This document shows positions 1 through 64,000 of a stretch of 64,000 bases of DNA, in pieces. The stretch comes from Vreelandella neptunia (GTDB lineage Bacteria; Pseudomonadota; Gammaproteobacteria; Pseudomonadales; Halomonadaceae), in NCBI RefSeq assembly GCF_034479615.1, contig NZ_CP140255.1, positions 3,782,001 to 3,846,000 of the forward strand. The letters run 5' to 3'. Both the position numbers and the translations under genes were made by a program. The stretch's first letter is position 1. Every line of letters begins with the position of its first letter. The notes under the pieces are model-generated. The model did no database searches and was not told the DNA's origin. It was given only the letters and a program-made list of their open reading frames with translations.

Positions 1-91
1 TTTATTGATTATTTTTGCGTCGCTGTGAATGAGCTGTTTTTAATTGTGGCGATTGTTGCTTGCTCAGGTTGCTAGTAACGAACGCTGCGCG

Positions 92-1303
92 TTACTCATC
101 AAAAGATTCCTGGGCGGAAAAACGGTATACCGTACGAGAAAGGTAAGTATCATCGGGCTCTAGGATGGTGCTGGGAAACGCATCCTGATTGGGCGAATCA
201 GGGTAGTGCTGGGTTTCCAGGGCAAAGCCAGAACGGTGGCCGTAGGCCTTACCCTGTTTACCGGTCAGGTCGCCGTTAAGAAAGTTGCCCGAGTAAAATT
301 GGATCGCGGGTTCGGTGGTAGTGATTTCCACCATGCGTCCGCTCTGCGGCTCCCACACCTTGGCAGCCAATACCAGTTCATCCGATGCTGCGTTATCACG
401 GGCCAGCACAAAGTTGTGGTCATAACCGCCGCCAAAAGCGAGCTGTTCGTTGTCCTGCTCAATCCGTTCGCCGATAGGCGTCGCCTGGGTAAAGTCGAAC
501 GGCGTGCCATCTACTGCGCGAATCTCGCCGGTAGGGATCAGCGTGTCGTTAACCGGGGTAAACGCAGGGGCGTTAATCATTAGCTGATGATCGAGAATGG
601 TGTCACTACCTTCGCCCTTTAGATTGAAATAGCTATGCTGAGTAAGGTTAATCGGGGTGGCTTTATCGGTTACCGCCCGATAATCCACCATCAGCTCATC
701 ATTATCGGTCAGCGTATAGGTAACTTCGGTCTCCAGCCTGCCAGGATAACCTTCCTCGCCATCTTCGCTGGTATAGCGCAGCACAAGCCCCGTGCCTTCA
801 TCACTCTCGAACGGCTCGGCCTCCCATAGCACTTTATCGAATCCTTGATCACCGCCGTGGAGATGATTGTTGCCATCGTTAGTGGCTAACGAATAGGTTT
901 CCCCGTTAAGAGCGAACCGACCACCCGCAATACGGTTGCCGTAACGCCCAATGATCGCCCCGAAGTAGGGGTTAGCCTGGCGGTACTCTTCTGAGAGATA
1001 TGTCTCAAGAGAGTCGAAACCCAGCGCTATGTCATCAAACTCACCCGCTAAGTTGGGGGTTTTCAGCGACAGGATGATGCCGCCGTAGTTGGTCACCCTC
1101 AGTTCGATACCATTGGCGTTGGTAAATTGATAAACATCGACCTGGCGACCATCGGGCAATTGACCAAACACCGTTACCTCCATGCCACTCTCAGCGGCTG
1201 TTTCGGTTTGTGCCTGAGCTGCATTGAACATCAATACAGCCAACCCGACGCCTAACAGTACTTTTGATCCAACGCCAGCTTTCTGGACGTATATGAGAGA
1301 CAT
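92..1303 (-). CDS. Exported aldose 1-epimerase (mutarotase)
   Basis: Interconverts alpha and beta anomers of free sugars, here probably in the periplasm before oxidation or uptake. The 403-residue protein starts with a signal peptide (about residues 1-32, hydrophobic core GLAVLMFNAAQAQ, cleavage after AQA). The family fold follows: NYGGIILSL (72-80), GRYGNRIAGGRF (119-130), NNHLHGG with His149, and TQHSYFNLKG with His223. A C-terminal LETQHYPDSPN segment should carry the catalytic Glu. The start is supported by AGGAG seven bases upstream. It is divergent from a LysR gene, so that regulator probably controls it. The exported form differs from the shorter cytoplasmic GalM. Substrate is not visible; pentoses or galactose fit the neighbouring pathway. 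Confidence 0.92.
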   Translation of the reverse strand: MSLIYVQKAGVGSKVLLGVGLAVLMFNAAQAQTETAAESGMEVTVFGQLPDGRQVDVYQFTNANGIELRVTNYGGIILSLKTPNLAGEFDDIALGFDSLETYLSEEYRQANPYFGAIIGRYGNRIAGGRFALNGETYSLATNDGNNHLHGGDQGFDKVLWEAEPFESDEGTGLVLRYTSEDGEEGYPGRLETEVTYTLTDNDELMVDYRAVTDKATPINLTQHSYFNLKGEGSDTILDHQLMINAPAFTPVNDTLIPTGEIRAVDGTPFDFTQATPIGERIEQDNEQLAFGGGYDHNFVLARDNAASDELVLAAKVWEPQSGRMVEITTTEPAIQFYSGNFLNGDLTGKQGKAYGHRSGFALETQHYPDSPNQDAFPSTILEPDDTYLSRTVYRFSAQESFDE

Positions 1304-1430
1304 AACTTTCTCCTGAAGAGCATCATTGTTGTTATGGGAGTGTCGTTATTAGAACGGCATCGATACCGTTGTTACAGCCCTTACAGTAGAGAACTCCGCC
1401 ATAACCAACCAATATACAAACTCATCAACA

Positions 1431-1452
1431 TTGATACACTTCTCAATATCAA
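1431..1452. promoter_or_regulatory. Candidate LysR binding site between epimerase and lysR
   Basis: The sequence shows an inverted repeat TTGATA-N10-TATCAA, ending 21 bases before the lysR start. Its size and dyad resemble the T-N11-A class of LysR sites. It could serve autoregulation of the LysR gene and control of the divergent epimerase. Binding itself is inferred. Confidence 0.45.
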
Positions 1453-1473
1453 CAACAACTCAAGGCTTATCCT

Positions 1474-2415
1474 ATGGGCGTTCTCGGCGATAACTGGTTT
1501 CTAGACGTGCGACTAAAGTTGCGGCATTTTCAACTTTTTTTGGCGCTGGAAGAGCAGCGCAACATGCATCGTGCAGCGAATCAGCTCAATATGAGCCAAC
1601 CCGCCGCGTCAAAGCTATTGAGTGATCTGGAAGCCCACCTGGGAATTCGGCTTTTTGATCGCCACCCCCGCGGGCTAACGCCCAACTGGTACGGCGAAAT
1701 TATGATTCGCCACGCGCACAGCATGCTTTCAGCGCTACGCCACACCGGTGAGGAACTGAATGCTCTCGGGGCGGGCAGTGCTGGCACGGTAGCCGTCGGC
1801 ACGGTAATGGCCCCGGCGGTTACGCTGCTCACTAGCGCTATCGAGCGAGTGCACCGCGACCGGCCAGGGTTAAAAATCAGCGTTGATGTGGATGTAAGTA
1901 AAGTGCTGGTACCGCGCCTACTGGAGGGCGAGCTGGATTTCGCGATTACTCGTATACCCTCAGGCATCGATACCGAGCGCTTTATCTTCGAGGAAATTGG
2001 CGAGGAAGAACTCTGCTTTGTGTGCCGCCAAGGACATCCATTAGCCGATAAACAAACACTGAGCCTTGCTGATATGGCGGGCTTCCCTTGGTCACTGCAG
2101 CCCGCTGGCGCGTTGATGCGCCAGCGGGTAGATAGTCTATTTCTTCACCATAAGGTCGTGCCGCCCGGCCAGATCGTCGATACCGCGGATCTACTGTTAT
2201 CGCTGGCGCTGGTGGATAAATCCGACACCATCACAGTAACTACCCGGGAAGCCGCCGACCTGCTGTGCCACCCGCAGCGCTTTCATCTATTGCCCTTCAG
2301 CGAGACGCTGAGCGTTCAGCCCTATGGGCTGGTGAGTTTGCGCCACCAACGCCTCTCACCTGGTGCCGCTGCGTTAATGAGTACCTTGCGAGAAGTGATT
2401 GCTCAGTCCAGTTAA
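1474..2415 (+). CDS. LysR-family transcriptional regulator
   Basis: A 313-residue LysR regulator. The winged helix-turn-helix is at about residues 15-75 (LRHFQLFLALEEQ, then AANQLNMSQPAASKLLSDLE and LFDRHPRGLTP), followed by a periplasmic-binding-protein-like effector domain. The TPNWYGEIMIRHA stretch resembles the GbpR/PcaQ-type subgroup, which often senses sugars or aromatic acids; the ligand here is unknown. The ATG at 1474 has AAGG eight bases upstream. It is divergent from the exported epimerase and overlaps the convergent dehydratase gene by 4 bases. By position it is the best candidate to regulate the epimerase, and possibly the dehydratase/TRAP genes. Confidence 0.85.
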   Translation: MGVLGDNWFLDVRLKLRHFQLFLALEEQRNMHRAANQLNMSQPAASKLLSDLEAHLGIRLFDRHPRGLTPNWYGEIMIRHAHSMLSALRHTGEELNALGAGSAGTVAVGTVMAPAVTLLTSAIERVHRDRPGLKISVDVDVSKVLVPRLLEGELDFAITRIPSGIDTERFIFEEIGEEELCFVCRQGHPLADKQTLSLADMAGFPWSLQPAGALMRQRVDSLFLHHKVVPPGQIVDTADLLLSLALVDKSDTITVTTREAADLLCHPQRFHLLPFSETLSVQPYGLVSLRHQRLSPGAAALMSTLREVIAQSS

Positions 2416-4157
2416 TGCGAATGACGCGGCACGTCGGACCCCCGGCAGCCGACCAGGAAGTCAAAGTCGCAGCCTTCATCCGCCTGGAGCACCCGCTCGA
2501 TATACAGCTGGCGATAGCCGCCCTGGCTGGCGATCAGCGTCGAGGCGGCGGTGGGGTCGCTTTCGGCCAGACGCGAGGCCAGTTCTTCATCGCTGATCTC
2601 CAGATGCAGGCCGCCGCTGGAGCAGTCGAGTTCGATCCAGTCGCCGTTGCGTACCGCCGCTAGCGGGCCGCCGGCGGCGGCTTCGGGGGCTACGTGCAGC
2701 ACTACGGTGCCGTAGGCGGTGCCGCTCATACGCGCATCGGAAATACGCACCATGTCGGTAATCCCCTGGGCGAGGATCTTGGGCGGCAGGCCCATGTTGC
2801 CTACCTCTGCCATGCCGTGATAACCGCGGGGGCCGCAGTGTTTCATGACCAGGATGTCGTTGGCTTCCACATCCAAATCCGGGTCGTTGATGCGTGCTTT
2901 GTAATCGTCGAAGTCTTCAAATACCACTGCGCGACCGCGATGCTGCATCAGCTCGGCGGTCGCCGCCGAGGGCTTGAGCACGGCGCCGTTGGGGGCCAGA
3001 TTACCGCGCACTACACAGATGCCGCCGTCTGCGGTTAGGGGGTTGTCCAGCGGGCGAATGACTTCATCGTTGTACAGTGGGGCGTCCTGAACGTTCTCCC
3101 AAAGTGTTTTGCCGTTGACGGTGAGTGCGTCCTTGAAGGGCAGCCGGTCAGCTTCACCCAGGCGCCTGAGTACCGCCGGTAGGCCTCCAGCGTAGTAGAA
3201 CTCTTCCATCAAAAAGCGCCCGGAGGGCTGCAGGTCGACCACCGTGGGGGTACCGCGCCCGACGCGGCTCCAGTCGTCCAGGGTCAGCTCGACGCCGATA
3301 CGCCCAGCAATGGCCTTGAGGTGAATCACCGCGTTGGTGGAGCCGCCAATCGCCGCGTTGGTGCGAATGGCGTTATCGAAGGCTTCCTTGGTGAGGATCT
3401 TGGACAGCCGCAGGTCTTCGTTGACCATCTCGACAATGCGGTTACCCGATAAATGGGCCAGCACGTAGCGGCGGGAGTCCACCGCGGGAATCGCCGCATT
3501 GTGGGGCAGCGAGGTACCCAGCGATTCAGCCATACAGGCCATGGTGGAGGCGGTGCCCATGGTGTTGCAGGTACCGGCGGAGCGGGACATGCCTGCCTCG
3601 GCGGCCATAAAGTCGTGCAGCGAAATCTCACCCGCTTTGACCTGCTCGGAGAGCTTCCACACCACGGTACCGGAGCCAATATCCTTGCCCTTGTGCTTGC
3701 CGTTGAGCATCGGCCCGCCAGTGACCACGATGGTGGGGATATCGCAGCTTGCCGCGCCCATCAGCAGCGCCGGGGTGGTTTTATCGCAGCCCACCAGCAG
3801 TACCACGCCATCCATGGGGTTGCCGCGAATGGCTTCTTCCACGTCCATGCTGGCCAGGTTGCGGGTGAACATGGCCGTGGGACGCAGGTTGGATTCGCCG
3901 TTGGAAAACACCGGAAACTCCACCGGATAGCCGCCCGCCTCCAGGATGCCCTGCTTCACGTGTTCCGCCAATTTGCGGAAGTGGGCGTTGCAGGGCGTCA
4001 GCTCCGACCAGGTGTTGCAGATACCGATGATCGGCTTGCCCTGGAACTCATGGTCGGGAATCCCCTGGTTTTTCATCCAACTACGGTACATAAAACCGTT
4101 CTTATCGGCCGTACCAAACCATTCAGCACTGCGCAGCGGACGTTGACGTTGGCCCAT
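2412..4157 (-). CDS. araC: L-arabinonate dehydratase-type IlvD/Edd enzyme
   Basis: Dehydrates an aldonate to its 2-keto-3-deoxy acid with a [2Fe-2S] cluster and Mg2+. The 581 residues match the IlvD/Edd family over their length. Candidate cluster cysteines are Cys56 (SELTPCN), Cys124 (VGCDKTTPA) and Cys197 (GTCNTMGTA), the spacing used by sugar-acid dehydratases. Opening motifs such as NGFMYRSWMKNQGIPDHEF and the ending CDFDFLVGCRG...PRHSH are as I remember them from the Azospirillum L-arabinonate dehydratase group, which supports that substrate. AAGGAG lies seven bases before the ATG. It is transcribed divergently from a TRAP operon across a shared operator. The symbol follows the Azospirillum name and is not the AraC regulator. 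Galactonate is a possible alternative substrate. Confidence 0.85.
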   Translation of the reverse strand: MGQRQRPLRSAEWFGTADKNGFMYRSWMKNQGIPDHEFQGKPIIGICNTWSELTPCNAHFRKLAEHVKQGILEAGGYPVEFPVFSNGESNLRPTAMFTRNLASMDVEEAIRGNPMDGVVLLVGCDKTTPALLMGAASCDIPTIVVTGGPMLNGKHKGKDIGSGTVVWKLSEQVKAGEISLHDFMAAEAGMSRSAGTCNTMGTASTMACMAESLGTSLPHNAAIPAVDSRRYVLAHLSGNRIVEMVNEDLRLSKILTKEAFDNAIRTNAAIGGSTNAVIHLKAIAGRIGVELTLDDWSRVGRGTPTVVDLQPSGRFLMEEFYYAGGLPAVLRRLGEADRLPFKDALTVNGKTLWENVQDAPLYNDEVIRPLDNPLTADGGICVVRGNLAPNGAVLKPSAATAELMQHRGRAVVFEDFDDYKARINDPDLDVEANDILVMKHCGPRGYHGMAEVGNMGLPPKILAQGITDMVRISDARMSGTAYGTVVLHVAPEAAAGGPLAAVRNGDWIELDCSSGGLHLEISDEELASRLAESDPTAASTLIASQGGYRQLYIERVLQADEGCDFDFLVGCRGSDVPRHSH

Positions 4158-4265
4158 GGGGTTAACTCCTTGTTTTAGTTTGGTGACGGCTGACGACCTA
4201 AGCGTTGCGTCGAGAGCAGTTGTTGAATGCGCAAGACACTAAACTACCTCGCCAATCTAGTCGAC

Positions 4266-4309
4266 CATACAAAAGTATATGTTGAACAATTGCTCTTAAT
4301 GTTCAACAT
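4266..4309. promoter_or_regulatory. Operator cluster shared with the 14.7 kb promoter
   Basis: Positions 4266-4288 are identical over 23 bases to 14713-14735. The element contains ATAC-AAAA-GTAT (4267-4278) and ATGTTGAACA (4279-4288). A second palindrome, ATGTTCAACAT, lies at 4299-4309, so the two palindrome centres are 20 bases apart, about two helical turns. It sits between the divergent araC-type dehydratase and the TRAP operon. The likely binder is the FadR-type GntR regulator encoded at 10999-11769; that link is inferred. Confidence 0.7.
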
Positions 4310-4394
4310 TACCCTTCCACACGGGTTATTGGCCCGTTGCATCACACCCTTAACCACCACGCTCTTCACAACAACAAGCTTGAGGAATAGTGCC

Positions 4395-5414
4395 ATGCTC
4401 AAATCGAAATACAGTTCAATACTCACCGGTTCCGTACTACTGCTAGGTCTCTCCGCGGCCCAGGCAGCTGAGTACGAATGGAAATTTCAAGCGTCAGAAA
4501 CCTCGGGCGAACCCAGCTTTAAGATCAAGCAGGAGTGGGCTGAGAAAATCACGGCAATGACCGATGGTCGTGTCGAGATCGAGGTAATGCCGATTAATTC
4601 AGTGGTGGGCCCCACCGAAACGCTGACAGCCGTTAGTGCCGGCATCTTGCAAGGCCACATGACTGATCCCAGCTACTTCTCCGGCCAGGATCCCGCCTTC
4701 GGTATGCTCGGCAATCTTGTCGGCGCGTGGCAAAACCCCTATGACTTCCTTGAATACATGAAGTACGGCGGCGGTGAAGAGCTCTACAACGAACTGGTCG
4801 AGCCATACGGTGCGCATTTGATCAGTGCGGCGACCTTCCCATTGGAGTCTGTGCCTTCCACGGTCCCCATCGAATCCATCGCTGATTTTGAAGGGCTAAA
4901 AATCCGTGCTCCCCAAGGTATGGTCTACAACATCTTCGAGCGCATTGGCGCCACGCCTGTCAACCTGCCGGGCTCTGAGGTGTATACCGGTCTGGAAAAA
5001 GGCGTGATTGATGCCGCGGACTCCACTGTGCTCTCGAACAACGACGCTATGGGTCTGCACGCTTTCGCCCCCTACCCGCTCTATCCTGGCTTCCACTCCA
5101 TGCCCATGATCGCTGTGTCGATCAACAAAGACATCTGGGATGGCTTGCCCGAGGAGCTACAGACGACCCTAAATACCGCTTTTGATGGCATGGCCTACGA
5201 CCTGATCGCCCGGCTCAAGGAGCAGGATATTGAGACCCTGCAACGGCTTCAGGATGACCCAGATGTTCACCCCTTCAACTTGCCTGAAGAAGAGCGTCAG
5301 AAATTCCGCATCGCGGCTGAGCAGGAGTGGCAAGAGTGGGCGGGTGAAAATGAAATGACCCAGAAGGTTTATGATTCCGCGACCGCCTTTTTGCGCTCAC
5401 GCAATCTGCTTTAA
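4395..5414 (+). CDS. dctP: TRAP transporter substrate-binding protein (DctP)
   Basis: Periplasmic receptor of a TRAP importer. An upstream in-frame ATG at 4227 would add 56 residues ahead of the signal peptide and run through the operator. The ATG at 4395 is preferred: it has GAGG about eight bases upstream and begins directly with MLKSKYSSILTGSVLLL...AQA, a clean signal peptide. The mature protein (about 315 residues) carries the family signature DFEGLKIRAPQGM, with the Arg that binds substrate carboxylate, and GLEKGVIDAADSTVLSN. It looks closest to the TakP-like branch that works with larger membrane subunits. dctQ and dctM follow after a strong hairpin. Ligand is probably a sugar acid such as arabinonate or galactonate (inference). 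Confidence 0.88.
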   Translation: MLKSKYSSILTGSVLLLGLSAAQAAEYEWKFQASETSGEPSFKIKQEWAEKITAMTDGRVEIEVMPINSVVGPTETLTAVSAGILQGHMTDPSYFSGQDPAFGMLGNLVGAWQNPYDFLEYMKYGGGEELYNELVEPYGAHLISAATFPLESVPSTVPIESIADFEGLKIRAPQGMVYNIFERIGATPVNLPGSEVYTGLEKGVIDAADSTVLSNNDAMGLHAFAPYPLYPGFHSMPMIAVSINKDIWDGLPEELQTTLNTAFDGMAYDLIARLKEQDIETLQRLQDDPDVHPFNLPEEERQKFRIAAEQEWQEWAGENEMTQKVYDSATAFLRSRNLL

Positions 5415-5451
5415 CGCTCTGCTCTCAACGTTGCTTCATTAACCTAACCAA

Positions 5452-5483
5452 CGCATCGCTCGGGAAGCATCCCGAGCGATGCG
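5452..5483 (+). other. Strong hairpin between dctP and dctQ
   Basis: A 14-base perfect inverted repeat with loop AGCA (arms 5452-5465 and 5470-5483). No T-run follows, so it is more likely a 3' stabiliser or RNA processing site than a full terminator. Such hairpins commonly raise the level of a binding protein relative to its membrane subunits. Confidence 0.7.
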
Positions 5484-5497
5484 CGTAGAGTCGCGCC

Positions 5498-6103
5498 ATG
5501 TCTCAAAAAACACCTGACAATCAATACCGTTCCCCACCCACCCATGATCTTCCTGAGATCCTCGAAACGGTGGAGGAGATCGCACCTGAACGTAATGCGT
5601 TAGACCGCCTGGTGGCACGGGGTGGCCGCGCCGTTTCCTGGTTGGTGCTGGTAGCGATGGGCATCAGCGTCATCGAGGTATTCATGCGTTACGGGTTCAA
5701 TAACCCCACCTCCTGGGTTCACGAAACCGTGGTATTTCTGATCGCCGTTATCTTTGTACTGGGTGGCCCTGCGGCCATGGCGCGCAATAGCCATATTCGC
5801 GTCAAGGTGCTGTACGACAGCGCCGGCCCCCGCTTGAAATGCTGGATGGATCGTTTCAACGATCTGCTCACCCTGATTTTTTGCCTGACAATGAGTTACG
5901 CCGCTTTTCATATGTTTTGGGGAGCGTCACATAACCCGCTTGGCGAATGGTCGCTGGAGCGCTCCGGCACCTCCTGGAATCCACCTTTTCCGGCCATGGT
6001 CAAGGGCATGATTCTGTTTGCCCTGACGTTGATGGCACTGCAGGCCACACTGCATCTTTGGCAATCGATTAAGGCGAAACCCCGCTCCGAGGAGGCGCGC
6101 TGA
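5498..6103 (+). CDS. dctQ: TRAP transporter small membrane subunit (DctQ)
   Basis: Small integral membrane subunit of the importer whose receptor is encoded just upstream. The 201 residues have an acidic cytoplasmic N-terminus of about 40 residues, then four predicted helices (about 45-65, 78-98, 118-142, 165-190). The FMRYGFNNPTSWVHETVVFL segment is typical of DctQ. It is longer than the usual 160-180 residues, in line with the TakP-like subgroup. The ribosome site is weak (AGAG). Its stop overlaps the dctM start (TGATG type overlap at 6101-6105), indicating translational coupling. Confidence 0.87.
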   Translation: MSQKTPDNQYRSPPTHDLPEILETVEEIAPERNALDRLVARGGRAVSWLVLVAMGISVIEVFMRYGFNNPTSWVHETVVFLIAVIFVLGGPAAMARNSHIRVKVLYDSAGPRLKCWMDRFNDLLTLIFCLTMSYAAFHMFWGASHNPLGEWSLERSGTSWNPPFPAMVKGMILFALTLMALQATLHLWQSIKAKPRSEEAR

Positions 6104-7404
6104 TGGATATTTCAACCGCTACGATCCTCATGGTCGGGGCGATTTTCGCGCTGCTGGTCACTGGTCTACCGCTGGCGTTTATCACTGGTTTGGTGGCCAT
6201 GGCCTTCACCTTCGGCTGGTTCGGCGAGGCGGCACTGCCGCTGGTCACCAGCCGGGTCTATGGGTTTATCACCGAGTATTCGCTGGTGGCGGTGCCCATG
6301 TTCGTATTGATGGCATCACTGCTGGATCGCTCCGGCATCGCCAAAGACCTGTTCAACGCCATGCGCGTCTTCGCCGGTCGCCTGCCAGGTGGCGTGGCGG
6401 TGCAGACCATCGTCGTGGCGTTCTTCCTGGCCGCCCTTTCGGGCATCATCGGTGGTGAAATCGTGCTGCTGGGGATTCTGGCGCTGCCGCAAATGCTGCG
6501 CCTGGGCTATGACAAGCACCTATCCATCGGGGTGGTGTGTGCCGGTGGCGCCTTGGGCACCATGATGCCGCCCTCCATCGTGCTGATTATCTACGGCCTG
6601 ATCGCCAGCGTATCGATTGCAGACCTGTTTGCTGCGGCCGTAACCCCAGCAGTCATTCTAATGGGCTCCTACATTGCCTATGTACTGGTGCGCTGCCTGA
6701 GGAATCCCGCGCTAGGCCCTCCGTTGGATAAAGACACTGAGGATAACCCTTTCGCCAGTAAGCTGGAGGCAGTGAAAGCCATTCTGCTGCCCGGCCTGAT
6801 TGCCTTTTTAGTACTGGGCACTATCTACGGTGGTATCGCCTCGGTCACCGAAGCAGCCGCCATGGGTGTCTTCGGCGTACTGCTGGCGACCATTGTGCGC
6901 GGCGAGTTTTCTCCCGGCATGCTGCACCATAGTCTGGGTCAGACCATGAACACCTGCGGCATGATCATTTGGATCGGCATAGGTGCCGCCGCCCTGGTGG
7001 GCGTCTATAACTTGATGGGCGGCAATCGCTTTGTTTCGAGCCTGATTCTCGGGCTCGACGTCGCGCCGATTGTGATCATACTTGTGATGATGGCGATCAT
7101 GCTGGTGCTCGGGCTGTTCCTCGACTGGATCGGGATCGCCATGTTGGCCTTGCCCATCTTTCTGCCTATCGTTATTCAGCTCGGTTTCGACCCGATCTGG
7201 TTCGGCATTCTCTTCGCCGTGAATATGCAGGTATCGTTCCTGTCGCCGCCCTTCGGGCCCGCCGCCTTCTACCTTAAAAGCGTGGCACCGCCGGATATCA
7301 GCCTGAAGGATATCTACCTGTCCGTACTGCCCTTTATGGCCATTCAGCTGTGCATACTCGCGGCGCTATTGATGTGGCCGCAACTGGCCATTTGGCCGCT
7401 CTGA
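6103..7404 (+). CDS. dctM: TRAP transporter large membrane subunit (DctM)
   Basis: The Na+-coupled translocating subunit of the TRAP importer, 433 residues with about 12-13 hydrophobic segments. Family marks include VPMFVLMASLLDRSGIAKDLF (about 64-84), SGIIGGEIVLLGILALPQM, and GALGTMMPPSIVLIIYG, which lies in a re-entrant loop. A second repeat half has TEAAAMGVFGVLLA and FLSPPFGPAAFYLK. Gene order dctP-dctQ-dctM followed by catabolic enzymes argues that the imported compound is processed by the AraD1-type protein and the aldehyde dehydrogenase downstream. It may also serve the orphan binding protein at 14889. Confidence 0.93.
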   Translation: MDISTATILMVGAIFALLVTGLPLAFITGLVAMAFTFGWFGEAALPLVTSRVYGFITEYSLVAVPMFVLMASLLDRSGIAKDLFNAMRVFAGRLPGGVAVQTIVVAFFLAALSGIIGGEIVLLGILALPQMLRLGYDKHLSIGVVCAGGALGTMMPPSIVLIIYGLIASVSIADLFAAAVTPAVILMGSYIAYVLVRCLRNPALGPPLDKDTEDNPFASKLEAVKAILLPGLIAFLVLGTIYGGIASVTEAAAMGVFGVLLATIVRGEFSPGMLHHSLGQTMNTCGMIIWIGIGAAALVGVYNLMGGNRFVSSLILGLDVAPIVIILVMMAIMLVLGLFLDWIGIAMLALPIFLPIVIQLGFDPIWFGILFAVNMQVSFLSPPFGPAAFYLKSVAPPDISLKDIYLSVLPFMAIQLCILAALLMWPQLAIWPL

Positions 7405-7437
7405 TAACGACAAAACTGGCTTCATGAGGAGACCACC

Positions 7438-8424
7438 ATGCGACTGATTCAGTGTGACCACCAGGGCCAGGTTCGCGCCGCTCTGGTCGAGAGTGAAGAG
7501 CAGGTAAGACTGCTCGACTGTGATACCTACACCCTGGCCAACCGGGCCATTAGCGCCGGTAAGCCGCTTAGCGACATGCTGACGGAAGCGCTGACCGACA
7601 CGCGCCTGGATTATCAAGCGCTGGTCGATGCCAAGCAGCTGTTGCCTCCATTAACGCATACTGACCCGGCCCACTGCCTGGTCACCGGCACCGGCCTTAC
7701 CCACTTGGGCAGTGCCGACACGCGCTCGGCGATGCATGCTAAAGCCCAAGCTGCTGAAGAAGACATGACCGACTCCATGCGCATGTTCAAGCTCGGCGTG
7801 GAGGGCGGCAAACCCGACGCAGGCCAGCTTGGTGCCCAGCCTGAGTGGTTCTATAAGGGTGACGGCCAGTGCGTGGTGGCGCCTGAAGCCGATATCCCCT
7901 CACCTGCCTTTGCCGAGGATGCAGGCGAGGAGCCGGAGCTGGCCGGGCTCTACGTGATTGGCGATGATGGCCAACCCTGGCGAGTCGGCTACGCTCTAGG
8001 TAATGAGTTTTCTGACCACGTGACCGAGCGCTTCAACTACCTGTGGCTAGCCCATTCCAAGCTACGCGCCTGCAGCTTTGGTCCCGAGCTTTTGATCGGC
8101 GAACTGCCAGAAAATCTCGAAGGCACCAGCCGAATCCAGCGTAGTGGCGAAACACTGTGGGAAAAACCCTTTTTGACCGGTGAGGCCAATATGGCTCACA
8201 GTCTGGCCAATCTGGAGTATCACCATTTTAAATACCCGGGTTTCCGACGCCCCGGCGATGTGCATGTACACTTTTTCGGCACCGCGACGCTGAGCTTCGC
8301 CGACGGCATTAAGGTGCGCGAAGGCGATCGTTTTGAGATCAAAATCAATGAATTTGGCCGCGCACTGCGCAACCCGCTACGGTTGGAAACAGACGCTCGG
8401 GCCATCAGCGTAAAATCGCTTTAA
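7438..8424 (+). CDS. araD1: AraD1-type FAH-family dehydratase
   Basis: Member of the fumarylacetoacetate hydrolase superfamily, in the subgroup also called GguC or AraD1. It is expected to dehydrate 2-keto-3-deoxy-L-arabinonate to 2-oxoglutarate semialdehyde, replacing the DHDPS-like AraD. The 328 residues show [21 protein letters not shown] (about 81-100), [13 protein letters not shown], and the metal-binding region [11 protein letters not shown] followed by [16 protein letters not shown]. The C-terminal [16 protein letters not shown] is typical. GAGGAG precedes the ATG. It lies between the transporter and the semialdehyde dehydrogenase, the order expected for this route. The reaction is assigned from subgroup and context; galactose-derived acids are an alternative. 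Confidence 0.8.
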
Positions 8425-8455
8425 CACCCGCATTTTTACACCAGCAGGAGGTTGC

Positions 8456-10030
8456 ATGACTCTGGAAGGCAAACTACTTATTGGCCAGCAGGCCATTAGC
8501 GGCCAACAGGCTGACATTCATGCGGTTAATCCCGCTACCGGCGAGACACTGTCTCCCGCCTATCCCGGCGGCAGCAAGACAGAGGTCGAACAGGCCTGCG
8601 CATTAGCCGAGACGGCTTTTGATAGCTATCGCGAGACCTCCCTAGAGGCACGAGCTAGCTTTCTTGAAACCATTGCCAGCGAGATCGAAGGGATCGGCGA
8701 TGAGCTGATTGAGCGTGCTATGGCCGAAACCGGCCTGCCCCGCCCGCGCTTAGAGGGCGAACGTGGACGTACCTGTGGCCAGCTGCGGCTGTTCGCCTCG
8801 GTAGTGCGCGCCGGTGAGTGGCTGGATGTTCGTATCGACCCTGCCATGCCTGATCGTGAACCGCTGCCCCGCGCCGACCTGCGCCAGCGCCATATTGGCC
8901 TGGGCCCGGTGGCGGTGTTTGGCGCCAGCAACTTCCCGCTCGCCTTTAGTGTGGCCGGTGGCGATACTGCCTCCGCACTGGCGGCTGGCTGCCCGGTTGT
9001 GGTCAAGGGCCACTCTGCCCATCCCGGAACGTCTGAGCTGGTGGGTCGTGCCATTCAACGCGCCGTTGCCAAGTGCAACCTGCCTGAAGGCGTTTTCTCA
9101 CTACTGTTTGGCTCAGGCCGCGACATCGGCCAGGCACTGGTCGCTGACCCGCGTATCCAGGCGGTGGGCTTCACCGGTTCACGCAATGGTGGCACGGCAC
9201 TCATGGCCACTGCCCAGGCGCGGCCACAGCCAATCCCCGTTTACGCCGAGATGAGCTCGATCAATCCGGTCTTTCTGCTGCCGGAAGCGCTCAAGGCACG
9301 CGGTAAAGCGATTGCCGAAGGGTTCGTCGGCTCTCTCAACATGGGCGCCGGGCAGTTCTGCACCAACCCTGGGTTGGTGATTGCGATTCAGGGCCCGGAG
9401 CTGGATGCCTTCGTTGAAGCGGCCGGTGAAGCGGTCAAGGGCAGCGCTGCGCAAACCATGCTGACGCCAGGCATTCACGACGCTTACCAACAGGGTGTTG
9501 ATCGGCTCGCCAACCACGCCAAGGTCACCGAGATCGCACGTGGTCAAGCGGGTGAAACAGCGAACCCTTGCCAAGCGGGACTGTTCGTTACCCAGGCCGA
9601 GGCATTCCTCAACGACCCCGCCCTTCAAGAAGAGGTGTTTGGTTCAACTTCGTTGGTGATCGCCTGTGCGGACGCCCAGGAAGTGGCGCGTGTGGCTGCT
9701 CAGTTGGAAGGCCAGCTCACCATTACGCTACAGATGGATGACGGTGACTTGGCGACAGCCAAGCAACTACTGCCGACGCTGGAGCGCAAGGCGGGCCGTA
9801 TTCTAGCCAACGGCTGGCCGACGGGTGTAGAAGTGTGCCACGCCATGGTACATGGCGGCCCCTTCCCAGCAACCTCGGATTCACGCACGACCTCAGTAGG
9901 TAGCGCGGCCATTTTCCGCTTCCTGCGCCCGGTATGCTACCAAGCGCTGCCGGAAGGATTACTGCCCGAAGCGATCCGTGACGGTAACCCTTGTGGAGTA
10001 TCACGCTTGGTCGATGGCAAGCGTGAATAA
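8456..10030 (+). CDS. 2-oxoglutarate semialdehyde dehydrogenase (NADP+ type)
   Basis: Oxidises 2-oxoglutarate semialdehyde (2,5-dioxopentanoate) to 2-oxoglutarate, the last step of non-phosphorylating pentose pathways, feeding the TCA cycle. The 524-residue ALDH has Asn159 (GASNFP), Glu265 (YAEMSSINP) and nucleophile Cys302 ([12 protein letters not shown]). The GQFCTNPG motif and length match the NADP+-dependent KGSADH group rather than betaine-aldehyde types. AGGAGG precedes the start. It is the last gene of the plus-strand TRAP-araD1 operon, and only 6 bases separate it from the convergent Gfo/Idh gene. Confidence 0.88.
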
Positions 10031-10036
10031 CTGGCG

Positions 10037-10963
10037 TTACTCGATAAAGGCGTCGGTGGTTTCACGATGACCGTATAGAAACGCATCGGCGACCTGGCGC
10101 AGCGGGGCAACATCCACCTCGCTGCGCTTGTTTGCGATCAGCTCGGCAAAGCGCGCATATAAACCTTGATACTCGCGCTCCTCCTCTTCAATGATCAGTT
10201 CATCGTCGATGACCAATCGACAGCCACCCTGGGTGAGACTCAAGCGGCTGCCATCGCTATCGATATGCATATCCCAGGTCGGCGGGCCACTTTGTAGGAA
10301 GTCGAAATCGGCCTCGATCGCCGCCCCTTCTGGGTCGGTAAAGGATAACTTTGCCGCAATTGGGGTTTGCGCATTGCTCGGCACCAGCAGCCGCGCCTGT
10401 TGCAGAAAGAACGGTTGGGGCAGGATTTCAGTCGCAATTGACAGCGCATTGATACCGGGATCAAAAACTCCCATGCCACCGGGCTGCCAGATCCACGCCT
10501 GGCCTGGATGCCATACCCGCACATCCTCCTTCCACTCGATCTCTACCCGCTGTACCTGCCGTTCGGCAAGCCACTGCTGGGCTTGGGCCACGCCGGGGGC
10601 AAACCGCGAGTGCCAGGCTGCAAATAGGCTAACGCCCTGCTCTTTGGCACAGGCAATCAAGTCCTCCACTTCGCTTAACGTTGCCCCCGGTGGTTTCTCA
10701 AGCAGCACGTGCTTGCCTCGCATCAGCGCCGCCCGCGCCTGAGAATAGCGCAGATGTGTCGGCGTGCAGATTGAGACAGCGGTGATTTCAGGGCGGGCGT
10801 CTAGCATCGCTTCCAGGTCTTGATAGGCGGGTAGATCCGGCAGCGAGGCGTAGGGATCCGCCGAGGCGACAAGATGGCAGTTCGGGGTGGCGGCTATGGC
10901 CGGGAGGTGCTGGTCGCGGACGATTTTGCCCACGCCCACTAAGCCTAGGTTGAAGTCAGACAT
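10037..10963 (-). CDS. Gfo/Idh/MocA sugar 1-dehydrogenase
   Basis: Probable NAD(P)+-dependent oxidation of an aldose at C1 to its lactone (D-galactose, L-arabinose or related sugars). The start at 10963 is preferred over one 24 bases upstream because AAAGGCAAG precedes it and the protein then begins MSDFNLGLVGVGKI, directly on the Rossmann fold. The 308 residues carry GVGKIVRDQH (about 9-18), SICTPTHLRY and the conserved HVLLEKPPGATL with the family Lys. FDPGINALSI probably holds the catalytic acid. The sequence resembles galactose/arabinose 1-dehydrogenases of bacteria. It is last in the minus-strand operon xylD-eamA-gntR-gfo and gives that pathway its first step. Confidence 0.8.
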   Translation of the reverse strand: MSDFNLGLVGVGKIVRDQHLPAIAATPNCHLVASADPYASLPDLPAYQDLEAMLDARPEITAVSICTPTHLRYSQARAALMRGKHVLLEKPPGATLSEVEDLIACAKEQGVSLFAAWHSRFAPGVAQAQQWLAERQVQRVEIEWKEDVRVWHPGQAWIWQPGGMGVFDPGINALSIATEILPQPFFLQQARLLVPSNAQTPIAAKLSFTDPEGAAIEADFDFLQSGPPTWDMHIDSDGSRLSLTQGGCRLVIDDELIIEEEEREYQGLYARFAELIANKRSEVDVAPLRQVADAFLYGHRETTDAFIE

Positions 10964-10998
10964 ACGCTTGCCTTTGTTATTTACCATTGAAAATGGGG

Positions 10999-11769
10999 TC
11001 AGGAGGTGGTGTCGGGCAACTCAACGCTGCGCCCTAATGAACTGACGCTGTGCTCAAGCCCCAACGCGGCGGCGGTTCCCGCCAACACCGCTTGGGACGC
11101 TAAAAACGCCTCCCGAGGGCGGCGTAGCCGAATGCTCTCCATCAGTTGGCGGTGACGTTCCAGACTCTCTTCAGGATCCGGGGCGTTCTCGTTGGACATG
11201 GAGATCAGCATATAGATGGAGGGCCGCAGGATATGCGATAGCTGCGCCCAGACGATATTGTGGGTTGCCTTGAAAATCGCTTCGTGAAAGGCGACATCGC
11301 ACTCGCTGTGCAGCCGCCGCTCCTCTTCGCAGGTGGCGTTGCGCAGATTTTGCCCCAGCCCTTCGAACGCCTCTTCGATAGCAACCAAATCCCGCGCCTT
11401 GGCGCGTTTGGCGGCGGTCATCGCCACATAGGGCTCAACGTCCAGGCGGAAGGCGAGGATTTCACGCTGAATGTCGGGGTTGGGCGCTGCGTAGCGGGTC
11501 AACCAGTCGGTCACCTGGGCGTCGAGAATATGCCACTCTGAATATTCACGCACCCTGGATCCGTGGCCGGAGATACGCTCGATAATACCGGCATCGACCA
11601 GTTGGCGCAGATCACTGCGCACCGCTGAGCGGTTAATGGCGAATCGCTCGCATAGATCCATTTCCCGAGGCACGAGATCACCGGGGTGGTAGCGCCCACC
11701 GAAGATCTCCTCGGCAAGATGTTCGGCGATACTGGGGCGAGCTGCTGTCTTGCTGGGAGATGACGTCAC
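10999..11769 (-). CDS. FadR-type GntR regulator of the pentonate genes
   Basis: A 256-residue GntR-family repressor with an N-terminal winged helix (about 14-78: GDLVPREMDLCERFAINRSAVRSDLRQLVDAGII) and an all-helical FCD effector domain. The latter shows CDVAFHEAIFKATHN and a later LERHRQLMESI, which should give the metal-binding His residues. It begins with GTG and has no clear ribosome site, so it is probably translated by coupling to eamA 31 bases upstream. Embedded in the xylD operon, it is the best candidate to bind the 23-base element found at 4266 and 14713. Effector is likely a pathway intermediate (inference). Confidence 0.83.
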   Translation of the reverse strand: MTSSPSKTAARPSIAEHLAEEIFGGRYHPGDLVPREMDLCERFAINRSAVRSDLRQLVDAGIIERISGHGSRVREYSEWHILDAQVTDWLTRYAAPNPDIQREILAFRLDVEPYVAMTAAKRAKARDLVAIEEAFEGLGQNLRNATCEEERRLHSECDVAFHEAIFKATHNIVWAQLSHILRPSIYMLISMSNENAPDPEESLERHRQLMESIRLRRPREAFLASQAVLAGTAAALGLEHSVSSLGRSVELPDTTS

Positions 11770-11800
11770 TTCGATAAGACCCTATTTCGATTCCTGTCAA

Positions 11801-12745
11801 TCATAACGTACTTGACCGGTCTACTGTTACCGATGGCGAAGGTTCGAGTCCGGCGCGCATCCTTAGCTCTAAGCGCCGCTCATAGAGACCCTTGGCACCC
11901 AAAGTACCCAACACCAGCACGCCGCCTACCATGGCCATCGGCGCGGGCTGCTCCGCCAGGATCCACCAGGCCAAAAGCGTGCCCAGCACCACTTCCAGTA
12001 GTATCAGTAGGCCCACCTCAGCGGAGGGCAGGTAGAGTGGTCCGCGCTGCAGCAGCGTGACCCCGCAGGGCACAATAATCAGGCAGAGCAGGATCACCAC
12101 AGCCAGCTCATTAACAGCGGGCAGTGCGGGTTCGCTCCCCGCCAGCCAAAACAGTCCAGCAGTGCTGCCAACAATCAGGCCGTTAAACACCAGCATTGGG
12201 CTCATATCCACGCCCGGACGCGTGCGGCAGAGGGTAAAGTTAATCGCCAGGGTTGTTGCCGCCATTAAGGCGAAAGCGTTGCCGATCCAGGAACCGGCCC
12301 CTGCATCATCGAGAGCGATCATGGCGACACCCGCCATACACAGCAATATCGCCAGCCAGGTGCGCCTGGGCAGGCGCTCCTTGAGGATGATCCAGGAGAG
12401 CACGGCCGCGATTAACGGCGAACTGGCAAGGATCATCAACACGTTGCCCGCCTTGGTGTACTGGTTGCCCAGCACAAAGCCACAGGTGGTCAGGCTGAAC
12501 AGTAGCGCGACGGCGATGCCCGTCCAGCCGCAGCGCCGATAGGCCGCCAGGATGCCGCGCCCATAGCGCAGCAGGGCAATCAGCAAAAATCCCAGCCCAG
12601 ACAGAAAGCCGCGCCACATCAAAATTTCTGCATCTGGCAGGTCGGCTACCTTAATCAGCAAGGCATCCGGCGCCATAATCAGCGCCCCACCACCGGTCAA
12701 CAGCAGGCCCTGCTGGCGATGGGATAAGCTACTCCAACGACTCAT
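11801..12745 (-). CDS. EamA-family membrane transporter
   Basis: A 314-residue DMT-superfamily protein with ten predicted helices in two EamA repeats. Features include GFLSGLGFLLIALL (about 45-60), KAGNVLMILASSPLIAAVLSWIILKERLPRRTW (end of repeat one) and EVGLLILLEVVLGTLLAWWILAEQP (repeat two). EamA proteins mostly export metabolites such as amino acids or sugars. Here it lies between the xylonate-type dehydratase and the GntR regulator, so it may export or exchange a sugar-acid intermediate, but the sequence does not show which. The start follows GAGG at a rather long 12-base spacing. Confidence 0.8.
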   Translation of the reverse strand: MSRWSSLSHRQQGLLLTGGGALIMAPDALLIKVADLPDAEILMWRGFLSGLGFLLIALLRYGRGILAAYRRCGWTGIAVALLFSLTTCGFVLGNQYTKAGNVLMILASSPLIAAVLSWIILKERLPRRTWLAILLCMAGVAMIALDDAGAGSWIGNAFALMAATTLAINFTLCRTRPGVDMSPMLVFNGLIVGSTAGLFWLAGSEPALPAVNELAVVILLCLIIVPCGVTLLQRGPLYLPSAEVGLLILLEVVLGTLLAWWILAEQPAPMAMVGGVLVLGTLGAKGLYERRLELRMRAGLEPSPSVTVDRSSTL

Positions 12746-12761
12746 CTAAGTGCTCGCCTCT

Positions 12762-14564
12762 TTAGTGATTGTCTCTGGGCGGATGCTGGCGAGCCACATC
12801 GCGATACTTGGTGGCGGGCTCCAAGGTCATACCGCGATCCAGCGGTTCGACCATACTGCGCTGGATCTCTTGCCAAGGCGTCTGGTGACCAGGGTAGCGG
12901 TACCCGCCCTGCTGGGTTAAACGCTCGCGGCGCGCTTCCAGCTCACTCGTTTCGATCAGCAGCTGCACCTCGCCGCGCTTGAGGTCAACCCGCAGCCGGT
13001 CGCCGCTTTCCAGCAGCGCCAAGCCGCCCCCCGTGGCCGCTTCTGGGGAGGCATTAAGAATCGACGGCGAGCCGGAAGTGCCCGACTGGCGGCCATCGCC
13101 CAGGCAAGGCAGCGACTCAATACCCTGTTTGATCAGCGCCTCCGGCGGCTGCATATTGACCACTTCGGCCCCACCGGGGTGCCCCACCGGGCCTGCGCCG
13201 CGCATGACCAGAATGGTGCGTGCATCAATGTTCAGCGCTGGGTCATCAATACGCGCGTGGTAATCCTCGGAGCCGTCGAAGACCACCACCTTGCCTTCAA
13301 AGGCTTCCGGGTCGTTGGGATCATTCAGGAAGCGCTCACGGAAGTCCCGGGAGATCACGCTGGTTTTCATCAGCGCCGAGTCGAATAGATTGCCCTTGAG
13401 ATTGAGGAAGCCCGCATGATCCACCAAAGGGTCGTTATAGCGACAAATCACATCGGGGTCTTGGGTTTCGCGGCCCTGCAGATTATCGCCTATGGAGCGG
13501 CCATTGACCGTCAGCGCATCGCCGTGGAGCTTACCCGCCGACTGTAGCTCGTGAAGGATCGCGGGAACGCCACCGGCGCGATAGAACTCTTCGCACAGGA
13601 AGGCACCGGCAGGCATCACGTTGGCCAGCAGCGGGATTTCATGGCCCAGGCGCTGCCAGTCGTCGTTATTCAGTTCAATACCCGCATGGCGAGCAATGGC
13701 ATTAATGTGCACCGGCGCGTTAGAAGAGCCGCCCAATGCCGAGCAGGCCACAATGGCGTTCTCAAACGCTTCGCGGGTCAGAATATCCAGCGGGCGCAGG
13801 TCTTCCCAGACCATATCGACAATCCGTGTACCGGTGTCGTAGGCCACCATCGCGCGCTCTTTATAGGGTGCGGGTATCACCGCCGAACCTGGCAGGCTCA
13901 TGCCCAGCACTTCGGCCATGGAATTCATGGTGGAGGCGGTGCCCATGGTATTGCAGTGGCCAATCGAAGGCGCCGAATCGCTGGCACGGGAGAGAAACTC
14001 TGCGTAGTCGATATCGCCCGCTGCCAAGCGCTTGCGCAACTCCCAGATGATGGTGCCCGAGCCAACCCGCTCCGCACCGCGCCAGCCGTTGAGCATCGGC
14101 CCGCCGGACAGCACGATGGCGGGAATATTCACCGTTGCCGCCGCCATCAGCGCGGCAGGGGTGGTTTTATCGCAGCCGGTGGTTAATACCACGCCGTCCA
14201 GCGGGTAACCGTGCAGCACCTCCACGATGCCTAAATAAGCAAGATTACGATCCAGCGCCGCCGTGGGTCGCCGCACGTTCTCATGAATAGGATGCATGGG
14301 AAATTCAAACGGCACACCGCCCGCAGCGCGAATACCGTCTTTTACCCGCTTAACCAAGTCGATGTGGTGGCGGTTGCACGGGGTTAAATCAGAGCCGGAT
14401 TGGCAGATACCAATAATTGGCTTACCGCTGGTCAGCTCATCCAGGGTAATGCCGTAATTAAGGTAGCGCTCAATACACAGCGCAGTGGTTCCCGGGTGGT
14501 CGGGGTTATCGAACCAGTAACGTGAACGTAACTGCTCAGGCGTTATTCGCTGAAAATTGGCCAT
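12762..14564 (-). CDS. xylD: D-xylonate dehydratase-type IlvD/Edd enzyme
   Basis: Converts D-xylonate (or a related pentonate) to 2-keto-3-deoxy-xylonate. The 600-residue protein opens with [27 protein letters not shown] and ends [16 protein letters not shown], both very like the Caulobacter XylD sequence as I recall it. Candidate [2Fe-2S] ligands are Cys63 (SDLTPCN), Cys131 ([10 protein letters not shown]) and Cys204 (GHCNTMGTA). It belongs to a different subgroup from the dehydratase at 2412. GGAG lies eight bases before the ATG. It heads the operon xylD-eamA-gntR-gfo and is divergent from an orphan TRAP receptor. Rhizobium L-arabinonate dehydratase is also close, so the exact pentonate is uncertain. 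Confidence 0.85.
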
Positions 14565-14888
14565 GGTTCCGCTCCACGCCTAAAGTAAATATAAAAGTCA
14601 GTAGGCGCGTAGGCACTGAGACCGCCCCACCGACAATATCGATTAAGTAAGTTCCCTAAAGTGTAGGGGAGAGTTGGCATGACGGTACGCTTTCTTACCA
14701 GCAACGTCGATACATACAAAAGTATATGTTGAACATATAATGAAAACATTAGACATTCATCTAAGGGTTGCGGCGCTCACACCTCTTGAAGCAAGTGCCG
14801 CTTACACAACAACAATTAACCACGCTGCAGTTCGCTTGGAAGACACCCTTAGCGAAGCGGTCTGTAGCTCGCCAGGAGAATGACGACT
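14565..14888. promoter_or_regulatory. Divergent promoter region with shared 23-base operator
   Basis: This 324-base gap holds no gene. Positions 14713-14735 repeat exactly the 23 bases at 4266-4288, including ATAC-AAAA-GTAT. The palindrome ATGTTGAACAT is complete here (14726-14736). A TATAAT -10 hexamer for the dctP direction lies at 14736-14741, directly abutting the element, as expected for a repressor site. The rest of the gap shows no repeat or hairpin that I can support. The leader of dctP is about 140 bases long. Confidence 0.7.
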
Positions 14889-15965
14889 ATGCACCACCTT
14901 TGGAAACGTACTCTATTAATAACCGGCGCTACTCTGCTCAGCTCAGGTATCGCCTATGCGCAAACGCCTGATCTATCTGACCCGCCAGCGATTGATGGCG
15001 ATATAGTGGGTGACCACGGCAGCGTCACCCTGCGTATGGGGCTAGGCTTAGCGGAAAGTTCGCCCCAGTACATCTCCAGCCAGTTCTTCGCGGATATTCT
15101 CAACCAGCGCAGCGAAGGCCGCATCAGCGTTAATATCTTCCCTAACAGCCAGCTTGGCGACGATGTGCAGATGATGGAAATGCTGCAGACCGGCACGCTG
15201 GATATGACTTATCCCTCCTCTTCACCTGCTACCGGCTACGTTGAGGAGCTGGCAGTTTTCGACCTCCCCTTCTTGCTACCTACCCGGGAAGCGGCTATTG
15301 AGGCCATGCGTAGCGATGCTGCTCAGGAAATGCTAGACGCCTTCGATGGTAGCGGCATCAAAGCCTTAGCATTTTCTGAGAATGGCTTTCGTCAGCTCTC
15401 CAACAGTGCTCGAGAAGTCTCCTCTCCAGAGGATGTGGCGGGACTAGACGTTCGCGGTCTATCTATTCGCACCATGGAAAACCCGGTGCACTTAGCTATT
15501 TGGGAAGCACTGGGCGCCAACCCGACCCCAATGGCATTTGGTGAGCTGTTCTCCGCCATGGAACAAGGCGTGGTCGATGGCCAGGAGAACCCTTGGAGCA
15601 CCATTCTGACCTCCAATTTCTATGAAGTGCAGGACTACGGCTCCGAAACCCGCCATGTTTACACCCCCTTCATCAAGATGATCTCTCAGCGTACCTGGGA
15701 TCGCCTCGACCCTGAGTATCAGGAGCTTGTTCAGGAAGCGGCGCTGCAGGCTGCCGATTATGAAATCCAGCTTTCCAGTGAGTACGACGACTGGGCACGG
15801 GATCAGCTTGAAGAGCGTGGTATGCAAATCACCCGCCTTGATGACGAGCAAATTGCCGCCTTCCAGGAAGCCGTAGAGCCGGTTTACGAAGAGTGGGCCC
15901 CGCGTATTGGTGAAGATCTAGTGGCTGAGTTTCAGCGCATTGCTGAGTCGTCAATGACGGACTGA
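14889..15965 (+). CDS. Orphan TRAP substrate-binding protein (DctP)
   Basis: Periplasmic TRAP receptor without adjacent dctQ or dctM. A start at 14880 is possible, but its AGGAG is only one base away; the ATG at 14889 gives about nine bases. The 358 residues start with signal peptide MHHLWKRTLLITGATLLSSGIAYAQ, then a DctP fold with GLDVRGLSIRTMENPVHLAIWE (substrate-binding Arg) and the signature AMEQGVVDGQENPWSTI. A UUCG-capped terminator follows at once, so the gene is monocistronic. It shares its operator with the 4.4 kb TRAP operon. It may therefore feed that transporter's membrane subunits, or act in sensing; this is inference. Confidence 0.85.
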   Translation: MHHLWKRTLLITGATLLSSGIAYAQTPDLSDPPAIDGDIVGDHGSVTLRMGLGLAESSPQYISSQFFADILNQRSEGRISVNIFPNSQLGDDVQMMEMLQTGTLDMTYPSSSPATGYVEELAVFDLPFLLPTREAAIEAMRSDAAQEMLDAFDGSGIKALAFSENGFRQLSNSAREVSSPEDVAGLDVRGLSIRTMENPVHLAIWEALGANPTPMAFGELFSAMEQGVVDGQENPWSTILTSNFYEVQDYGSETRHVYTPFIKMISQRTWDRLDPEYQELVQEAALQAADYEIQLSSEYDDWARDQLEERGMQITRLDDEQIAAFQEAVEPVYEEWAPRIGEDLVAEFQRIAESSMTD

Positions 15966-16030
15966 TCACTTCAATGCTGGAACCTCTCCCGTTATCAAGC
16001 ATTTAAAATAAACTCATTCATGAGTATTTA

Positions 16031-16058
16031 AAGGGACGGCTTCGGCCGTCCCTTTTGC
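16031..16058 (+). terminator. Intrinsic terminator after the orphan dctP
   Basis: Ten-base perfect stem AAGGGACGGC / GCCGTCCCTT closed by a TTCG tetraloop (16041-16044), whose distal arm ends in CCTTTTG. It ends the dctP transcript and isolates it from the SDR gene at 16268. Confidence 0.85.
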
Positions 16059-16124
16059 GTTTCATGATGACTTGCAGAATATTGGCAACTGCCATCATCT
16101 AGGCCATACTTAGACAAACATCAT

Positions 16125-16160
16125 CCTAGCATCCTGTCATACCATATGACTTTCGTCATA
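16125..16160. promoter_or_regulatory. GTCATA operator cluster upstream of the fuconate genes
   Basis: In the 302-base gap before the SDR gene, three half-sites stand in a row: GTCATA (16136-16141), TATGAC (16145-16150) and GTCATA (16155-16160). The minus-strand reading of 16125-16144 is TGGTATGACAGGATGCTAGG. It closely matches elements at 25962-25981 and 29126-29145 that precede the threonate-type operon. The probable binder is the GntR regulator at 20859-21584. Apart from the terminator at 16031 and this cluster, I see nothing else in the gap. Confidence 0.6.
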
Positions 16161-16267
16161 AAGGTAATTACCGCCACTGACGCAGTGGCTAATGCAATAG
16201 ACCATCAAGGGGCGCTAATAGGATCAACAGCAGTACCGGATCAACAACAACCACACCGGGAACCGCC

Positions 16268-17017
16268 ATGCGACTTAAAGACAAGACGGCTCTAATTACC
16301 GCTGCAGGCCAAGGAATTGGCCGGGCTACGGCACTGCACTTTGCCGCAGAAGGCGCGCGGGTCATTGCCACAGACATCAACACCCAAAGCCTCGAAGAGC
16401 TGGCCGCGATACCTGGCATCAACACGCGCCAGCTCGATGTGCTGGATACCGCCGCCATTGACGCATTAGCCGCTGAGCTGGGCGCCGTCGACATCCTCTT
16501 CAACTGCGCTGGCTTTGTGGCCAACGGCTCGCTACTGGAAGGTAGCGACGACGACTGGGAGTTATCGCTATCACTCAATGTGATGGCGATGATGCGCATG
16601 ACGCGCGCCTTGCTGCCGGCCATGCTCAACAACGGCGGCGGCAGTATCATCAATATGGCTTCGGTGGCCTCAAGCCTCAAAGGCGTGCCCAACCGCTGCG
16701 CATACGGCACTACCAAGGCGGCGGTAATTGGCCTGACTAAATCAGTGGCCGCCGACTACATCGGGCAGGGAATTCGCTGCAACGCCATCTGCCCCGGCAC
16801 GGTGGACTCACCTTCGTTACGCCAGCGCATTGGCGAACAAGCCAAGCGACAGGGGCGCAAGGAGGGGGATGTCTACGCCGAGTTCATCGCCCGTCAGCCC
16901 CAGGGGCGACTGGGCAACCCTGAAGAAATTGCTGCCTTGGCCCTCTATTTAGCTGCCGATGAGTCTAGTTATACCACCGGTACCACCCAGATCATTGATG
17001 GTGGCTGGCTGATCTGA
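16268..17017 (+). CDS. SDR, 2-keto-3-deoxy-L-fuconate dehydrogenase type
   Basis: Expected to oxidise 2-keto-3-deoxy-L-fuconate at C4 to the 2,4-diketo acid with NAD+, in the non-phosphorylating L-fucose pathway. The 249-residue classical SDR has the cofactor motif TAAGQGIG (11-18), NCAG (79-82), Ser132/Ser135, and the catalytic pair Tyr146 and Lys150 (AYGTTK). The RCNAICPGTVDSPSLRQRI segment resembles the BDH2/fuconate-dehydrogenase branch, which supports the assignment. It starts the cluster SDR-FAH-ADH-UxaA and complements L-fuconate dehydratase at 30453. The same enzyme could process the D-arabinose analogue. Confidence 0.75.
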   Translation: MRLKDKTALITAAGQGIGRATALHFAAEGARVIATDINTQSLEELAAIPGINTRQLDVLDTAAIDALAAELGAVDILFNCAGFVANGSLLEGSDDDWELSLSLNVMAMMRMTRALLPAMLNNGGGSIINMASVASSLKGVPNRCAYGTTKAAVIGLTKSVAADYIGQGIRCNAICPGTVDSPSLRQRIGEQAKRQGRKEGDVYAEFIARQPQGRLGNPEEIAALALYLAADESSYTTGTTQIIDGGWLI

Positions 17018-17067
17018 CCGAGTGAGCGCCGATCTCCCCATCTCCAATGCGATGTCGGTTTGTAAGA

Positions 17068-17109
17068 CAACTAACTCTTAGCAACTAATTCTTAGCAACT
17101 AGCGCTTAA
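17068..17109. repeat. Three tandem 14-base repeats before the FAH gene
   Basis: Copies at 17068-17081, 17082-17095 and 17096-17109 read CAACTAACTCTTAG, CAACTAATTCTTAG and CAACTAGCGCTTAA. They fill most of the 125-base gap between the SDR and FAH genes. No function is apparent. Confidence 0.75.
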
Positions 17110-17142
17110 AGCTAATTTTCTGAACCACAAAGGAACGGATCA

Positions 17143-17994
17143 ATGAAATTTTTACGCTTCGGCCCCCGCGGCCATGAAAAGCCCGGCTTGTTGGACGACA
17201 ATGGAGTGATTCGCGACCTGTCAGCGCATGTCACCGATCTGGCCGGAGAAGCTCTCGACCGCCACGCCCTCGAAGCGCTTGCTGCGCTTGATCCATCGAG
17301 TCTGCCCGAAGTGCCCGCCGATACGCGTATCGGCCCCTGCGTTGCTGGCGTGGGCAAGTTCATCTGCATTGGTCTTAACTACTCTGACCACGCCGCCGAA
17401 ACCGGCGCTCAGGTTCCCCCGGAGCCGGTGATTTTCAATAAATGGACCAGCGCCATTTGCGGCCCCAATGACGAGGTGATTATCCCGCATGATTCCGAGA
17501 AAACCGACTGGGAAGTGGAGCTGGGTGTGGTGATCGGTAAGGCCGGGCGTTACATCGAAGAAGCCGATGCCATGCAGCACGTTGCCGGCTTCTGTGTAGT
17601 CAACGATGTCTCCGAGCGCGAGTTCCAGCTCGAACGCAGCGGCACCTGGGATAAAGGTAAGGGCTGCGACACCTTCGGCCCTCTGGGCCCGTGGCTTGTC
17701 ACGCCCGACGAGGTTACAGACCCCCATCAGCTCGACATGTGGCTCGACGTGGATGGTAAGCGCTACCAGGATGGCAACACCCGCACCATGGTCTATCAGA
17801 TCCCGTTTCTGATCAGCTACCTGAGCCGCTTTATGAGCCTACAGCCAGGTGATGTGATCTCCACTGGCACCCCGCCCGGTGTCGGCATGGGGCAACAGCC
17901 GCCGGTCTACCTCAAACCTGGCCAACGTATGCGCCTGGGTATCCAGGGGCTGGGTGAGCAGCAGCAGACCGTCGTAGCCGACCAGAAACGCTGA
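17143..17994 (+). CDS. FAH-family 2,4-diketo-3-deoxy-L-fuconate hydrolase type
   Basis: Expected to hydrolyse the 2,4-diketo acid to pyruvate plus L-lactate (or glycolate from the arabinose analogue). The 283 residues have an N-terminal cap (1-60) and the FAH core: FICIGLNYSDHAAETG (about 72-87), a metal-binding segment DWEVELGVVIGK (two Glu, about 123-134), then FCVVNDVSEREFQ with the third acidic ligand. KGCDTFGPLGPWL and GDVISTGTPPGVGMG follow. This is the short FAH subgroup that includes ureidoglycolate-lyase-like names. AAAGGA precedes the ATG. Its position after the fuconate dehydrogenase gene is the main reason for the substrate call. Confidence 0.78.
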   Translation: MKFLRFGPRGHEKPGLLDDNGVIRDLSAHVTDLAGEALDRHALEALAALDPSSLPEVPADTRIGPCVAGVGKFICIGLNYSDHAAETGAQVPPEPVIFNKWTSAICGPNDEVIIPHDSEKTDWEVELGVVIGKAGRYIEEADAMQHVAGFCVVNDVSEREFQLERSGTWDKGKGCDTFGPLGPWLVTPDEVTDPHQLDMWLDVDGKRYQDGNTRTMVYQIPFLISYLSRFMSLQPGDVISTGTPPGVGMGQQPPVYLKPGQRMRLGIQGLGEQQQTVVADQKR

Positions 17995-18008
17995 GCCAGG
18001 AGGCCAAG

Positions 18009-19064
18009 ATGCGAACTGTCGTATGTGCCGAACCGGGTTACATGGCTCTTGAACATCGCGATCCCCCCCGCTGCGGCAAAGGGGAAGCGCTGCTGAGAAT
18101 TCGTCGTATCGGTGTGTGCGGCACCGATATACACGCCTACGGCGGCAATCAGCCCTACTTCAGCTATCCACGCGTACTGGGTCATGAACTGGCCGGTGAA
18201 ATCATCGAGGTGGGTAGCGAGGGTGACCCCAAGCTGATTGGGCAGCGCGCCTATGTGATTCCCTATCTGCACTGCGGTCAGTGCCGCGCCTGTCGCAAAG
18301 GACACAGCAATTGCTGCCAGCGGATACAAGTCATCGGAGTTCACCGGGATGGCGGCATGTGTGACACCCTGGCGGTTCCCCTCAACCATCTGGTGGTTTC
18401 CGAAACCCTAGAACTTGATCAACTGGCGCTGGTCGAGTGCATGGCTATCGGTGCCCATGCGGTGCGCCGTAGTGGGCTAGTCCAGGACGAACTGGCGATA
18501 GTGACGGGCGCTGGGCCCATCGGCATGGGAGTAGCCCAGTTTGCGCGTGAGTGCGGTGCGCGGGTGGTAGTGATTGACACCAACGCCGAGCGCTTGGCCT
18601 TCTGCCGCGATAAGCTCGGCATTGAAATGACCCTGAACCCCAGCGAAGACGACATCAATGCCGCTCTCAAGGCATTGAGCGATGATGAGTTCGCCGATGT
18701 GGCGTTCGATGCCACCGGCAGTCCCGCCGCCATGCAGGCCGGATTCGATCTATTGGGGCAAGCTGGGCGTTATGTACTGGTGAGCATCGTCAAGGCTGAT
18801 ATCAGCTTCCACGACCCTGACTTCCACCGCAAGGAGCTGACCCTAATAGCCAGCCGCAACGCTACGCGTGCCGATTTCGATCACGTGACCCACTTGATGG
18901 AAAGTGGTCGTCTGAAGGTCGATGCCATGATCACTCACCGAGCCGAACTGGCCGATGTGCCCGAGCAGATGCCCGCCTGGTGCACGCCAGCCACCGGCGT
19001 AGTTAAAGCGATGATCGAAATCAGTGACACGCCTCGACTATTCATACAGAGATCTTCCTCATGA
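18009..19064 (+). CDS. Zinc-dependent sugar-acid/polyol dehydrogenase
   Basis: Medium-chain dehydrogenase of 351 residues. The catalytic zinc site is GVCGTDIHAYGG (about 36-47) with LGHELAGEI (about 60-68). The structural zinc loop CGQCRACRKGHSNCC has the four-cysteine pattern. The Rossmann motif is VTGAGPIGMGVAQFA. It resembles L-galactonate 5-dehydrogenase and related sugar dehydrogenases, but the substrate cannot be read from sequence. It sits 14 bases after the FAH gene and overlaps the UxaA-family gene by 4 bases. A hexonate or deoxyhexonate oxidised here could be passed to that dehydratase (inference). Confidence 0.8.
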   Translation: MRTVVCAEPGYMALEHRDPPRCGKGEALLRIRRIGVCGTDIHAYGGNQPYFSYPRVLGHELAGEIIEVGSEGDPKLIGQRAYVIPYLHCGQCRACRKGHSNCCQRIQVIGVHRDGGMCDTLAVPLNHLVVSETLELDQLALVECMAIGAHAVRRSGLVQDELAIVTGAGPIGMGVAQFARECGARVVVIDTNAERLAFCRDKLGIEMTLNPSEDDINAALKALSDDEFADVAFDATGSPAAMQAGFDLLGQAGRYVLVSIVKADISFHDPDFHRKELTLIASRNATRADFDHVTHLMESGRLKVDAMITHRAELADVPEQMPAWCTPATGVVKAMIEISDTPRLFIQRSSS

Positions 19065-20698
19065 GCCAAACCATCGTCAGTGACAGCGGCCAGCAAGACT
19101 CCCTGCGTGTACATGCCGCCGACAATGTACGTGTCGCCTTGAAGGATCTTCCTGCCGGCACCATCGTCGCCGACAACGACCAGCGCATCGCCCTCACCGA
19201 GGCGGTTCGTCACAAGCACAAGTTCACCCTCGCGGCCCTTGAGCACGGGGACAGCGTGATCATGTATGGGGTGACTGTGGGGCGTGCTACCCGCCCCATC
19301 GCCCAAGGTGCGGCCATTACCACCGAAAACGTAGAACACAGTACCGCCAGCTCAACGCCTCAGGCGAAACGCGGCAGTTGGCAGGCGCCGGATGTAGCGC
19401 ATTTTCAGGGAGCCACCTTCGATGGTTACCACCGCCCGAACGGCCAGGTCGGCACCGCCAACGTATGGCTGGTGGTACCGCTGGTGTTCTGTGAAAACCG
19501 CAATATCGAGGTGCTGCGCCAGTGCGTCGCTGACGCCCTTGGCGAAGACCCCTACCGCGACTATAAGCAGCTGGCCCGCAAGCTTCTGCATGGCGATGCA
19601 GCTGCGCCATCACCGCCACCCCGTGAACGACTGTTTCCGAATGTCGATGGGGTTCGATTTCTGACTCATACCCTGGGCTGCGGTGGCACAGATGGCGACG
19701 CCCAAGCGCTCTGCCAATTGCTCGCTGGGTATATCTGCCACCCCAACGTGGCCGGTGCCACGGTCTTGAGCCTTGGCTGCCAGAAGGCGCAGATCGACAT
19801 GATCAAGGCGGCCATCGAGACGCGCGATCCCGAAGGGCTGAAGCCAGTGCACTATCTCGAACAGCAGGCCAGTCAAAGTGAGCAAGCACTGATTCGCGAG
19901 TCACTAACCACTATCTTCGATGGGCTAGCCACTGCCAACCAAGTCCAGCGTGCCCCGGCGCCATTGTCGAAGCTCAGCATCGGGGTGGAATGCGGTGGTT
20001 CGGACGGTTTTTCAGGGCTTTCCGCCAATCCGCTGGTAGGTGCGGTGATAGATCGCTTAGTGGCGCTGGGCGGCAGCGGCATCTTAAGCGAGTTCCCGGA
20101 GCTATGTGGCGTGGAACACGAGCTTGTCGCCCGTTGCAGTGACGATGCAGTCGCCCAACGCTTCAGCGAGCTGATGGAAGCCTATCAGCGTCACGCGGCG
20201 CTGGTTGGCGCCGACTTCTCTATGAACCCGTCACCTGGCAATATCCGTGACGGCCTAATCACTGATGCTATGAAGTCCGCCGGTGCCGCTAAGAAAGGCG
20301 GTGACAGCCCGGTGGTCGACGTACTCGACTATACCGAACCACAAACACGCGCAGGGCTGAGTCTTCTGTGCACACCCGGCAACGACGTGGAATCAACCAC
20401 TGCACTTGCCGGCTCCGGTGCCAATCTGATCATGTTCACTACAGGACTTGGCACACCGACTGGGAACCCAGTCACGCCGGTACTTAAAATCGCCAGCAAC
20501 AGTGCGCTTGCCACGCGCATGAGCGACGTCATTGACTTCGATGCGGGCCCGATCATTCGTGGCGAGGTAGAGATCGGCGAGCTGGCCGACCGCTTGCTAG
20601 AAATGTGTATCGAAACAGCGTCAGGGCGCTATAGGCCGCGTGCGGTGGAACTTGCTCAGTACGATTTCATTCCCTGGAAACGCGGGGTGTCGCTATAG
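19061..20698 (+). CDS. UxaA-family altronate/galactarate-type dehydratase
   Basis: A 545-residue fused UxaA-type enzyme. An N-terminal SAF domain (about 12-95, DNVRVALKDLPAGTIV) is joined to the catalytic UxaA C-terminal domain, with HTLGCGGT (about 202-209), LSLGCQKAQID, and GVECGGSDGFSGLSANP. These hold the conserved Cys residues linked to Fe2+ in altronate dehydratases. The ending NIRDGLITDAMKSAGAAKKGG is typical. Reaction expected: dehydration of an aldonate or aldarate to a 2-keto-3-deoxy acid. No uxaB or uxaC lies nearby, so D-altronate from galacturonate is not the obvious source. Translation is coupled to the zinc dehydrogenase by an ATGA overlap. Confidence 0.82.
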   Translation: MSQTIVSDSGQQDSLRVHAADNVRVALKDLPAGTIVADNDQRIALTEAVRHKHKFTLAALEHGDSVIMYGVTVGRATRPIAQGAAITTENVEHSTASSTPQAKRGSWQAPDVAHFQGATFDGYHRPNGQVGTANVWLVVPLVFCENRNIEVLRQCVADALGEDPYRDYKQLARKLLHGDAAAPSPPPRERLFPNVDGVRFLTHTLGCGGTDGDAQALCQLLAGYICHPNVAGATVLSLGCQKAQIDMIKAAIETRDPEGLKPVHYLEQQASQSEQALIRESLTTIFDGLATANQVQRAPAPLSKLSIGVECGGSDGFSGLSANPLVGAVIDRLVALGGSGILSEFPELCGVEHELVARCSDDAVAQRFSELMEAYQRHAALVGADFSMNPSPGNIRDGLITDAMKSAGAAKKGGDSPVVDVLDYTEPQTRAGLSLLCTPGNDVESTTALAGSGANLIMFTTGLGTPTGNPVTPVLKIASNSALATRMSDVIDFDAGPIIRGEVEIGELADRLLEMCIETASGRYRPRAVELAQYDFIPWKRGVSL

Positions 20699-20721
20699 CA
20701 TTACCCAAGACGTTCCAATCA

Positions 20722-20792
20722 CAATGCTTTGAAAAGCCCTGCTCTGAAAAGCCACACACCGAAACGCTTCGCACCGAAAAACCATGCTTCCA
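20722..20792. repeat. Degenerate tandem units after the UxaA gene
   Basis: About four imperfect units of 15 or so bases built on a GAAAAGCC / CACCGAAA core (for example TGCTTTGAAAAGCCC, then TGCTCTGAAAAGCCA). They lie between the UxaA stop and the terminator. No coding potential or known element is recognised. Confidence 0.45.
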
Positions 20793-20799
20793 AAATAGC

Positions 20800-20828
20800 G
20801 GCCCGCTTTTAAGCGGGCCAGGTTTTTA
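20800..20828 (+). terminator. Terminator between convergent uxaA-type and gntR genes
   Basis: Nine-base stem GGCCCGCTT / AAGCGGGCC (20800-20808 with 20811-20819), then AGGTTTTTATT. The T-run is on the plus strand, so it mainly ends the SDR-FAH-ADH-UxaA operon. The minus-strand side has only a weak T-run. Confidence 0.8.
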
Positions 20829-20858
20829 TTGCATGCAAAGCTCGTGTGGCAGGCCGTA

Positions 20859-21584
20859 TCAATCAGGCTTGGGTGCCAGGCGCTTTTTAAGCTGCATGTA
20901 AGTGCCGTAGTGGCGTTCTAAATGACGGCGCATCGCCGCCTCGGCGGCGTCTGGATCACGCGACTCAATGGCCTCGATAATCTCAGTATGCGCGGCGGTG
21001 GCGGCTTTATCTTCATCCTTCTGTTGCAGCACCTGGGCACGTCGGTCATCCAACCATTCCGATAGCGCCACGTGGATGGCATCGAAAATGGGGTTGCGAC
21101 CAATGCTCGCCAACACGCCATGAAAGTCGTTATCGGAACGCTTGAAGCGTGCTTCATCGCCGATGGCATCGCGATTGTCTGCCAAGGCGTCCCGTAACCT
21201 GGCCAAATCCTCTTCGCTGGCATGGCTAGCGGCGTAGCGAGCCAACGAAATCTCGAACATGGCTCGCGCTTCTTGAAAGTACTGCTGGCCATCAGGCTTA
21301 GCAAGCAGCTGCCGGGTTACCCCGGAAAGTCTGGCCATCACCGCCTCGGCGGTAGGGCGAATAACCCTGGCACGGGTACCACTGTTTATCGCGATAAGCC
21401 CTAGCTGTTGCAGGTGGAACAGTGCTTCACGCACCGCGGGTCTGCCAACACCAAACTGCTCCATCAACTCCCTCTCTGAAGGCAGTTGATCATTTTCACT
21501 CAGCCGCCCCTCGAGAATCTCCGCCTCAAGCTGTTCAGCGACCTGTTCGGACAGCGTTTTGCGCTCGATCCGGTATCTGCTCAT
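20859..21584 (-). CDS. FadR-type GntR regulator
   Basis: A 241-residue GntR/FCD regulator: winged helix at about 10-75 (NDQLPSERELMEQFGVGRPAVREALFHLQQLGLI) and a helical effector domain. The FCD part has SDNDFHGVLASIGRN and AAMRRHLERHYGTYMQL, with the spaced Asp and His residues that usually bind a metal. It is the last gene of the threonate-type operon and lies between that operon and the fuconate operon. Both carry TKGTATGACA-type sites (16125, 25962, 29126), so it is the best candidate to regulate all three promoters. The ribosome site is weak (GGGTGA). Confidence 0.83.
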   Translation of the reverse strand: MSRYRIERKTLSEQVAEQLEAEILEGRLSENDQLPSERELMEQFGVGRPAVREALFHLQQLGLIAINSGTRARVIRPTAEAVMARLSGVTRQLLAKPDGQQYFQEARAMFEISLARYAASHASEEDLARLRDALADNRDAIGDEARFKRSDNDFHGVLASIGRNPIFDAIHVALSEWLDDRRAQVLQQKDEDKAATAAHTEIIEAIESRDPDAAEAAMRRHLERHYGTYMQLKKRLAPKPD

Positions 21585-21648
21585 AGGCAGTCACCCCTGG
21601 TTAACCTGGAATTTCCCGCCATTTTACTGCATTTCAGGTCATTATCCT

Positions 21649-22725
21649 TCAATCCAGTCGAGAGAGCGGCGCTATGTGGTACTGATCGGCAATTTCGGCA
21701 TAGGCTCTTTGATTGGCAGAATCGAGCGGAATGCCTTCGGCATCACGCTGGGCCTGGCATCGCCATTCACGATCCCCAGGTGCCATTACCAGGGCATTGG
21801 GTGCAGCGGGCTGCGCGCGCAGGTCGGCTAGATACTCGGCCATTGCGCGCGTAAAAGTGCCTGCATCCGCAAACGCATCCGGTTTCATGACCAGGAAGAA
21901 GTGCCCTACCCCGCGTGGCGTCGTCATGTCAGGCCCACCCATGGGCAGCAGCTTGAAGCCATGCTGCATGCCCGACAGCATCGAACTCAAAACTTCAACC
22001 ATGCCCCCCAACCCCGCGCCCTTGAAGCCGAAACCGCTACCACCCAGCGGTAACAGTGCGGCCACGTCACCGGGAGTGCGGCTTACCTTCCCGGCAGCAT
22101 CCGCCGCGACCTGATCAGGCAGTTCACGCCCAATCGCACCATACTGCTGCACGCGATTCCAGGGCACCGAGCTTGTCGCCATGTCAAGCAGGTATGGCGC
22201 CTCACCCTCTACAGGTGCCGCAAAGGCGATGGGATTAGTACCGTGAAAGGGCTTGGCGCCCTCATGCAACAGCACAAAAGGATCCGAATTACAGAACGCC
22301 ATACCCAGATAACCTCGCTCAGCCGCCGCCAATGCATAGCAACCTGCCGCGCCGAAGTGCGAAGAGTTGCCCACCGCCACAGCGCCCATCCCCACCTTCT
22401 CTGCCATCGCCATGGCGTGTTCCATGGCGGTGTAACCCGCTAAGTGGCCAAGCCCGTTGTCAGCATCCAGAAAACCGGTCGCCGCCAGGCGCTGGTGGAA
22501 CTGCATGTCGGGCGCGCCGTTGATCCGCCCGCCCTTGAGCGCCTGCAGATAGTGTGGCAGCAGTCGCAGGCCATGGCTGTCGGTTCCCATACGTGAGGCG
22601 GTAATCAACGCGCGAGTGACCGCGTTTGCTGATGCCTGATCGGCACCTGCCGCCTTCAGAACGGCTTGCATGAAGCGGGCAAGGTCTTCGCGAGCGACGC
22701 GAAAATTTGACGATGTATATTTCAT
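21649..22725 (-). CDS. Ldh2/MdhC-family NAD(P)-dependent 2-oxo-acid reductase
   Basis: A 358-residue member of the malate/L-lactate/2,3-diketogulonate reductase family, which has its own non-Rossmann NAD fold. Recognisable blocks are SRMGTDSHGLRLLPHY (about 49-64, with the conserved Asp-Ser-His), VGNSSHFGAAGCYAL, PFHGTNPIAFAAP and LGGSGFGFKGAGLGGMVEVL. In this operon it may interconvert a hydroxy acid and a keto acid linked to four-carbon sugar acids or lactate. The substrate is not determined. The ribosome site AGGAG lies 12 bases from the ATG. It follows dctM and precedes the GntR gene. Confidence 0.82.
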   Translation of the reverse strand: MKYTSSNFRVAREDLARFMQAVLKAAGADQASANAVTRALITASRMGTDSHGLRLLPHYLQALKGGRINGAPDMQFHQRLAATGFLDADNGLGHLAGYTAMEHAMAMAEKVGMGAVAVGNSSHFGAAGCYALAAAERGYLGMAFCNSDPFVLLHEGAKPFHGTNPIAFAAPVEGEAPYLLDMATSSVPWNRVQQYGAIGRELPDQVAADAAGKVSRTPGDVAALLPLGGSGFGFKGAGLGGMVEVLSSMLSGMQHGFKLLPMGGPDMTTPRGVGHFFLVMKPDAFADAGTFTRAMAEYLADLRAQPAAPNALVMAPGDREWRCQAQRDAEGIPLDSANQRAYAEIADQYHIAPLSRLD

Positions 22726-22787
22726 TAATCAATAGCTCCTGGTGCCAGTCGGGCTATTAGTTGACCTTTGGCCAGCCCCGGTAATGC

Positions 22788-24167
22788 TTAACGATAAATC
22801 AGTGTCGGCAGCCATAGCGAGATGGCTGGAATGAAGGTAACCAATAGTAAAGCGATGACCAGCGGCACTAGGAACGGCAGCGTGCCACGCATGCACTTCT
22901 CAAAGGAAATTCCGGACACTCGCGACAGTACATACAGCACCATGCCAACCGGCGGCGTTAACAAGCCGATCATCAGGTTTAGCACCATGATCACGCCGAA
23001 GTGCACCGGATCGACACCCGCAGTCACGGCCACCGGCAACAATACCGGCACCAGGATGGTGATCGCCGCGATGGTTTCCATAAAGCAGCCCACCAGGATC
23101 AGCACCAGGTTGATGATGATCAGCGTGGCAATGGGGTTATCGGCGAATGGTCCGAGCAGGGTTACTACGTGTTGCGTGACTTGGTTACTGGTCAGTATCC
23201 AGGCAAATATCGAGGCGCCAGCAACGATCAGTAGGATGACCGCGGTGGTTTCAATGGTTTCCATGCTGACCTTAAGCAAACGTCGCCAAGTCAGGCTACG
23301 ATAAACTACTCCCCCCAGCACCAAGGCGTAAACCACCGCAGCAATCGCCGCTTCGGTAGGCGTGAAGGCCCCCGACATTATGCCGCCGACGATGATGACC
23401 GGTGTTAAGAGTGACAGGAAGGCACGTTTGAACGTATGACCAAGCACCGGAAACGAGAACACCGCATCGCGGGTATAGCCGCGCCGCCGTGAAATGATCG
23501 TGATCATGGCCATTAACACCAGCCCCATCAACAGGCCCGGCACCAGGCCGGCGACGAACAGTTGGCCGACAGACACCGAGGCCATTACGCCGTAGATGAC
23601 CATCGGCAGGCTCGGCGGAATAATCGGGCCGATGGTCGAAGATGCCGCGGTGATACCCACCGAGAATTCCTCGTCGTAACCGGCATCTTTCATGGCCTTG
23701 ATTTCAATGGTGCCTAGCCCCCCAGCATCGGCGACTGCGGCTCCTGACATGCCGGAAAACACAATACTGGCGCCTACATTAACGTGCCCCAGACCGCCAC
23801 GCATCCAGCCCATCAACGCCTTGGCAAAATCAAATATCCGCACGGTAATGCCGCCGTTGTTCATCAGGTTACCGGCGAGTATAAAGAACGGAATCGCCAA
23901 CAGGGGAAAGCTGTCGACACCGTTGATCATGCGATGCATCACAACAACATCGGGTACTCTGCCGGTCAGCAGTACATACAGCAGGCACGAGCCAGCAAGA
24001 CTAATGGCGATCGGCACTCCCATCACCAGCAGGGTAAAGAGTGCTGCAAACAGGAACAGTAGATAGTGCTGGGTGACGGCCAATGCGATACAGCCGAGTA
24101 TCGCGACAGCCGCGACCAATGGCGGCACTATCGCACCGCCGCGCCTCACAGCCAGAATGTTAGGCAT
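22788..24167 (-). CDS. dctM: TRAP transporter large membrane subunit (DctM)
   Basis: A 459-residue translocation subunit with about 13 hydrophobic segments. It has a longer N-terminus than usual, with two helices before LFTLLVMGVPIAISL. Typical blocks are FPLLAIPFFILAGNLMNNGGI (about 91-111), GMSGAAVADAGGLGTIEIKAM, SSTIGPIIPPSLPMVIYG and, near the end, GLLTPPVGMVLYVLSRVSGI. Its partners are the dctQ and dctP genes just upstream. GGAG lies nine bases before the ATG. The operon context with PdxA2 and a DUF1537 kinase suggests import of D-threonate, D-erythronate or a similar four-carbon acid. Confidence 0.92.
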   Translation of the reverse strand: MPNILAVRRGGAIVPPLVAAVAILGCIALAVTQHYLLFLFAALFTLLVMGVPIAISLAGSCLLYVLLTGRVPDVVVMHRMINGVDSFPLLAIPFFILAGNLMNNGGITVRIFDFAKALMGWMRGGLGHVNVGASIVFSGMSGAAVADAGGLGTIEIKAMKDAGYDEEFSVGITAASSTIGPIIPPSLPMVIYGVMASVSVGQLFVAGLVPGLLMGLVLMAMITIISRRRGYTRDAVFSFPVLGHTFKRAFLSLLTPVIIVGGIMSGAFTPTEAAIAAVVYALVLGGVVYRSLTWRRLLKVSMETIETTAVILLIVAGASIFAWILTSNQVTQHVVTLLGPFADNPIATLIIINLVLILVGCFMETIAAITILVPVLLPVAVTAGVDPVHFGVIMVLNLMIGLLTPPVGMVLYVLSRVSGISFEKCMRGTLPFLVPLVIALLLVTFIPAISLWLPTLIYR

Positions 24168-24203
24168 TGGGGTGATCTCCGAGAGTAGCGTGTTGCCGTG
24201 TTG

Positions 24204-24737
24204 TTATTGGGTATTGAGCAGTTCACTGGTGCCCGAGCGCCAGTGACGAATAGCCACCTGCACCCCTCTCACCAGCATTACGATAAAGCCCACCATCACC
24301 AGGTAGTAAAGCCAGCTTTTAGGGATATCCACCGAGGTCATCATGGCACTGGTACGGTCAGCCAGTTTGAAGGTGATCCAGGCCATGCTGGCGAAGAAGG
24401 CAATATTGATCAGGTCTACCAGCGTCGACATCAAGCGTCCCAGCCACCCAGGCATGTAGCGATAGAAAAATTCCACTGCGATATGCGACCCTTTTCGCAC
24501 GGCCATGGTGCTGCCCATAAAGCCCACCATGACCAATAGATAGCGCGCCATCTCCTCCGTCCAGGCGATGGAATTACCCAGCACATAGCGGCTGAAAAAC
24601 TGCATAAAGACATCCAGTGCCAGCAGCCAGAAGATCCCAAGCGTCAGGAAATCTTCCAGGGCATAGTCATGAATGTTAAAAGAATCATCGTCGAGACCTG
24701 CAAGGCTGGTCTCGTCAGTGGGGTCGGTTTGGCTCAT
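24204..24737 (-). CDS. dctQ: TRAP transporter small membrane subunit (DctQ)
   Basis: A 177-residue DctQ protein with four predicted helices and the family block RYVLGNSIAWTEEMARYLLVM, then RKGSHIAVEFFYRYMP. The ATG at 24737 is chosen over one 27 bases upstream, because GGGAG lies eight bases before it and the shorter protein starts MSQTDPTDETS. It lies 36 bases upstream of dctM and follows dctP after an attenuator-like hairpin. Functional partner of the genes on either side. Confidence 0.87.
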   Translation of the reverse strand: MSQTDPTDETSLAGLDDDSFNIHDYALEDFLTLGIFWLLALDVFMQFFSRYVLGNSIAWTEEMARYLLVMVGFMGSTMAVRKGSHIAVEFFYRYMPGWLGRLMSTLVDLINIAFFASMAWITFKLADRTSAMMTSVDIPKSWLYYLVMVGFIVMLVRGVQVAIRHWRSGTSELLNTQ

Positions 24738-24815
24738 GGAAGGCTCCCGCTTCGCCCCACCCAAGGCCTGGGTGAGGCGAGTCTTGGTCTACGAAAAAAA
24801 CGATCCCGGAAACGT

Positions 24816-24837
24816 AAAAAGCCTGGAAAACTCAGGC
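24816..24837 (-). terminator. Attenuating terminator between dctP and dctQ
   Basis: Read on the minus strand: stem GCCTG / CAGGC with a 7-base loop, followed by TTTTT (24816-24820). It lies just after the dctP stop, so part of the transcripts should end here. That would give more binding protein than membrane subunits. Confidence 0.65.
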
Positions 24838-24846
24838 CTCACGGTA

Positions 24847-25848
24847 TTACAGGCCGATAGCCTGCAGGCGATCATAGGTTTCCTGATCCCAAGTAGCCGC
24901 TTCACCGTTATGGGCAGGAATCGTGGCTTCGCGGAAGGGTTCTATATCGACTTCGTTGACGGTCACACCCTGCTCTTCGAACCAAGCCACCAGCTCTTCC
25001 TCGGACGCCAGGATATCTTGAGTGATGCGTTCACCGGCTTCGGTGTAGACCTCACGGAAAATCTCGCGATCCTCTTCGGAGAGACGATTCCACAGCGGGC
25101 CACCGGCGATAGTGATTAGCGAATCAGTGATATGCCCGGTCAGATTGATATAGTCCTGCACTTCATGGAACGCCTTGGCGCGAATGGTCGGCAGTGGGTT
25201 TTCCTGAGCATCCACCACACCTTGCTGCAGCGCCAGATAAACCTCAGAGAAAGCAATCGGAGTGGGGTTGGCGCCCACCGCTTCGGGGAACATCATGTAC
25301 ATAGGCGCATTGGGCGTACGAATTTTCAGGTCTTTCATGTCCTCCGGCGTATTGATCGGTTTATTGGAGGTTACATGGCGGCGCCCGTAGTAGTTCATAG
25401 CCAGCGGTACGTTACCGGTTTCATCCTGGTAGCCCTGGGCAATTTCCTTGAACAGGTCGCTATCGGCATAGGCCTGCCAGTGATCAAAATCGCGGAACAT
25501 ATAGGGCGCGCCAGCGATACCCACCGGGCCATAGAAACGTCCGGCAAATTGGTTGCCGGTGTAGATCAGATCAACCGTGCCAAGCTGTAAACCTTCGTTG
25601 ATGTCCGCCTCCTTACCCAGCGACGACGCCGCGTGGACACCGATCGAATAACGGCCATCAGTACGCTCCTCGATTTCATCTGCCGCCCACAGTGCCCACT
25701 CGTGGTAAGGCTCGGATGTCTCATAGACGTGAGCAAAGGTGAGTTCTTCTTGCGCATGCACAGCACCGGTCACTGAGAGACCACCGGCGATAAGCGTAGC
25801 GGTCAGCAGGCGGGCCATGTTAAGCGAGTGTTGGCGTTTGTGGCTCAT
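24847..25848 (-). CDS. dctP: TRAP transporter substrate-binding protein (DctP)
   Basis: Periplasmic receptor of 333 residues. The signal peptide covers about residues 1-32 (MARLLTATLIAGGLSVTGAVHAQ). The DctP fold shows EDMKDLKIRTPNAPMYMMF with the carboxylate-binding Arg, ALQQGVVDAQENPLPTI, and a C-terminal EEELVAWFEEQGV. GAGGAG precedes the ATG. It has its own upstream region with an operator at 25962, so it can be transcribed apart from the kinase operon as well as with it. It is the first gene of dctP-dctQ-dctM-ldh-gntR. Ligand is probably a four-carbon sugar acid (inference from context). Confidence 0.9.
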   Translation of the reverse strand: MSHKRQHSLNMARLLTATLIAGGLSVTGAVHAQEELTFAHVYETSEPYHEWALWAADEIEERTDGRYSIGVHAASSLGKEADINEGLQLGTVDLIYTGNQFAGRFYGPVGIAGAPYMFRDFDHWQAYADSDLFKEIAQGYQDETGNVPLAMNYYGRRHVTSNKPINTPEDMKDLKIRTPNAPMYMMFPEAVGANPTPIAFSEVYLALQQGVVDAQENPLPTIRAKAFHEVQDYINLTGHITDSLITIAGGPLWNRLSEEDREIFREVYTEAGERITQDILASEEELVAWFEEQGVTVNEVDIEPFREATIPAHNGEAATWDQETYDRLQAIGL

Positions 25849-25961
25849 CGTGTACTCCTCACAACCATTGGATTTGTTTTTGGGTAGTGTGATTTGCTGC
25901 TATTTATTGTGGTGTATTGGTTATTTTTTAAGCGGCGGCAGCCAGCGTAACCGATTGTAGT

Positions 25962-25981
25962 GCTGTATACGTGTCATACCA
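25962..25981. promoter_or_regulatory. Operator upstream of the dctPQM promoter
   Basis: Read on the minus strand the site is TGGTATGACACGTATACAGC. It matches TTGTATGACAGGTATGCCAG at 29126-29145 at about 14 of the first 17 positions, and also the element at 16125-16144. It lies about 115 bases upstream of the dctP start, within the 208-base gap after the kinase gene. Confidence 0.6.
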
Positions 25982-26056
25982 CCAGTTTCAAACTTAGTTG
26001 GCTACCCGCAATCGCGCAACTATCCAGGTAACGATTTTCGTAGTGCCGATGATGAT

Positions 26057-27247
26057 TCAAGCCGTCGCGACCTGATGGTGTAAGCGCACCAGCAACTGAG
26101 GATCGCCAAAGCCACCCGCTTTAGTCATCACTTGCTTTCGCCTATCGCCATCCATACTCCCTAGTGCCACCCCAGGTGACCACTCCGTCTCGACAGAGAT
26201 ATAGCTCACCCCCAATTGGGTCAACACGGCCATGGCGATATCCCCGCCGGTTAAAAATAGCAAACACGCATCATCTTCCCGCCAGGCAGATGTAATGTCG
26301 GCCACATTGGCCGCTATCGACTCGGCGACTTGGCTTGCCGTGCGTTCCTCACCCTCTCCAGGCACGACCGCACAAGCATTTAAAACGGGGCTGCTGTTAC
26401 TGGGTTGGCAGGAAGTAGCAAAGGGATTGGTACACGCTTTAATCACGGCCAAACCGGGCACATGTCGGCGCAACTGTTGAAGCTGTTCGGCAGCACGTGG
26501 GCTTCTGGAACCGATGGCATAAAGCACTGCATTTACGTTACTCAACCTTCGAAACGGTGCATCGGGGCGCCCGAAAAATTGCTGGGCGATAGCCGTTGCC
26601 AGCCCCGCAGCCCCCGCCATCGCTCGGCGGCCACCAGCACTCAGCACGAGCTGATAGAGCACAGAAAGCTCCTCGTCACTTTCTGCATCGGCGATGCAGT
26701 CGCCATTAGGGAGTTGAACGTCACGCTCAGGTTGATAGCGCTGCAGCGGCAAACCACTGACGGCAAATGCCTGATCAATGGGGCCGACCAGGGGTGTTGA
26801 GAGAGCATCCTGTTGGTAGGTGGTATCGGCCAGTGGAATGCCGTCCACCCACACTTCGGCATGACGCACCGTTCGCCCCTGGGCCGGTACCGCGGGAGCC
26901 AGCAGCAGGGGCAAACCAAGCGCTTCCCGCAGTGCCGTGCACTCGGCGACGACCTGGCCACGCAAGGTTGAATCGACTTTCTTGAACCACTGCTGCGGCG
27001 CTACTCGCTTGAGTAAACGCACTGCTTCACTCACCCGAAGCGCTGCCTCATCGGATGGCAGATGGCGGGATTGAGTATTCACGGCAATGATCTCTGGCCA
27101 CTGGCCTTGCCACGCCTCTAGCGTTGTCGCTAATGCCCCAAGGCTGATCACCACGCGGGCATCTGCGCCCCGCGCTGCGAACGGTGCGGCAGTGTCCAGC
27201 GCGCCTGATAGGTCGTCGGCAATAATCGCCAACCGGCAGCGACTCAT
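26057..27247 (-). CDS. DUF1537-family four-carbon acid sugar kinase
   Basis: ATP-dependent kinase that phosphorylates D-threonate, D-erythronate or a similar acid at the terminal hydroxyl. The 396 residues show the N-terminal sugar-binding domain with [14 protein letters not shown] (about 7-20), [12 protein letters not shown] (about 87-98) and [12 protein letters not shown]. The C-terminal nucleotide domain has [29 protein letters not shown] and a GVALGSMDG...TKAGGFGDP ending. These are the marks of the family described as DtnK/OtnK/LtnK. It overlaps pdxA2 by 4 bases. A kinase next to PdxA2 points to D-threonate conversion to DHAP; exact specificity is not visible. Confidence 0.85.
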
Positions 27248-28245
27248 TCCTTTGCGCCACTGGCTAATCGCCGGGCGTAGGCAATTGCTGACCCCATGTT
27301 GGTCGCGTCGGCCTTGCCCTGCCAGGCAATATCAAAGGCGGTGCCGTGATCCACAGAGGTACGCTGAAGCGGCAAGCCGAGACTGACATTCACCGTGGTA
27401 TCAAAGGCGATTAGCTTGACGGGGATATGCCCCTGGTCGTGATACTGGGCAATCACCAGGTCGAACTCGCCTTTTGAAGCGCGGTAAAACACCGTGTCCG
27501 CCGAGATAGGCCCGCTTACATCGAAACCGCTCTGGCGTAAGCGCTCCACCGCCGGGGCGATACAGCGGCTATCTTCATCGCCAAAAATCCCCCCTTCACC
27601 ACAGTGGGGGTTAAGCCCGGCGACGGCGATACGCGGGGCACGCATCCCCAGCGCAACCAAGTGCGCATGCCCCGCCTCAACGGTGGCAATAATGCGCTCG
27701 GGGGTGACCCGATCAATCGCATCGCGCAACGATACGTGGGTAGAAACATGCAGTGTCGAAAGTGTCTCTGATGCCAGCAGCATAAACGACGAGGATGCAC
27801 CGGTCAGCGATGCCAGCATCCCCGTGTGGCCATCGTAATGGTGCCCGGCCGCATGCAGCGCCGCCTTGTTCAGTGGCGCGGTGACAATCACCTGCGCCCG
27901 CCCAGCCTGAACCAATTCCACGGCTTTGTGGACGCAGCGAAAAGCCATGTCACCCGCCCCGGCGCTGATTTGACCATCGGGAATCTCAACGCCTTCCGGC
28001 ACCTCGACCACGCCGACCGCCACATGATCCTGACCACTTTCTGCCTGCTCCAATGGCACGAACTCCAGCGCGGCACCAACACTCACCGCTGCACGGCGAT
28101 AAATAGCCGGGTCACCGATGACCATCGCGGTGGCGCGTTCGGTGGCGGACATAGCACTCAGTGCACGGCAGATGATCTCCGGACCGATGCCAGCAGGATC
28201 CCCCATGGTGATCGCAATTTCATAACAGCGTGGGGAGACATTCAT
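27244..28245 (-). CDS. pdxA2: PdxA2, 4-phospho-threonate dehydrogenase type
   Basis: Catalyses oxidative decarboxylation of a 4-phospho four-carbon acid to dihydroxyacetone phosphate in the D-threonate/erythronate route. The 333-residue PdxA-family protein starts [21 protein letters not shown] (about 8-28). Metal-binding blocks are YDGHTGMLA (His) and [10 protein letters not shown] / [11 protein letters not shown], with [19 protein letters not shown] at the end. The start at 28245 is favoured: its ATG overlaps the SDR stop (ATGA), and a longer frame to 28338 would run deep into the SDR gene. Genomic linkage to a DUF1537 kinase, not to pyridoxine genes, separates it from biosynthetic PdxA. Confidence 0.87.
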
Positions 28246-29006
28246 GGCATTAACTGCCCGCCGTTGACCTCGATAATTTGGCCCGTGACGTAGCCACTGA
28301 GCGTATCGGTGGCCAGAAAAACGTACGCGCCCACGCACTCTTCCGCCGTGCCTAACCGCCCCATAGGAATTGACGCTCGTGCCGCGGCTAAATGGGCGTC
28401 GCTGGAGTGGCGCTCATGGAAATCGGTGGCAATCGTGCCGGGGGCAACGGCGTTGACGCGGATATTATCCCCTGCCAACTCCTTAGCCATATTACGCGTT
28501 ATCGTACTTACAAAGCCTTTGGCAGAGGCGTACAACCCGGCACCTCCCCCACCGCCGTTGCGCGCGGCAATCGAGGTAGTTTGAATAATATTACCCCCGC
28601 CTGCGCGCCGGAAATGCGGTAGCGCCGCCCGGCTAGCCATAATCACTGAACGGGCATTGAGATCCATGACCCGGTCATACTGGTCATCGTCCATCTCATC
28701 CAAGCCAACACGGCCCATCATGTCCCCCGCGTTATTGATCAGCAGATCCAAACCGCCCAGACGCTCGGCGGCATCATCGACAAGTTGTTGGGTCTCGCTA
28801 GTGCGGCTGACGTCTGCTTTAAGGGCAAAAGCGTTTCCACCCGCATCGCAAATAGCGTTAACCACCTTTTCAGCGGGGGCTTCACTGCTGTGATAGTGCA
28901 CTGCTACGTGCGCTCCTAACGCCCCCAGCTGTTTCGCAACCGCCGCACCAATGCCACGACTGGCACCGGTGATCAGCACGCGTTTCCCTTTCCACTCGTC
29001 TAACAT
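28242..29006 (-). CDS. FabG-like short-chain dehydrogenase
   Basis: First gene of the threonate-type operon. The 254-residue classical SDR has [10 protein letters not shown] (11-20), NNAG (91-94), Ser145, Tyr159 and Lys163 (YASAKG), and the ending [21 protein letters not shown] lies eight bases before the ATG. It is annotated in such genomes mostly as 3-oxoacyl-ACP reductase, but here a role on a sugar acid is more likely. It might oxidise or epimerise the imported acid before phosphorylation. That role is inference; the fold alone does not give the substrate. Confidence 0.82.
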
Positions 29007-29125
29007 GAAATTCTCCTTACCACTTTTTGTTTTATGGTGAGCGCGCTGCTAAGCGATACCGTCTTCAACCAGATAGATTTAACTATCGACCCGAAATGGA
29101 GCGGTGCGCTAAAGTAAGCCATGAA

Positions 29126-29145
29126 CTGGCATACCTGTCATACAA
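29126..29145. promoter_or_regulatory. Operator between the SDR operon and xylX
   Basis: Minus-strand reading TTGTATGACAGGTATGCCAG. It contains a direct repeat GTATG-ACAG-GTATG. It sits in the 236-base divergent region, so it could govern both the threonate-type operon and the xylX-fucD operon. It matches sites at 16125 and 25962. Confidence 0.6.
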
Positions 29146-29242
29146 CACGACATCTATAACATGATAGCCGATGGTGTGTTTAGCGCCAGTCGTACCCCGT
29201 GCTAAAGATTTAAACTAATTCTAAGAACGAATGGAGAAGTAC

Positions 29243-30406
29243 ATGAATCCACTTTCATCGACGGACACACTTCCCGACGACCTGGATAACGCGCTGCTGG
29301 TTGGCCGGGTATGGCTGGACGGTAGCCATTCTGGCCCTGCGCTGGTGACTGTCAATAACGGCCAGGTGATCGACATCACCGCGTTTGGCCCGACCATGGC
29401 AGACCTGCTGGAACGTGATGACCTACAAGAGGTCGTGCGACGGGCGGAAGGTCCTAACCTGGGCAGTGTCGAGGCTCTGCTGGAAAACTCTCAGTTACCC
29501 CAACCACAAGCGCCCTACCTGCTCGCTCCCTGCGATGTTCAGGCCGTTAAAGCCTGTGGCGTCACCTTCGCCGTCAGCCTGTTAGAGCGAGTCATCGAGG
29601 AGCAAGCGGGCGGCGACCCGGCGCGGGCAGTGGAACTACGCGATGACTTGCAGGCACTGATCGGCAAAGATCTTTCTAAAATTAAGCCCGGCTCTGACGA
29701 GGCCATGTCGCTTAAAAAAGCGCTTCAGGCGCGCGGCGGCTGGTCACAATATATGGAAGTTGGCATCGGCCCGGATGCAGAGGTATTTACCAAGTCTCAG
29801 CCGCTCTCATCGGTAGGCTTTGGCACACCGGTGGGTTTGCACCCGTCTTCCAAGTGGAATAATCCCGAGCCGGAAATTGTCCTGGCAGTAGACAGCCGCG
29901 GCCAGGTGCGCGGTGCGACTCTGGGCAACGACGTTAACCTGCGCGATGTGGAAGGGCGCAGCGCCCTGCTGCTCGGCAAGGCAAAAGATAACAACGCCTC
30001 CTGCTCCATTGGCCCCTTCATTCGCCTGTTTGATGACCACTTCGATATCGATAGCGTGCGCAATTGCCAGGTCTCGCTGCGCATTGAGGGTGAGGATGAC
30101 GATTTTCTACTCCAGGGCGAGAGCGATATGCGCGAGATCAGCCGCGATCCTCTTGACTTGGTAAGCCAAACCATCGGCGATCACCACCAATATCCGGACG
30201 GTTTTATGCTGTTCCTCGGCACCATGTTTTCGCCCATTCAGGATCGCGACGGCGAGGGTCAGGGCTTTACCCATCATCTGAATGATCGTGTCACCATCGC
30301 CACGCCTGCTCTGGGCGCCTTGGTCAACCGAGTAGGTAGAAGCGATCAGTTGCCGCCCTGGACTTACGGTATTCGCGAACTGATGCGCCACTTGGCGCGC
30401 CGCTGA
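29243..30406 (+). CDS. xylX: 2-keto-3-deoxy-D-xylonate dehydratase (XylX type)
   Basis: FAH-superfamily dehydratase that makes 2-oxoglutarate semialdehyde from 2-keto-3-deoxy-xylonate (Weimberg route). The 387-residue protein has LLAPCDVQAVKACGVTFAVS (about 93-112) and the active core GLHPSSKWNNPEPEIVLAVDS with its Glu metal ligand. LGNDVNLRDVEGRSALLLGKAKDNNASCSIGP and a YPDGFMLFLGTMFSPIQDRD block near the end closely follow the Caulobacter XylX sequence as I recall it. The ATG at 29243 has GGAG six bases upstream, better than the ATG at 29231. It is far from xylD (12762), but its product is the substrate of the dehydrogenase at 8456. Followed by fucD. Confidence 0.85.
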   Translation: MNPLSSTDTLPDDLDNALLVGRVWLDGSHSGPALVTVNNGQVIDITAFGPTMADLLERDDLQEVVRRAEGPNLGSVEALLENSQLPQPQAPYLLAPCDVQAVKACGVTFAVSLLERVIEEQAGGDPARAVELRDDLQALIGKDLSKIKPGSDEAMSLKKALQARGGWSQYMEVGIGPDAEVFTKSQPLSSVGFGTPVGLHPSSKWNNPEPEIVLAVDSRGQVRGATLGNDVNLRDVEGRSALLLGKAKDNNASCSIGPFIRLFDDHFDIDSVRNCQVSLRIEGEDDDFLLQGESDMREISRDPLDLVSQTIGDHHQYPDGFMLFLGTMFSPIQDRDGEGQGFTHHLNDRVTIATPALGALVNRVGRSDQLPPWTYGIRELMRHLARR

Positions 30407-30452
30407 TTGTAACAATCAATACGCCACTCATATCACTACCTAGGAGCGCACC

Positions 30453-31754
30453 ATGACAACCATCACTCGCGTCGAGATCCAGGATATCCGCTTCCCCACC
30501 TCGCGCTCGCTGGATGGCTCGGATGCCATGAATGCCGCGCCGGACTACTCCGCCGCCTACGTCATCCTGCACACCGATGATGACAGCCCCGAGGGGCACG
30601 GATTAACCTTTACCATTGGCCGCGGCAACGAGATTGTGGTCACTGCTTTACAGTCGTTGGCGCCGCTGATTGAAGGTCACTCGCTGGCCTCTATTACCGA
30701 CAATATGGGCACCTTCTGGCGGGAAATCACCGGAGACAGCCAGCTACGCTGGATCGGCCCCGATAAAGGCGCGATTCACCTGGCCACCGCCGCCATCGTC
30801 AACGCCGTATGGGATATGTGGGCGAAAAAAGAAGGCAAACCGGTGTGGAAGCTGCTAGTGGATATGACGCCGGAACAGCTGGTTCGCTGCCTTGATTTCC
30901 GCTTCGTCACCGATGCGTTAACGCCGGAAGAAGCGATCTGTTTGCTGCGCCGTCAGGCCTCAGGCAAAGAAGCCCGCGAAGCCGAAATGCGCCGCGATGG
31001 CTACCCTGGCTACACTACGTCAGCGGGCTGGCTGGGCTATAGCGACGAGAAAGTCCGCCGCCTGGCGCGGGAAGCATTGGCCGAAGGCTGGACTCACTTC
31101 AAACAGAAGATTGGCGGCGATATCGAAGAAGACGCCCGCCGTGCGGCGCTGCTTCGCGATGAGATCGGTTGGGAAAACGTGCTGATGATGGACGCCAATC
31201 AGGTGTGGGAAGTCGATGAGACCGTCACCAAGATGCGTCGACTGGCCGAGTTTGATCCGCTGTGGATCGAAGAGCCCACCAGCCCTGACGACATTCTCGG
31301 CCACGCCGAAATCCGCCATCGGGTTGCGCCTATCGGCGTCGCCACTGGCGAACACTGCCACAACAAAGTGATGTTCAAGCAGTTCTTCCAGGCAGATGCC
31401 ATCGACTATTGCCAGTTGGATGCGGCACGTTTGGGTGGGCTTAACGAAGTGATTTTAGTAACGCTGATGGCCGCCAAGTTCGGCGTGCCGATTTGCCCCC
31501 ACGGTGGTGGCGTCGGGCTTTGCGAATATACCCAGCATATCTCACTGTTCGACTACATCGCAGTATCCGGTAGCCTTGAGGGCCGTGTACTTGAGTATGT
31601 GGATCACCTTCACGAGCACTTTATCGACCCGGTGGTCATCAACCGAGGCCGCTACCAGGTACCCGAGGCGCCGGGTTACAGTATCGCCATGCACTCAGAA
31701 TCCCAAGCACAGCACCGCTTCCCCGAAGGCGCGGCCTGGCAGGAAGATAATTAA
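30453..31754 (+). CDS. fucD: L-fuconate dehydratase
   Basis: Enolase-superfamily enzyme that dehydrates L-fuconate (and often D-arabinonate) to the 2-keto-3-deoxy acid. The 433 residues match the Xanthomonas FucD in motifs and length. Acid/base lysines are Lys217 and Lys219 (FKQK); Mg2+ ligands are Asp247 (MMDANQ), Glu273 (IEEPTSPDD) and Glu300 (GEHCHNK); His350 (CPHGGG) is the other catalytic base. The N-terminal FPTSRSLDGSDAMN is also diagnostic. GGAG precedes the ATG. It supplies the substrate of the SDR at 16268, although the two genes are 14 kb apart. The stop overlaps the next start by one base. Confidence 0.93.
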   Translation: MTTITRVEIQDIRFPTSRSLDGSDAMNAAPDYSAAYVILHTDDDSPEGHGLTFTIGRGNEIVVTALQSLAPLIEGHSLASITDNMGTFWREITGDSQLRWIGPDKGAIHLATAAIVNAVWDMWAKKEGKPVWKLLVDMTPEQLVRCLDFRFVTDALTPEEAICLLRRQASGKEAREAEMRRDGYPGYTTSAGWLGYSDEKVRRLAREALAEGWTHFKQKIGGDIEEDARRAALLRDEIGWENVLMMDANQVWEVDETVTKMRRLAEFDPLWIEEPTSPDDILGHAEIRHRVAPIGVATGEHCHNKVMFKQFFQADAIDYCQLDAARLGGLNEVILVTLMAAKFGVPICPHGGGVGLCEYTQHISLFDYIAVSGSLEGRVLEYVDHLHEHFIDPVVINRGRYQVPEAPGYSIAMHSESQAQHRFPEGAAWQEDN

Positions 31755-33175
31755 TGACAGACACCACCTTCTTTCTAAATGAACTAACCAGCCTGCTCGG
31801 CGAGCGTGGCCTGCTGCGCGAGCCAGACGCCATGGCGCGCTATGTGAGCGACTGGGCGGGGGATACGCTGGGCACGCCGCTGGCGGTAGCGCGCCCGGCT
31901 AGCACAGAAGAAGTCGCCGAGGTGGTAAAGCGCTGCTACGCCCAAGGAATCGCGATGACGCCTCAAGGGGGCCATAGCGGCCTGGTGGCAGGCGCCTTGC
32001 CCGCCACCAACGGCCAGGAGCTGGTGATCAGTCTTGAGCGCTTAAACAGCGTGCGCGCCATCGATCCGATTAACTTCACCATTACCGTAGACGCGGGCTG
32101 TATTCTCGAGAACGTCAAGCTGGCGGCTTTTGACCATGACTGTGACTTTCCGCTCTCGCTGGGCGCCCAAGGCAGTTGTCAGATTGGTGGCAATATTGCC
32201 ACCAATGCGGGCGGGCTTAACGTACTCCGCTACGGCATGATGCGCGAGCTGGTGCTGGGGCTTGAAGTGGTTCTGCCCGATGGCCGCGTATGGGAGAGCC
32301 TTAACGCGCTTCACAAGGATAATCGCGGTTACGACCTTCAGCAGCTGTTTCTGGGCAGCGAAGGCACTCTAGGCATCGTCACTGGTGCGGTGTTAAAGCT
32401 CTGCCCGCGCCCGACCCAGAACCGTACCGCTCTGCTGGGCCTGCCCTCCGTTCAAGCGGTGATCGACCTGTATGGCCTGGCGCGCCGCGACTGCTGTGAT
32501 CTGCTAACCGCTTTCGAGCTGATTCCCCGCCGCTGTGTCGAGCTGGCCATGGAAGCAACCCCCGAGCTACGTGATCCGATGGACAGCGCTTACCCCTGGT
32601 ACGTATTGATGGAAGTGGCCGCCACAGGGCCGGTGGATCTCGGTTCGATGCTGGAACAACTGCTGGAAAATGGCATGGAAAGCGAACTGGTATTGGATGG
32701 CGCCCTAGCATCCAGCGACACCCAGTCCGCTCAGCTATGGCAGTTCCGCGAAAGCATGTTAGAAGGCCAGCGGCGGCGCGGAGAGCACCTGCGCACCGAT
32801 ATTTCAGTACCTATCTCGGCGATACCAGACTTCGTCAGCCAAGCCAGCGACGTGGTCATGGCGGCGTCACCCGAGTGCGAAATTATTGCCTACGGGCATG
32901 TGGGCGACGGCAATCTGCACTTCAACATTCTACCGCCCATAACAATGGCGGATAGCGATAAGAAAGCCCACCTGCACGACCTGGAGGAGCGGCTGTTTGA
33001 AGTGCTCGATGATTTTCACGGTAGCATCAGCGCCGAGCACGGTATTGGCCGCACCAAGCAGGCACCCTACCTGGCGCGGCTATCGCCGATTGAGCGAGAG
33101 ATGGTCAGCGGTGTTAAAGCGCTGTTTGACCCTAAGGGCCTGATGAATCCAGGCAGGATTTTGCCTGCCGAATAG
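31754..33175 (+). CDS. GlcD/D-2-hydroxyacid dehydrogenase-type flavoprotein
   Basis: FAD-linked oxidation of a 2-hydroxy acid to the keto acid, passing electrons to an acceptor. The 473 residues have a PCMH FAD-binding domain (about 40-215: MTPQGGHSGLVAGALP, GGNIATNAGGLNVLRYGMMR, LGSEGTLGIVTGA). A C-terminal cap has AYGHVGDGNLHFNIL and SISAEHGIGRTK, whose His residues probably bind the metal. It is coupled to fucD by TAATG. The fuconate route ends in L-lactate, while the D-arabinose analogue ends in glycolate. A GlcD-type enzyme here fits glycolate or D-lactate oxidation (inference). Ends before a terminator at 33200. Confidence 0.85.
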   Translation: MTDTTFFLNELTSLLGERGLLREPDAMARYVSDWAGDTLGTPLAVARPASTEEVAEVVKRCYAQGIAMTPQGGHSGLVAGALPATNGQELVISLERLNSVRAIDPINFTITVDAGCILENVKLAAFDHDCDFPLSLGAQGSCQIGGNIATNAGGLNVLRYGMMRELVLGLEVVLPDGRVWESLNALHKDNRGYDLQQLFLGSEGTLGIVTGAVLKLCPRPTQNRTALLGLPSVQAVIDLYGLARRDCCDLLTAFELIPRRCVELAMEATPELRDPMDSAYPWYVLMEVAATGPVDLGSMLEQLLENGMESELVLDGALASSDTQSAQLWQFRESMLEGQRRRGEHLRTDISVPISAIPDFVSQASDVVMAASPECEIIAYGHVGDGNLHFNILPPITMADSDKKAHLHDLEERLFEVLDDFHGSISAEHGIGRTKQAPYLARLSPIEREMVSGVKALFDPKGLMNPGRILPAE

Positions 33176-33199
33176 GCGTATTAATAGCTATGCCCACCT

Positions 33200-33229
33200 G
33201 CCCCGAAGAAACAACCCTGCGGGGCTTTT
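33200..33229 (+). terminator. Terminator after the xylX-fucD-flavoprotein operon
   Basis: Stem GCCCCG / CGGGGC (33200-33205 with 33220-33225) followed by TTTT. It lies between two convergent operons; the T-run favours the plus strand. Confidence 0.75.
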
Positions 33230-33249
33230 GCTCCAGGTAAACACTTTGA

Positions 33250-34545
33250 TCAATAGCCCATGATATCCGGCAGCCACGTGGCCAGCCCCGGCACGGCGAT
33301 GAGCAGCAGAATGGTGGCAATAATTGGCAGTAAGAACGGTATGATCGCCGTAACAACCTGGCCGTAGCGAAGCCGCGTGATCCCAACCATTAAAAACAGC
33401 ACCGTACCGAAGGGTGGGGTAATGACCCCTACCGATAGCGTAATGACCATCACGATACCGAAATGAACGGGATCTAACCCCGCACTCAGCGCTGCTGGCA
33501 CCACAATCGGTGTAAAAATCAGGATGCTTTCGATCACCGACATAAAGCAGCCGATCAGCAGGAAGAACAGCGCAAAGCAGAGGAGTAGTGCAAACATGGG
33601 CATATCGATGCTGGCGACTTGGCCCGCCAACGCCTGAGGGATCCCCATGCGCACCAGTATCCAACCGTAGAAACTGGAGACGGCGATAATCAGTAGGATG
33701 ACCGCACTGAACATCAGGGTACGCCGAAAGGCATTGAATAGATCTCGCCAATTCAGGTCTCGATAAACGAGGCCACCGAGAATCACTGCGTAAAGTGACG
33801 CAATCGCCCCCGCTTCAGTGGGTGTAAAAAAACCACCCCAGATACCGCCAACGATAATCGCCGGCATCATCAGCGGCAAGATGGCACGCTTACCAGTGCG
33901 GACGACTTCGCAGGCATCAAAGGGTGTCGGCTTAGGCATCACCACCTTGCCACTGGCAGACAACAGAATGGTCATCCCCATGAGTAACAGCGCCATCAAT
34001 ATGCCCGGCACCAGTCCCGCCATAAACAGCCCGCCAATACTTACATTGGCCAACCAGCCATACACCACCAACGCGATACTGGGGGGGAGAATTGGCCCAA
34101 TAACGCTGGAGGCGGCAGTGATGCCCGTCGAGTAACCCAGCTCGTAGCCACGCTCTTTCATGGCCTTGATTTCGATGCTGCCAAGACCTGCGGCATCGGC
34201 AACGGCGGTGCCCGACATGGTGGCAAAAATGGAGCTGGCCACCACGTTGGCGTGGCCCAGGCCGCCCTTGGTAAAGCCCACCAGCGCAGTGGCAAAGTCA
34301 AAAATGCGCGTGGTGGTAGAGCCGATATTCATGATGTTGGCGGCCAGAATGAACAACGGAATCGCCAGCAGCGTAAAGTTATTGAGGGTTTGCACCATGC
34401 GCAGCGGAAGCAGCTCGACAGGTAACCCGCCGGTGCCGGTTACCACCAGGGCGATAAACGAGGTCACGCCAATGGCGACCACAACGGGCAAGCCAATGGC
34501 CATCAGTAGCAACAGGCCACCGACAAAGATCATAAGTTCGGTCAT
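33250..34545 (-). CDS. dctM: TRAP transporter large membrane subunit (DctM)
   Basis: A 431-residue translocation subunit of a third TRAP importer, with about 12-13 hydrophobic segments. Diagnostic blocks are FTLLAIPLFILAANIMNIGS (about 53-72), TMSGTAVADAAGLGSIEIKAM, SSVIGPILPPSIALVVYGW, PTEAGAIASLYAVILGG and VGVITPPFGTVLFLMVGI. The ATG overlaps the dctQ stop by 4 bases. Ligand unknown. The nearest enzymes on the other side of the lysR gene are a CoA transferase and an HMG-CoA-lyase-like protein, which would fit a short branched dicarboxylate. This is inference. Confidence 0.92.
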   Translation of the reverse strand: MTELMIFVGGLLLLMAIGLPVVVAIGVTSFIALVVTGTGGLPVELLPLRMVQTLNNFTLLAIPLFILAANIMNIGSTTTRIFDFATALVGFTKGGLGHANVVASSIFATMSGTAVADAAGLGSIEIKAMKERGYELGYSTGITAASSVIGPILPPSIALVVYGWLANVSIGGLFMAGLVPGILMALLLMGMTILLSASGKVVMPKPTPFDACEVVRTGKRAILPLMMPAIIVGGIWGGFFTPTEAGAIASLYAVILGGLVYRDLNWRDLFNAFRRTLMFSAVILLIIAVSSFYGWILVRMGIPQALAGQVASIDMPMFALLLCFALFFLLIGCFMSVIESILIFTPIVVPAALSAGLDPVHFGIVMVITLSVGVITPPFGTVLFLMVGITRLRYGQVVTAIIPFLLPIIATILLLIAVPGLATWLPDIMGY

Positions 34546-35084
34546 GGTTGAGAGGTCTCCTCTTCATGGGATACTTCCAACCACACCACTGGGCCACGCA
34601 AGCATTGCCAAAGAGCAATCAACGCCATGCCCACAAAGCTGAAAAAGATGCCGTAATAGAGGTAGCTAAAACTAATACTTAACGAGACGGTTTTATTGTT
34701 GGCACTCATGTCCGACATGATCCACGCGCCCCAGGCGGCAAGCGCGAAAAAGCCGCATGAGATTAGGGTGGTGAGACGGTATTGGATATTTTTACCTAAA
34801 CCAGAAAGCTTATGGCTAAACAGATCCACCGCCAGGTGCTCGCTGCGTACCCAAGCAGACAGTGATCCAAAGCCAATCGCGTAGATGGCCAGCATAGACG
34901 CCATCTCCTCGGTCCAGGGCATACCGATTCCGAGCAGGTCACGGGCAATGACGGCCGCCACGATTAACAGCAGAATAGCCGCCATGAGCGCCACGCCCAC
35001 CCCGTCACAAAGACGAGTAACGCTGCGCAGCGTATAGAAAGCAATTCGATCCAGGCCCTTGTTGGGCGCTACGGCGTCTTCCAC
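34542..35084 (-). CDS. dctQ: TRAP transporter small membrane subunit (DctQ)
   Basis: A 180-residue DctQ subunit with four predicted helices (about 24-45, 58-78, 98-115, 132-152). The signature is RDLLGIGMPWTEEMASMLAIYAIGFG followed by RSEHLAVDLFSHKL. It starts with GTG; AAGGAG at the proper distance supports that start. It lies between dctP, after a very strong hairpin, and dctM, which it overlaps. Confidence 0.87.
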   Translation of the reverse strand: MEDAVAPNKGLDRIAFYTLRSVTRLCDGVGVALMAAILLLIVAAVIARDLLGIGMPWTEEMASMLAIYAIGFGSLSAWVRSEHLAVDLFSHKLSGLGKNIQYRLTTLISCGFFALAAWGAWIMSDMSANNKTVSLSISFSYLYYGIFFSFVGMALIALWQCLRGPVVWLEVSHEEETSQP

Positions 35085-35108
35085 AGGAGAACTCCTTACC
35101 CTGACGTC

Positions 35109-35163
35109 TTCTTGGTCATGTATGAAAATTTATTGGTCATGAAAGCTTACTTGACATGAAAAA
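35109..35163. repeat. Degenerate tandem units between dctP and dctQ
   Basis: Three imperfect units of 16-21 bases built on TTGGTCATG...GAAA (TTGGTCATG at 35112-35120 and 35133-35141, then the variant TTGACATGAAA at 35151-35161). They lie between the dctP-end hairpin and the dctQ start. No function recognised. Confidence 0.45.
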
Positions 35164-35190
35164 CAACGACGGCCCAATGGGCCGTCGTTG
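35159..35190 (-). terminator. Strong terminator/attenuator after dctP
   Basis: Stem CAACGACGGCC / GGCCGTCGTTG (a 13-base dyad in all, 35164-35190). On the minus strand it is followed by TTTTT (35159-35163). It lies just after the dctP stop and ahead of dctQ, so readthrough would set the ratio of receptor to membrane subunits. Confidence 0.8.
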
Positions 35191-35209
35191 CGTCTGTCCG
35201 GTGCGTATA

Positions 35210-36190
35210 TTACTCGCTGTCGTTACCCAGCGCATCTTCACGAACGCCGTCGGCCATTTCAGCCATGACACGATCGATGGCCGGTAACGCCGCTTCGCGG
35301 AAAGGCGTAACATCCGGCTCAATGACAGTCATGCCTTCCTCCTGAAGCGCATCCAGATAGAACTCATCAAGTTCACGCTCTTGCTCTGATCCGTATTGAC
35401 GAGCTACGTCGATCGCCTCTTCGATCAGCGCTTGATCTTCCTCTTCTAGCCCCTCCCACCAGCGAGAACTAGCCACCCAGCTCCACGGAAACTGCACGTG
35501 GCTGGTCATGATCAGGTAGTCCTGCACTTCCCATAAACGACGGGTATAGGGTGAGGAAAGCGAGTTCTCATGACCATCTACCTGGCCGGTCTGCATGGCG
35601 AGATAAATCTCTGGAGCCGGTACGTTGACTACCTGCGCACCAATCTCTTCCCACACTTCCAGCCATACCGGCAGTGAAGGCAGGCGCAGGCGGAATCCCT
35701 CCAGATCCGCCGGGGAGTGGATCTCTTTATTGGCGGTCATGTGACGGGGCCCGCGGTGTTGCAGACCAAAATACTTCAGGCCGCCCTGGTTTTCTGCTTT
35801 TTCAACCAGCGCTTGGCCGGAAGGACTCTCCATATAGGCGTCGACTTCATCCCAGGTGGTAAAGACAAAGGGAACCGTAATGGCGTCATACTCAGGCGCA
35901 TACTGTTGACGCCAGTTACCACCGGTCAGGGAGAGCTGGGTTTGGCCCAGGTTAAGCAGCTCCAACACGGCATTCTCACCGCCCAAAGAGCCCGCCAAAA
36001 AGGGACGCACTTCAAAGCGGCCTGGCGCCTGCTCTTCCAGATACTCAGCAAAGCGTTCCACCGCAGCGCTTTCCGAGCCGCCCTCACTCATGGTGTTGTT
36101 AACTTGAATTTCGATGGGATTCGCCAAGACGAACGGCGCCGTCGTTAGCATGCCTAGGGTAGCCAGCGTGGCAAGCAGTTGTTTCCGCAT
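35210..36190 (-). CDS. dctP: TRAP transporter substrate-binding protein (DctP)
   Basis: Periplasmic receptor, 326 residues, with signal peptide MRKQLLATLATLGMLTTAPFVLA (1-23). The mature part begins NPIEIQVNNTMSEGGSE. The fold shows DLEGFRLRLPSLPVWLEVWEE (substrate Arg in FRLRLP), AMQTGQVDGHENSLSSPY and WSWVASSRWWEGL. The IRAP/RTPN motif common in DctP proteins is LRLP here, which suggests a subgroup with different ligand contacts. It is the first gene of this TRAP operon and lies downstream of the lysR gene in the same direction. Confidence 0.9.
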   Translation of the reverse strand: MRKQLLATLATLGMLTTAPFVLANPIEIQVNNTMSEGGSESAAVERFAEYLEEQAPGRFEVRPFLAGSLGGENAVLELLNLGQTQLSLTGGNWRQQYAPEYDAITVPFVFTTWDEVDAYMESPSGQALVEKAENQGGLKYFGLQHRGPRHMTANKEIHSPADLEGFRLRLPSLPVWLEVWEEIGAQVVNVPAPEIYLAMQTGQVDGHENSLSSPYTRRLWEVQDYLIMTSHVQFPWSWVASSRWWEGLEEEDQALIEEAIDVARQYGSEQERELDEFYLDALQEEGMTVIEPDVTPFREAALPAIDRVMAEMADGVREDALGNDSE

Positions 36191-36499
36191 GGGATAGACT
36201 CTCTACGGTTGTCGTTATTGGATGTGGTTCTTGTAACTTTCAGGTAACGCTTACGTGATCTTGAAACATGCATCCCACGGGCTCAAATCGACGTTCAAGA
36301 AGGCTGACTTCGTAAAATACGATGGCTAGAAACGCTGCTATAACGGGCTTTTAAATCCGCCCCATCACGGCCGTACGACCAAAGATGAATACCGAGCTCC
36401 TTTAATCAACCGCTGTTTAGCTTGGTTTAGGCCATTGAAAGGGTAGCTATTGGTGCTTTGCTTTCTCAAACCACGAAGTCATAAGGAGAATTTCTTGAG
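36191..36499. other. Gap between dctP and lysR (promoter region)
   Basis: A 309-base non-coding stretch between the lysR stop and the dctP start, both on the minus strand. It should hold the dctP promoter. I see no hairpin, tandem repeat, or copy of either shared operator, apart from a lone GTCATA near 36475 that I do not consider meaningful. Confidence 0.5.
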
Positions 36500-37399
36500 C
36501 TATTGCTCATTCTCTTTCAGGGTAAGGTGATCCACCAAATGCCGGGCAGTCACGTGAAGCGAGGCGTAACGGCGCATGCCAATCACCAGTTCTCTCTGGG
36601 CCCAAGGGTCGCTCAGCGGGATGCTTTTCAGCTGCAGATCGCCTAAGTCACGGTAGATGGTTTGCTCAGGCAGTACGCCAACGCCCATACCATGGTGGAT
36701 CATGCGGCAAATGGCATCGAAACTGCGCACTTGAATGCGCATGCGTAGCGCTTTACCTGCTAGGTTAGCTTGCTCATTCAACAGCGATTGCAGCGAGGCA
36801 TCCTGCTGTAAGCCAATAAAATCGAAGGCCAGCGCTTCATTAAAAGCGATGCTCTCGCGCCCAGCCAAAGGATGATCGATAGGGGTCATCAACACGAGTC
36901 GATCTTGTCGATAGGAGAGCTGCTGAAGGTCGGGCGCCGCCACATGGCCGGCAAAGATACCGATATCGGTCAGGCCATCGCGAACGGCAGCGATAATTTC
37001 ACTGCTGACCCGCTCCTGAAGATCAATTTTGATTTCAGGATAGAGGCGAGAAAAGGCGCTGAGATCCTGGGGAAGAAAGGCAATGATTGCCGAGGTATTG
37101 GAGTGGATACGCACATGGCCGCGCACGCCTTCCCCGTACTCGCTGAGTTCGGCCTGCAGGCGCTCAATGTTATCCATAATACGCCGGGCATGGTGAAGAA
37201 ACGCTTGGCCTGCGGGCGTCAGCTCCACCCCTCGTGGCCGTCGATAGAGCAGCGTGGTGCCCACCAGCGCTTCCAGGTCACTTATTCGCTTACTCACCGC
37301 AGCTAGCGCTAAGTGTTCACGCTCCGCTGCCGCCGTCAAACGACCCTCATCCGCCACGGAGATAAACAGTTTAAGGGTGACAAAATCAAAGCGGCGCAT
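36500..37399 (-). CDS. LysR-family transcriptional regulator
   Basis: A 299-residue LysR regulator: winged helix at about 1-62 (FDFVTLKLFISVADEGRLTAAAEREHLALAAVSKRISDLEALVG) and a ligand-binding domain with GHVRIHSNTSAIIAFLPQDLSAF and LVLMTPIDHPLAG. AAGGAG lies eight bases before the ATG. It is divergent from the CoA-transferase gene (150-base gap) and upstream of the TRAP operon in the same direction. It is therefore well placed to control both, which would make transporter and enzymes one regulon. The effector is unknown. Confidence 0.85.
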   Translation of the reverse strand: MRRFDFVTLKLFISVADEGRLTAAAEREHLALAAVSKRISDLEALVGTTLLYRRPRGVELTPAGQAFLHHARRIMDNIERLQAELSEYGEGVRGHVRIHSNTSAIIAFLPQDLSAFSRLYPEIKIDLQERVSSEIIAAVRDGLTDIGIFAGHVAAPDLQQLSYRQDRLVLMTPIDHPLAGRESIAFNEALAFDFIGLQQDASLQSLLNEQANLAGKALRMRIQVRSFDAICRMIHHGMGVGVLPEQTIYRDLGDLQLKSIPLSDPWAQRELVIGMRRYASLHVTARHLVDHLTLKENEQ

Positions 37400-37548
37400 C
37401 CCACGAACTCCTTGAAAGCAAGCTCCCTATGGTAGCCCACACCTTCGCCAGCCACGAACCCTTTGTTACCCATTGCCTAATTGTCCCCTCTAGTTAGCTC
37501 ACGCATGCTGGCAACATAGTAAAAATCCAATGATAAGAGAGAGCCTTA

Positions 37549-38754
37549 ATGAATGCTTCCGAAGCGCGCCAGCTTCCGCTACAGGGCTTAAAAGTACTTG
37601 AGCTTGGCCAACTGATTGCAGGGCCTTTCGCCACCAAACTGCTGGGCGAATTCGGTGCCGACGTGATTAAAATCGAGCCCCCCGGCACTGGCGACCCACT
37701 TCGCAAATGGCGAATGATTGAAGACGGCACCTCGCTCTGGTGGCATGTGCAAACCCGCAACAAGCGCTCGGTCGCGTTAGATTTACGCAGCGAAGAGGGC
37801 CAAGACCTGGTGCGCCAGCTCGCCGCCGAGGCCGATGTGGTGGTGGAAAACTTCCGCCCCGGCACGTTAGACAACTGGGGGCTAGGCTGGGAAGCGCTCT
37901 CTCAGCTCAACCCACGGCTGATCATGGTGCATATTTCCGGCTACGGGCAAACGGGGCCCTACCGCGACAAGCCTGGTTTTGGCGTGATTGGCGAAGCCAT
38001 GGGCGGGCTGCGTTACCTCACCGGCCAGCCGGGAGAGCCTTCGGTGCGGGTGGGGGTGAGCATCGGCGACTCGCTTTCCGCGCTCTATGCCGTGATTGGC
38101 ACACTACTGGCGCTTCAGGAGCGCAACCGCAGCGGTCTGGGCCAAGAGATTGATGTCGCGCTGTACGAGTCGGTATTTGCCATGATGGAGAGCCTGCTGC
38201 CAGAGTTCGATGCCAGCGGCCAGGTTCGCGAACCCAGCGGCAGCGCCCTGCCCGGCATTACCCCCTCAAACGCCTACCGCTGCCAGGGCGGCGATTACGT
38301 ACTGATTGCCGGCAATGGCGACAGCATTTTCAAACGCTTAATGGGCGTGATTGGTCGTGATGATCTCGCCAACGACCCGGCACTGGCACACAACGATGGG
38401 CGCAGCCAGCAAGCCGATATGATTGATGCCGCCATTCAAGCCTGGACAGCAGAGCGACCACGGGATGCCATTCTGCAAGCCCTGGATGACGCCCGCGTGC
38501 CCGCAGGCTACCCCTACACGGCCGAAGATATTGCCTTTGATCCCCATTATTTGGCGCGGGAGATGATTCAAACCTTTACCCGCCCTAACGGTAAACCGTT
38601 AAAAGTGCCCGGCGTACTGCCCAAGCTAAGCGCTACCCCAGGGCGAATCGGCGACGGCGGCCCCACGCTTGGCCAGCATACCGACGACGTATTGGATGAG
38701 CTGGGCATTGACCACGAAACTCGCGCCAAGCTTCGCCAAGCGGGCATTATTTAA
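37549..38754 (+). CDS. CaiB/BaiF-family (class III) CoA transferase
   Basis: Moves CoA between an acyl-CoA such as succinyl-CoA and a carboxylic acid. The 401 residues show the family opening LPLQGLKVLELGQLIAGPFATKLLGEFGADVIKIEPPG (about 10-48) and the catalytic Asp in NPRLIMVHISGYGQTGPYRDKPGFGVIGEAMGG. A DVALYESVFAMMESLLPEF block follows, and the C-terminus has GRIGDGGPTLGQHTDDVL. The next gene is a 3-hydroxyacyl-CoA lyase, ten bases on. Together they would activate and split a branched hydroxy dicarboxylate such as citramalate or hydroxymethylglutarate (inference). Confidence 0.87.
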   Translation: MNASEARQLPLQGLKVLELGQLIAGPFATKLLGEFGADVIKIEPPGTGDPLRKWRMIEDGTSLWWHVQTRNKRSVALDLRSEEGQDLVRQLAAEADVVVENFRPGTLDNWGLGWEALSQLNPRLIMVHISGYGQTGPYRDKPGFGVIGEAMGGLRYLTGQPGEPSVRVGVSIGDSLSALYAVIGTLLALQERNRSGLGQEIDVALYESVFAMMESLLPEFDASGQVREPSGSALPGITPSNAYRCQGGDYVLIAGNGDSIFKRLMGVIGRDDLANDPALAHNDGRSQQADMIDAAIQAWTAERPRDAILQALDDARVPAGYPYTAEDIAFDPHYLAREMIQTFTRPNGKPLKVPGVLPKLSATPGRIGDGGPTLGQHTDDVLDELGIDHETRAKLRQAGII

Positions 38755-38764
38755 GGAACGCATC

Positions 38765-39706
38765 ATGACCCAGCCAATCCCATGCCCCACCAAGATCGAG
38801 ATCAACGAAGTTGCCCCTCGGGACGGCCTGCAGATTGAAGCGCGCTTTGTGCCGACGGAAGAGAAGATCCGCTGGATAGACGCACTCTCCACCACAGGCC
38901 TACGGCGAATCGAAGCAACTTCGTTCACTTCACCGAAAGCGATTCCCAACCTGCGCGATGCTGCTGAAGTGGTGACCGGCATCCAGCGTCGGGAAGGGGT
39001 CGATATCACCGTTCTAGTGCCCAACGTTAAGGGCACCGAGCGGGCGCTTGCCTGCCAAGTGGATGAGATCAATCTAGTGATGTCTGCCAGCAATAGCCAT
39101 GGGCTGGCCAACCTGCGCATGACGCCGGAACAGTCCCTTGAACAGTTCGCGGCGATATTGGAAGTGACCCAGGGAAGCGGCGTGTTTATCAACGCCTCGC
39201 TATCGACGACCTTTGGTTGCCCATTTGAAGGCGAGGTACCCGAAGCGCGAGTATTAGAGCTTGTTGAAAAGCTCGTGGCTCTTGGCATTCAGGGCGTCAC
39301 GCTCTGCGATACCACCGGTATGGCCAACCCTGCCCAGGTCAAACGCCTATGCAAAGCAGCACTGGAGCGCTGGCCGGAAACGCCGTTCACGCTGCACTTC
39401 CACAACACTCGCGGCATGGGCTTAGCCAACGCCCTAGCGGCGTGGGAAGCAGGTATTAGCCGATTTGATGCCTCACTAGGTGGGCTGGGCGGCTGCCCCT
39501 TCGCCCCCGGCGCTAGCGGTAATGTATGCACCGAAGACCTAGTGCATATGTTTGAAGCCATGGGCGTCGATACCGGCGTCGATCTGGATGCACTGCTTGA
39601 AGTAGCTGCCACCCTTCCCGACCTTATCGGCCATGACGTGCCGGGGCAGGTTGTAAAAGCCGGGAAATCGACCCGGCGTTATGACATGCCTGTTCGCGAT
39701 GCTTAA
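38765..39706 (+). CDS. HMG-CoA lyase-like aldolase
   Basis: Member of the HMGL/DRE-TIM metallolyase family, 313 residues. The start at 38765 follows AAGGAA and gives the normal N-terminus PTKIEINEVAPRDGLQIE (with the metal Asp of the DRE-like motif). A frame open to 38669 is only overlap with the CoA transferase. Further marks are EATSFTSPKAIPNLRD, VTLCDTTGMANP, and FTLHFHNTRGMGLAN with two metal His residues. GGLGGCPFAPGASGNVCTEDLVHM includes the conserved loop Cys. It would cleave 3-hydroxy-3-methyl-acyl-CoA compounds such as HMG-CoA or citramalyl-CoA. It ends in a 4-base overlap with the convergent ALDH. Confidence 0.85.
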   Translation: MTQPIPCPTKIEINEVAPRDGLQIEARFVPTEEKIRWIDALSTTGLRRIEATSFTSPKAIPNLRDAAEVVTGIQRREGVDITVLVPNVKGTERALACQVDEINLVMSASNSHGLANLRMTPEQSLEQFAAILEVTQGSGVFINASLSTTFGCPFEGEVPEARVLELVEKLVALGIQGVTLCDTTGMANPAQVKRLCKAALERWPETPFTLHFHNTRGMGLANALAAWEAGISRFDASLGGLGGCPFAPGASGNVCTEDLVHMFEAMGVDTGVDLDALLEVAATLPDLIGHDVPGQVVKAGKSTRRYDMPVRDA

Positions 39707-41175
39707 GCCGGCCCAATCACATGCTTCACCTCCAGATAAGCACTTAGCCCCCAGGGGCCCAGTTCACGCCCAATACCGCTGCGCTTGAAGCCGCCCCAGG
39801 CGGTTTCAGGTAGTACTAGCTGCTCGCTGTTGTACCAGATGCTACCGGCTTTAAGCTGACGGCCAATGCGCTTTGCCCGCTCGGGATCGCCGCTAATCAC
39901 CGTGGCTGCCAGACCAAAGACGCTGTCGTTGGCAAGCTGGATGGCTTCGGCTTCACTTGCCACGCTGCGGCCGCAGAGCACTGGGCCAAAAATTTCTTCC
40001 TGCCACAAGCGGCTCTCTAGCGGCACATCGCGGTAAAGCGTTGGGGCCAGGAAGTAGCCTTGAGCGGGCAACGTGCGGTGTTGGCCGTCGCGCACGACCG
40101 TCAACCCTTCGTGTTCGGCCAGATCCAGATAGCGCTGCACGGCGTCGCGCTGCTTGGCGCTGGTCAACGGCCCTAAATCCGTACCTTCGGCAAGCGGGTC
40201 GCCCAGCGTTAGCGCATCCATACGTTCAGCAAGCGCGGCATAAAGGGCTTCGGCCACATTTTCGTGCACCAGTAAACGCGAGGTCGCCGAACAGATTTGC
40301 CCGGCGTTGAAGTAGATACCGGCCATTACCCAGTCAGCGGCTTGTTCGGGGTCAGCGTCTTCCATCACCAGGATCGGCGATTTTCCGCCCAGTTCCAGAG
40401 AGACGCTGGCGGTACGGGCGCTTGCCGCTTGCATCACCGCTTCACCAACGCGGTTGCTGCCGGTAAAAGAAATTTTATCCACATCCGGATGGTTGGTCAG
40501 CGGTGCACCGATGCCCTCACCGTCGCCGTTTAGAAGGTTGAGCACCCCAGCAGGTAGGCCAATTTCCAGGGCTATTTCTGCCAGCACCCGCTCGGGGAGC
40601 GGAGTGACTTCGGACGGTTTAAGCACCGCGGCACAACCGGCCGCCAAGGCGGGCGCCAGCTTCCAGGCGCTGGTCACCAGCGGGAAATTCCACGGCGCAA
40701 TCAGCCCCACGACGCCCACGGGGTCGTGATAAGTGCGCGCCTCAACGCCCTCCATTTCCACGCTGACCAACTCGCCCTGGCGGGCATCCAGTGCCTTGGC
40801 CTGCCCGGCGTAGTAGCGATAGCAGGCAATCGCGTCGTCTAGATCGATCTCCGCTTCTGCCAGCGGCTTACCGTTGTTGGTCGCCGAAAGCGTGATAATC
40901 GGGTCTCGGCGGGCTTCCAGCGCATCGGCAAACCTCTCAAGGTATTTTGCCCGTGCGCTGCCGCCCAGCGCCTGCCAGGCGGGCTGCGCCTGCTTTGCGG
41001 CTTTGACGGCAGCATCGACATCCGCGGCGTCACCTGCCGTAACCTGGGCAATCCGCACTTCGCGGTAAGGATTCATCACGTCGAGCAGGCGGGTGCCCGC
41101 CGAGGGCTCCCACTGGTTGTTGATGAATTGGTGGTCAACAACCGAAGGGTAATCAATCAGGGAGGTCATGGGCAT
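39703..41175 (-). CDS. Aldehyde dehydrogenase, probably 4-guanidinobutanal
   Basis: A 490-residue NAD(P)+ aldehyde dehydrogenase with Asn163 (APWNFP), Glu261 (LELGGKSP) and nucleophile Cys295 (FNAGQICSATS), in the betaine/gamma-aminobutyraldehyde-like branch. The start at 41175 follows GGAG at eight bases; an open frame to 41361 lies inside the MBL gene. It is the last gene of the operon headed by guanidinobutyrase. In the arginine transaminase route the decarboxylase yields 4-guanidinobutanal, which needs exactly such an enzyme (KauB in Pseudomonas). The substrate is assigned from context. Confidence 0.82.
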   Translation of the reverse strand: MPMTSLIDYPSVVDHQFINNQWEPSAGTRLLDVMNPYREVRIAQVTAGDAADVDAAVKAAKQAQPAWQALGGSARAKYLERFADALEARRDPIITLSATNNGKPLAEAEIDLDDAIACYRYYAGQAKALDARQGELVSVEMEGVEARTYHDPVGVVGLIAPWNFPLVTSAWKLAPALAAGCAAVLKPSEVTPLPERVLAEIALEIGLPAGVLNLLNGDGEGIGAPLTNHPDVDKISFTGSNRVGEAVMQAASARTASVSLELGGKSPILVMEDADPEQAADWVMAGIYFNAGQICSATSRLLVHENVAEALYAALAERMDALTLGDPLAEGTDLGPLTSAKQRDAVQRYLDLAEHEGLTVVRDGQHRTLPAQGYFLAPTLYRDVPLESRLWQEEIFGPVLCGRSVASEAEAIQLANDSVFGLAATVISGDPERAKRIGRQLKAGSIWYNSEQLVLPETAWGGFKRSGIGRELGPWGLSAYLEVKHVIGPA

Positions 41176-41188
41176 TATCGTGGCTCCT

Positions 41189-41923
41189 TTATAGGTCGTG
41201 TTGGCGAAGCCAATCATCGATGAGCGTTGTGAGATGCTGGCCGCTAAAGCTGGGGAAATGGCCGCCGTGCACGGTGCGGACGGGCAGCCTGCGCAGCCGC
41301 CGCATGCTGGCAGCGTAGTCGGTAAGGTCGCTGTGCCAGAGGTCTTCAATGAGCGGGCCATCGTAAATCAGATCGCCCGAGATCAGCGTCTGGGTGGCCG
41401 CCTCCCACAGGGCAATGCCGCCGGGGGAGTGACCCGGGGTATGGATCACTTCCCATTGACGGTTCCCTAAGTCCAGTATTTCGCCATCCGCCAGCGGGCA
41501 CACCTGCTGCGGTGCCGTGATGCGGTAGCGGCTGTGCGAATAAGGCTTGGCAGGCAGCGCTTCAAACATGTCATCGCTGAGAAACAGGTCAGCCAGGGTG
41601 CGCGTGTTATCGGGTGAGGCCAGGATGTCCGCCTCAGCGGCATGCACATGGCAACAGCCAAACTCGTGGGCGGCGCCGATATGGTCAAAGTGCGTGTGGC
41701 TGGCCACCGCCAGCAGGTCACGCTCGGCAAGCTGTGCCACGTGCTGACGTAGCGGCACTGCTCCCAGGCCAAAGTCCACGACCATGCCCCGCTTGCTGCC
41801 CTGGACATGCCAGATATTGCAGCGATAAAACGGCTTGATCCACGGCTCGTCGATCAGGGTGATACCGTCTGCCTTGCTGGCAGTACGGTACCACTGCTGG
41901 GCATTGATGCGCTCAAGGCTCAT
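41189..41923 (-). CDS. MBL-fold metallo-hydrolase of unknown role
   Basis: A 244-residue metallo-beta-lactamase-fold protein. The metal site is clear: SHTHFDHIG (HxHxDH, about 77-85), a later HTPGHSPGGIALWE (about 154-167), Asp in LISGDLIYDGPL, and a C-terminal HGGHFPSF. The fold often hydrolyses thioesters, lactones or lactams. It lies between an NCS1 permease, whose stop it overlaps, and the aldehyde dehydrogenase, in a guanidino-compound operon. No step of the known arginine transaminase pathway needs it, so its substrate is unassigned. Quorum-lactone hydrolysis is possible but unsupported. Confidence 0.82.
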   Translation of the reverse strand: MSLERINAQQWYRTASKADGITLIDEPWIKPFYRCNIWHVQGSKRGMVVDFGLGAVPLRQHVAQLAERDLLAVASHTHFDHIGAAHEFGCCHVHAAEADILASPDNTRTLADLFLSDDMFEALPAKPYSHSRYRITAPQQVCPLADGEILDLGNRQWEVIHTPGHSPGGIALWEAATQTLISGDLIYDGPLIEDLWHSDLTDYAASMRRLRRLPVRTVHGGHFPSFSGQHLTTLIDDWLRQHDL

Positions 41924-43230
41924 GCGGGCACCCGCTTGGCGAGGGCAACCTTGCTGACCACAAAATAGAGCGCGCCGGTGATCACGAAAACCGGCAGCGA
42001 CGCGCCAAAATCAAGCGGTGCGACCCAGTTCCAGTAGTAAGCAAGTAGCGCGCCGACCGCGTAGCTGCCCAGCGCCAGCCAGTTGAAGGCGGGAAGGCTA
42101 TGTTCAGCCTGGATCAGCTGTGCCGAGGTATAGCGCTGGCGCCCCAGCAGGTAGTAATCCACGATCATCAGCGAAAAGGCCGGAATAAAGACGCTGCCGA
42201 TAATCAACAGAAAGGTCTGGAACTGGTCAAGAATGCCGGGGATGAGCGCACCGATGACCGACACCACGCCAATGATCAACGCCGGTTTCCAGAACGGCAC
42301 CTTCGGGCGCACGCTCATGAACGAAAGCGTCGCGCTGTAGACGCACATCACGTTGGTGGTCAGCACTGAAAAGAAAATCACCAGGGCGGCGGGCAGTCCG
42401 AAACCGAAGCCGCTGAGCAGGGTCGTCGGGTCGTAGGTGGGCTCCATACCCACGCTGATCGACAGCGCTGATACCGTCGCACCTAAGCCCATCGCCACCA
42501 GCGTTGCCACCACGTAGCCGCCCCAGGTGCCCACAACGGCAGCTTTTAGCGAGCGGCAGTGGCGGTTGTAGTCCGCCGCCAATGGAATCCAGGAGAAAGC
42601 CGTCGCGACCACGATATCGAACACCACGCCGCCGCCCAACACGCCTTCGGGTTCCAGCTGGGTGATGCTCGGCAGATCGTAATGGCGATTGAGCGCGAAC
42701 AGCACCACCGCCGAGAGCCCCAGCATCAGCAGTGCCGCTATCTTCTCGACTTTCTCGATTCCCAGGTGGCCACGCAGAGCAATCAGCACCACCAGGGATT
42801 CACAAATGACCGTGAAGAGCGCCACATTGGAGTAACCGGTCAGGCTTTCCACGGCGTAGTCCAGACTCATGCCGGCGAGCAGCGCCTGAATCCAGCTCCA
42901 CGCTATCAGCGCCAATAGATTCACCCAGGCGGGGAAATTAGCGCCTTTTCTGCCGAAGGTGCCCCGCGCCAGCACCATGGTGGTCATGCCGGTTTGCTGG
43001 CCCATCACCCCGATCAATACCAGCGGGATGATGCCGATTGCCGAACCAATCAAGATCAGCAGCATGGCATGTTGGAAGGTCAGGTCAGGGACTAAAAACA
43101 TGCCGGTCAGGATGGTGGTGACCACCACGTTGGCGCCGAGCCACAGCGCAAAGGTTCCCGGCAGCCCAAGGCTGTGTTCAACGTCGTCGGCTGACAGGGT
43201 GTCCTGGCCGAGCACATGATTATTCTTCAT
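41920..43230 (-). CDS. NCS1-family (CodB-like) permease
   Basis: A 436-residue secondary transporter with about 12 helices in the purine-cytosine permease family. Family blocks include LPGTFALWLGANVVVTTILTG (about 24-44), TTMVLARGTFGRKGANFPAWVNLLALIAWSWIQ (about 83-115), FSWIPLAADYNRHCRS and IPAFSLMIVDYYLLGRQRY. NCS1 proteins import nucleobases, hydantoins and related nitrogen compounds. In this operon it may import a guanidino acid, 2-ketoarginine or a similar compound; this is inference. AGGAG precedes the start, which overlaps the upstream decarboxylase gene by 11 bases. Confidence 0.85.
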   Translation of the reverse strand: MKNNHVLGQDTLSADDVEHSLGLPGTFALWLGANVVVTTILTGMFLVPDLTFQHAMLLILIGSAIGIIPLVLIGVMGQQTGMTTMVLARGTFGRKGANFPAWVNLLALIAWSWIQALLAGMSLDYAVESLTGYSNVALFTVICESLVVLIALRGHLGIEKVEKIAALLMLGLSAVVLFALNRHYDLPSITQLEPEGVLGGGVVFDIVVATAFSWIPLAADYNRHCRSLKAAVVGTWGGYVVATLVAMGLGATVSALSISVGMEPTYDPTTLLSGFGFGLPAALVIFFSVLTTNVMCVYSATLSFMSVRPKVPFWKPALIIGVVSVIGALIPGILDQFQTFLLIIGSVFIPAFSLMIVDYYLLGRQRYTSAQLIQAEHSLPAFNWLALGSYAVGALLAYYWNWVAPLDFGASLPVFVITGALYFVVSKVALAKRVPA

Positions 43231-44893
43231 TGTTATCTCCTGGTAACATCAGGTTTTTCTGCCAGGCAGCGGCGTCAATTTCGATCAGTAACGGCCCGGT
43301 CGCTTCACGGTTGGCGAGCGCCTTGGAAAACTCAGTGGGGCTTTCTACCAGTACGCCGGGACAGCCAAAGCCTTCGGCCAGGGTGAGGAAGTTGGGTGCT
43401 TGAATATCCACGCCCAAACGCGCCACACCGTTGGCATCCATATAGCGACGAATCTCTTCGTAACCGGCGTTGTGCCAAAGCACAATCACCACCGGCAGAC
43501 GCGCTTCTACCGCCGTTGCTATTTCCGAGAGCGTAAACATCACCCCGCCGTCGCCCACCAGTGCCACCACCGGCAGATCCGCCCGCGCCAGCTGTGCGCC
43601 CAACGCCGCCGGTAGCCCATAGCCCAAGGTGCCGTAGCCCGTTGAGGCATTGAAATAACGCCTTGGCGCGGGCTGGCTGACCAGATGGTTACCGGCATAC
43701 ACCGGCGCGGTGGAGTCGCCCACCAGAATGGCCTCAGGTAGGTGCTCGGCAAGCGTTGCATACAGCGGCACAAAGTCGCTGAAGGCCGGGTCGTTGGGTA
43801 GATTCAGCGCGCTCAATACGGCAGCGGTTCGCACCTTGCCGTCGCGCTGCAATGGCTCGGAGAAATGGCCCAGTAGAAGCTCAAGGCTACGCCCGGCATC
43901 GCCGACTAGCCCCAACGCTACGCGCTGGTTGCGCACCAGCTGCTCTGGGTCGAGGTCAATACGAATCAACGTGCCGTTGAGATGAAAGCCACCATCAAAC
44001 ACCACGTCATAGTCGGTCTCGCCAAGTTCAGTGCCCACCGCCAGAATCACATCGGCGTTGGCCGCCAGCTCGCGCACCGCGGGCAAAGCTGCATTGGCAC
44101 CCAAATCCAGCGGGTGGTCACGGCCCAGCAGGCCTTTGGCGTTGATCGTGGTCGCCGTAGGCGCATCGAGCTTTTCTACCAATCCTCGTGCCGCCTCGGG
44201 TGATGCCGCGCAGCCACCGCCCAGCAGCACCAGAGGCTGCTTCGCCGCCTTCAGCAGGCGAGCAGCTTCGACAAGCCCTTCCGGATCAGGCGCGGCGCGG
44301 TAAAGCCTCGGCGCCTGCCAACTCACCGGCGCGTTCACCGGTGCATTAAACAGGTCGATGGGGATTTCGATGTGCACCGGGCCCGGCCGAGCGCCGTTGA
44401 ACACGGTAAAGGCGCGGGCCAGCACCTCGGGTAGCGTATTGGCGTCCAACAGCGTATGGCTGAACCGCGCAACGCCGTTGATCATCTGCTGCTGGCTGGG
44501 CAGCTCGTGCAGCCGCCCTTGGCCCATCCCAAGCGTATCGCGACGATTCACGCTGGAGATCACCAGCATGGGGATCGAATCCGCCAGGGCCTGGCCCATG
44601 GCGGTCGCCATATTGGTCATCCCAGGCCCGGTGATAATCAGGCACACCCCCGGCTGTCCGCTGGCGCGGGCATAGCCATCGGCCATAAACCCCGCGCCCT
44701 GCTCATGGCGCGGGGTTATATGCTGCACATTGCTGCCTTCCAGACCGCGATAAAGCTCCACCGTATGCACACCCGGGATGCCGAACAGGGCGCGCACGCC
44801 GTAAGTCTCATGCAGCAGCCGGATCAGCAGTTCGGCACAGGTCATGGTCGCTTGATTGGTCGTTGCATCAGTATTCGTTGCATCAGCGTTCAT
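43220..44893 (-). CDS. aruI: AruI-like TPP-dependent 2-ketoarginine decarboxylase
   Basis: Expected to decarboxylate 5-guanidino-2-oxopentanoate to 4-guanidinobutanal. The 557-residue ThDP enzyme has the N-terminal pyrimidine domain with FGIPGVHTVELYRGL and the activating Glu in RHEQGAGFMADGYARASG (about 60-77). A central domain follows, then the C-terminal cofactor motif GDGGVMFTLSEIATAV...WHNAGYEEIR (GDG with Asn about 27 residues later). The start at 44893 follows AAGGGG; an open frame to 44935 runs into yjiH. Residues 1-16 are a low-complexity Asn/Ala/Thr tail from a small DNA repeat. Close in length to AruI (about 559). Other decarboxylase substrates cannot be excluded, but linkage to GbuA is strong context. 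Confidence 0.75.
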   Translation of the reverse strand: MNADATNTDATTNQATMTCAELLIRLLHETYGVRALFGIPGVHTVELYRGLEGSNVQHITPRHEQGAGFMADGYARASGQPGVCLIITGPGMTNMATAMGQALADSIPMLVISSVNRRDTLGMGQGRLHELPSQQQMINGVARFSHTLLDANTLPEVLARAFTVFNGARPGPVHIEIPIDLFNAPVNAPVSWQAPRLYRAAPDPEGLVEAARLLKAAKQPLVLLGGGCAASPEAARGLVEKLDAPTATTINAKGLLGRDHPLDLGANAALPAVRELAANADVILAVGTELGETDYDVVFDGGFHLNGTLIRIDLDPEQLVRNQRVALGLVGDAGRSLELLLGHFSEPLQRDGKVRTAAVLSALNLPNDPAFSDFVPLYATLAEHLPEAILVGDSTAPVYAGNHLVSQPAPRRYFNASTGYGTLGYGLPAALGAQLARADLPVVALVGDGGVMFTLSEIATAVEARLPVVIVLWHNAGYEEIRRYMDANGVARLGVDIQAPNFLTLAEGFGCPGVLVESPTEFSKALANREATGPLLIEIDAAAWQKNLMLPGDNNEE

Positions 44894-44903
44894 TGCAGGC
44901 CCC

Positions 44904-46286
44904 TTAGAAGAAAAACGTGTGGGCCATAAAGGCAATGATCGGCAGCGTAATGGCGGTACGCAGCAGGAAGATGGCGACCAGTTCCCAGAGCTTGATGGGG
45001 ATTTTCGACTTGAGCAGCAGCGCGCCGATTTCCGACATGTAGATCAATTGGGTGAGCGACAGGCAGGCAATCACAAAGCGGGTGAGTTCGCTTTCGATAT
45101 TGGTCGCCAGCACCGCGGGCAGGAACATATCGGCAAAGCCCACCAGGGTGGCAGGCGCCGCCGCTTCTGCCTCGGGAATCCGCAGCAGCTCAAGCACCGG
45201 CACCATGGGGTAGGAAAGCCAGGTAAACAGCGGGGTAAATTCCGCCAGAATCAACGCCACCGTGCCAATGGCGAACACCAAGGGAAGTAAGCCGAGGAAA
45301 ATATCCATCACGTTGAGGAGCGCCAAACGTGCCAGCTCTCGGGGCCCAGGAGCTCCGGCGGCGCGATTGGTGGCCTGAATCAAGCTGTAACGAAACAGAC
45401 CCACTTTTTCAGTGCGCTCTTCGCTCAACTGGCAGCCCACCGGCTCGTAATAGTCATTGGACTTGCGCGACAGCGGCGGCAGGCGCGGCACGATGACCGC
45501 CGCGATCAATCCGGAGACCACCACCGTGAAGTAGAACTGCACAAACAGGTGGTTGATATCCACGAAGCTGGTGACGAGCAGCGCAAACGCAATCGACACC
45601 ACGGAGAAGTTGGTGGCAATGACCGAGGCTTCGCGGCGGTTATAGAAGCCCTGCTCGTACTGCTGCGTGGTGATCAGCACGCCGACGGTGCCCGATCCCA
45701 TCCAGGAGGCAGTGGCATCGATGGCGCTGCGCCCCGGCAGGTTAAAAATTACCCGAAACGGCTTACGTACCATACTGCCGATGAACTCCATAAAGCCAAA
45801 CTCGACCAGAAACGGCAGCAGCAGCGCTGCAAAGAAAAAGAAGGTGAGCAGTACCGGCGCCAAGTCATTGAGCATCACGCCACCGGTAAAGGAAGCGGTC
45901 ACGAACTCAGGCCCGAACTGAAAATAGGTCATCACAGCAAAAAGCGCGCCTAATACGCGCATCGCAAGCCACACCGGGCCAACATGAAACATTTCGTGCA
46001 GCATGCCCTTTTTGGCCCAGGATGGGTTAGCTAACTTGGCGTAAATCGTCGCTACCACCGATAGGCAGAGTACCACTACCGCAATAGCTGGCAGCGCCGA
46101 GCCCAGCAAGGCCTGCAAACTATCGGCCATGAGCCCCATGCCGATGTTAATGGTATCGCCCACCTGAAAAGGGACGAGAAACAGCAGCACCCCAATTAGC
46201 GAGGGAATGATAAATTTCAGTAAGTGCGCGCGGGGTATCGGTGCCGACGAGGTCGGCTGTTCCGATTTAACGTTGCTATACGACAT
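44904..46286 (-). CDS. yjiH: YjiH-family membrane protein (nucleoside-recognition Gate domain)
   Basis: A 460-residue polytopic protein with about ten hydrophobic segments. LIGVLLFLVPFQVGDTINIGMGL (about 30-52), MGSGTVGVLITTQQYEQGFYNRREASVIATNFS and GFADMFLPAVLATNIESELTRF are the recognisable family parts. The function of YjiH proteins is unknown; the Gate domain suggests transport or gating. In Pseudomonas and Halomonas genomes such genes often neighbour amine or guanidino catabolism, which matches here. A GTG at 46295 is also possible; the ATG at 46286 is chosen though its ribosome site is weak. It lies 10 bases upstream of the decarboxylase gene. Confidence 0.78.
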   Translation of the reverse strand: MSYSNVKSEQPTSSAPIPRAHLLKFIIPSLIGVLLFLVPFQVGDTINIGMGLMADSLQALLGSALPAIAVVVLCLSVVATIYAKLANPSWAKKGMLHEMFHVGPVWLAMRVLGALFAVMTYFQFGPEFVTASFTGGVMLNDLAPVLLTFFFFAALLLPFLVEFGFMEFIGSMVRKPFRVIFNLPGRSAIDATASWMGSGTVGVLITTQQYEQGFYNRREASVIATNFSVVSIAFALLVTSFVDINHLFVQFYFTVVVSGLIAAVIVPRLPPLSRKSNDYYEPVGCQLSEERTEKVGLFRYSLIQATNRAAGAPGPRELARLALLNVMDIFLGLLPLVFAIGTVALILAEFTPLFTWLSYPMVPVLELLRIPEAEAAAPATLVGFADMFLPAVLATNIESELTRFVIACLSLTQLIYMSEIGALLLKSKIPIKLWELVAIFLLRTAITLPIIAFMAHTFFF

Positions 46287-46402
46287 AGGAGTCACCCATT
46301 GGAAGTGATTATTGGAGGTGGGCTGGCGGCGTAGAGTTAGTACTTTTTTATTTAGTCGCTATTTCTTTGATAGCTATCTATTTGTTAGCTATGTGGTCAG
46401 CA

Positions 46403-47353
46403 TCACTCGCTGTGTTTAACGCCCGGCAGTACGCAGAGCATTTCATACAGCAGCGTGGCGCCCATCAGTGCGGTGTTGCCGCTGGGGTCGTAAGGCGGTG
46501 ATACTTCCACCAGGTCGCAGCCGACAATATTGAGCCCAGCGGCACCGCGAACCAGCTCCAATCCTTGGCTAGAGGTCAGTCCCCCCATTTCCACCGTGCC
46601 GGTGCCGGGGGCAACAGAAGGATCCAGGCCGTCGATGTCGAAACTGATGTACACCGGGATATCGCCCATCTGCTCGCGCACTTCCTGCATCAACGGCGCT
46701 AGAGAGCGATACCAGCACTCTTCGGCGGGAACGACGCGAAAGCCCTGATCGCGGCACCAGTCAAAATCCTCAGCGGCATAGCCGGTACCGCGCAGGCCGA
46801 TTTGCACTACCTTGCCATGGGCCAATAAACCCTCCTCCTGGGCACGACGAAACGGCGTGCCGTGGGCAATTGGCTCGCCGAACATGTGCTCATTGACATC
46901 GGCATGGGCATCGATATGAATCAGCCCCACCGGGCCGTGCTTTTTGGCCATGGCGCGGAGGATAGGCAGCGTGAGCGTATGTTCTCCGCCCAGGGTCAGC
47001 GGAATGCAGTCATGTTTCAGCACCTCATCGTAAAAGGCGGTGATGATGTCGACGCTTTTAGGCAGGTGGAAAGTATTGATGGGTACATCGCCGATATCGG
47101 CGACCTGCAGGCTTTCAAAGGGCGCGGCGCGGGTCGCCATATTGTAGGGGCGCAGCATGCGCGACTCGTCGCGAATCTGGCGCGGCCCAAGCCGCGTGCC
47201 AGGACGATTTGAAGTGCCAATATCCATAGGGATACCAATAAATGCCGCGTCTAATCCCTCGGCGGTTTCTTGAGTAGGCAAGCGCATCATGGTGGCAGGG
47301 CCTGCAAAGCGCGGCATGGTGTTGCCACCCAGGGGCTGATTAAACTCTGGCAT
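46403..47353 (-). CDS. gbuA: Guanidinobutyrase (ureohydrolase family)
   Basis: Hydrolyses 4-guanidinobutyrate to 4-aminobutyrate and urea with two Mn2+. The 316 residues show the ureohydrolase metal ligands: His125 (GGEHT), Asp148, His150 and Asp152 (IDAHADVNEHMFG), and SFDIDGLDPSVAPG. The sequence around NQPLGGNTMPRFAGPATMMRLP, NMATRAAPFESLQVADIGDV and DFDWCRDQGFRVVPAEECW follows Pseudomonas GbuA more than agmatinase SpeB. The ATG at 47353 has AAGGAG six bases upstream; the one at 47359 has none. It is first in the operon gbuA-yjiH-aruI-NCS1-MBL-ALDH, behind a sigma-54 promoter. Confidence 0.88.
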   Translation of the reverse strand: MPEFNQPLGGNTMPRFAGPATMMRLPTQETAEGLDAAFIGIPMDIGTSNRPGTRLGPRQIRDESRMLRPYNMATRAAPFESLQVADIGDVPINTFHLPKSVDIITAFYDEVLKHDCIPLTLGGEHTLTLPILRAMAKKHGPVGLIHIDAHADVNEHMFGEPIAHGTPFRRAQEEGLLAHGKVVQIGLRGTGYAAEDFDWCRDQGFRVVPAEECWYRSLAPLMQEVREQMGDIPVYISFDIDGLDPSVAPGTGTVEMGGLTSSQGLELVRGAAGLNIVGCDLVEVSPPYDPSGNTALMGATLLYEMLCVLPGVKHSE

Positions 47354-47434
47354 ACACATCTCCTTATATTTTTTGGCGGTGTGAGCACGGTGTAGGTATT
47401 GGCCTAGCTCTTTTCACTACTCCTCTAAAGACAT

Positions 47435-47450
47435 TGCACAGACCATGCCA
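47435..47450 (-). promoter_or_regulatory. Sigma-54 promoter of the gbuA operon
   Basis: Minus-strand TGGCATGGTCTGTGCA: the invariant GG (-24) and GC (-12) are separated by exactly ten bases, as RpoN requires, and TGGCA matches the -24 consensus. It lies about 80 bases upstream of gbuA. A gene for a sigma-54 activator is divergent from it, with candidate activator sites 50-110 bases farther upstream. Confidence 0.75.
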
Positions 47451-47495
47451 AGTCGTAGATGCCTATAAAGTGGTGGGATTAACGACCAAACGATG

Positions 47496-47559
47496 CAAAA
47501 ATGAATCAACTAGAAGCTTTTTCAATTCATTTTTGAATCAATAATTCAAAAATGAATCA
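47496..47559. promoter_or_regulatory. Upstream activator sites for the sigma-54 regulator
   Basis: CAAAAATGAATCA occurs at 47496-47508 and 47547-47559. Between them a perfect 13-base inverted repeat has arms 47526-47538 (TTCATTTTTGAAT) and 47544-47556 with a 5-base spacer. It lies between the regulator gene and the sigma-54 promoter, where enhancer sites are expected. It also sits just before the regulator's start, so autoregulation is likely. Binding is inferred. Confidence 0.7.
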
Positions 47560-47578
47560 TTCAGAGGAGGCGGCTGCG

Positions 47579-48997
47579 ATGAGTGAAATAGACAGGCGCG
47601 TGCTGCGAACCATTGTGGAGACCGCAAACGACCACTTCTTTATTGTCAGTGGCGATGGGCAAATAGTGGACATCAGCCCAGGAGCCGAAGCGGTTTACGG
47701 AGTATCCAGAGAGGAGTTGCTCTCCAGCAGTGTGCAGCAACTGCAAGCGGCCGGGGTACTCAAACCCTCCATCACCATGGAAGTAATGCGCACCCGCCGG
47801 CCTGCGCAGCTTATGCAGGTCACCGGAACAGGCCGCCGGGTGATTGCCGAAGCCTACCCAGTGTTCGTCGACGGCAAGCTTGAGCGCATTATCAGCCGCT
47901 CGAGGGATTTAACCGACTTGCAGCTATTGCAGGACGAGTATGCGCTGCTGCAAAAACGCTTTAGCGAACACTTAAAGCGCAGTCAGGCAGCGCCAGACGC
48001 GGAAGAGCAGGCGCTGGATGACGCCCTGGACAATTTGCAGGTGCGCAGCAGCGTGATGCGTGAAATTGCGCTGCTGCTTAAACGGGTCGCCCCTTCGGAT
48101 GCCAACGTGCTGATGCTGGGGGAATCAGGTGTGGGTAAAAGCGCCTTTGCCAAACAGCTACACCGCTGGAGCCAGCGCTGTGACGGCCCCTTTATTGACG
48201 TTAACTGCGCGGCGATTCCCGAGAATCTGTTTGAATCCGAGATGTTTGGCTACCAGCCCGGCGCTTTCAGCGGTGCCGCTCGCCAGGGCAAAGCCGGGCT
48301 GTTAGAGCAGGCCGAGGGCGGCACGCTGTTTTTGGATGAAATAGGCGAGCTGCCGCTGCTAATGCAAACCAAACTGCTCAAGGTGATCCAGGACGGTAGT
48401 TTGACCCGACTGGGTGACACCCGATCACGCAAGGTCAATTTCCGCTTGGTTGTGGCGACCAATCAGGATTTGGGCAAGCAAGTAGAGGCCGGACTTTTCC
48501 GTCTGGATCTTTACTACCGCCTCAATGTGATCCCCGTGACCCTGCCGCCGCTACGTGACCGGCGGGAGGATATCCCCGACCTGGTTGAAGCGTGTTTAAA
48601 CCGGCTCAACCAGCGCTATGGGCGGCAAAAAATCCTTGATACCCGCGTTTGGTCGACCCTGATGGGCAGCGAATGGCCGGGGAATGTCCGTGAGCTGGAG
48701 AACTGGCTAGAAAGAGCCTGGCTTTCCAGCCCCACCGATCAAATCGAGGTGCCCGCCGCACTCCCTCACGCCGAGCAGCACCCGGCTAACTTGCCGAGCG
48801 CCTCGCCAGCAACGTCGGCAGTAGCACTCGAACCCCAGGAAACCCTCAAGCAATACCTAGCGCGGCTGGAGCGTGAAACCCTTGAAGAATTGTGCACCAC
48901 ACTCCCCAGCACCTACGCCATTGCCGAGCGTCTGGGAATCAGCCAATCCAGCGTGGTGCGCAGGCTGCAGCGTTATGGCATTAAAGTCGCCAGGTGA
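47579..48997 (+). CDS. PAS-domain sigma-54 activator of the gbuA operon
   Basis: Enhancer-binding protein of 472 residues. A PAS sensory domain occupies about 1-115 ([22 protein letters not shown]). A linker and then the AAA+ domain (about 150-385) follow, with Walker [11 protein letters not shown] (about 181), the sigma-54 contact loop GAFSGA (about 227) and Walker [15 protein letters not shown]. An Arg-rich sensor follows, and the C-terminal HTH is [22 protein letters not shown]. The contact loop has Ser where GAFTGA has Thr. The start at 47579 is preferred to 47552 because GAGGAGG precedes it, whereas 47552 lies inside the inverted repeat. It is divergent from gbuA, and its ligand is probably a guanidino acid (inference). 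Confidence 0.9.
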
Positions 48998-49110
48998 TTT
49001 TCTGCTTGACACAACTGCTGTCATCAACCATCCATGTAAGTGTCATGAAACGGCAACACCTTCAACACAAGCTGAACCAATAACAACCAACAGCCGGTGA
49101 TGTGTGTGCT

Positions 49111-50241
49111 ATGTCAAACCAATCACGAATACGTTTAGAGGGCGTCACTAAACGCTGGGGCGCCTCTGCGGCTGTGGATGGTATTTCGTTTGATGTTACC
49201 CCAGGGCAGTTTGTCATTCTGCTCGGCCCTTCAGGCTGCGGAAAATCCACCACGCTACGCATGATTGCAGGCTTGGAAGAAGCCAGCGACGGCCAAATTC
49301 ATATTGGCGAGCGCGACGTCACGCGGCTGCCGCCCGGCGACCGTGGGCTGAGCATGGTGTTCCAGTCCTACGCCCTGTTTCCGCATTTGAGTGTGGCTGA
49401 CAATATCGTGTTTGGCCTGCGCAGCCGCAAAGTCCCCAAAGCCGAGCAGCGCCAGCGACTGGCCAAGGTCGCCGAACTGGTCGATTTAACCGATTACCTA
49501 AACCGCAAACCTGCCCAGCTTTCCGGCGGCCAACGCCAGCGGGTGGCTTTGGCGCGCTCGGTGATCTCCGAACACCCGATCTGCTTGATGGACGAGCCAC
49601 TCTCCAACCTGGACGCCCGGCTGCGCAGCGATATGCGCCGGGAAATCAAAGCACTACAAAGCCGCCTGAACATGACGGTGATTTACGTCACCCACGACCA
49701 GGTGGAAGCCATGAGCATGGGTGATCGTGTGATTCTGATGCAGCATGGCAAAATCGTTCAGGACGGCACCCCAGACGAGCTCTACAACCGCCCCGCTAGC
49801 GCTTTTGCCGCCAGCTTTATTGGCAGCCCCGCCATGAATCTGCTGCCATTAGTGGCCGGTGAGAATGGCGCCGTTATCGAAGGTGAACCCAGTACCCCCG
49901 TAGCCCCCTTGGAGGCCGCTGGTTGTCACTTGGGCATCCGCCCGGAAGATGTTGAGCTGCGAATTGCACCCGGTTCCGGCGTGCCCGCTAACGTATTAAG
50001 TGAAGAGTACTTGGGAGCGGACACTATTGCGTATGTCGCGGTGGGTTCGCACACCCTACGCGTGCGGCTTAGCGGCAAGCAGACACTAACAGGCCAGCCA
50101 TGCAGCCTCTATTGGACGTCAGAGAACACACACCTTTTCGATGCCGAAGGCCTGCGGCGTGATGACCTGACGCCGACCCGATTACCCAGCTCATCTCGAA
50201 GCATTCCTCGTCCACCGGCGGTGGGCTCTTTCCAACACTGA
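49111..50241 (+). CDS. Ugp/MalK-type ABC transporter ATPase
   Basis: A 376-residue ATP-binding subunit of a carbohydrate-type (CUT1) importer. Walker A is GPSGCGKSTT (about 38-47), signature LSGGQRQRVALARS, Walker B ICLMDEPLSNLDARL, and the switch His is in YVTHDQVEAMSMGD. A C-terminal regulatory TOBE/MalK domain spans about 240-350. A GTG at 49102 could add three residues; ATG 49111 is chosen. It leads the operon ATPase-SBP-permease-permease. One such ATPase can serve several CUT1 systems. The substrate is set by the SBP, which looks UgpB-like. Confidence 0.9.
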   Translation: MSNQSRIRLEGVTKRWGASAAVDGISFDVTPGQFVILLGPSGCGKSTTLRMIAGLEEASDGQIHIGERDVTRLPPGDRGLSMVFQSYALFPHLSVADNIVFGLRSRKVPKAEQRQRLAKVAELVDLTDYLNRKPAQLSGGQRQRVALARSVISEHPICLMDEPLSNLDARLRSDMRREIKALQSRLNMTVIYVTHDQVEAMSMGDRVILMQHGKIVQDGTPDELYNRPASAFAASFIGSPAMNLLPLVAGENGAVIEGEPSTPVAPLEAAGCHLGIRPEDVELRIAPGSGVPANVLSEEYLGADTIAYVAVGSHTLRVRLSGKQTLTGQPCSLYWTSENTHLFDAEGLRRDDLTPTRLPSSSRSIPRPPAVGSFQH

Positions 50242-50270
50242 CAGCAGTATTGACACTTGCGGAGTCTCCT

Positions 50271-51551
50271 ATGCGTTTGCGTACCCCTTTTGCAATGACC
50301 GCCCTGGCAGCGGGCTTGTTAAGCGCCGCCCAGGTAAACGCGGATAGCGTTGATCTGACCATGTACTACCCGGTCGCGGTGGGCGGTGCACTCACCGACG
50401 TCGTTGATAACCTGGTGGAAGAGTTTGAAAGCGAATACCCCGATATCAATGTGGAAGCGATCTACGCCGGTAACTACGACGATACCCGCGTGCGCGCCAT
50501 GTCGGCGATGGAAGCGGGCGAAACGCCTCAGCTGTCGGTCATGTTCTCCATCGACCTGTACGAGCTGATTGAGCAGAACGCCATCGTCGCCTTTGACGAT
50601 CTGGTTGAAACCGATGAAGAGCGCGAATGGCTCGATGGCTTCTATCCTGGGCTGATGGAAAATGGCCAGCTGGATGGCAAAACCTACGGCATCCCCTTTC
50701 AGCGCTCCACCATCGTACTGTTCTGGAACAAAGACGCCTTTGAAGCCGCTGGCCTAGACCCCGAAACTCCCCCAGAGAACTGGGAAGAGATGGCCGAGAT
50801 GGCGGCGACCGTGCGCGAAGCCACCAACGGCGAGCAGTGGGGCGTGATGGTGCCGTCGACTGGCTACCCCTACTGGATGTTCCAGGCCTTTGCCTTTCAG
50901 AACGGCCACCGGCTAATGAGCGAAGATGGCACCGAGGTCTACTTCGACGACCCCGCAGCGGTTGAAGCACTGGAGTACTGGGTGTCACTGGCCACCGAGC
51001 ATAACGCCATGCCCGACGGCACCATCGAGTGGGGCACCCTGCGCCAGAACTTCCTGGAAGAGTCCACGGCGATGATGTGGCACACCACGGGCAACCTGAC
51101 CGCGGTACGCAGCGAAGCCAATTTTGATTTTGGCGTCGCCATGCTGCCGATGAAAACCCAGCGCGGTAGCCCAACCGGCGGCGGCAACTTCTACATTTTT
51201 GAAGACGCCACTGAAGAAGAACAGCGCGCGGCCATGACCTTTATTCGCTGGATGACCGCTCCCGAACGCGCCGCTGCCTGGTCGATTGAAACCGGCTATA
51301 TGGGGGTTAGCCCCGCCGCTTATGAGACCGACGCGCTACAAGGCTACGTGGAAGAGTTCCCACCCGCCGCGGTCGCCCGCGACCAGCTTGAACACGGCAC
51401 GGCAGAGCTTTCTACCTACCAGGGTGGCCGCATTCGCCGCGCCTTGGATAACGCCGTACAGGCGGCACTCACCGGACAAATGACACCGCAAGAAGCGCTT
51501 AGTCAGGCGCAGCAAGAGGCCGACAGCGTGTTGCGCCGCTACGCCCGCTAA
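50271..51551 (+). CDS. UgpB-like ABC substrate-binding protein
   Basis: Periplasmic binding protein of 426 residues. The signal peptide is MRLRTPFAMTALAAGLLSAAQVNA, and GGAG lies seven bases before the ATG at 50271, which supports this start over 50250. The mature part is a cluster B (CUT1) fold: VDNLVEEFESEYPDINVEAIYAGNYDDT, GKTYGIPFQRSTIVLFWNKDAFEAAGLDPE, and GGGNFYIFEDATEEEQRAA. The GNY motif and the R-S-T stretch recall UgpB, suggesting glycerol-3-phosphate or a phosphodiester. That ligand is a family-level guess. A hairpin with a T-run separates it from the permease genes. Confidence 0.85.
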   Translation: MRLRTPFAMTALAAGLLSAAQVNADSVDLTMYYPVAVGGALTDVVDNLVEEFESEYPDINVEAIYAGNYDDTRVRAMSAMEAGETPQLSVMFSIDLYELIEQNAIVAFDDLVETDEEREWLDGFYPGLMENGQLDGKTYGIPFQRSTIVLFWNKDAFEAAGLDPETPPENWEEMAEMAATVREATNGEQWGVMVPSTGYPYWMFQAFAFQNGHRLMSEDGTEVYFDDPAAVEALEYWVSLATEHNAMPDGTIEWGTLRQNFLEESTAMMWHTTGNLTAVRSEANFDFGVAMLPMKTQRGSPTGGGNFYIFEDATEEEQRAAMTFIRWMTAPERAAAWSIETGYMGVSPAAYETDALQGYVEEFPPAAVARDQLEHGTAELSTYQGGRIRRALDNAVQAALTGQMTPQEALSQAQQEADSVLRRYAR

Positions 51552-51572
51552 TCGTTAGGCATTTCACTGTTT

Positions 51573-51594
51573 GCCGGGGCATGCCCCGGCTTTT
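51573..51594 (+). terminator. Attenuator hairpin between SBP and permease genes
   Basis: Perfect dyad GCCGGGGC-AT-GCCCCGGC followed by TTTT. It sits 21 bases after the SBP stop and 20 before the UgpA-like start, so partial termination would favour SBP synthesis. Confidence 0.75.
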
Positions 51595-51614
51595 CCAACG
51601 TGCGGTACGTCTCT

Positions 51615-52499
51615 ATGTCATTCACCAACCACCGCAAAATGCAGCTCTACGGCGCGCTTCTGCTGCTGCCCGCTGCGCTACTGCTGACTACGTTTGCTTA
51701 TTTACCAACCGTGACAACGGTCATTAACAGCCTGTTTTTACCCGGCTTTCGCGATGCACCCACTGAATTCGTAGGCCTTGAAAATTATCAGGTGTTGTTC
51801 GATGACCCGACGTTTTGGAAAGTAGCGCGTAACAACTTAATTTACGCCGTCGGTACGATTCCTACGTCCATCGCGCTTGCCTTGGGTATGGCGCTGTTCG
51901 TCAATGGCAAGCTTCGCGGGCGGGGCTTTGTGCGCATGGCCTACTTTACGCCGACGATTCTACCCATGATCGCCGCGGCCAATATCTGGATGTTTTTCTA
52001 CGCGCCGCAGATTGGCCTGTTCAATAGCTTGCTCGGTGCACTGGGGTTTTCAGGGGTGAACTGGCTCGGCGATCCAAGCGTTGCGTTAAGCTCGGTGATC
52101 GTGATGTCGGTGTGGAAAGAAGCCGGTTTTTTTATGATCTTCTACCTGGCGGCGCTGCAGAGTATGCCACCAGAGTTAAAAGAGGCAGCTGACTTAGAAG
52201 GCACTAGACGCTGGAGCTTCTTTTGGCGGGTCACCTTTCCGTTGCTGATGCCCACCACACTATTCGTGCTCATCAATGCGCTGATTAACTCGGTGCGGGT
52301 CGTGGATCACCTATTTATCTTGACCAAGGGCGGGCCCAACAACGCCACCAACCTGCTGCTCTACTACGTCTACGAGAATGCGTTCTCATTCTTTGACCGC
52401 ACCACGGCGGCGACCATTACGGTAGTGATTCTGGTGGTACTGGCGGTAGTGGCCACGCTTAAGTTCACGATTTTAGATCGCAGGACGCACTATCAATGA
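51615..52499 (+). CDS. ABC transporter permease, UgpA-like
   Basis: A 294-residue CUT1 permease with six predicted helices, the first at about 13-32. The EAA loop that docks on the ATPase is KEAADLEGTRRWSFFWRVTFPLL (about 196-218). RNNLIYAVGTIPTSIALALGMALF and FILTKGGPNNATNLLLYYVYENAF are typical of the MalF/UgpA side. The ATG at 51615 is chosen over a GTG at 51600; neither has a good ribosome site, so translation may depend on the upstream mRNA. It overlaps the second permease gene by 4 bases. Confidence 0.88.
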   Translation: MSFTNHRKMQLYGALLLLPAALLLTTFAYLPTVTTVINSLFLPGFRDAPTEFVGLENYQVLFDDPTFWKVARNNLIYAVGTIPTSIALALGMALFVNGKLRGRGFVRMAYFTPTILPMIAAANIWMFFYAPQIGLFNSLLGALGFSGVNWLGDPSVALSSVIVMSVWKEAGFFMIFYLAALQSMPPELKEAADLEGTRRWSFFWRVTFPLLMPTTLFVLINALINSVRVVDHLFILTKGGPNNATNLLLYYVYENAFSFFDRTTAATITVVILVVLAVVATLKFTILDRRTHYQ

Positions 52500-53338
52500 A
52501 TACAACCACTACCTATGCGCCCCGCTCCCGTTTCTTCTCAATTCCAGCGCTGGAAACCGTGGCCGCGTGGCTACTGGCGATTATTTGGATTTTTCCGCTG
52601 CTGTATGCCTTTTGGGCCGCCTTCCACCCCAGCGAATTTATGGTGAACTTTGAGCTCTTCGCCCCGCTAACGCTGGAGAACTTCACTAACGCCTGGTCTC
52701 AAGCGCCCTTTGCCCGCTACTATCTGAACACCTTTGCGCTGGTGACAGGGGTGGTGATCGGACAATTTATCGTGTGTACCCTGGCAGCGTTTGCCTTTGC
52801 GCGCTTTCCGATTCCCGGCAAAAACGTTCTGTTTATGCTGGTGCTGATTCAGCTCTTTGTGTTCCCCGAAGTGCTGATTGTCGAGAACTACCGCATCGCC
52901 AGTGAGCTGGGGCTGATCAACACCATCACCGGGATTGGCTTACCTTATGTGGCTAGCGCCCTGGGTATCTTTCTGCTCCGCCAAACCTTTAAAACCATCC
53001 CTCGTGAGCTGGAAGACGCCGCCCGCATCGAAGGCTGCAACTGGCTGGAAATTTTGTGGAAGGTGTACGTACCGCTCGCCAAGCCCACCTATTTGGCTTA
53101 TGGCCTAGTCTCGATCAGCCACCACTGGAACAACTTTATCTGGCCGCTAGTGGTCACCAACTCGGTAGAGAGCCGCCCGCTAACGGTGGGGTTAGGCGTT
53201 TTCTCTGCGCCAGAAACTGGGGTTAACTGGGCCACCGTTAGCGCCGCCACGCTGTTAAGTATCGCCCCACTGCTCATTGCCTTTTTGCTTTTCCAGCGCC
53301 AGTTTGTGCAGTCGTTTTTGAGGGCCGGGATTCGCTAG
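52496..53338 (+). CDS. ABC transporter permease, UgpE-like
   Basis: A 280-residue CUT1 permease of the MalG/UgpE type with six predicted helices. The EAA loop is [29 protein letters not shown] (about 167-195), and the C-terminus is [22 protein letters not shown]. It overlaps the partner permease gene by ATGA. A decayed copy of its last 24 codons or so lies about 1.9 kb downstream, beyond recQ. It completes the transporter encoded from 49111. Confidence 0.9.
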
Positions 53339-53402
53339 GCTGACGCCCCTCACATTTTTCGTGCACAATTCTCTCTTAAGTATGAGACACGGGAGAGCAT
53401 TG

Positions 53403-55229
53403 ATGCACGGCGACACCCACCCGGAAGCCCTAAAGGTGCTGCAGGAGGTATTTGGCTACGACAGCTTTCGCGGCCCGCAGCAGGCCATCATTGGGCATGT
53501 GATCGCCGGTGGCGATGCGCTGGTGCTGATGCCCACCGGCGGCGGCAAGTCGCTGTGCTATCAGATCCCTGCACTGCTGCGCGAAGGCACTGCCATTGTG
53601 GTCTCGCCGCTGATCGCGCTGATGCAGGATCAGGTCGCGGCGCTTGAGCAGAACGGGGTCAGGGCGGCTTACCTGAACTCCAGCCTCGATTATCAAGAGG
53701 CGGTCGAGGTTGAGAACCGCCTGCGTGCGGGAGAACTGGATCTTTTGTATGTCGCGCCCGAGCGGCTGGCCACGCCCCGTATGCAGATGCTGCTGGAGCA
53801 GACCCGGATTGCGCTGTTCGCTATTGATGAAGCCCACTGCGTCTCCCAGTGGGGCCACGATTTTCGCCCCGAGTATCGCCAGCTTTCCCAGCTTCACCAG
53901 CGCTTTCCCCAGGTACCGCGCATAGCCCTGACCGCCACCGCCGATGTGCCCACCCGGGGCGATATCATGGAGCATCTGCAGCTCCAGGAGGCAGCGCTTT
54001 ACAACAGCGGCTTTGACCGGCCCAACATTCGCTACCATATCGCTGAGAATCAGGGTAACGCCAAGGAACAGCTGCTGCGCTTTATTCGCGAGCACCACGA
54101 CGGCGAGGCGGGTATCGTCTACTGCCTTTCCCGGCGCAAAGTGGAGGAGACCGCCGCCTGGCTGGAGCGCCAGGGGCTGACGGCACTGCCCTACCACGCG
54201 GGGCTTCCCCCGGAGCAGCGCCAGCACCACCAGACCCGCTTTCTACGTGAAGATGGCGTGGTCGTCGTGGCCACCATCGCCTTTGGCATGGGCATCGACA
54301 AGCCGGACGTGCGTTTTGTGGCCCACCTTAACCTGCCCAAGAGCATCGAAGCCTACTACCAGGAGACCGGCCGCGCCGGGCGTGACGGCCTGCCCGCCGA
54401 TGCCTGGATGGCCTATGGACTTCAGGATGTGATCACGCTGCGCCAGATGCAGCAGGACTCCAGCGCCGCCGACCATCAAAAGCGCATCGAACAGCAGAAG
54501 CTCGACGCCATGCTGGGGCTGTGTGAAATCATCAGCTGCCGTCGCCAGGCGCTGTTGCACTATTTTGGCGATCACCTGGACGCCCCCTGCGGCAACTGCG
54601 ATAACTGCCTCACCCCACCCGAGACCTGGGAGGCCACCGTGGCGGCGCAAAAGGCGCTCTCCTGTGTCTACCGCACCGAGCAGCGTTTCGGCGTGACCTA
54701 TCTCGTGGACGTGCTGCTAGGCAAAAGCAACGAGCGCATCACCCGCTTTGGTCACGACCGCCTCAGCACCTTCGGCATTGGTAAAGACCTCGCGGCCAGC
54801 GAATGGAAAGCGCTCTTTCGCCAGCTGATTGCCAGCGGCTTTTTAAGCGTGGATATGGAGGGGCACGGCGGCATTAAGCTCACTGCCAATGCCAAGCCGG
54901 TGCTACGCGGCGAGCAGCCCCTAACCCTGCGCAAACCAAGCAAAGCCAAAGCAACTCGACGGGGAAGCAAAAGCGCTTCTGCGCCCCAGGGCCACGGCCC
55001 GCTATGGGAAGCCCTGCGCCAGCACCGCCGGGAACTGGCTGAAGCCCAGGGCGTACCTGCCTATGTGATTTTCCACGACGCCACCCTGGCCGAGATGGTC
55101 GAGCAGAACCCCCAGAGCTTAGCGGCTCTGGGCGCGATCTCCGGCATCGGCGCGCGCAAATTGGCGGATTACGGCGAGGGCTTTCTGGACGTCATTCTGG
55201 CGCATCAGGACAGCGAGCAAAACAGCTAA
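53403..55229 (+). CDS. recQ: ATP-dependent DNA helicase RecQ
   Basis: 3'-5' helicase in recombination and fork repair, 608 residues. Domain order is normal. Helicase part 1 has [14 protein letters not shown] (Walker A, about 43-56) and [20 protein letters not shown] (DEAH, about 139-158). Part 2 has [15 protein letters not shown] and [10 protein letters not shown]. The RQC zinc site is [29 protein letters not shown] (written here in part), and the HRDC domain is at about 530-600 ([14 protein letters not shown]). The ATG at 53403 has GGGAG eight bases upstream; two earlier in-frame starts lack this. It is not functionally related to its neighbours. Confidence 0.95.
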
Positions 55230-55247
55230 ACCAGCGTGCCCACAGGC

Positions 55248-55325
55248 GGTATCGCCATTTAGTTCGGCGTCCTGCTTTTCCAGCACTAGCTCGTGCAGTC
55301 TTTGTTAAGGGTGGGAATTAGATAA
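55248..55325 (+). pseudogene. Remnant of a UgpE-like permease 3' end
   Basis: In frame from 55251, the DNA reads I-A-I-stop-F-G-V-L-L-F-Q-H-stop-L-V-Q-S-L-L-R-V-G-I-R-stop. This matches the C-terminus of the UgpE-like protein ([17 protein letters not shown]-stop) at about 13 of 17 positions, with two in-frame TAG codons. At DNA level the GCTTTTCCAGC...GTGCAGTC segment is clearly shared with 53284-53320. It is a decayed duplicate on the other side of recQ. Confidence 0.7.
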
Positions 55326-55354
55326 GCTCAAATGGTCGATATTTTCAAAACTCG

Positions 55355-55384
55355 CTCACTTGGCGTAATGTATAGATAAGTGAG
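55355..55384. promoter_or_regulatory. Operator/promoter of the toxin-antitoxin pair
   Basis: Inverted repeat CTCACTT (55355-55361) and AAGTGAG (55378-55384) flanks a TATAGAT -10-like sequence and runs into the GAGGAGG ribosome site of the antitoxin gene. This layout suits autorepression by the antitoxin. Confidence 0.55.
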
Positions 55385-55395
55385 GAGGAAAATAT

Positions 55396-55797
55396 ATGGC
55401 TATTCAGCACAAAACAGCCGACAAGCGCCGCGAAATGGGGGCCGCTGCGATGCGTACCTACCCCAATATTTCACACGCATGGGGGTTGAAAGAGAGCGAA
55501 GCCGCTCTGCTGCTAGGGGTGCCTGATTCCACCTATCGGCGTTGGAAGCAGGCACCAGAGAATGCCCGACTAGATGCTAATCATCTAGAGCGGATGTCGT
55601 TGATTCTCGGCATCTACAAAGCACTGCATATACTGTTGCCCAATAAAGAGGCGGCTAACAGCTGGTTGCAGCGAGCCAACCGTAACCCTCTTTTTGCTGG
55701 CCACACACCAATGGAGCGTCTGTTGAATGGACAAGTCTCCGACCTCTACGTTGTTCGCCAACATTTAGATGCCGCGCGTGGTGGGGGTCATGCATGA
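55396..55797 (+). CDS. Xre/MbcA/ParS-type antitoxin
   Basis: A 133-residue antitoxin. The N-terminal HTH (about 28-65: WGLKESEAALLLGVPDSTYRRWKQAPENARLD) is of the Xre-like type paired with RES toxins. The C-terminal toxin-binding domain is GIYKALHILLPNKEAANSWLQRANRNPLFAGHTPMERLLNG (about 72-112). GAGGAGG lies upstream of the ATG, and a palindrome covers the promoter. Its stop overlaps the toxin start (ATGA), so the pair is translationally coupled. It should neutralise the toxin and repress the operon. Confidence 0.92.
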   Translation: MAIQHKTADKRREMGAAAMRTYPNISHAWGLKESEAALLLGVPDSTYRRWKQAPENARLDANHLERMSLILGIYKALHILLPNKEAANSWLQRANRNPLFAGHTPMERLLNGQVSDLYVVRQHLDAARGGGHA

Positions 55798-56474
55798 CAT
55801 TCCCGCTGAGCAACGTTACGTGGCGACCCAGCTACCGGGTTATTCCCTCGCGATTTCCTCCCATTGATTTATTCGAAGGCGTCAACAGCAACGCTGATGA
55901 CCGGGACTTACTCAATGAGCTGGAGGGTGAAACCTCCGCAAGGCTGCGTGAGGAAGCGGGAGCTATTCACTTGGTTCGTGATGATGACCGTCGCTACGGC
56001 CCCGGCTGGACGCCCGTCATGGCGGCCTTCTGCCATTTCCCCGCGACCGGTTCGCGTTTTAGCGATGGCACCTTTGGCGCCTACTACTGCGCACTCACCG
56101 AAGCCACCGCCATTGCCGAAACCGTTTACCACGCAGAGCGCTTTATGGGGGAGTCAAACGAACCGCCCATGATGCTTCAGCAGCGTGTTTATCTGTCAGA
56201 TTTAACGGGCCAACTAATTGATTTACGCCGACAGGATGCGGCCCAAACGCTTCTTAGACCGGATAGCTGGGCAGCCGGACAAACCTTGGGTAGAAAAGCC
56301 TGGGAGGAACAAACCGACGGCATCGTTTACCCCAGCGCTCGAGACCCGGAAGGCGAATGTGCCGCGGTGCTTCGTCCCCCCGTGCTCTCCGCCACACGGC
56401 AAGGCCGCCATCTTGGCTATGACTGGGATGGTCAGCATATCCACCATGTCTATGAGCTAACGCTATTGGGCTAG
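55794..56474 (+). CDS. RES-domain toxin (NAD+-depleting)
   Basis: Toxin of a type II system; RES toxins such as MbcT degrade NAD+. The 226 residues contain the core: TWRPSYRVIPSRFPP with the conserved Arg region (about 10-24), a FSDGTFGAYYCALTEATAIAETVYH block with the catalytic Glu (about 83-107), and GIVYPSARDPEGECAAVLRPP with the conserved Ser (about 180-200). The R-E-S residues that name the family are therefore present and it looks intact. It lies 3 bases from the convergent mtnA stop. The pair sits between recQ and the mtn genes with no mobility gene nearby. Confidence 0.9.
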   Translation: MTFPLSNVTWRPSYRVIPSRFPPIDLFEGVNSNADDRDLLNELEGETSARLREEAGAIHLVRDDDRRYGPGWTPVMAAFCHFPATGSRFSDGTFGAYYCALTEATAIAETVYHAERFMGESNEPPMMLQQRVYLSDLTGQLIDLRRQDAAQTLLRPDSWAAGQTLGRKAWEEQTDGIVYPSARDPEGECAAVLRPPVLSATRQGRHLGYDWDGQHIHHVYELTLLG

Positions 56475-56477
56475 CGA

Positions 56478-57515
56478 TTAACTTTCGCTCCTATTTTCGC
56501 CGCGCCCCAGGCAGTGTTCACCGCGAGCTATCGCGGCGGCATCAAATACGCCGGTATCCAACACCCAAGCCGTCACGAGCTTGGCGGGAGTGACGTCAAA
56601 GGCCGGGTTCCATACCGGTGCATTATCGGGTGCCCAGGTAACCTCACCAAAGGCGCCAGCGACGCCGCGGATCTCGGCGGGGTCGCGCTGTTCAATCGGA
56701 ATCTCGGCACCAGTGGCACAGGCGGGGTCAACCGTGGTGTAGGGGGCCACCACATAGAACGGCACCTGGTGGTAGTGAGCGACCACCGCCAGCATGTAAG
56801 TACCCACTTTGTTGGCGAAGTCGCCGTTGGCGCAGATACGGTCGGCCCCCACCATCACTTTGTCGACTTTCTCTGCGGCCATTAGGCTTGCAGCCATGCT
56901 GTCGGTAATTAGCTGGTAGGGAATGCCCAGGTCGGCCATTTCCCAGGCGGTTAAACGGCCGCCTTGCAACAGCGGGCGGGTTTCATCTACAAACACATGC
57001 AGCTCTATACCGCGCTGTTTGGCCACTGCCAACGCACCAATGGCCGTACCCACCCCTGCGGTGGCCAGTGCGCCAGTATTGCAGTGGGTGAGCACGCGGT
57101 CGCCCGAGTGTAATAAGTCAGCGCCCCGCTCGGCCATGCGTTGACATAGCGCGCGGTCTTCTGCAAACAGTTCAGCGGCACGTTTGGCCAGGGCGTTGAC
57201 GCCTTGCTCAAAGCAGGCTTCCATGGCATCCAGGCAGTACATTAAGTTAACTGCCGTGGGACGCGTGGCGCGTAAGCGATCGCTCACCAACTGCCAATCA
57301 CTTTGTGGGTGGCGAGCGGCGTATTGGGCCAGCACGAAAGCGGCGCTCAAACCAATCAGCGGCGCACCGCGAATCGCTAAGCTTTTTACCGCTACCTGCC
57401 ACTCTTCTGGCGAGTCACAACGCACCCACTGCTCCGCCTGAGGCAGTTGGGTTTGATCCAAATACTCAAGGTGGTCGGCATAGATCCGCAAACTGCGTGA
57501 TTGAAGATGAGGCAT
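56478..57515 (-). CDS. mtnA: Methylthioribose-1-phosphate isomerase
   Basis: Isomerises 5-methylthioribose 1-phosphate to the ribulose phosphate in the methionine salvage pathway. The 345 residues carry the catalytic Cys in THCNTGALATAG (about 142-153), DETRPLLQGGRLTAWE, and the catalytic Asp in VGADRICANGDFANKVGTYMLA. It shares the eIF2B-like fold. It is divergent from mtnBCD and is the only mtnA here. No SAM riboswitch is visible in the 111-base gap to mtnB. Confidence 0.95.
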   Translation of the reverse strand: MPHLQSRSLRIYADHLEYLDQTQLPQAEQWVRCDSPEEWQVAVKSLAIRGAPLIGLSAAFVLAQYAARHPQSDWQLVSDRLRATRPTAVNLMYCLDAMEACFEQGVNALAKRAAELFAEDRALCQRMAERGADLLHSGDRVLTHCNTGALATAGVGTAIGALAVAKQRGIELHVFVDETRPLLQGGRLTAWEMADLGIPYQLITDSMAASLMAAEKVDKVMVGADRICANGDFANKVGTYMLAVVAHYHQVPFYVVAPYTTVDPACATGAEIPIEQRDPAEIRGVAGAFGEVTWAPDNAPVWNPAFDVTPAKLVTAWVLDTGVFDAAAIARGEHCLGRGENRSES

Positions 57516-57626
57516 TGATGGGCTCCTTGAGCACTTGAACTTGACTAGCAGAACAACAGCACGGCTTATCAGGCGCGAAGCTTATCATATAGAATGGCTG
57601 CCACTAGAAGAGGCGACGCAGATCCT

Positions 57627-58214
57627 ATGATGACGCTACAAACTGAACTGCTGGACGCCATTTCATGGGCGGCGCAGCAAGGCTGGACACCCGCCACTGG
57701 CGGTAACTTTTCCGCCCGTACCGAGGCGGGCTATCTTGTCACCGCTTCTGGCCGGGATAAAACCCGCATTCAGGCCGATGACCTGTTGCTCTGCAACCTG
57801 GATGGCAAGGTGCTATCCGGCGATGGGAAACCTAGCGCGGAAAGCGATCTGCATGCCGCCCTCTATCGTTTGGACAGCACCATTAACTGCGTGTTGCACA
57901 CCCACACGATAGCCAGCACGGTGCTCTCGCGTCGCTTCCCAGAGGGTATTGAGCTAAGCGGCTTTGAAATGCAAAAAGCCTTAGCGGGTAACGTGACCCA
58001 CGAGGCTAGCATCCGCTTGCCGGTGGTACCCAACTCCCAGGATATGCAAGAACTGGCCGAGCACGTACGCAGCGGCTGGCCGATGCCCTGGGGCTTTTTG
58101 GTCGCGGGGCATGGCATATATGCCGTGGGCGATAGCATTGCCAGCTGTCGCCGCCACCTGGAAGCGATTGAGTTTTTACTTGCCTGTATCCTTGAAGAGA
58201 GTCGCTGGTCTTAA
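57627..58214 (+). CDS. mtnB: Methylthioribulose-1-phosphate dehydratase
   Basis: Zinc-dependent dehydratase of methionine salvage, class II aldolase fold, 195 residues from this start. Motifs: GWTPATGGNFSART (about 19-32), SGRDKTRIQADDLL, KPSAESDLHAALY with the catalytic Glu, and zinc ligands in VLHTHTIAST plus AGHGIYAVG. The start is uncertain: 57594 gives 206 residues but lacks a ribosome site; 57627 or 57630 gives a length closer to the conserved N-terminus. Its TAA stop abuts an ATG that begins a chain of mini-ORFs leading into mtnC. Confidence 0.9.
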   Translation: MMTLQTELLDAISWAAQQGWTPATGGNFSARTEAGYLVTASGRDKTRIQADDLLLCNLDGKVLSGDGKPSAESDLHAALYRLDSTINCVLHTHTIASTVLSRRFPEGIELSGFEMQKALAGNVTHEASIRLPVVPNSQDMQELAEHVRSGWPMPWGFLVAGHGIYAVGDSIASCRRHLEAIEFLLACILEESRWS

Positions 58215-58250
58215 ATGAGCAGTCTTAAATGAGTAGCCTTAAATGAGTAA
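58209..58250 (+). repeat. Triplicated mtnC start region with two mini-ORFs
   Basis: Three tandem 14-base units read TCTTAAATGAGCAG, TCTTAAATGAGTAG and CCTTAAATGAGTAA. The ATGs at 58215 and 58229 each open a 5-codon frame M-S-S-L-K-stop. Each TGA overlaps the next ATG (ATGA), the last being the mtnC start at 58243. The first ATG directly follows the mtnB stop. No Shine-Dalgarno sequence precedes mtnC, so a relay of termination and restart is plausible. Confidence 0.75.
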
Positions 58251-58929
58251 TTCAACTGTTCGCGCCATTGTGACCGATATTGAAGGCACCACCACGGACA
58301 TTAACTTTGTCCATAAGGTGCTGTTTCCCTACGCCCACTCCAAACTGCCAGACTTTCTTCGCGCGAATGCAGACATACCTGCGGTTGCCGAGCAGATCGA
58401 CGCCGTGCGCAGTGAAATGGGTGCCCCTGATGCCACGCTGGAAGCAGTCATTGCGCAGTTACTACATTGGATCGAGACTGACCAAAAAATAACTTCGCTG
58501 AAAGCACTGCAAGGTATGGTATGGGCGGATGGCTACCAACGCGGCGACTTCAAAGGCCATCTCTATAGCGATGTAGCCCCTGCCCTGCGTCAGTGGAAGG
58601 ACTTGGGCAAGGCGCTGTACGTCTATTCATCTGGTTCTGTTCAGGCGCAGAAGCTGCTGTTTGGCTATAGCGATGCGGGCGACCTAACCCCCCTATTTAG
58701 CGGCTACTTTGATACCCATATTGGCCATAAGCGTGAGGCTACTGCCTATCAGCGTATTGTCGCCGAGCTTGACCTGCCACCGGCAGCGGTGCTGTTCTTG
58801 TCGGACGTGATCGAAGAATTGGACGCCGCCAAACAGGCAGGCATGCAAACCCTGCAGTTGGTGCGCGAAGGCACCCAGCCTGGCAACACCCATGCTTGCG
58901 TTACTCGCTTTGATGAAATTGCGCTTTAG
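58243..58929 (+). CDS. mtnC: Enolase-phosphatase E1
   Basis: HAD-family enzyme that enolises and dephosphorylates 2,3-diketo-5-methylthiopentyl-1-phosphate to the acireductone. The 228 residues have the nucleophile motif VTDIEGTTTDINFVHKVLFPYA (about 9-30), YSSGSVQAQKLLFGYS (motif II Ser, about 128-143), Lys in GHKREATAYQRIV, and FLSDVIEELDAAKQAGM with the metal Asp. These mark a bifunctional MtnC rather than a split MtnW/MtnX. It follows mtnB through a repeated start region and leads mtnD by 11 bases. Confidence 0.94.
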   Translation: MSNSTVRAIVTDIEGTTTDINFVHKVLFPYAHSKLPDFLRANADIPAVAEQIDAVRSEMGAPDATLEAVIAQLLHWIETDQKITSLKALQGMVWADGYQRGDFKGHLYSDVAPALRQWKDLGKALYVYSSGSVQAQKLLFGYSDAGDLTPLFSGYFDTHIGHKREATAYQRIVAELDLPPAAVLFLSDVIEELDAAKQAGMQTLQLVREGTQPGNTHACVTRFDEIAL

Positions 58930-58940
58930 GAGAACCGACG

Positions 58941-59489
58941 ATGTCGCAACTGAAAGTATTTGCTGATCAGAACCCTAACAATGCCCTGATCGACACCACC
59001 GACGGCGAGCAGATTACCACTGAGCTAAACAAAGTGGGCGTGCTGTTCGAGCGCTGGGCAGCGCCGGGCGAAATTGCCGACGACGCCACCCAGGAAGATA
59101 TTTTGGCGCTTTATCAAGACGACATCGACCGCGTCAAAGCCATGGGCGGCTATCAAACTGTCGATGTGTTGCATATGGTGCCAACGCACCCAGACAAAGA
59201 CGCCATGCGCCAAAAGTTCTTGAACGAACATCGCCACCATGAAGATGAAGTACGTTTCTTCGTCAAAGGACAAGGGCTATTTTGTCTGCACATTGATGAC
59301 AAGGTGTATCAGGTACTGTGTACCCGCAATGACCTGATCAGCGTACCCGCCAACACACCCCACTGGTTCGATATGGGCCCAGCGCCAGAATTCACCGCGC
59401 TACGCTTCTTCGATAATGTGGAAGGCTGGGTACCCCACTGGACTGAAAGCGATATCGCCGGGAATTTTGATCGCCTGGATCAGTTGTAA
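58941..59489 (+). CDS. mtnD: Acireductone dioxygenase
   Basis: Metal-dependent dioxygenase that turns the acireductone into 2-oxo-4-methylthiobutanoate and formate (Fe2+ form). The 182-residue cupin shows HRHHEDEVRFFVKGQGLFCLHI: the spaced His residues and the Glu supply three metal ligands, and the fourth His is in VPANTPHWFDMG. AGGAG precedes the ATG. It is the last gene of mtnBCD; transamination to methionine would need a gene outside this window. A hairpin at 59519 separates it from the convergent mtnK. Confidence 0.95.
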   Translation: MSQLKVFADQNPNNALIDTTDGEQITTELNKVGVLFERWAAPGEIADDATQEDILALYQDDIDRVKAMGGYQTVDVLHMVPTHPDKDAMRQKFLNEHRHHEDEVRFFVKGQGLFCLHIDDKVYQVLCTRNDLISVPANTPHWFDMGPAPEFTALRFFDNVEGWVPHWTESDIAGNFDRLDQL

Positions 59490-59518
59490 GCTGCCGGTAA
59501 CCATCATCTATAATGGAT

Positions 59519-59549
59519 GCAGCTTTAGCTCGCGAACCGCTAAAGCTGC
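59519..59549. terminator. Hairpin between convergent mtnD and mtnK
   Basis: Perfect 11-base stem GCAGCTTTAGC / GCTAAAGCTGC with a 9-base loop. The T-run is weak on both strands, so it is probably a bidirectional or Rho-aided end. Confidence 0.6.
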
Positions 59550-59569
59550 TATTGGATAATCAGCCCTTG

Positions 59570-60832
59570 CTACAACACTTCTTGCTGGTTATATGCCCTG
59601 GCTAAATCCGCCAGCGCGGTAAGGTCACTATAGGCTTCCGGCTCCATAATCAGCGTTTGACCCATCAGCACATTGCGCGCTTCAAGCTTGGCGCGCAGCG
59701 CGGTGTCTTCTATCTCTTCAAAGTCCGCGTTGTGGGCCAGTGATAAAACACGGCGGTGCATTTCGATGCCGCAGTAGGCCAGCGCATCCAGGCGGATCTC
59801 TTCAAGCAGCGCATCACAAGCGTCATCGGCGCTATTGCCCTGCTCTTCAAACAGCGACTTGGGAAAAAGAATGCCCGTCCGCTCGGTTTGCCAAAGGTGA
59901 CGGAACTCGGCATTAAAGTGGTTAAAGCACGCCTCAATCACTTCAAGAATCCACGCCTGATACTCATCAAGCTCGCTCTCTTGACGGTGGGCGGGCTGGC
60001 TGAAATAGGCCATTAGGAAGTTGGCTACCGCCATGCCCAGGTCAAAGGCCATCGGCCCGTACTGGGAGAACTCGGGGTCAATGACCCGCACGTCAGTATC
60101 CGTGGCCATGATTGATCCGGAGTGCAGGTCACCATGAAGCATGGTTTCGCTGTTAGCGGTAAACTTCATCAACAGCCGCTGCACTTTGGCTTTTAACCGC
60201 GCATTACGGCGCAGTTCGTCCACCACCGGCGAAAGCTCCGGCGTGTGGTGATTCATTTCAGCGCCGTAATAGGGGTCGGTAAATACCAGCGATTCGGTGA
60301 TGGCAGGAATTGCCACATTGCCGGAAAACAGCCCTAAATCCGCCTTTTTCTCAGGGCTGCTCAGCGAAAGCTCCGAGCCACGAAACGCCGTGCGGGCGCA
60401 GAATTGGCCAATGGTTTCGCCAAGCTGGTCAACGCGCTCACCGTCGATCAGCTTACGGCGCAAGATTCTGTGCGGGTGGAGATACTCCATCACTATCAGC
60501 GCCTGGGGCTTGTCGAAGTAATAGACTTCAGGGGCAATCCCCGGCGCACGCTTGGCCTGGCGCACCAAGGCGTAGTACTCAAAATGGGCGCGATAAATAG
60601 GTAGCGGCCAGCTCTCTCCGACCATACGTACATAGGGAAGCGCCTGCTTAACCACTACACTGCCCACATCACCGGAGACAATAAATACTAGGTTGAGGTT
60701 GCCATCACCCACCTCGCGAATGTCCCAGCTAGCGGGTTCTCCGCCCACTCGACTAGCCACCGCCTCAATACCACCCAATCGCTCGGATAGGGTGTCGACA
60801 TTGAGCGCGCGGTAATGTTGATCAATCTCCAA
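59570..60832 (-). CDS. mtnK: S-methyl-5-thioribose kinase
   Basis: Phosphorylates 5-methylthioribose to the 1-phosphate used by MtnA. The 420 residues have a protein-kinase-like fold: DGNLNLVFIVSGDVGSVVVKQALPYVR (about 43-69, with the ATP Lys), VMEYLHPHRILRRKLI, catalytic LHGDLHSGSIM (about 236-246) and DPEFSQYGPMAFDLGMAVANFL. A kinase implies that 5'-methylthioadenosine is first cleaved by a nucleosidase, or that methylthioribose is imported; no nucleosidase or MtnP gene lies in this window. It is convergent with mtnBCD. Confidence 0.94.
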   Translation of the reverse strand: MEIDQHYRALNVDTLSERLGGIEAVASRVGGEPASWDIREVGDGNLNLVFIVSGDVGSVVVKQALPYVRMVGESWPLPIYRAHFEYYALVRQAKRAPGIAPEVYYFDKPQALIVMEYLHPHRILRRKLIDGERVDQLGETIGQFCARTAFRGSELSLSSPEKKADLGLFSGNVAIPAITESLVFTDPYYGAEMNHHTPELSPVVDELRRNARLKAKVQRLLMKFTANSETMLHGDLHSGSIMATDTDVRVIDPEFSQYGPMAFDLGMAVANFLMAYFSQPAHRQESELDEYQAWILEVIEACFNHFNAEFRHLWQTERTGILFPKSLFEEQGNSADDACDALLEEIRLDALAYCGIEMHRRVLSLAHNADFEEIEDTALRAKLEARNVLMGQTLIMEPEAYSDLTALADLARAYNQQEVL

Positions 60833-60884
60833 AGGTCATTCCTCACAGAACGTTTAAATGTATTATTGGCCGCAGTGCCCGCAG

Positions 60885-62132
60885 CTACCGTGCTGATATA
60901 CCTAAGCTACCAACAGCGTCATCAGAGGAGGGTGAATCAACCAAACTAGCCTCTCTGATACGGTTGCGGCCCTGCCGTTTAGCTTCATAAAGCGCTTCAT
61001 CCGCTTTTAACAACAAGTCGGCGGGTGTAAGGCCTACTGCGGGGCGTAGCAACGCAATACCAATACTGATGGTAACAACGCTATGTGCCGAGCTACCGTG
61101 ATTAGGAATCCCTAAGGCCTCCACGCTGCATCTTATTCGCTCTGCCGCGGGTATTGCCGTTTCAGGTGTTGCATTGGTCATCAGCACTAAAAACTCTTCA
61201 CCGCCAAAGCGTACGACTAAATCGGAGTCACGGCTATTGGCCTGCATGGCCTTTGCCACTTGCTGCAAACAGACATCACCTTGGGGGTGTCCATAGTAAT
61301 CGTTGTAAGCTTTGAAATGGTCGATATCAATAACCATCAGCCCTAAACAGAGACCTTTATCGGCGGCCTCCTGCCAGCGCACGGGGAAGACCGCATCGAA
61401 CTGGCGTCGATTGGCAAGGTTCGTTAAGGAATCGGTGACCGACATCTGGGTCAACTTTTGATTGTCTTGGAAGTAATAGCCCGCCCGGAGCTTTTCTTTC
61501 AACACATGCAGGTAAGAGGTTCGCTCGCTTCGCTCGAAGCGATAGTTAGCCATTAAGGTGAACAGCGCCTGAGCGATGATAGTAAAGATAGCTAGCCGCT
61601 TCACTTCTGGCGGCATTGGTTCGTAGTGCAAAACAAAACCTAATATTATAAATATACTAATGGCGGATGACACACAGGCATAGCTAAACCGCAATGAGTA
61701 AACGATATTCCCTACCAGCAGGATAAGACCGAAAGAGAAAACGTCCAAATACGAGTAGGCAACACTGGAACTCACAAATATTAAGCAGGAGACAACCGTA
61801 GCAACGATTACAGTGCTTGCCATTAAGGTCTCACGAAGGGGCGGGGGCACGCCTCGGTAGACCCACCATAGAATGGGCAAGCCAATAGGCAGCATCACCC
61901 CAATGCGTAATATCAGGGCTGTGGTAAAAGAGTCGGGACGAAAGCTGTAGTCATTGATCAAAAACACGCAGTAGATGACCGCTGATATCAAACCTGCAAC
62001 GACCAAGCTACGGCTTCGTTTGCGCTGGGTATCAGCTTCAAAACGCGCCTCCAATTCATCGCTAAAGCGTAACCGCCAAGCCCTCCTTTCCAACTCGTCT
62101 TCCACCGCTGTCAGCAACGTGTCATTGAACAT
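60885..62132 (-). CDS. Membrane-bound GGDEF diguanylate cyclase
   Basis: A 415-residue protein predicted to make cyclic di-GMP. The N-terminal half has about six helices (for example LVVAGLISAVIYCVFLI, about 43-59, and ALILRIGVMLPIGLPILWWVY) without a recognised periplasmic domain. The GGDEF domain (about 230-395) shows DSLTNLANRRQFD, the substrate Asp in VIDIDHFKAYND, and an active-site GGEEF. A product-inhibition I-site RDSD lies exactly five residues before GGEEF. Both sites look intact. The signal is unknown; it is not operon-linked to its neighbours. Confidence 0.92.
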   Translation of the reverse strand: MFNDTLLTAVEDELERRAWRLRFSDELEARFEADTQRKRSRSLVVAGLISAVIYCVFLINDYSFRPDSFTTALILRIGVMLPIGLPILWWVYRGVPPPLRETLMASTVIVATVVSCLIFVSSSVAYSYLDVFSFGLILLVGNIVYSLRFSYACVSSAISIFIILGFVLHYEPMPPEVKRLAIFTIIAQALFTLMANYRFERSERTSYLHVLKEKLRAGYYFQDNQKLTQMSVTDSLTNLANRRQFDAVFPVRWQEAADKGLCLGLMVIDIDHFKAYNDYYGHPQGDVCLQQVAKAMQANSRDSDLVVRFGGEEFLVLMTNATPETAIPAAERIRCSVEALGIPNHGSSAHSVVTISIGIALLRPAVGLTPADLLLKADEALYEAKRQGRNRIREASLVDSPSSDDAVGSLGISAR

Positions 62133-62326
62133 TACTCGCCCTCAATGCTTCATCCGATTACCTACGGCTTTCATGCATCATTAATAAACACCAGAAGCCA
62201 ACCGTTACCTTTGAGTACAAAGATAGTGTGCCACAATAGCGTTTAGTTAAAATGAATATTGATACAAACGTTAAACGAAACTCATCCCAATTTTCATTAA
62301 TTGAGCATTCATCCAGGAGGCTAATG

Positions 62327-62611
62327 ATGCAGCGTCAGCAGGATCCAATGACCAACGACTGGACTTTCATCATTGGGCATCGAGAGCTCGTTGTGCACCA
62401 GCGCTATGAAGTGCTTAGCATGATCAATGACTTTATGCTGGGTATTTGGTTTACGATCGGCAGTGTCTGCTTTTTTTACCAGGGTGCGGTTCAAACTGTC
62501 GGCGTGTGGCTGTTTGTGATAGGTAGCATCCAACTGCTGATTCGTCCAGCGATTCGTCTTCACCGCTATGTCTATTTTAAGCAGTTGCCGGACACCGACC
62601 AGGACGCTTAG
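62327..62611 (+). CDS. YrhK-family small membrane protein
   Basis: A 94-residue protein with two predicted helices (about 35-53 and 57-77) and the YrhK-type pattern HRELVVHQRYEVLSMINDFMLGIWFTIGSVCFF. The start at 62327 has AGGAGG six bases upstream; 62324 and 62252 are the other in-frame choices. YrhK proteins have no established function. It is monocistronic, divergent from the diguanylate cyclase, and ends before a hairpin at 62656. Confidence 0.7.
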   Translation: MQRQQDPMTNDWTFIIGHRELVVHQRYEVLSMINDFMLGIWFTIGSVCFFYQGAVQTVGVWLFVIGSIQLLIRPAIRLHRYVYFKQLPDTDQDA

Positions 62612-62655
62612 ACGTACGCGGCTTAGTATTGGCGGCTTCAGCTAATGTTTAAAGT

Positions 62656-62680
62656 AGGCATTACTTTTTCAGTAATGCCT
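62656..62680. terminator. Hairpin between yrhK-like and zinc-finger genes
   Basis: Perfect 10-base stem AGGCATTACT / AGTAATGCCT with loop TTTTC. It lies between two convergent genes and probably ends both transcripts. No long T-run follows. Confidence 0.6.
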
Positions 62681-62721
62681 GTATTAATGAGGCGCATTAA
62701 ATCCGTGAAATACAAGCCCGT

Positions 62722-62988
62722 TCATCTTAGCTGGCTATCTTTACTGCCACGACGGTTATAGCCACTAAAGGCCGACTGTTTTTTATCTAACTCACCCTGA
62801 CACACCACGCACAGCCGAACGCCCGGAATCGCCTTACGGCGCGGTTCCGGAATGGGGTCGCCACACTCCTCACAAGTCTCAAGACTTTCTCCCCGAGGTA
62901 GTTGGCTACGGGCACGCTGCACCGCATCTTCCAGTGTGCTTTCCATCTGCTCTTGTTCGGCACCATCTTTTGCCCATCCACCTGCCAT
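62722..62988 (-). CDS. Short DksA/TraR-type zinc-finger protein
   Basis: An 88-residue protein with one C4 zinc finger: CEECGDPIPEPRRKAIPG then CVVC (about 46-68), typical of the DksA/TraR family. The family's coiled coil is much shortened here (about 10-40, EQMESTLEDAVQRARSQL). In the YbiI/TraR-like short forms the protein may bind in the RNA polymerase secondary channel, though this is unproved for most. The ATG at 62988 follows GGGAGG well; the one at 63012 does not. Confidence 0.82.
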   Translation of the reverse strand: MAGGWAKDGAEQEQMESTLEDAVQRARSQLPRGESLETCEECGDPIPEPRRKAIPGVRLCVVCQGELDKKQSAFSGYNRRGSKDSQLR

Positions 62989-63071
62989 GGTGTCCTCCCT
63001 CCTTTTTTTCAAAAACGACTGTACAAAATTTGTCTTTAAGCATAGCAGTAAGCTGGGCGACTCACCGTTAG

Positions 63072-63211
63072 GGAACCTCTAATTAACGTGATGGGCGCAG
63101 GCGAGACAAGGCAAAAATCAACGAAAAAGCGGAGTTTACGGGTTGTAAATGAGCATTTTGAGGCGATTTTTAACGCCGTATGGGCAAGCGCAGTAGTTAA
63201 TCAGAGGTTTC
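63072..63211. repeat. MITE-like element with terminal inverted repeats
   Basis: A non-coding block of about 140 bases whose ends mirror each other: GGAACCTCTAATTAAC (from 63072) and GTTAATCAGAGGTTTC (to 63211), with one mismatch in the core. The inside contains GCGCAGGCGAGACAAGG and a GATTTTTAACGCCG segment. It looks like the short interspersed repeats common in Halomonas-type genomes (from memory). It abuts the DeoR stop. Only one copy is in this window. Confidence 0.65.
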
Positions 63212-63964
63212 TTAGCCTAAAAACCGAACGCCTTGAGCAGCCAATGGGCTGCGAAGCTTGTCTGGCAGCGGCACATCGGTCACTACGGCATCATAATCAC
63301 CCAGCTGACCCGCGGCGCAGCGTAGTGGCAGGTCGAACTTGGTTTTATCCAGCACTAACACGCGATAACCGGCATGGGCCAACAGCGCCTCACGGGCCAT
63401 CACTTCGTCGTCGTTATAGTCATAAAGCTGGCCATGGCTATCCATTCCCCCCACCGAGACAATCCCCACATCGGCACGGTAGCGTTGAAAAAAGCGCCAG
63501 GCATCGCCGCCAATCACATCCTGATCGCGCCGACGCACTCGCCCACCGGCCACCACTAGCTCGCACTTCAACTGGCACAGCTTAATCAGCGCATGCAGGT
63601 TATTGGTCATGATATGCAGACCTTGCTTATCACTCAGCGCATCGGCCAACTGCTCAACCGTGGTGCCCGTGCCTAAGAACAGTGCTTGATGATCCTGTAC
63701 CAAGCTCGCTGCCCGCGCCGCGATCTGCCGTTTACCCGCCACGTTCACAATCTGACGCTGGTCGTAGCCGATATTTTCCTGCTCGGGAAACGGCAGCACC
63801 TCCCCTTGGCGACGCAACACCAGGCCCTTATCAGCCAGGTGGCGAATATCTCCACGCAGAGTTTGCACAGAAACCCCAAACTCGCCTGCCAGGCTGTCTA
63901 CCGATTGGCGCCCTTGTGAGTGGATTCGCTGCAACAGCTGTTGTCGACGTTCGAACTGGCGCAT
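63212..63964 (-). CDS. DeoR/GlpR-family transcriptional regulator
   Basis: A 250-residue regulator. The N-terminal HTH (about 1-55: RQFERRQQLLQRIHSQGRQSVDSLAGEFGVSVQTLRGDIRHL) is followed by a sugar-phosphate sensor domain with FLGTGTTVEQLADAL, LVVAGGRVRRRDQDVIGG, VGIVSVGGMDSHGQLYDYNDDEV and VLDKTKF. This is the GlpR/AgaR-like pattern; the ligand is a phosphorylated sugar or glycerol 3-phosphate. ATG 63964 is chosen over a GTG at 63979. Its target genes probably lie beyond the window, although a glycerol-phosphate-type ABC importer is encoded at 49-53 kb. Confidence 0.88.
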   Translation of the reverse strand: MRQFERRQQLLQRIHSQGRQSVDSLAGEFGVSVQTLRGDIRHLADKGLVLRRQGEVLPFPEQENIGYDQRQIVNVAGKRQIAARAASLVQDHQALFLGTGTTVEQLADALSDKQGLHIMTNNLHALIKLCQLKCELVVAGGRVRRRDQDVIGGDAWRFFQRYRADVGIVSVGGMDSHGQLYDYNDDEVMAREALLAHAGYRVLVLDKTKFDLPLRCAAGQLGDYDAVVTDVPLPDKLRSPLAAQGVRFLG

Positions 63965-64000
63965 AGCCCCTCTCAGCACAACGAAAGCAAAAAGTGCGGC

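Follow-up and report, generated by a model that had tools for sequence, protein, structure and literature searches.

The locus and its repeated element

The window, by which we mean the whole stretch of DNA analysed here, comprises 64,000 nt of Vreelandella neptunia (GCF_034479615.1, NZ_CP140255.1, positions 3,782,001-3,846,000, forward strand). A plus-strand gene for a PcaQ-like LysR regulator (1474-2415), probably the published AraR, is followed by the minus-strand gene for IlvD1, an IlvD/Edd-type dehydratase (2412-4157). Next, on the plus strand, come the genes for the TRAP receptor DctP1 (4395-5414), DctQ1 (5498-6103), DctM1 (6103-7404), GguC (7438-8424; AraD1 family, 536.6 bits, cut-off 340) and an aldehyde dehydrogenase (8456-10030), which reaches no specific cut-off and is a candidate alpha-ketoglutaric semialdehyde dehydrogenase. 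Four minus-strand genes encode a Gfo/Idh/MocA oxidoreductase (10037-10987; candidate sugar dehydrogenase), the GntR regulator GntR1 (10999-11769), a DMT-type permease (11801-12745) and IlvD2, an IlvD/Edd-family dehydratase (12762-14564) and the first gene of the gntR1 series. Beyond them lies a plus-strand gene for a second TRAP receptor, DctP2 (14880-15965); here, no dctQM genes immediately follow it. The best specific model for IlvD1 is L-arabinonate dehydratase (834.7 bits, under the cut-off of 882). Left of the window, the neighbouring arabinose operon, araM-(F)GH, encodes a dehydratase identical to IlvD1 at 573 of 581 residues; ilvD1 is an additional copy of this operon's dehydratase gene, to which it is 99% identical.

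The sequence-only reading had picked out an identical 23-base element in this locus, and we find CATACAAAAGTATATGTTGAACA on the plus strand both at 4266-4288 and at 14713-14735, each copy between a minus-strand IlvD/Edd-type dehydratase gene and a plus-strand DctP receptor gene, as that reading had it. Even with up to three mismatches allowed, these are the only two places in the whole 4.95-Mb genome, so that the motif is not scattered through unrelated regions of its own genome. In the window, ATACNNNNGTATATGTTSAACA (up to three mismatches) matches exactly two sites, at the same two loci, against a mean chance expectation of 0.01 matches, and none of 100 shuffles held two. Chance, or a recent functionless duplication, could be invoked for two copies in a genome that holds just two, but 113 distinct sites across genera, with diverged flanks, refute this reading by their conservation; by eye, the sequences flanking the two copies in the window also seem unrelated, and we give this explanation practically no credence.

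A half-box and two palindromes at fixed spacing

The 23-mer forms the left portion of a longer element of 42 bases, AC-N-AAAGT-N-TATGTTGAACAW-N9-ATGTTCAACATT, in which a half-box is followed by a palindrome, O1, and by a second palindrome, O2, centred 20 bp beyond O1. Composite operator A (4269-4310, plus strand) lies upstream of dctP1-dctQ1-dctM1-gguC-aldh, and contains the AC-N-AAAGT half-box at 4269-4276 (plus), O1 as ATGTTGAACAA (GT-TGA-AC) at 4279-4289 and O2 as an exact ATGTTCAACAT at 4299-4309; this last is the second palindrome that the sequence-only reading had placed two helical turns away, its centre 20 bp from the first. Composite operator B (14716-14757, plus strand), between ilvD2 (minus) and dctP2 (plus), has its half-box at 14716-14723 (plus), O1 as ATGTTGAACAT at 14726-14736, inside a 17-bp dyad TATATGTTGAACATATA, and at 14746-14756 a degenerate O2, ACATTAGACAT, with 4 mismatches in 11 and a spacing that is conserved in relatives. 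From its position, operator B likely also controls the divergent ilvD2-DMT-gntR1-gfo series.

Column counts over the relatives limit conservation to about -6 to +39, with GT-N3-AC present in both O1 and O2. The box is asymmetric, and its AAAGT columns hardly vary (each conserved at 77-84 of 85). At a spacing of 20, O2 has a mean match of 9.33/11 over 115 sites, versus 1.3-4.8 at spacings of 15-19 and 21-29. Within the window, the palindrome by itself carries little weight as evidence, since ATGTTSAACAT matches 16 times (up to two mismatches) where 10.65 matches are expected. A third exact palindrome (G000:C1:3278424) falls within a metal-ATPase-like ORF and was taken as chance. Two further details of the earlier description needed revision: ATAC-AAAA-GTAT, named there beside the palindrome, was dropped as a dyad (ATAC-N4-GTAT) since its outer columns vary independently and relatives keep an asymmetric AC-N-AAAGT-N-T; the TATAAT abutting copy 2 is indeed at 14736-14741, but the column counts show no conservation and we dropped it as a shared element. 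A repeat search with seed 9 and a minimum length of 12 picked up no repeat within the two intergenic regions.

The element has a fixed direction. Of the 113 sites, 105 are followed by a recognised gene, mostly that of a TRAP receptor or GguC, on the same strand and none by one on the opposite strand, and in each of these 105 the box lies at the end of the element that is farther from this gene. Because the element is present also where ilvD does not adjoin, it is linked to the transporter or catabolic gene rather than to the dehydratase/DctP pair. Our results support its reading as the mark of a regulon made up of arabinonate-type genes. A minus-strand -10 (TATACT) within the box, serving the divergent gene, was thought unlikely because the box persists at 17 of the 113 sites where the upstream neighbour is codirectional.

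How much of this conservation could reflect a promoter? TTGAAC (+11 to +16) and RACATT (+34 to +39) might form weak -35 and -10 hexamers, with O1 overlapping the -35; their spacing is exactly 17 bp, the direction of the element is fixed, and positions 35-38 are conserved at 77-78 of 85 even where the left half of O2 is degenerate. However, the agreement with TATAAT is 3/6, +39 is A in 21 of 85, and the sigma-70 consensus scan of the window shows no promoter in either intergenic region. G30 (76/85) and T31 (73/85) are conserved too, so we read O2 as a GT-N3-AC site and regard a mainly promoter role for the right half as unlikely.

Co-occurrence with GntR1 across the family

The scan of related genomes suggested by the sequence-only reading was run on 275 family genomes; a GntR1 orthologue is encoded in 141 of them and lacking in 134. 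The motif tracks GntR1: its relaxed form is found in 137/141 and 18/134 genomes, respectively. A Mantel-Haenszel odds ratio of about 650 relates motif and GntR1 within eight genera, to which 232 of the 275 genomes belong; Fisher p-values for the co-occurrence ignore phylogeny. Among the 18 motif genomes without the orthologue, 11 carry a GntR paralogue and seven lack any GntR homologue at E <= 1e-60 (G063, G074, G157, G160, G200, G223, G245); the G063 locus retains the operator and ilvD2 without gntR1.

A first pass gave no match in 27 orthologue genomes, 16 of which were inspected. An exact palindrome was present in 15 of these 16 loci, and box plus O1 (up to four mismatches) in 13. Eleven of the 16 show an exact palindrome standing alone directly upstream of gntR1, without box (at most 4/7 matches) and without O2 (at most 5/11). 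Three of the 141 orthologue genomes fit neither pattern: G085 showed no site in the 20 kb of locus sequence examined, G155 has a palindrome pair without box, and G111 has a diverged site. Across the class, GntR1 is found at E <= 1e-55 in 6 of 369 genomes, three of them outside the family. One of these, L147, from another family, has a 63%-identical GntR with box plus O1 about 190 bp behind the gene; in the other two, L149 and L150, there was no box plus O1 in 3.7 kb. A search of a plasmid collection gave one record, Halomonas sp. PA16-9.

The protein itself suits such a site. GntR1 has the two domains of the FadR subfamily, a GntR HTH (PF00392, 51.3 bits, cut-off 27; match from residue 13) and FCD (PF07729, 63.2 bits, cut-off 24.3), and both O1 and O2 are palindromes with GT and AC three nucleotides apart (GT-TSA-AC), as expected for operators of this subfamily; that GntR1 owns these sites is suggested by the co-occurrence. 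In the available text of the published rule for the subfamily, Arg at HTH residue 28 goes with G/C at K of TKGT and avoids A/T. In the aligned homologues this residue is Met, Leu, Ile or Val, never Arg, and the base is T, consistent with predicted membership. GntR1 reaches no NCBIfam cut-off of the characterised FadR-type equivalogs (LldR, PdhR, GlcC, NanR, UxuR, ExuR), the best score being LldR, at 65.1 bits against a cut-off of 311.

LysR-type regulators recognise T-N11-A sites, and TATGTTGAACATA formally agrees with this rule, raising the question of whether the neighbouring LysR protein (1474-2415) binds the element and activates the transporter genes. Its gene is in the same cluster, and the relaxed motif is present in 117 of the 124 LysR genomes overall and in 12 of the 16 that lack a GntR1 orthologue. 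However, 11 of those 12 have a GntR paralogue as a possible binder, the remaining one (G245) being a broken assembly, and the longer pattern is present in 1 of the 16. Conversely, in the genomes with GntR1 and no LysR homologue at E <= 1e-60, the relaxed motif is kept in 32 of 33 and the longer pattern in 31, and it is because the motif survives there that we judge LysR a highly unlikely binder. The accessible text of PMC5507952 also assigns LysR (AraR) another motif and target operon. Since the motif co-occurs with GntR1, persists without LysR, precedes gntR1 as a lone palindrome and has directional sites, its binder is very probably GntR1, the candidate that the sequence-only reading had favoured; binding, repression and effector are predictions from sequence comparison.

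Perhaps two proteins share the element, GntR1 on O1/O2 and a second factor on AC-N-AAAGT that sets the fixed direction. By hand, 3 of 7 positions of the box agree with the half-site, so a second protein could own it; the box is also asymmetric, almost invariant, distal to the downstream gene at every recognised site and missing at the 11 lone palindromes. Against this, the text at hand of PMC4494728 reports extra half-boxes 7-12 nt from the centre in 13 FadR-subfamily groups, and no other regulator is known to accompany the motif, LysR being the sole one compared. We consider a second factor quite improbable.

Operator model and known systems

Taken together, we are fairly confident that each 23-mer makes up the upstream portion of a composite GntR1 (AraR2) operator, in a model with repression and release by a sugar acid. 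One GntR1 dimer would read O1 (GT-TGA-AC) and a second would occupy O2, which lies on the same face of the DNA, two helical turns further downstream. The AAAGT box lies 8.5 bp outward from the centre of O1 and is oriented like the left half-site; it may add a further half-site contact and so stabilise or orient the complex. When bound, GntR1 would repress the TRAP/gguC/aldh genes. At 14.7 kb it would in addition repress the divergent ilvD2-DMT-gntR1-gfo series and thereby control itself. A pathway sugar acid (L-arabinonate or its 2-keto-3-deoxy product) would bind the FCD domain and release the regulator. The model builds on the sequence itself, on its conservation, spacing and direction, and on its co-occurrence with GntR1, also in genomes that lack LysR; from these we infer binding, repression, the effector and the role of the box.

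More tentatively, one protein might form two complexes on a directional three-part operator, with a promoter-distal half-box at transport and catabolic promoters and none at the regulator's lone palindrome. O1, box and O2 would then carry one complex and the lone palindrome a single dimer, the first class being perhaps tightly repressed, or activated.

Mostly this is an ordinary system, with an unusually regular three-part layout. It offers a compact, testable model of an operator for the use of arabinonate by Halomonas-type bacteria, a candidate sugar-acid-responsive promoter part, and a natural case for the role of GntR extra half-sites, with 113 sites in fixed direction, with and without box.

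The best solved-structure match to GntR1 is PDB 7c7e (E 1.1e-23), listed as a putative DNA-binding transcriptional regulator, which we take to be E. coli DgoR. DgoR senses galactonate, according to the available source text, and differs in its gene set and presumably its sugar acid. E. coli NanR (PMC8012715) is likewise a FadR-type protein on repeated GT, here at +4 and +10; NanR, as described in the accessible text, uses direct repeats and a 32-residue N-terminal extension, whereas the main GntR1 sites are palindromes and its HTH from residue 13 leaves no room for such an extension.

For the FadR subfamily, the available text of PMC4494728 (2015) describes A/T-rich palindromes with GT-N3-AC, extra half-sites and, in one divergon class, double sites at constant spacing, all of which recur here, and leaves the role of the extra half-sites to experiment. 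Against that text, the half-site here is ATGT rather than TKGT, and the box is nearly invariant and promoter-distal where published extra half-sites are weak.

Of 20 papers that contain one of four motif strings, the 15 listed concern neither GntR nor Halomonas, judging by title and abstract. The regulon is not new, contrary to the probable novelty that the sequence-only reading had seen: an arabinonate regulon and its GntR regulator, AraR2, were already predicted for the same Halomonas operons in 2017 (PMC5507952), with control, in the text at hand, of araD-araT-araR2-araA, araE and TRAP transporter genes. We liken GntR1 to AraR2 by gene order and family, the AraR2 motif itself being in a supplementary table of PMC5507952: araD-araT-araR2-araA resembles ilvD2-DMT-gntR1-gfo, with names mapped by order and family, LysR (AraR) and TRAP genes adjoin in both as far as that text goes, and the araM-FGH-C operon lies just left of the window. 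The accessible text of PMC5507952 is without the three-part layout, fixed direction and family-wide range described here, and this locus differs further in its 99%-identical second dehydratase copy at site A and in a site at dctP2, the second TRAP receptor gene.

Two copies of one element and their gene partners

The 23-base element is present at both positions named in the sequence-only reading, 4266-4288 (site A) and 14713-14735 (site B), both on the plus strand, with no other match in the 4.95-Mb genome at up to 3 mismatches; two sites in 64 kb are far above chance in a shuffle comparison on the window. The exact 11-base palindrome has three genome positions, the third within a metal-ATPase-like ORF. 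Copy 1 lies between ilvD1 (2412-4157, minus) and dctP1-dctQ1-dctM1-gguC-aldh (plus), copy 2 between ilvD2 (12762-14564, minus) and dctP2 (plus). On the minus strand ilvD2 is closely followed by a permease gene, gntR1 (10999-11769) and a Gfo-type dehydrogenase gene, and because the intergenic gaps are short (16, 31 and 11 bases), gntR1 is probably transcribed from the copy 2 region.

To describe the neighbours of 113 distinct sites, we used homologues of 32 window proteins and a downstream limit of 450 bases. A downstream gene is recognised at 105 sites, on the same strand every time (DctP2 42, DctP1 35, GguC 14, a FAH-family gene 11, others 3), and no such homologue at 8; upstream neighbours are divergent at 90 of the 113, codirectional at 17 and not recognised at 6. 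The setting claimed earlier, between a dehydratase gene and a TRAP receptor gene, describes both window copies but not relatives L108, L111 and L115-L118, where the site has no adjoining ilvD1 and stands between lysR and gguC or dctP1. Since downstream genes share the site's strand and some sites lack ilvD1, gene order indicates that the uptake or catabolic gene is the operator's partner, and that the dehydratase neighbour is common, not necessary.

Two details of the window may be added. On opposite strands, lysR and ilvD1 overlap by four bases at their 3' ends (2412-2415). The window's dctP2 (14880-15965) has no dctQ or dctM directly 3', the next gene being 302 bases away, at 16268, and is an orphan TRAP receptor with its operator retained; a dctM-like gene follows dctP2 in relatives L066, L067, L068, L102 and L133.

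Operator layout across the family

The longer pattern, ATACAAAAGTATATGTTSAACAW with up to 3 mismatches, matches in 117 of 275 family genomes (its reversed control in 4, by table reading), and the relaxed motif, AAAGTNTATGTTGWACWW with 1 mismatch, in 155 of 275 (control, 8). Sites were read from part of the motif-bearing genomes, giving 122 distinct sequence windows, of which 85, less than 75% alike, were aligned. The alignment has a conserved block from about -6 to +39, ending sharply at either side, with the consensus AC-N-AAAGT-N-TATGTTGAACAW, nine free bases, ATGTTCAACATT: a box and two palindromes, O1 and O2. Among 115 distinct sites, 54 have an exact O2 and 103 have one with at most 3 mismatches; of the O1-O2 spacings from 15 to 29, 20 alone stands out. 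Of the two window sites, copy 1 has an exact O2 and copy 2 a degenerate one. The box matches the half-site at 3 of 7 positions, though it is almost invariant and promoter-distal.

L089 (G170) has two diverged copies, at 10496 and 14469, before IlvD2-like and FAH-family genes, with GTTGTAC replacing GTTGAAC in one. In L099 (G266; genome 74% complete) many of the locus's genes are split into frame-shifted pieces, possibly by assembly errors, and both operators are intact.

We inspected 16 loci out of 27 genomes with GntR1 but without the first-pass motif, and found an exact palindrome in 15 and a diverged box and O1 in 13. In 11 of the 16 (L084-L088, L090-L093, L097 and L098) a lone ATGTTSAACAT stands just 5' of gntR1, where neither box nor O2 was found. 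This arrangement suggests that gntR1 has an autoregulation of its own in loci where it does not follow ilvD2.

The protein that goes with the motif

A GntR1 orthologue (E < 1e-100, plus one partial match) is found in 141 of the 275 genomes. The relaxed motif occurs in 137 of these 141 versus 18 of the 134 others, an association that persists when stratified by eight genera (232 genomes). A GntR paralogue (E 1e-60 to 1e-88) is present in 11 of those 18. The other seven (G063, G074, G157, G160, G200, G223 and G245) have no GntR homologue at E <= 1e-60, and three of them were inspected: G245 is a broken assembly; the G063 locus (L144 4500-7400) has the operator, ilvD2 and a permease gene, then an argE-like ORF, with no gntR1 homologue found; and the G200 match looks like chance.

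Could the LysR protein (gene 1474-2415, plus) bind the motif instead? The relaxed motif occurs in 12 of 16 genomes with LysR but no GntR1 orthologue, which slightly weakens the exclusion. However, 11 of those 12 have a GntR paralogue, the longer pattern occurs in just 1 of the 16, and LysR is not needed, because 32 of 33 genomes with GntR1 but without LysR keep the relaxed motif. We therefore regard LysR as a very improbable binder.

GntR1 has the domain make-up of the FadR subfamily (HTH plus FCD), whose operators are described in PMC4494728 as GT-N3-AC palindromes. The recognition helix of GntR1 hardly varies among aligned homologues; at the position where an Arg would call for TGGT, they have Met, Leu, Ile or Val. 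A homologue of 63% identity from another family has box and O1 about 190 bp behind its gene. Close to the gene for a GntR paralogue of 58% identity (L136 8342-8379, g11 genome) lie a box-like AAGGT, O1 and O2 at unchanged spacing; the operator may predate the divergence of the paralogues.

A predicted switch and its known relatives

In the mechanism we propose, GntR1 dimers would occupy O1 and O2 along the same helical face, with AAAGT supplying an additional half-site contact; bound GntR1 would close the promoters of the uptake and catabolic genes and of its own series, and a pathway sugar acid binding GntR1 would open them. Repression is assumed because of subfamily habit and near-promoter position (O1 centre to extrapolated start, median 100 bases for dctP1 and 151 for dctP2). 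We judge this repressor-type switch, the simplest reading, very probably the best explanation as a whole, with every step beyond the motif-GntR1 association inferred; GntR1 could conceivably act as an activator at these sites.

A 2017 prediction, in PMC5507952, has AraR2, a GntR of the Halomonas ara locus, controlling araD-araT-araR2-araA and araE, with a TRAP transporter and a putative lactonase as further targets; it assigns LysR (AraR) a separate motif and the araMFGHCY operon as target. The gene order of that AraR2 locus agrees with the window plus its left flank. By this likeness, the regulon and regulator proposed earlier are right in outline but had been predicted already. Our additions are how the operator is laid out, spaced and oriented, how widely it occurs across the family, the arguments against LysR, and the single-palindrome sites that precede gntR1.

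Immediately left of the window, beyond the epimerase gene, are four further minus-strand genes. They encode a 331-aa protein with no family match, AraG and AraH (both scoring above their cut-offs), and a dehydratase of 581 aa that shares 573 of its residues with IlvD1. By this identity, ilvD1 (2412-4157) is an additional copy of the dehydratase gene in the araM-(F)GH operon (G000:C1:3776569-3778314, L153 1570-3315); the two genes lie about 8 kb apart, one in that operon and the other at the AraR2-type site A. It seems that one enzyme came under two regulators by a recent duplication or by conversion.

Finally, PMC4494728 describes weak extra half-boxes, 7-12 nt from the centre, in 13 FadR-subfamily groups; compared with these, the box here, 8.5 nt from the O1 centre, is a strong example.
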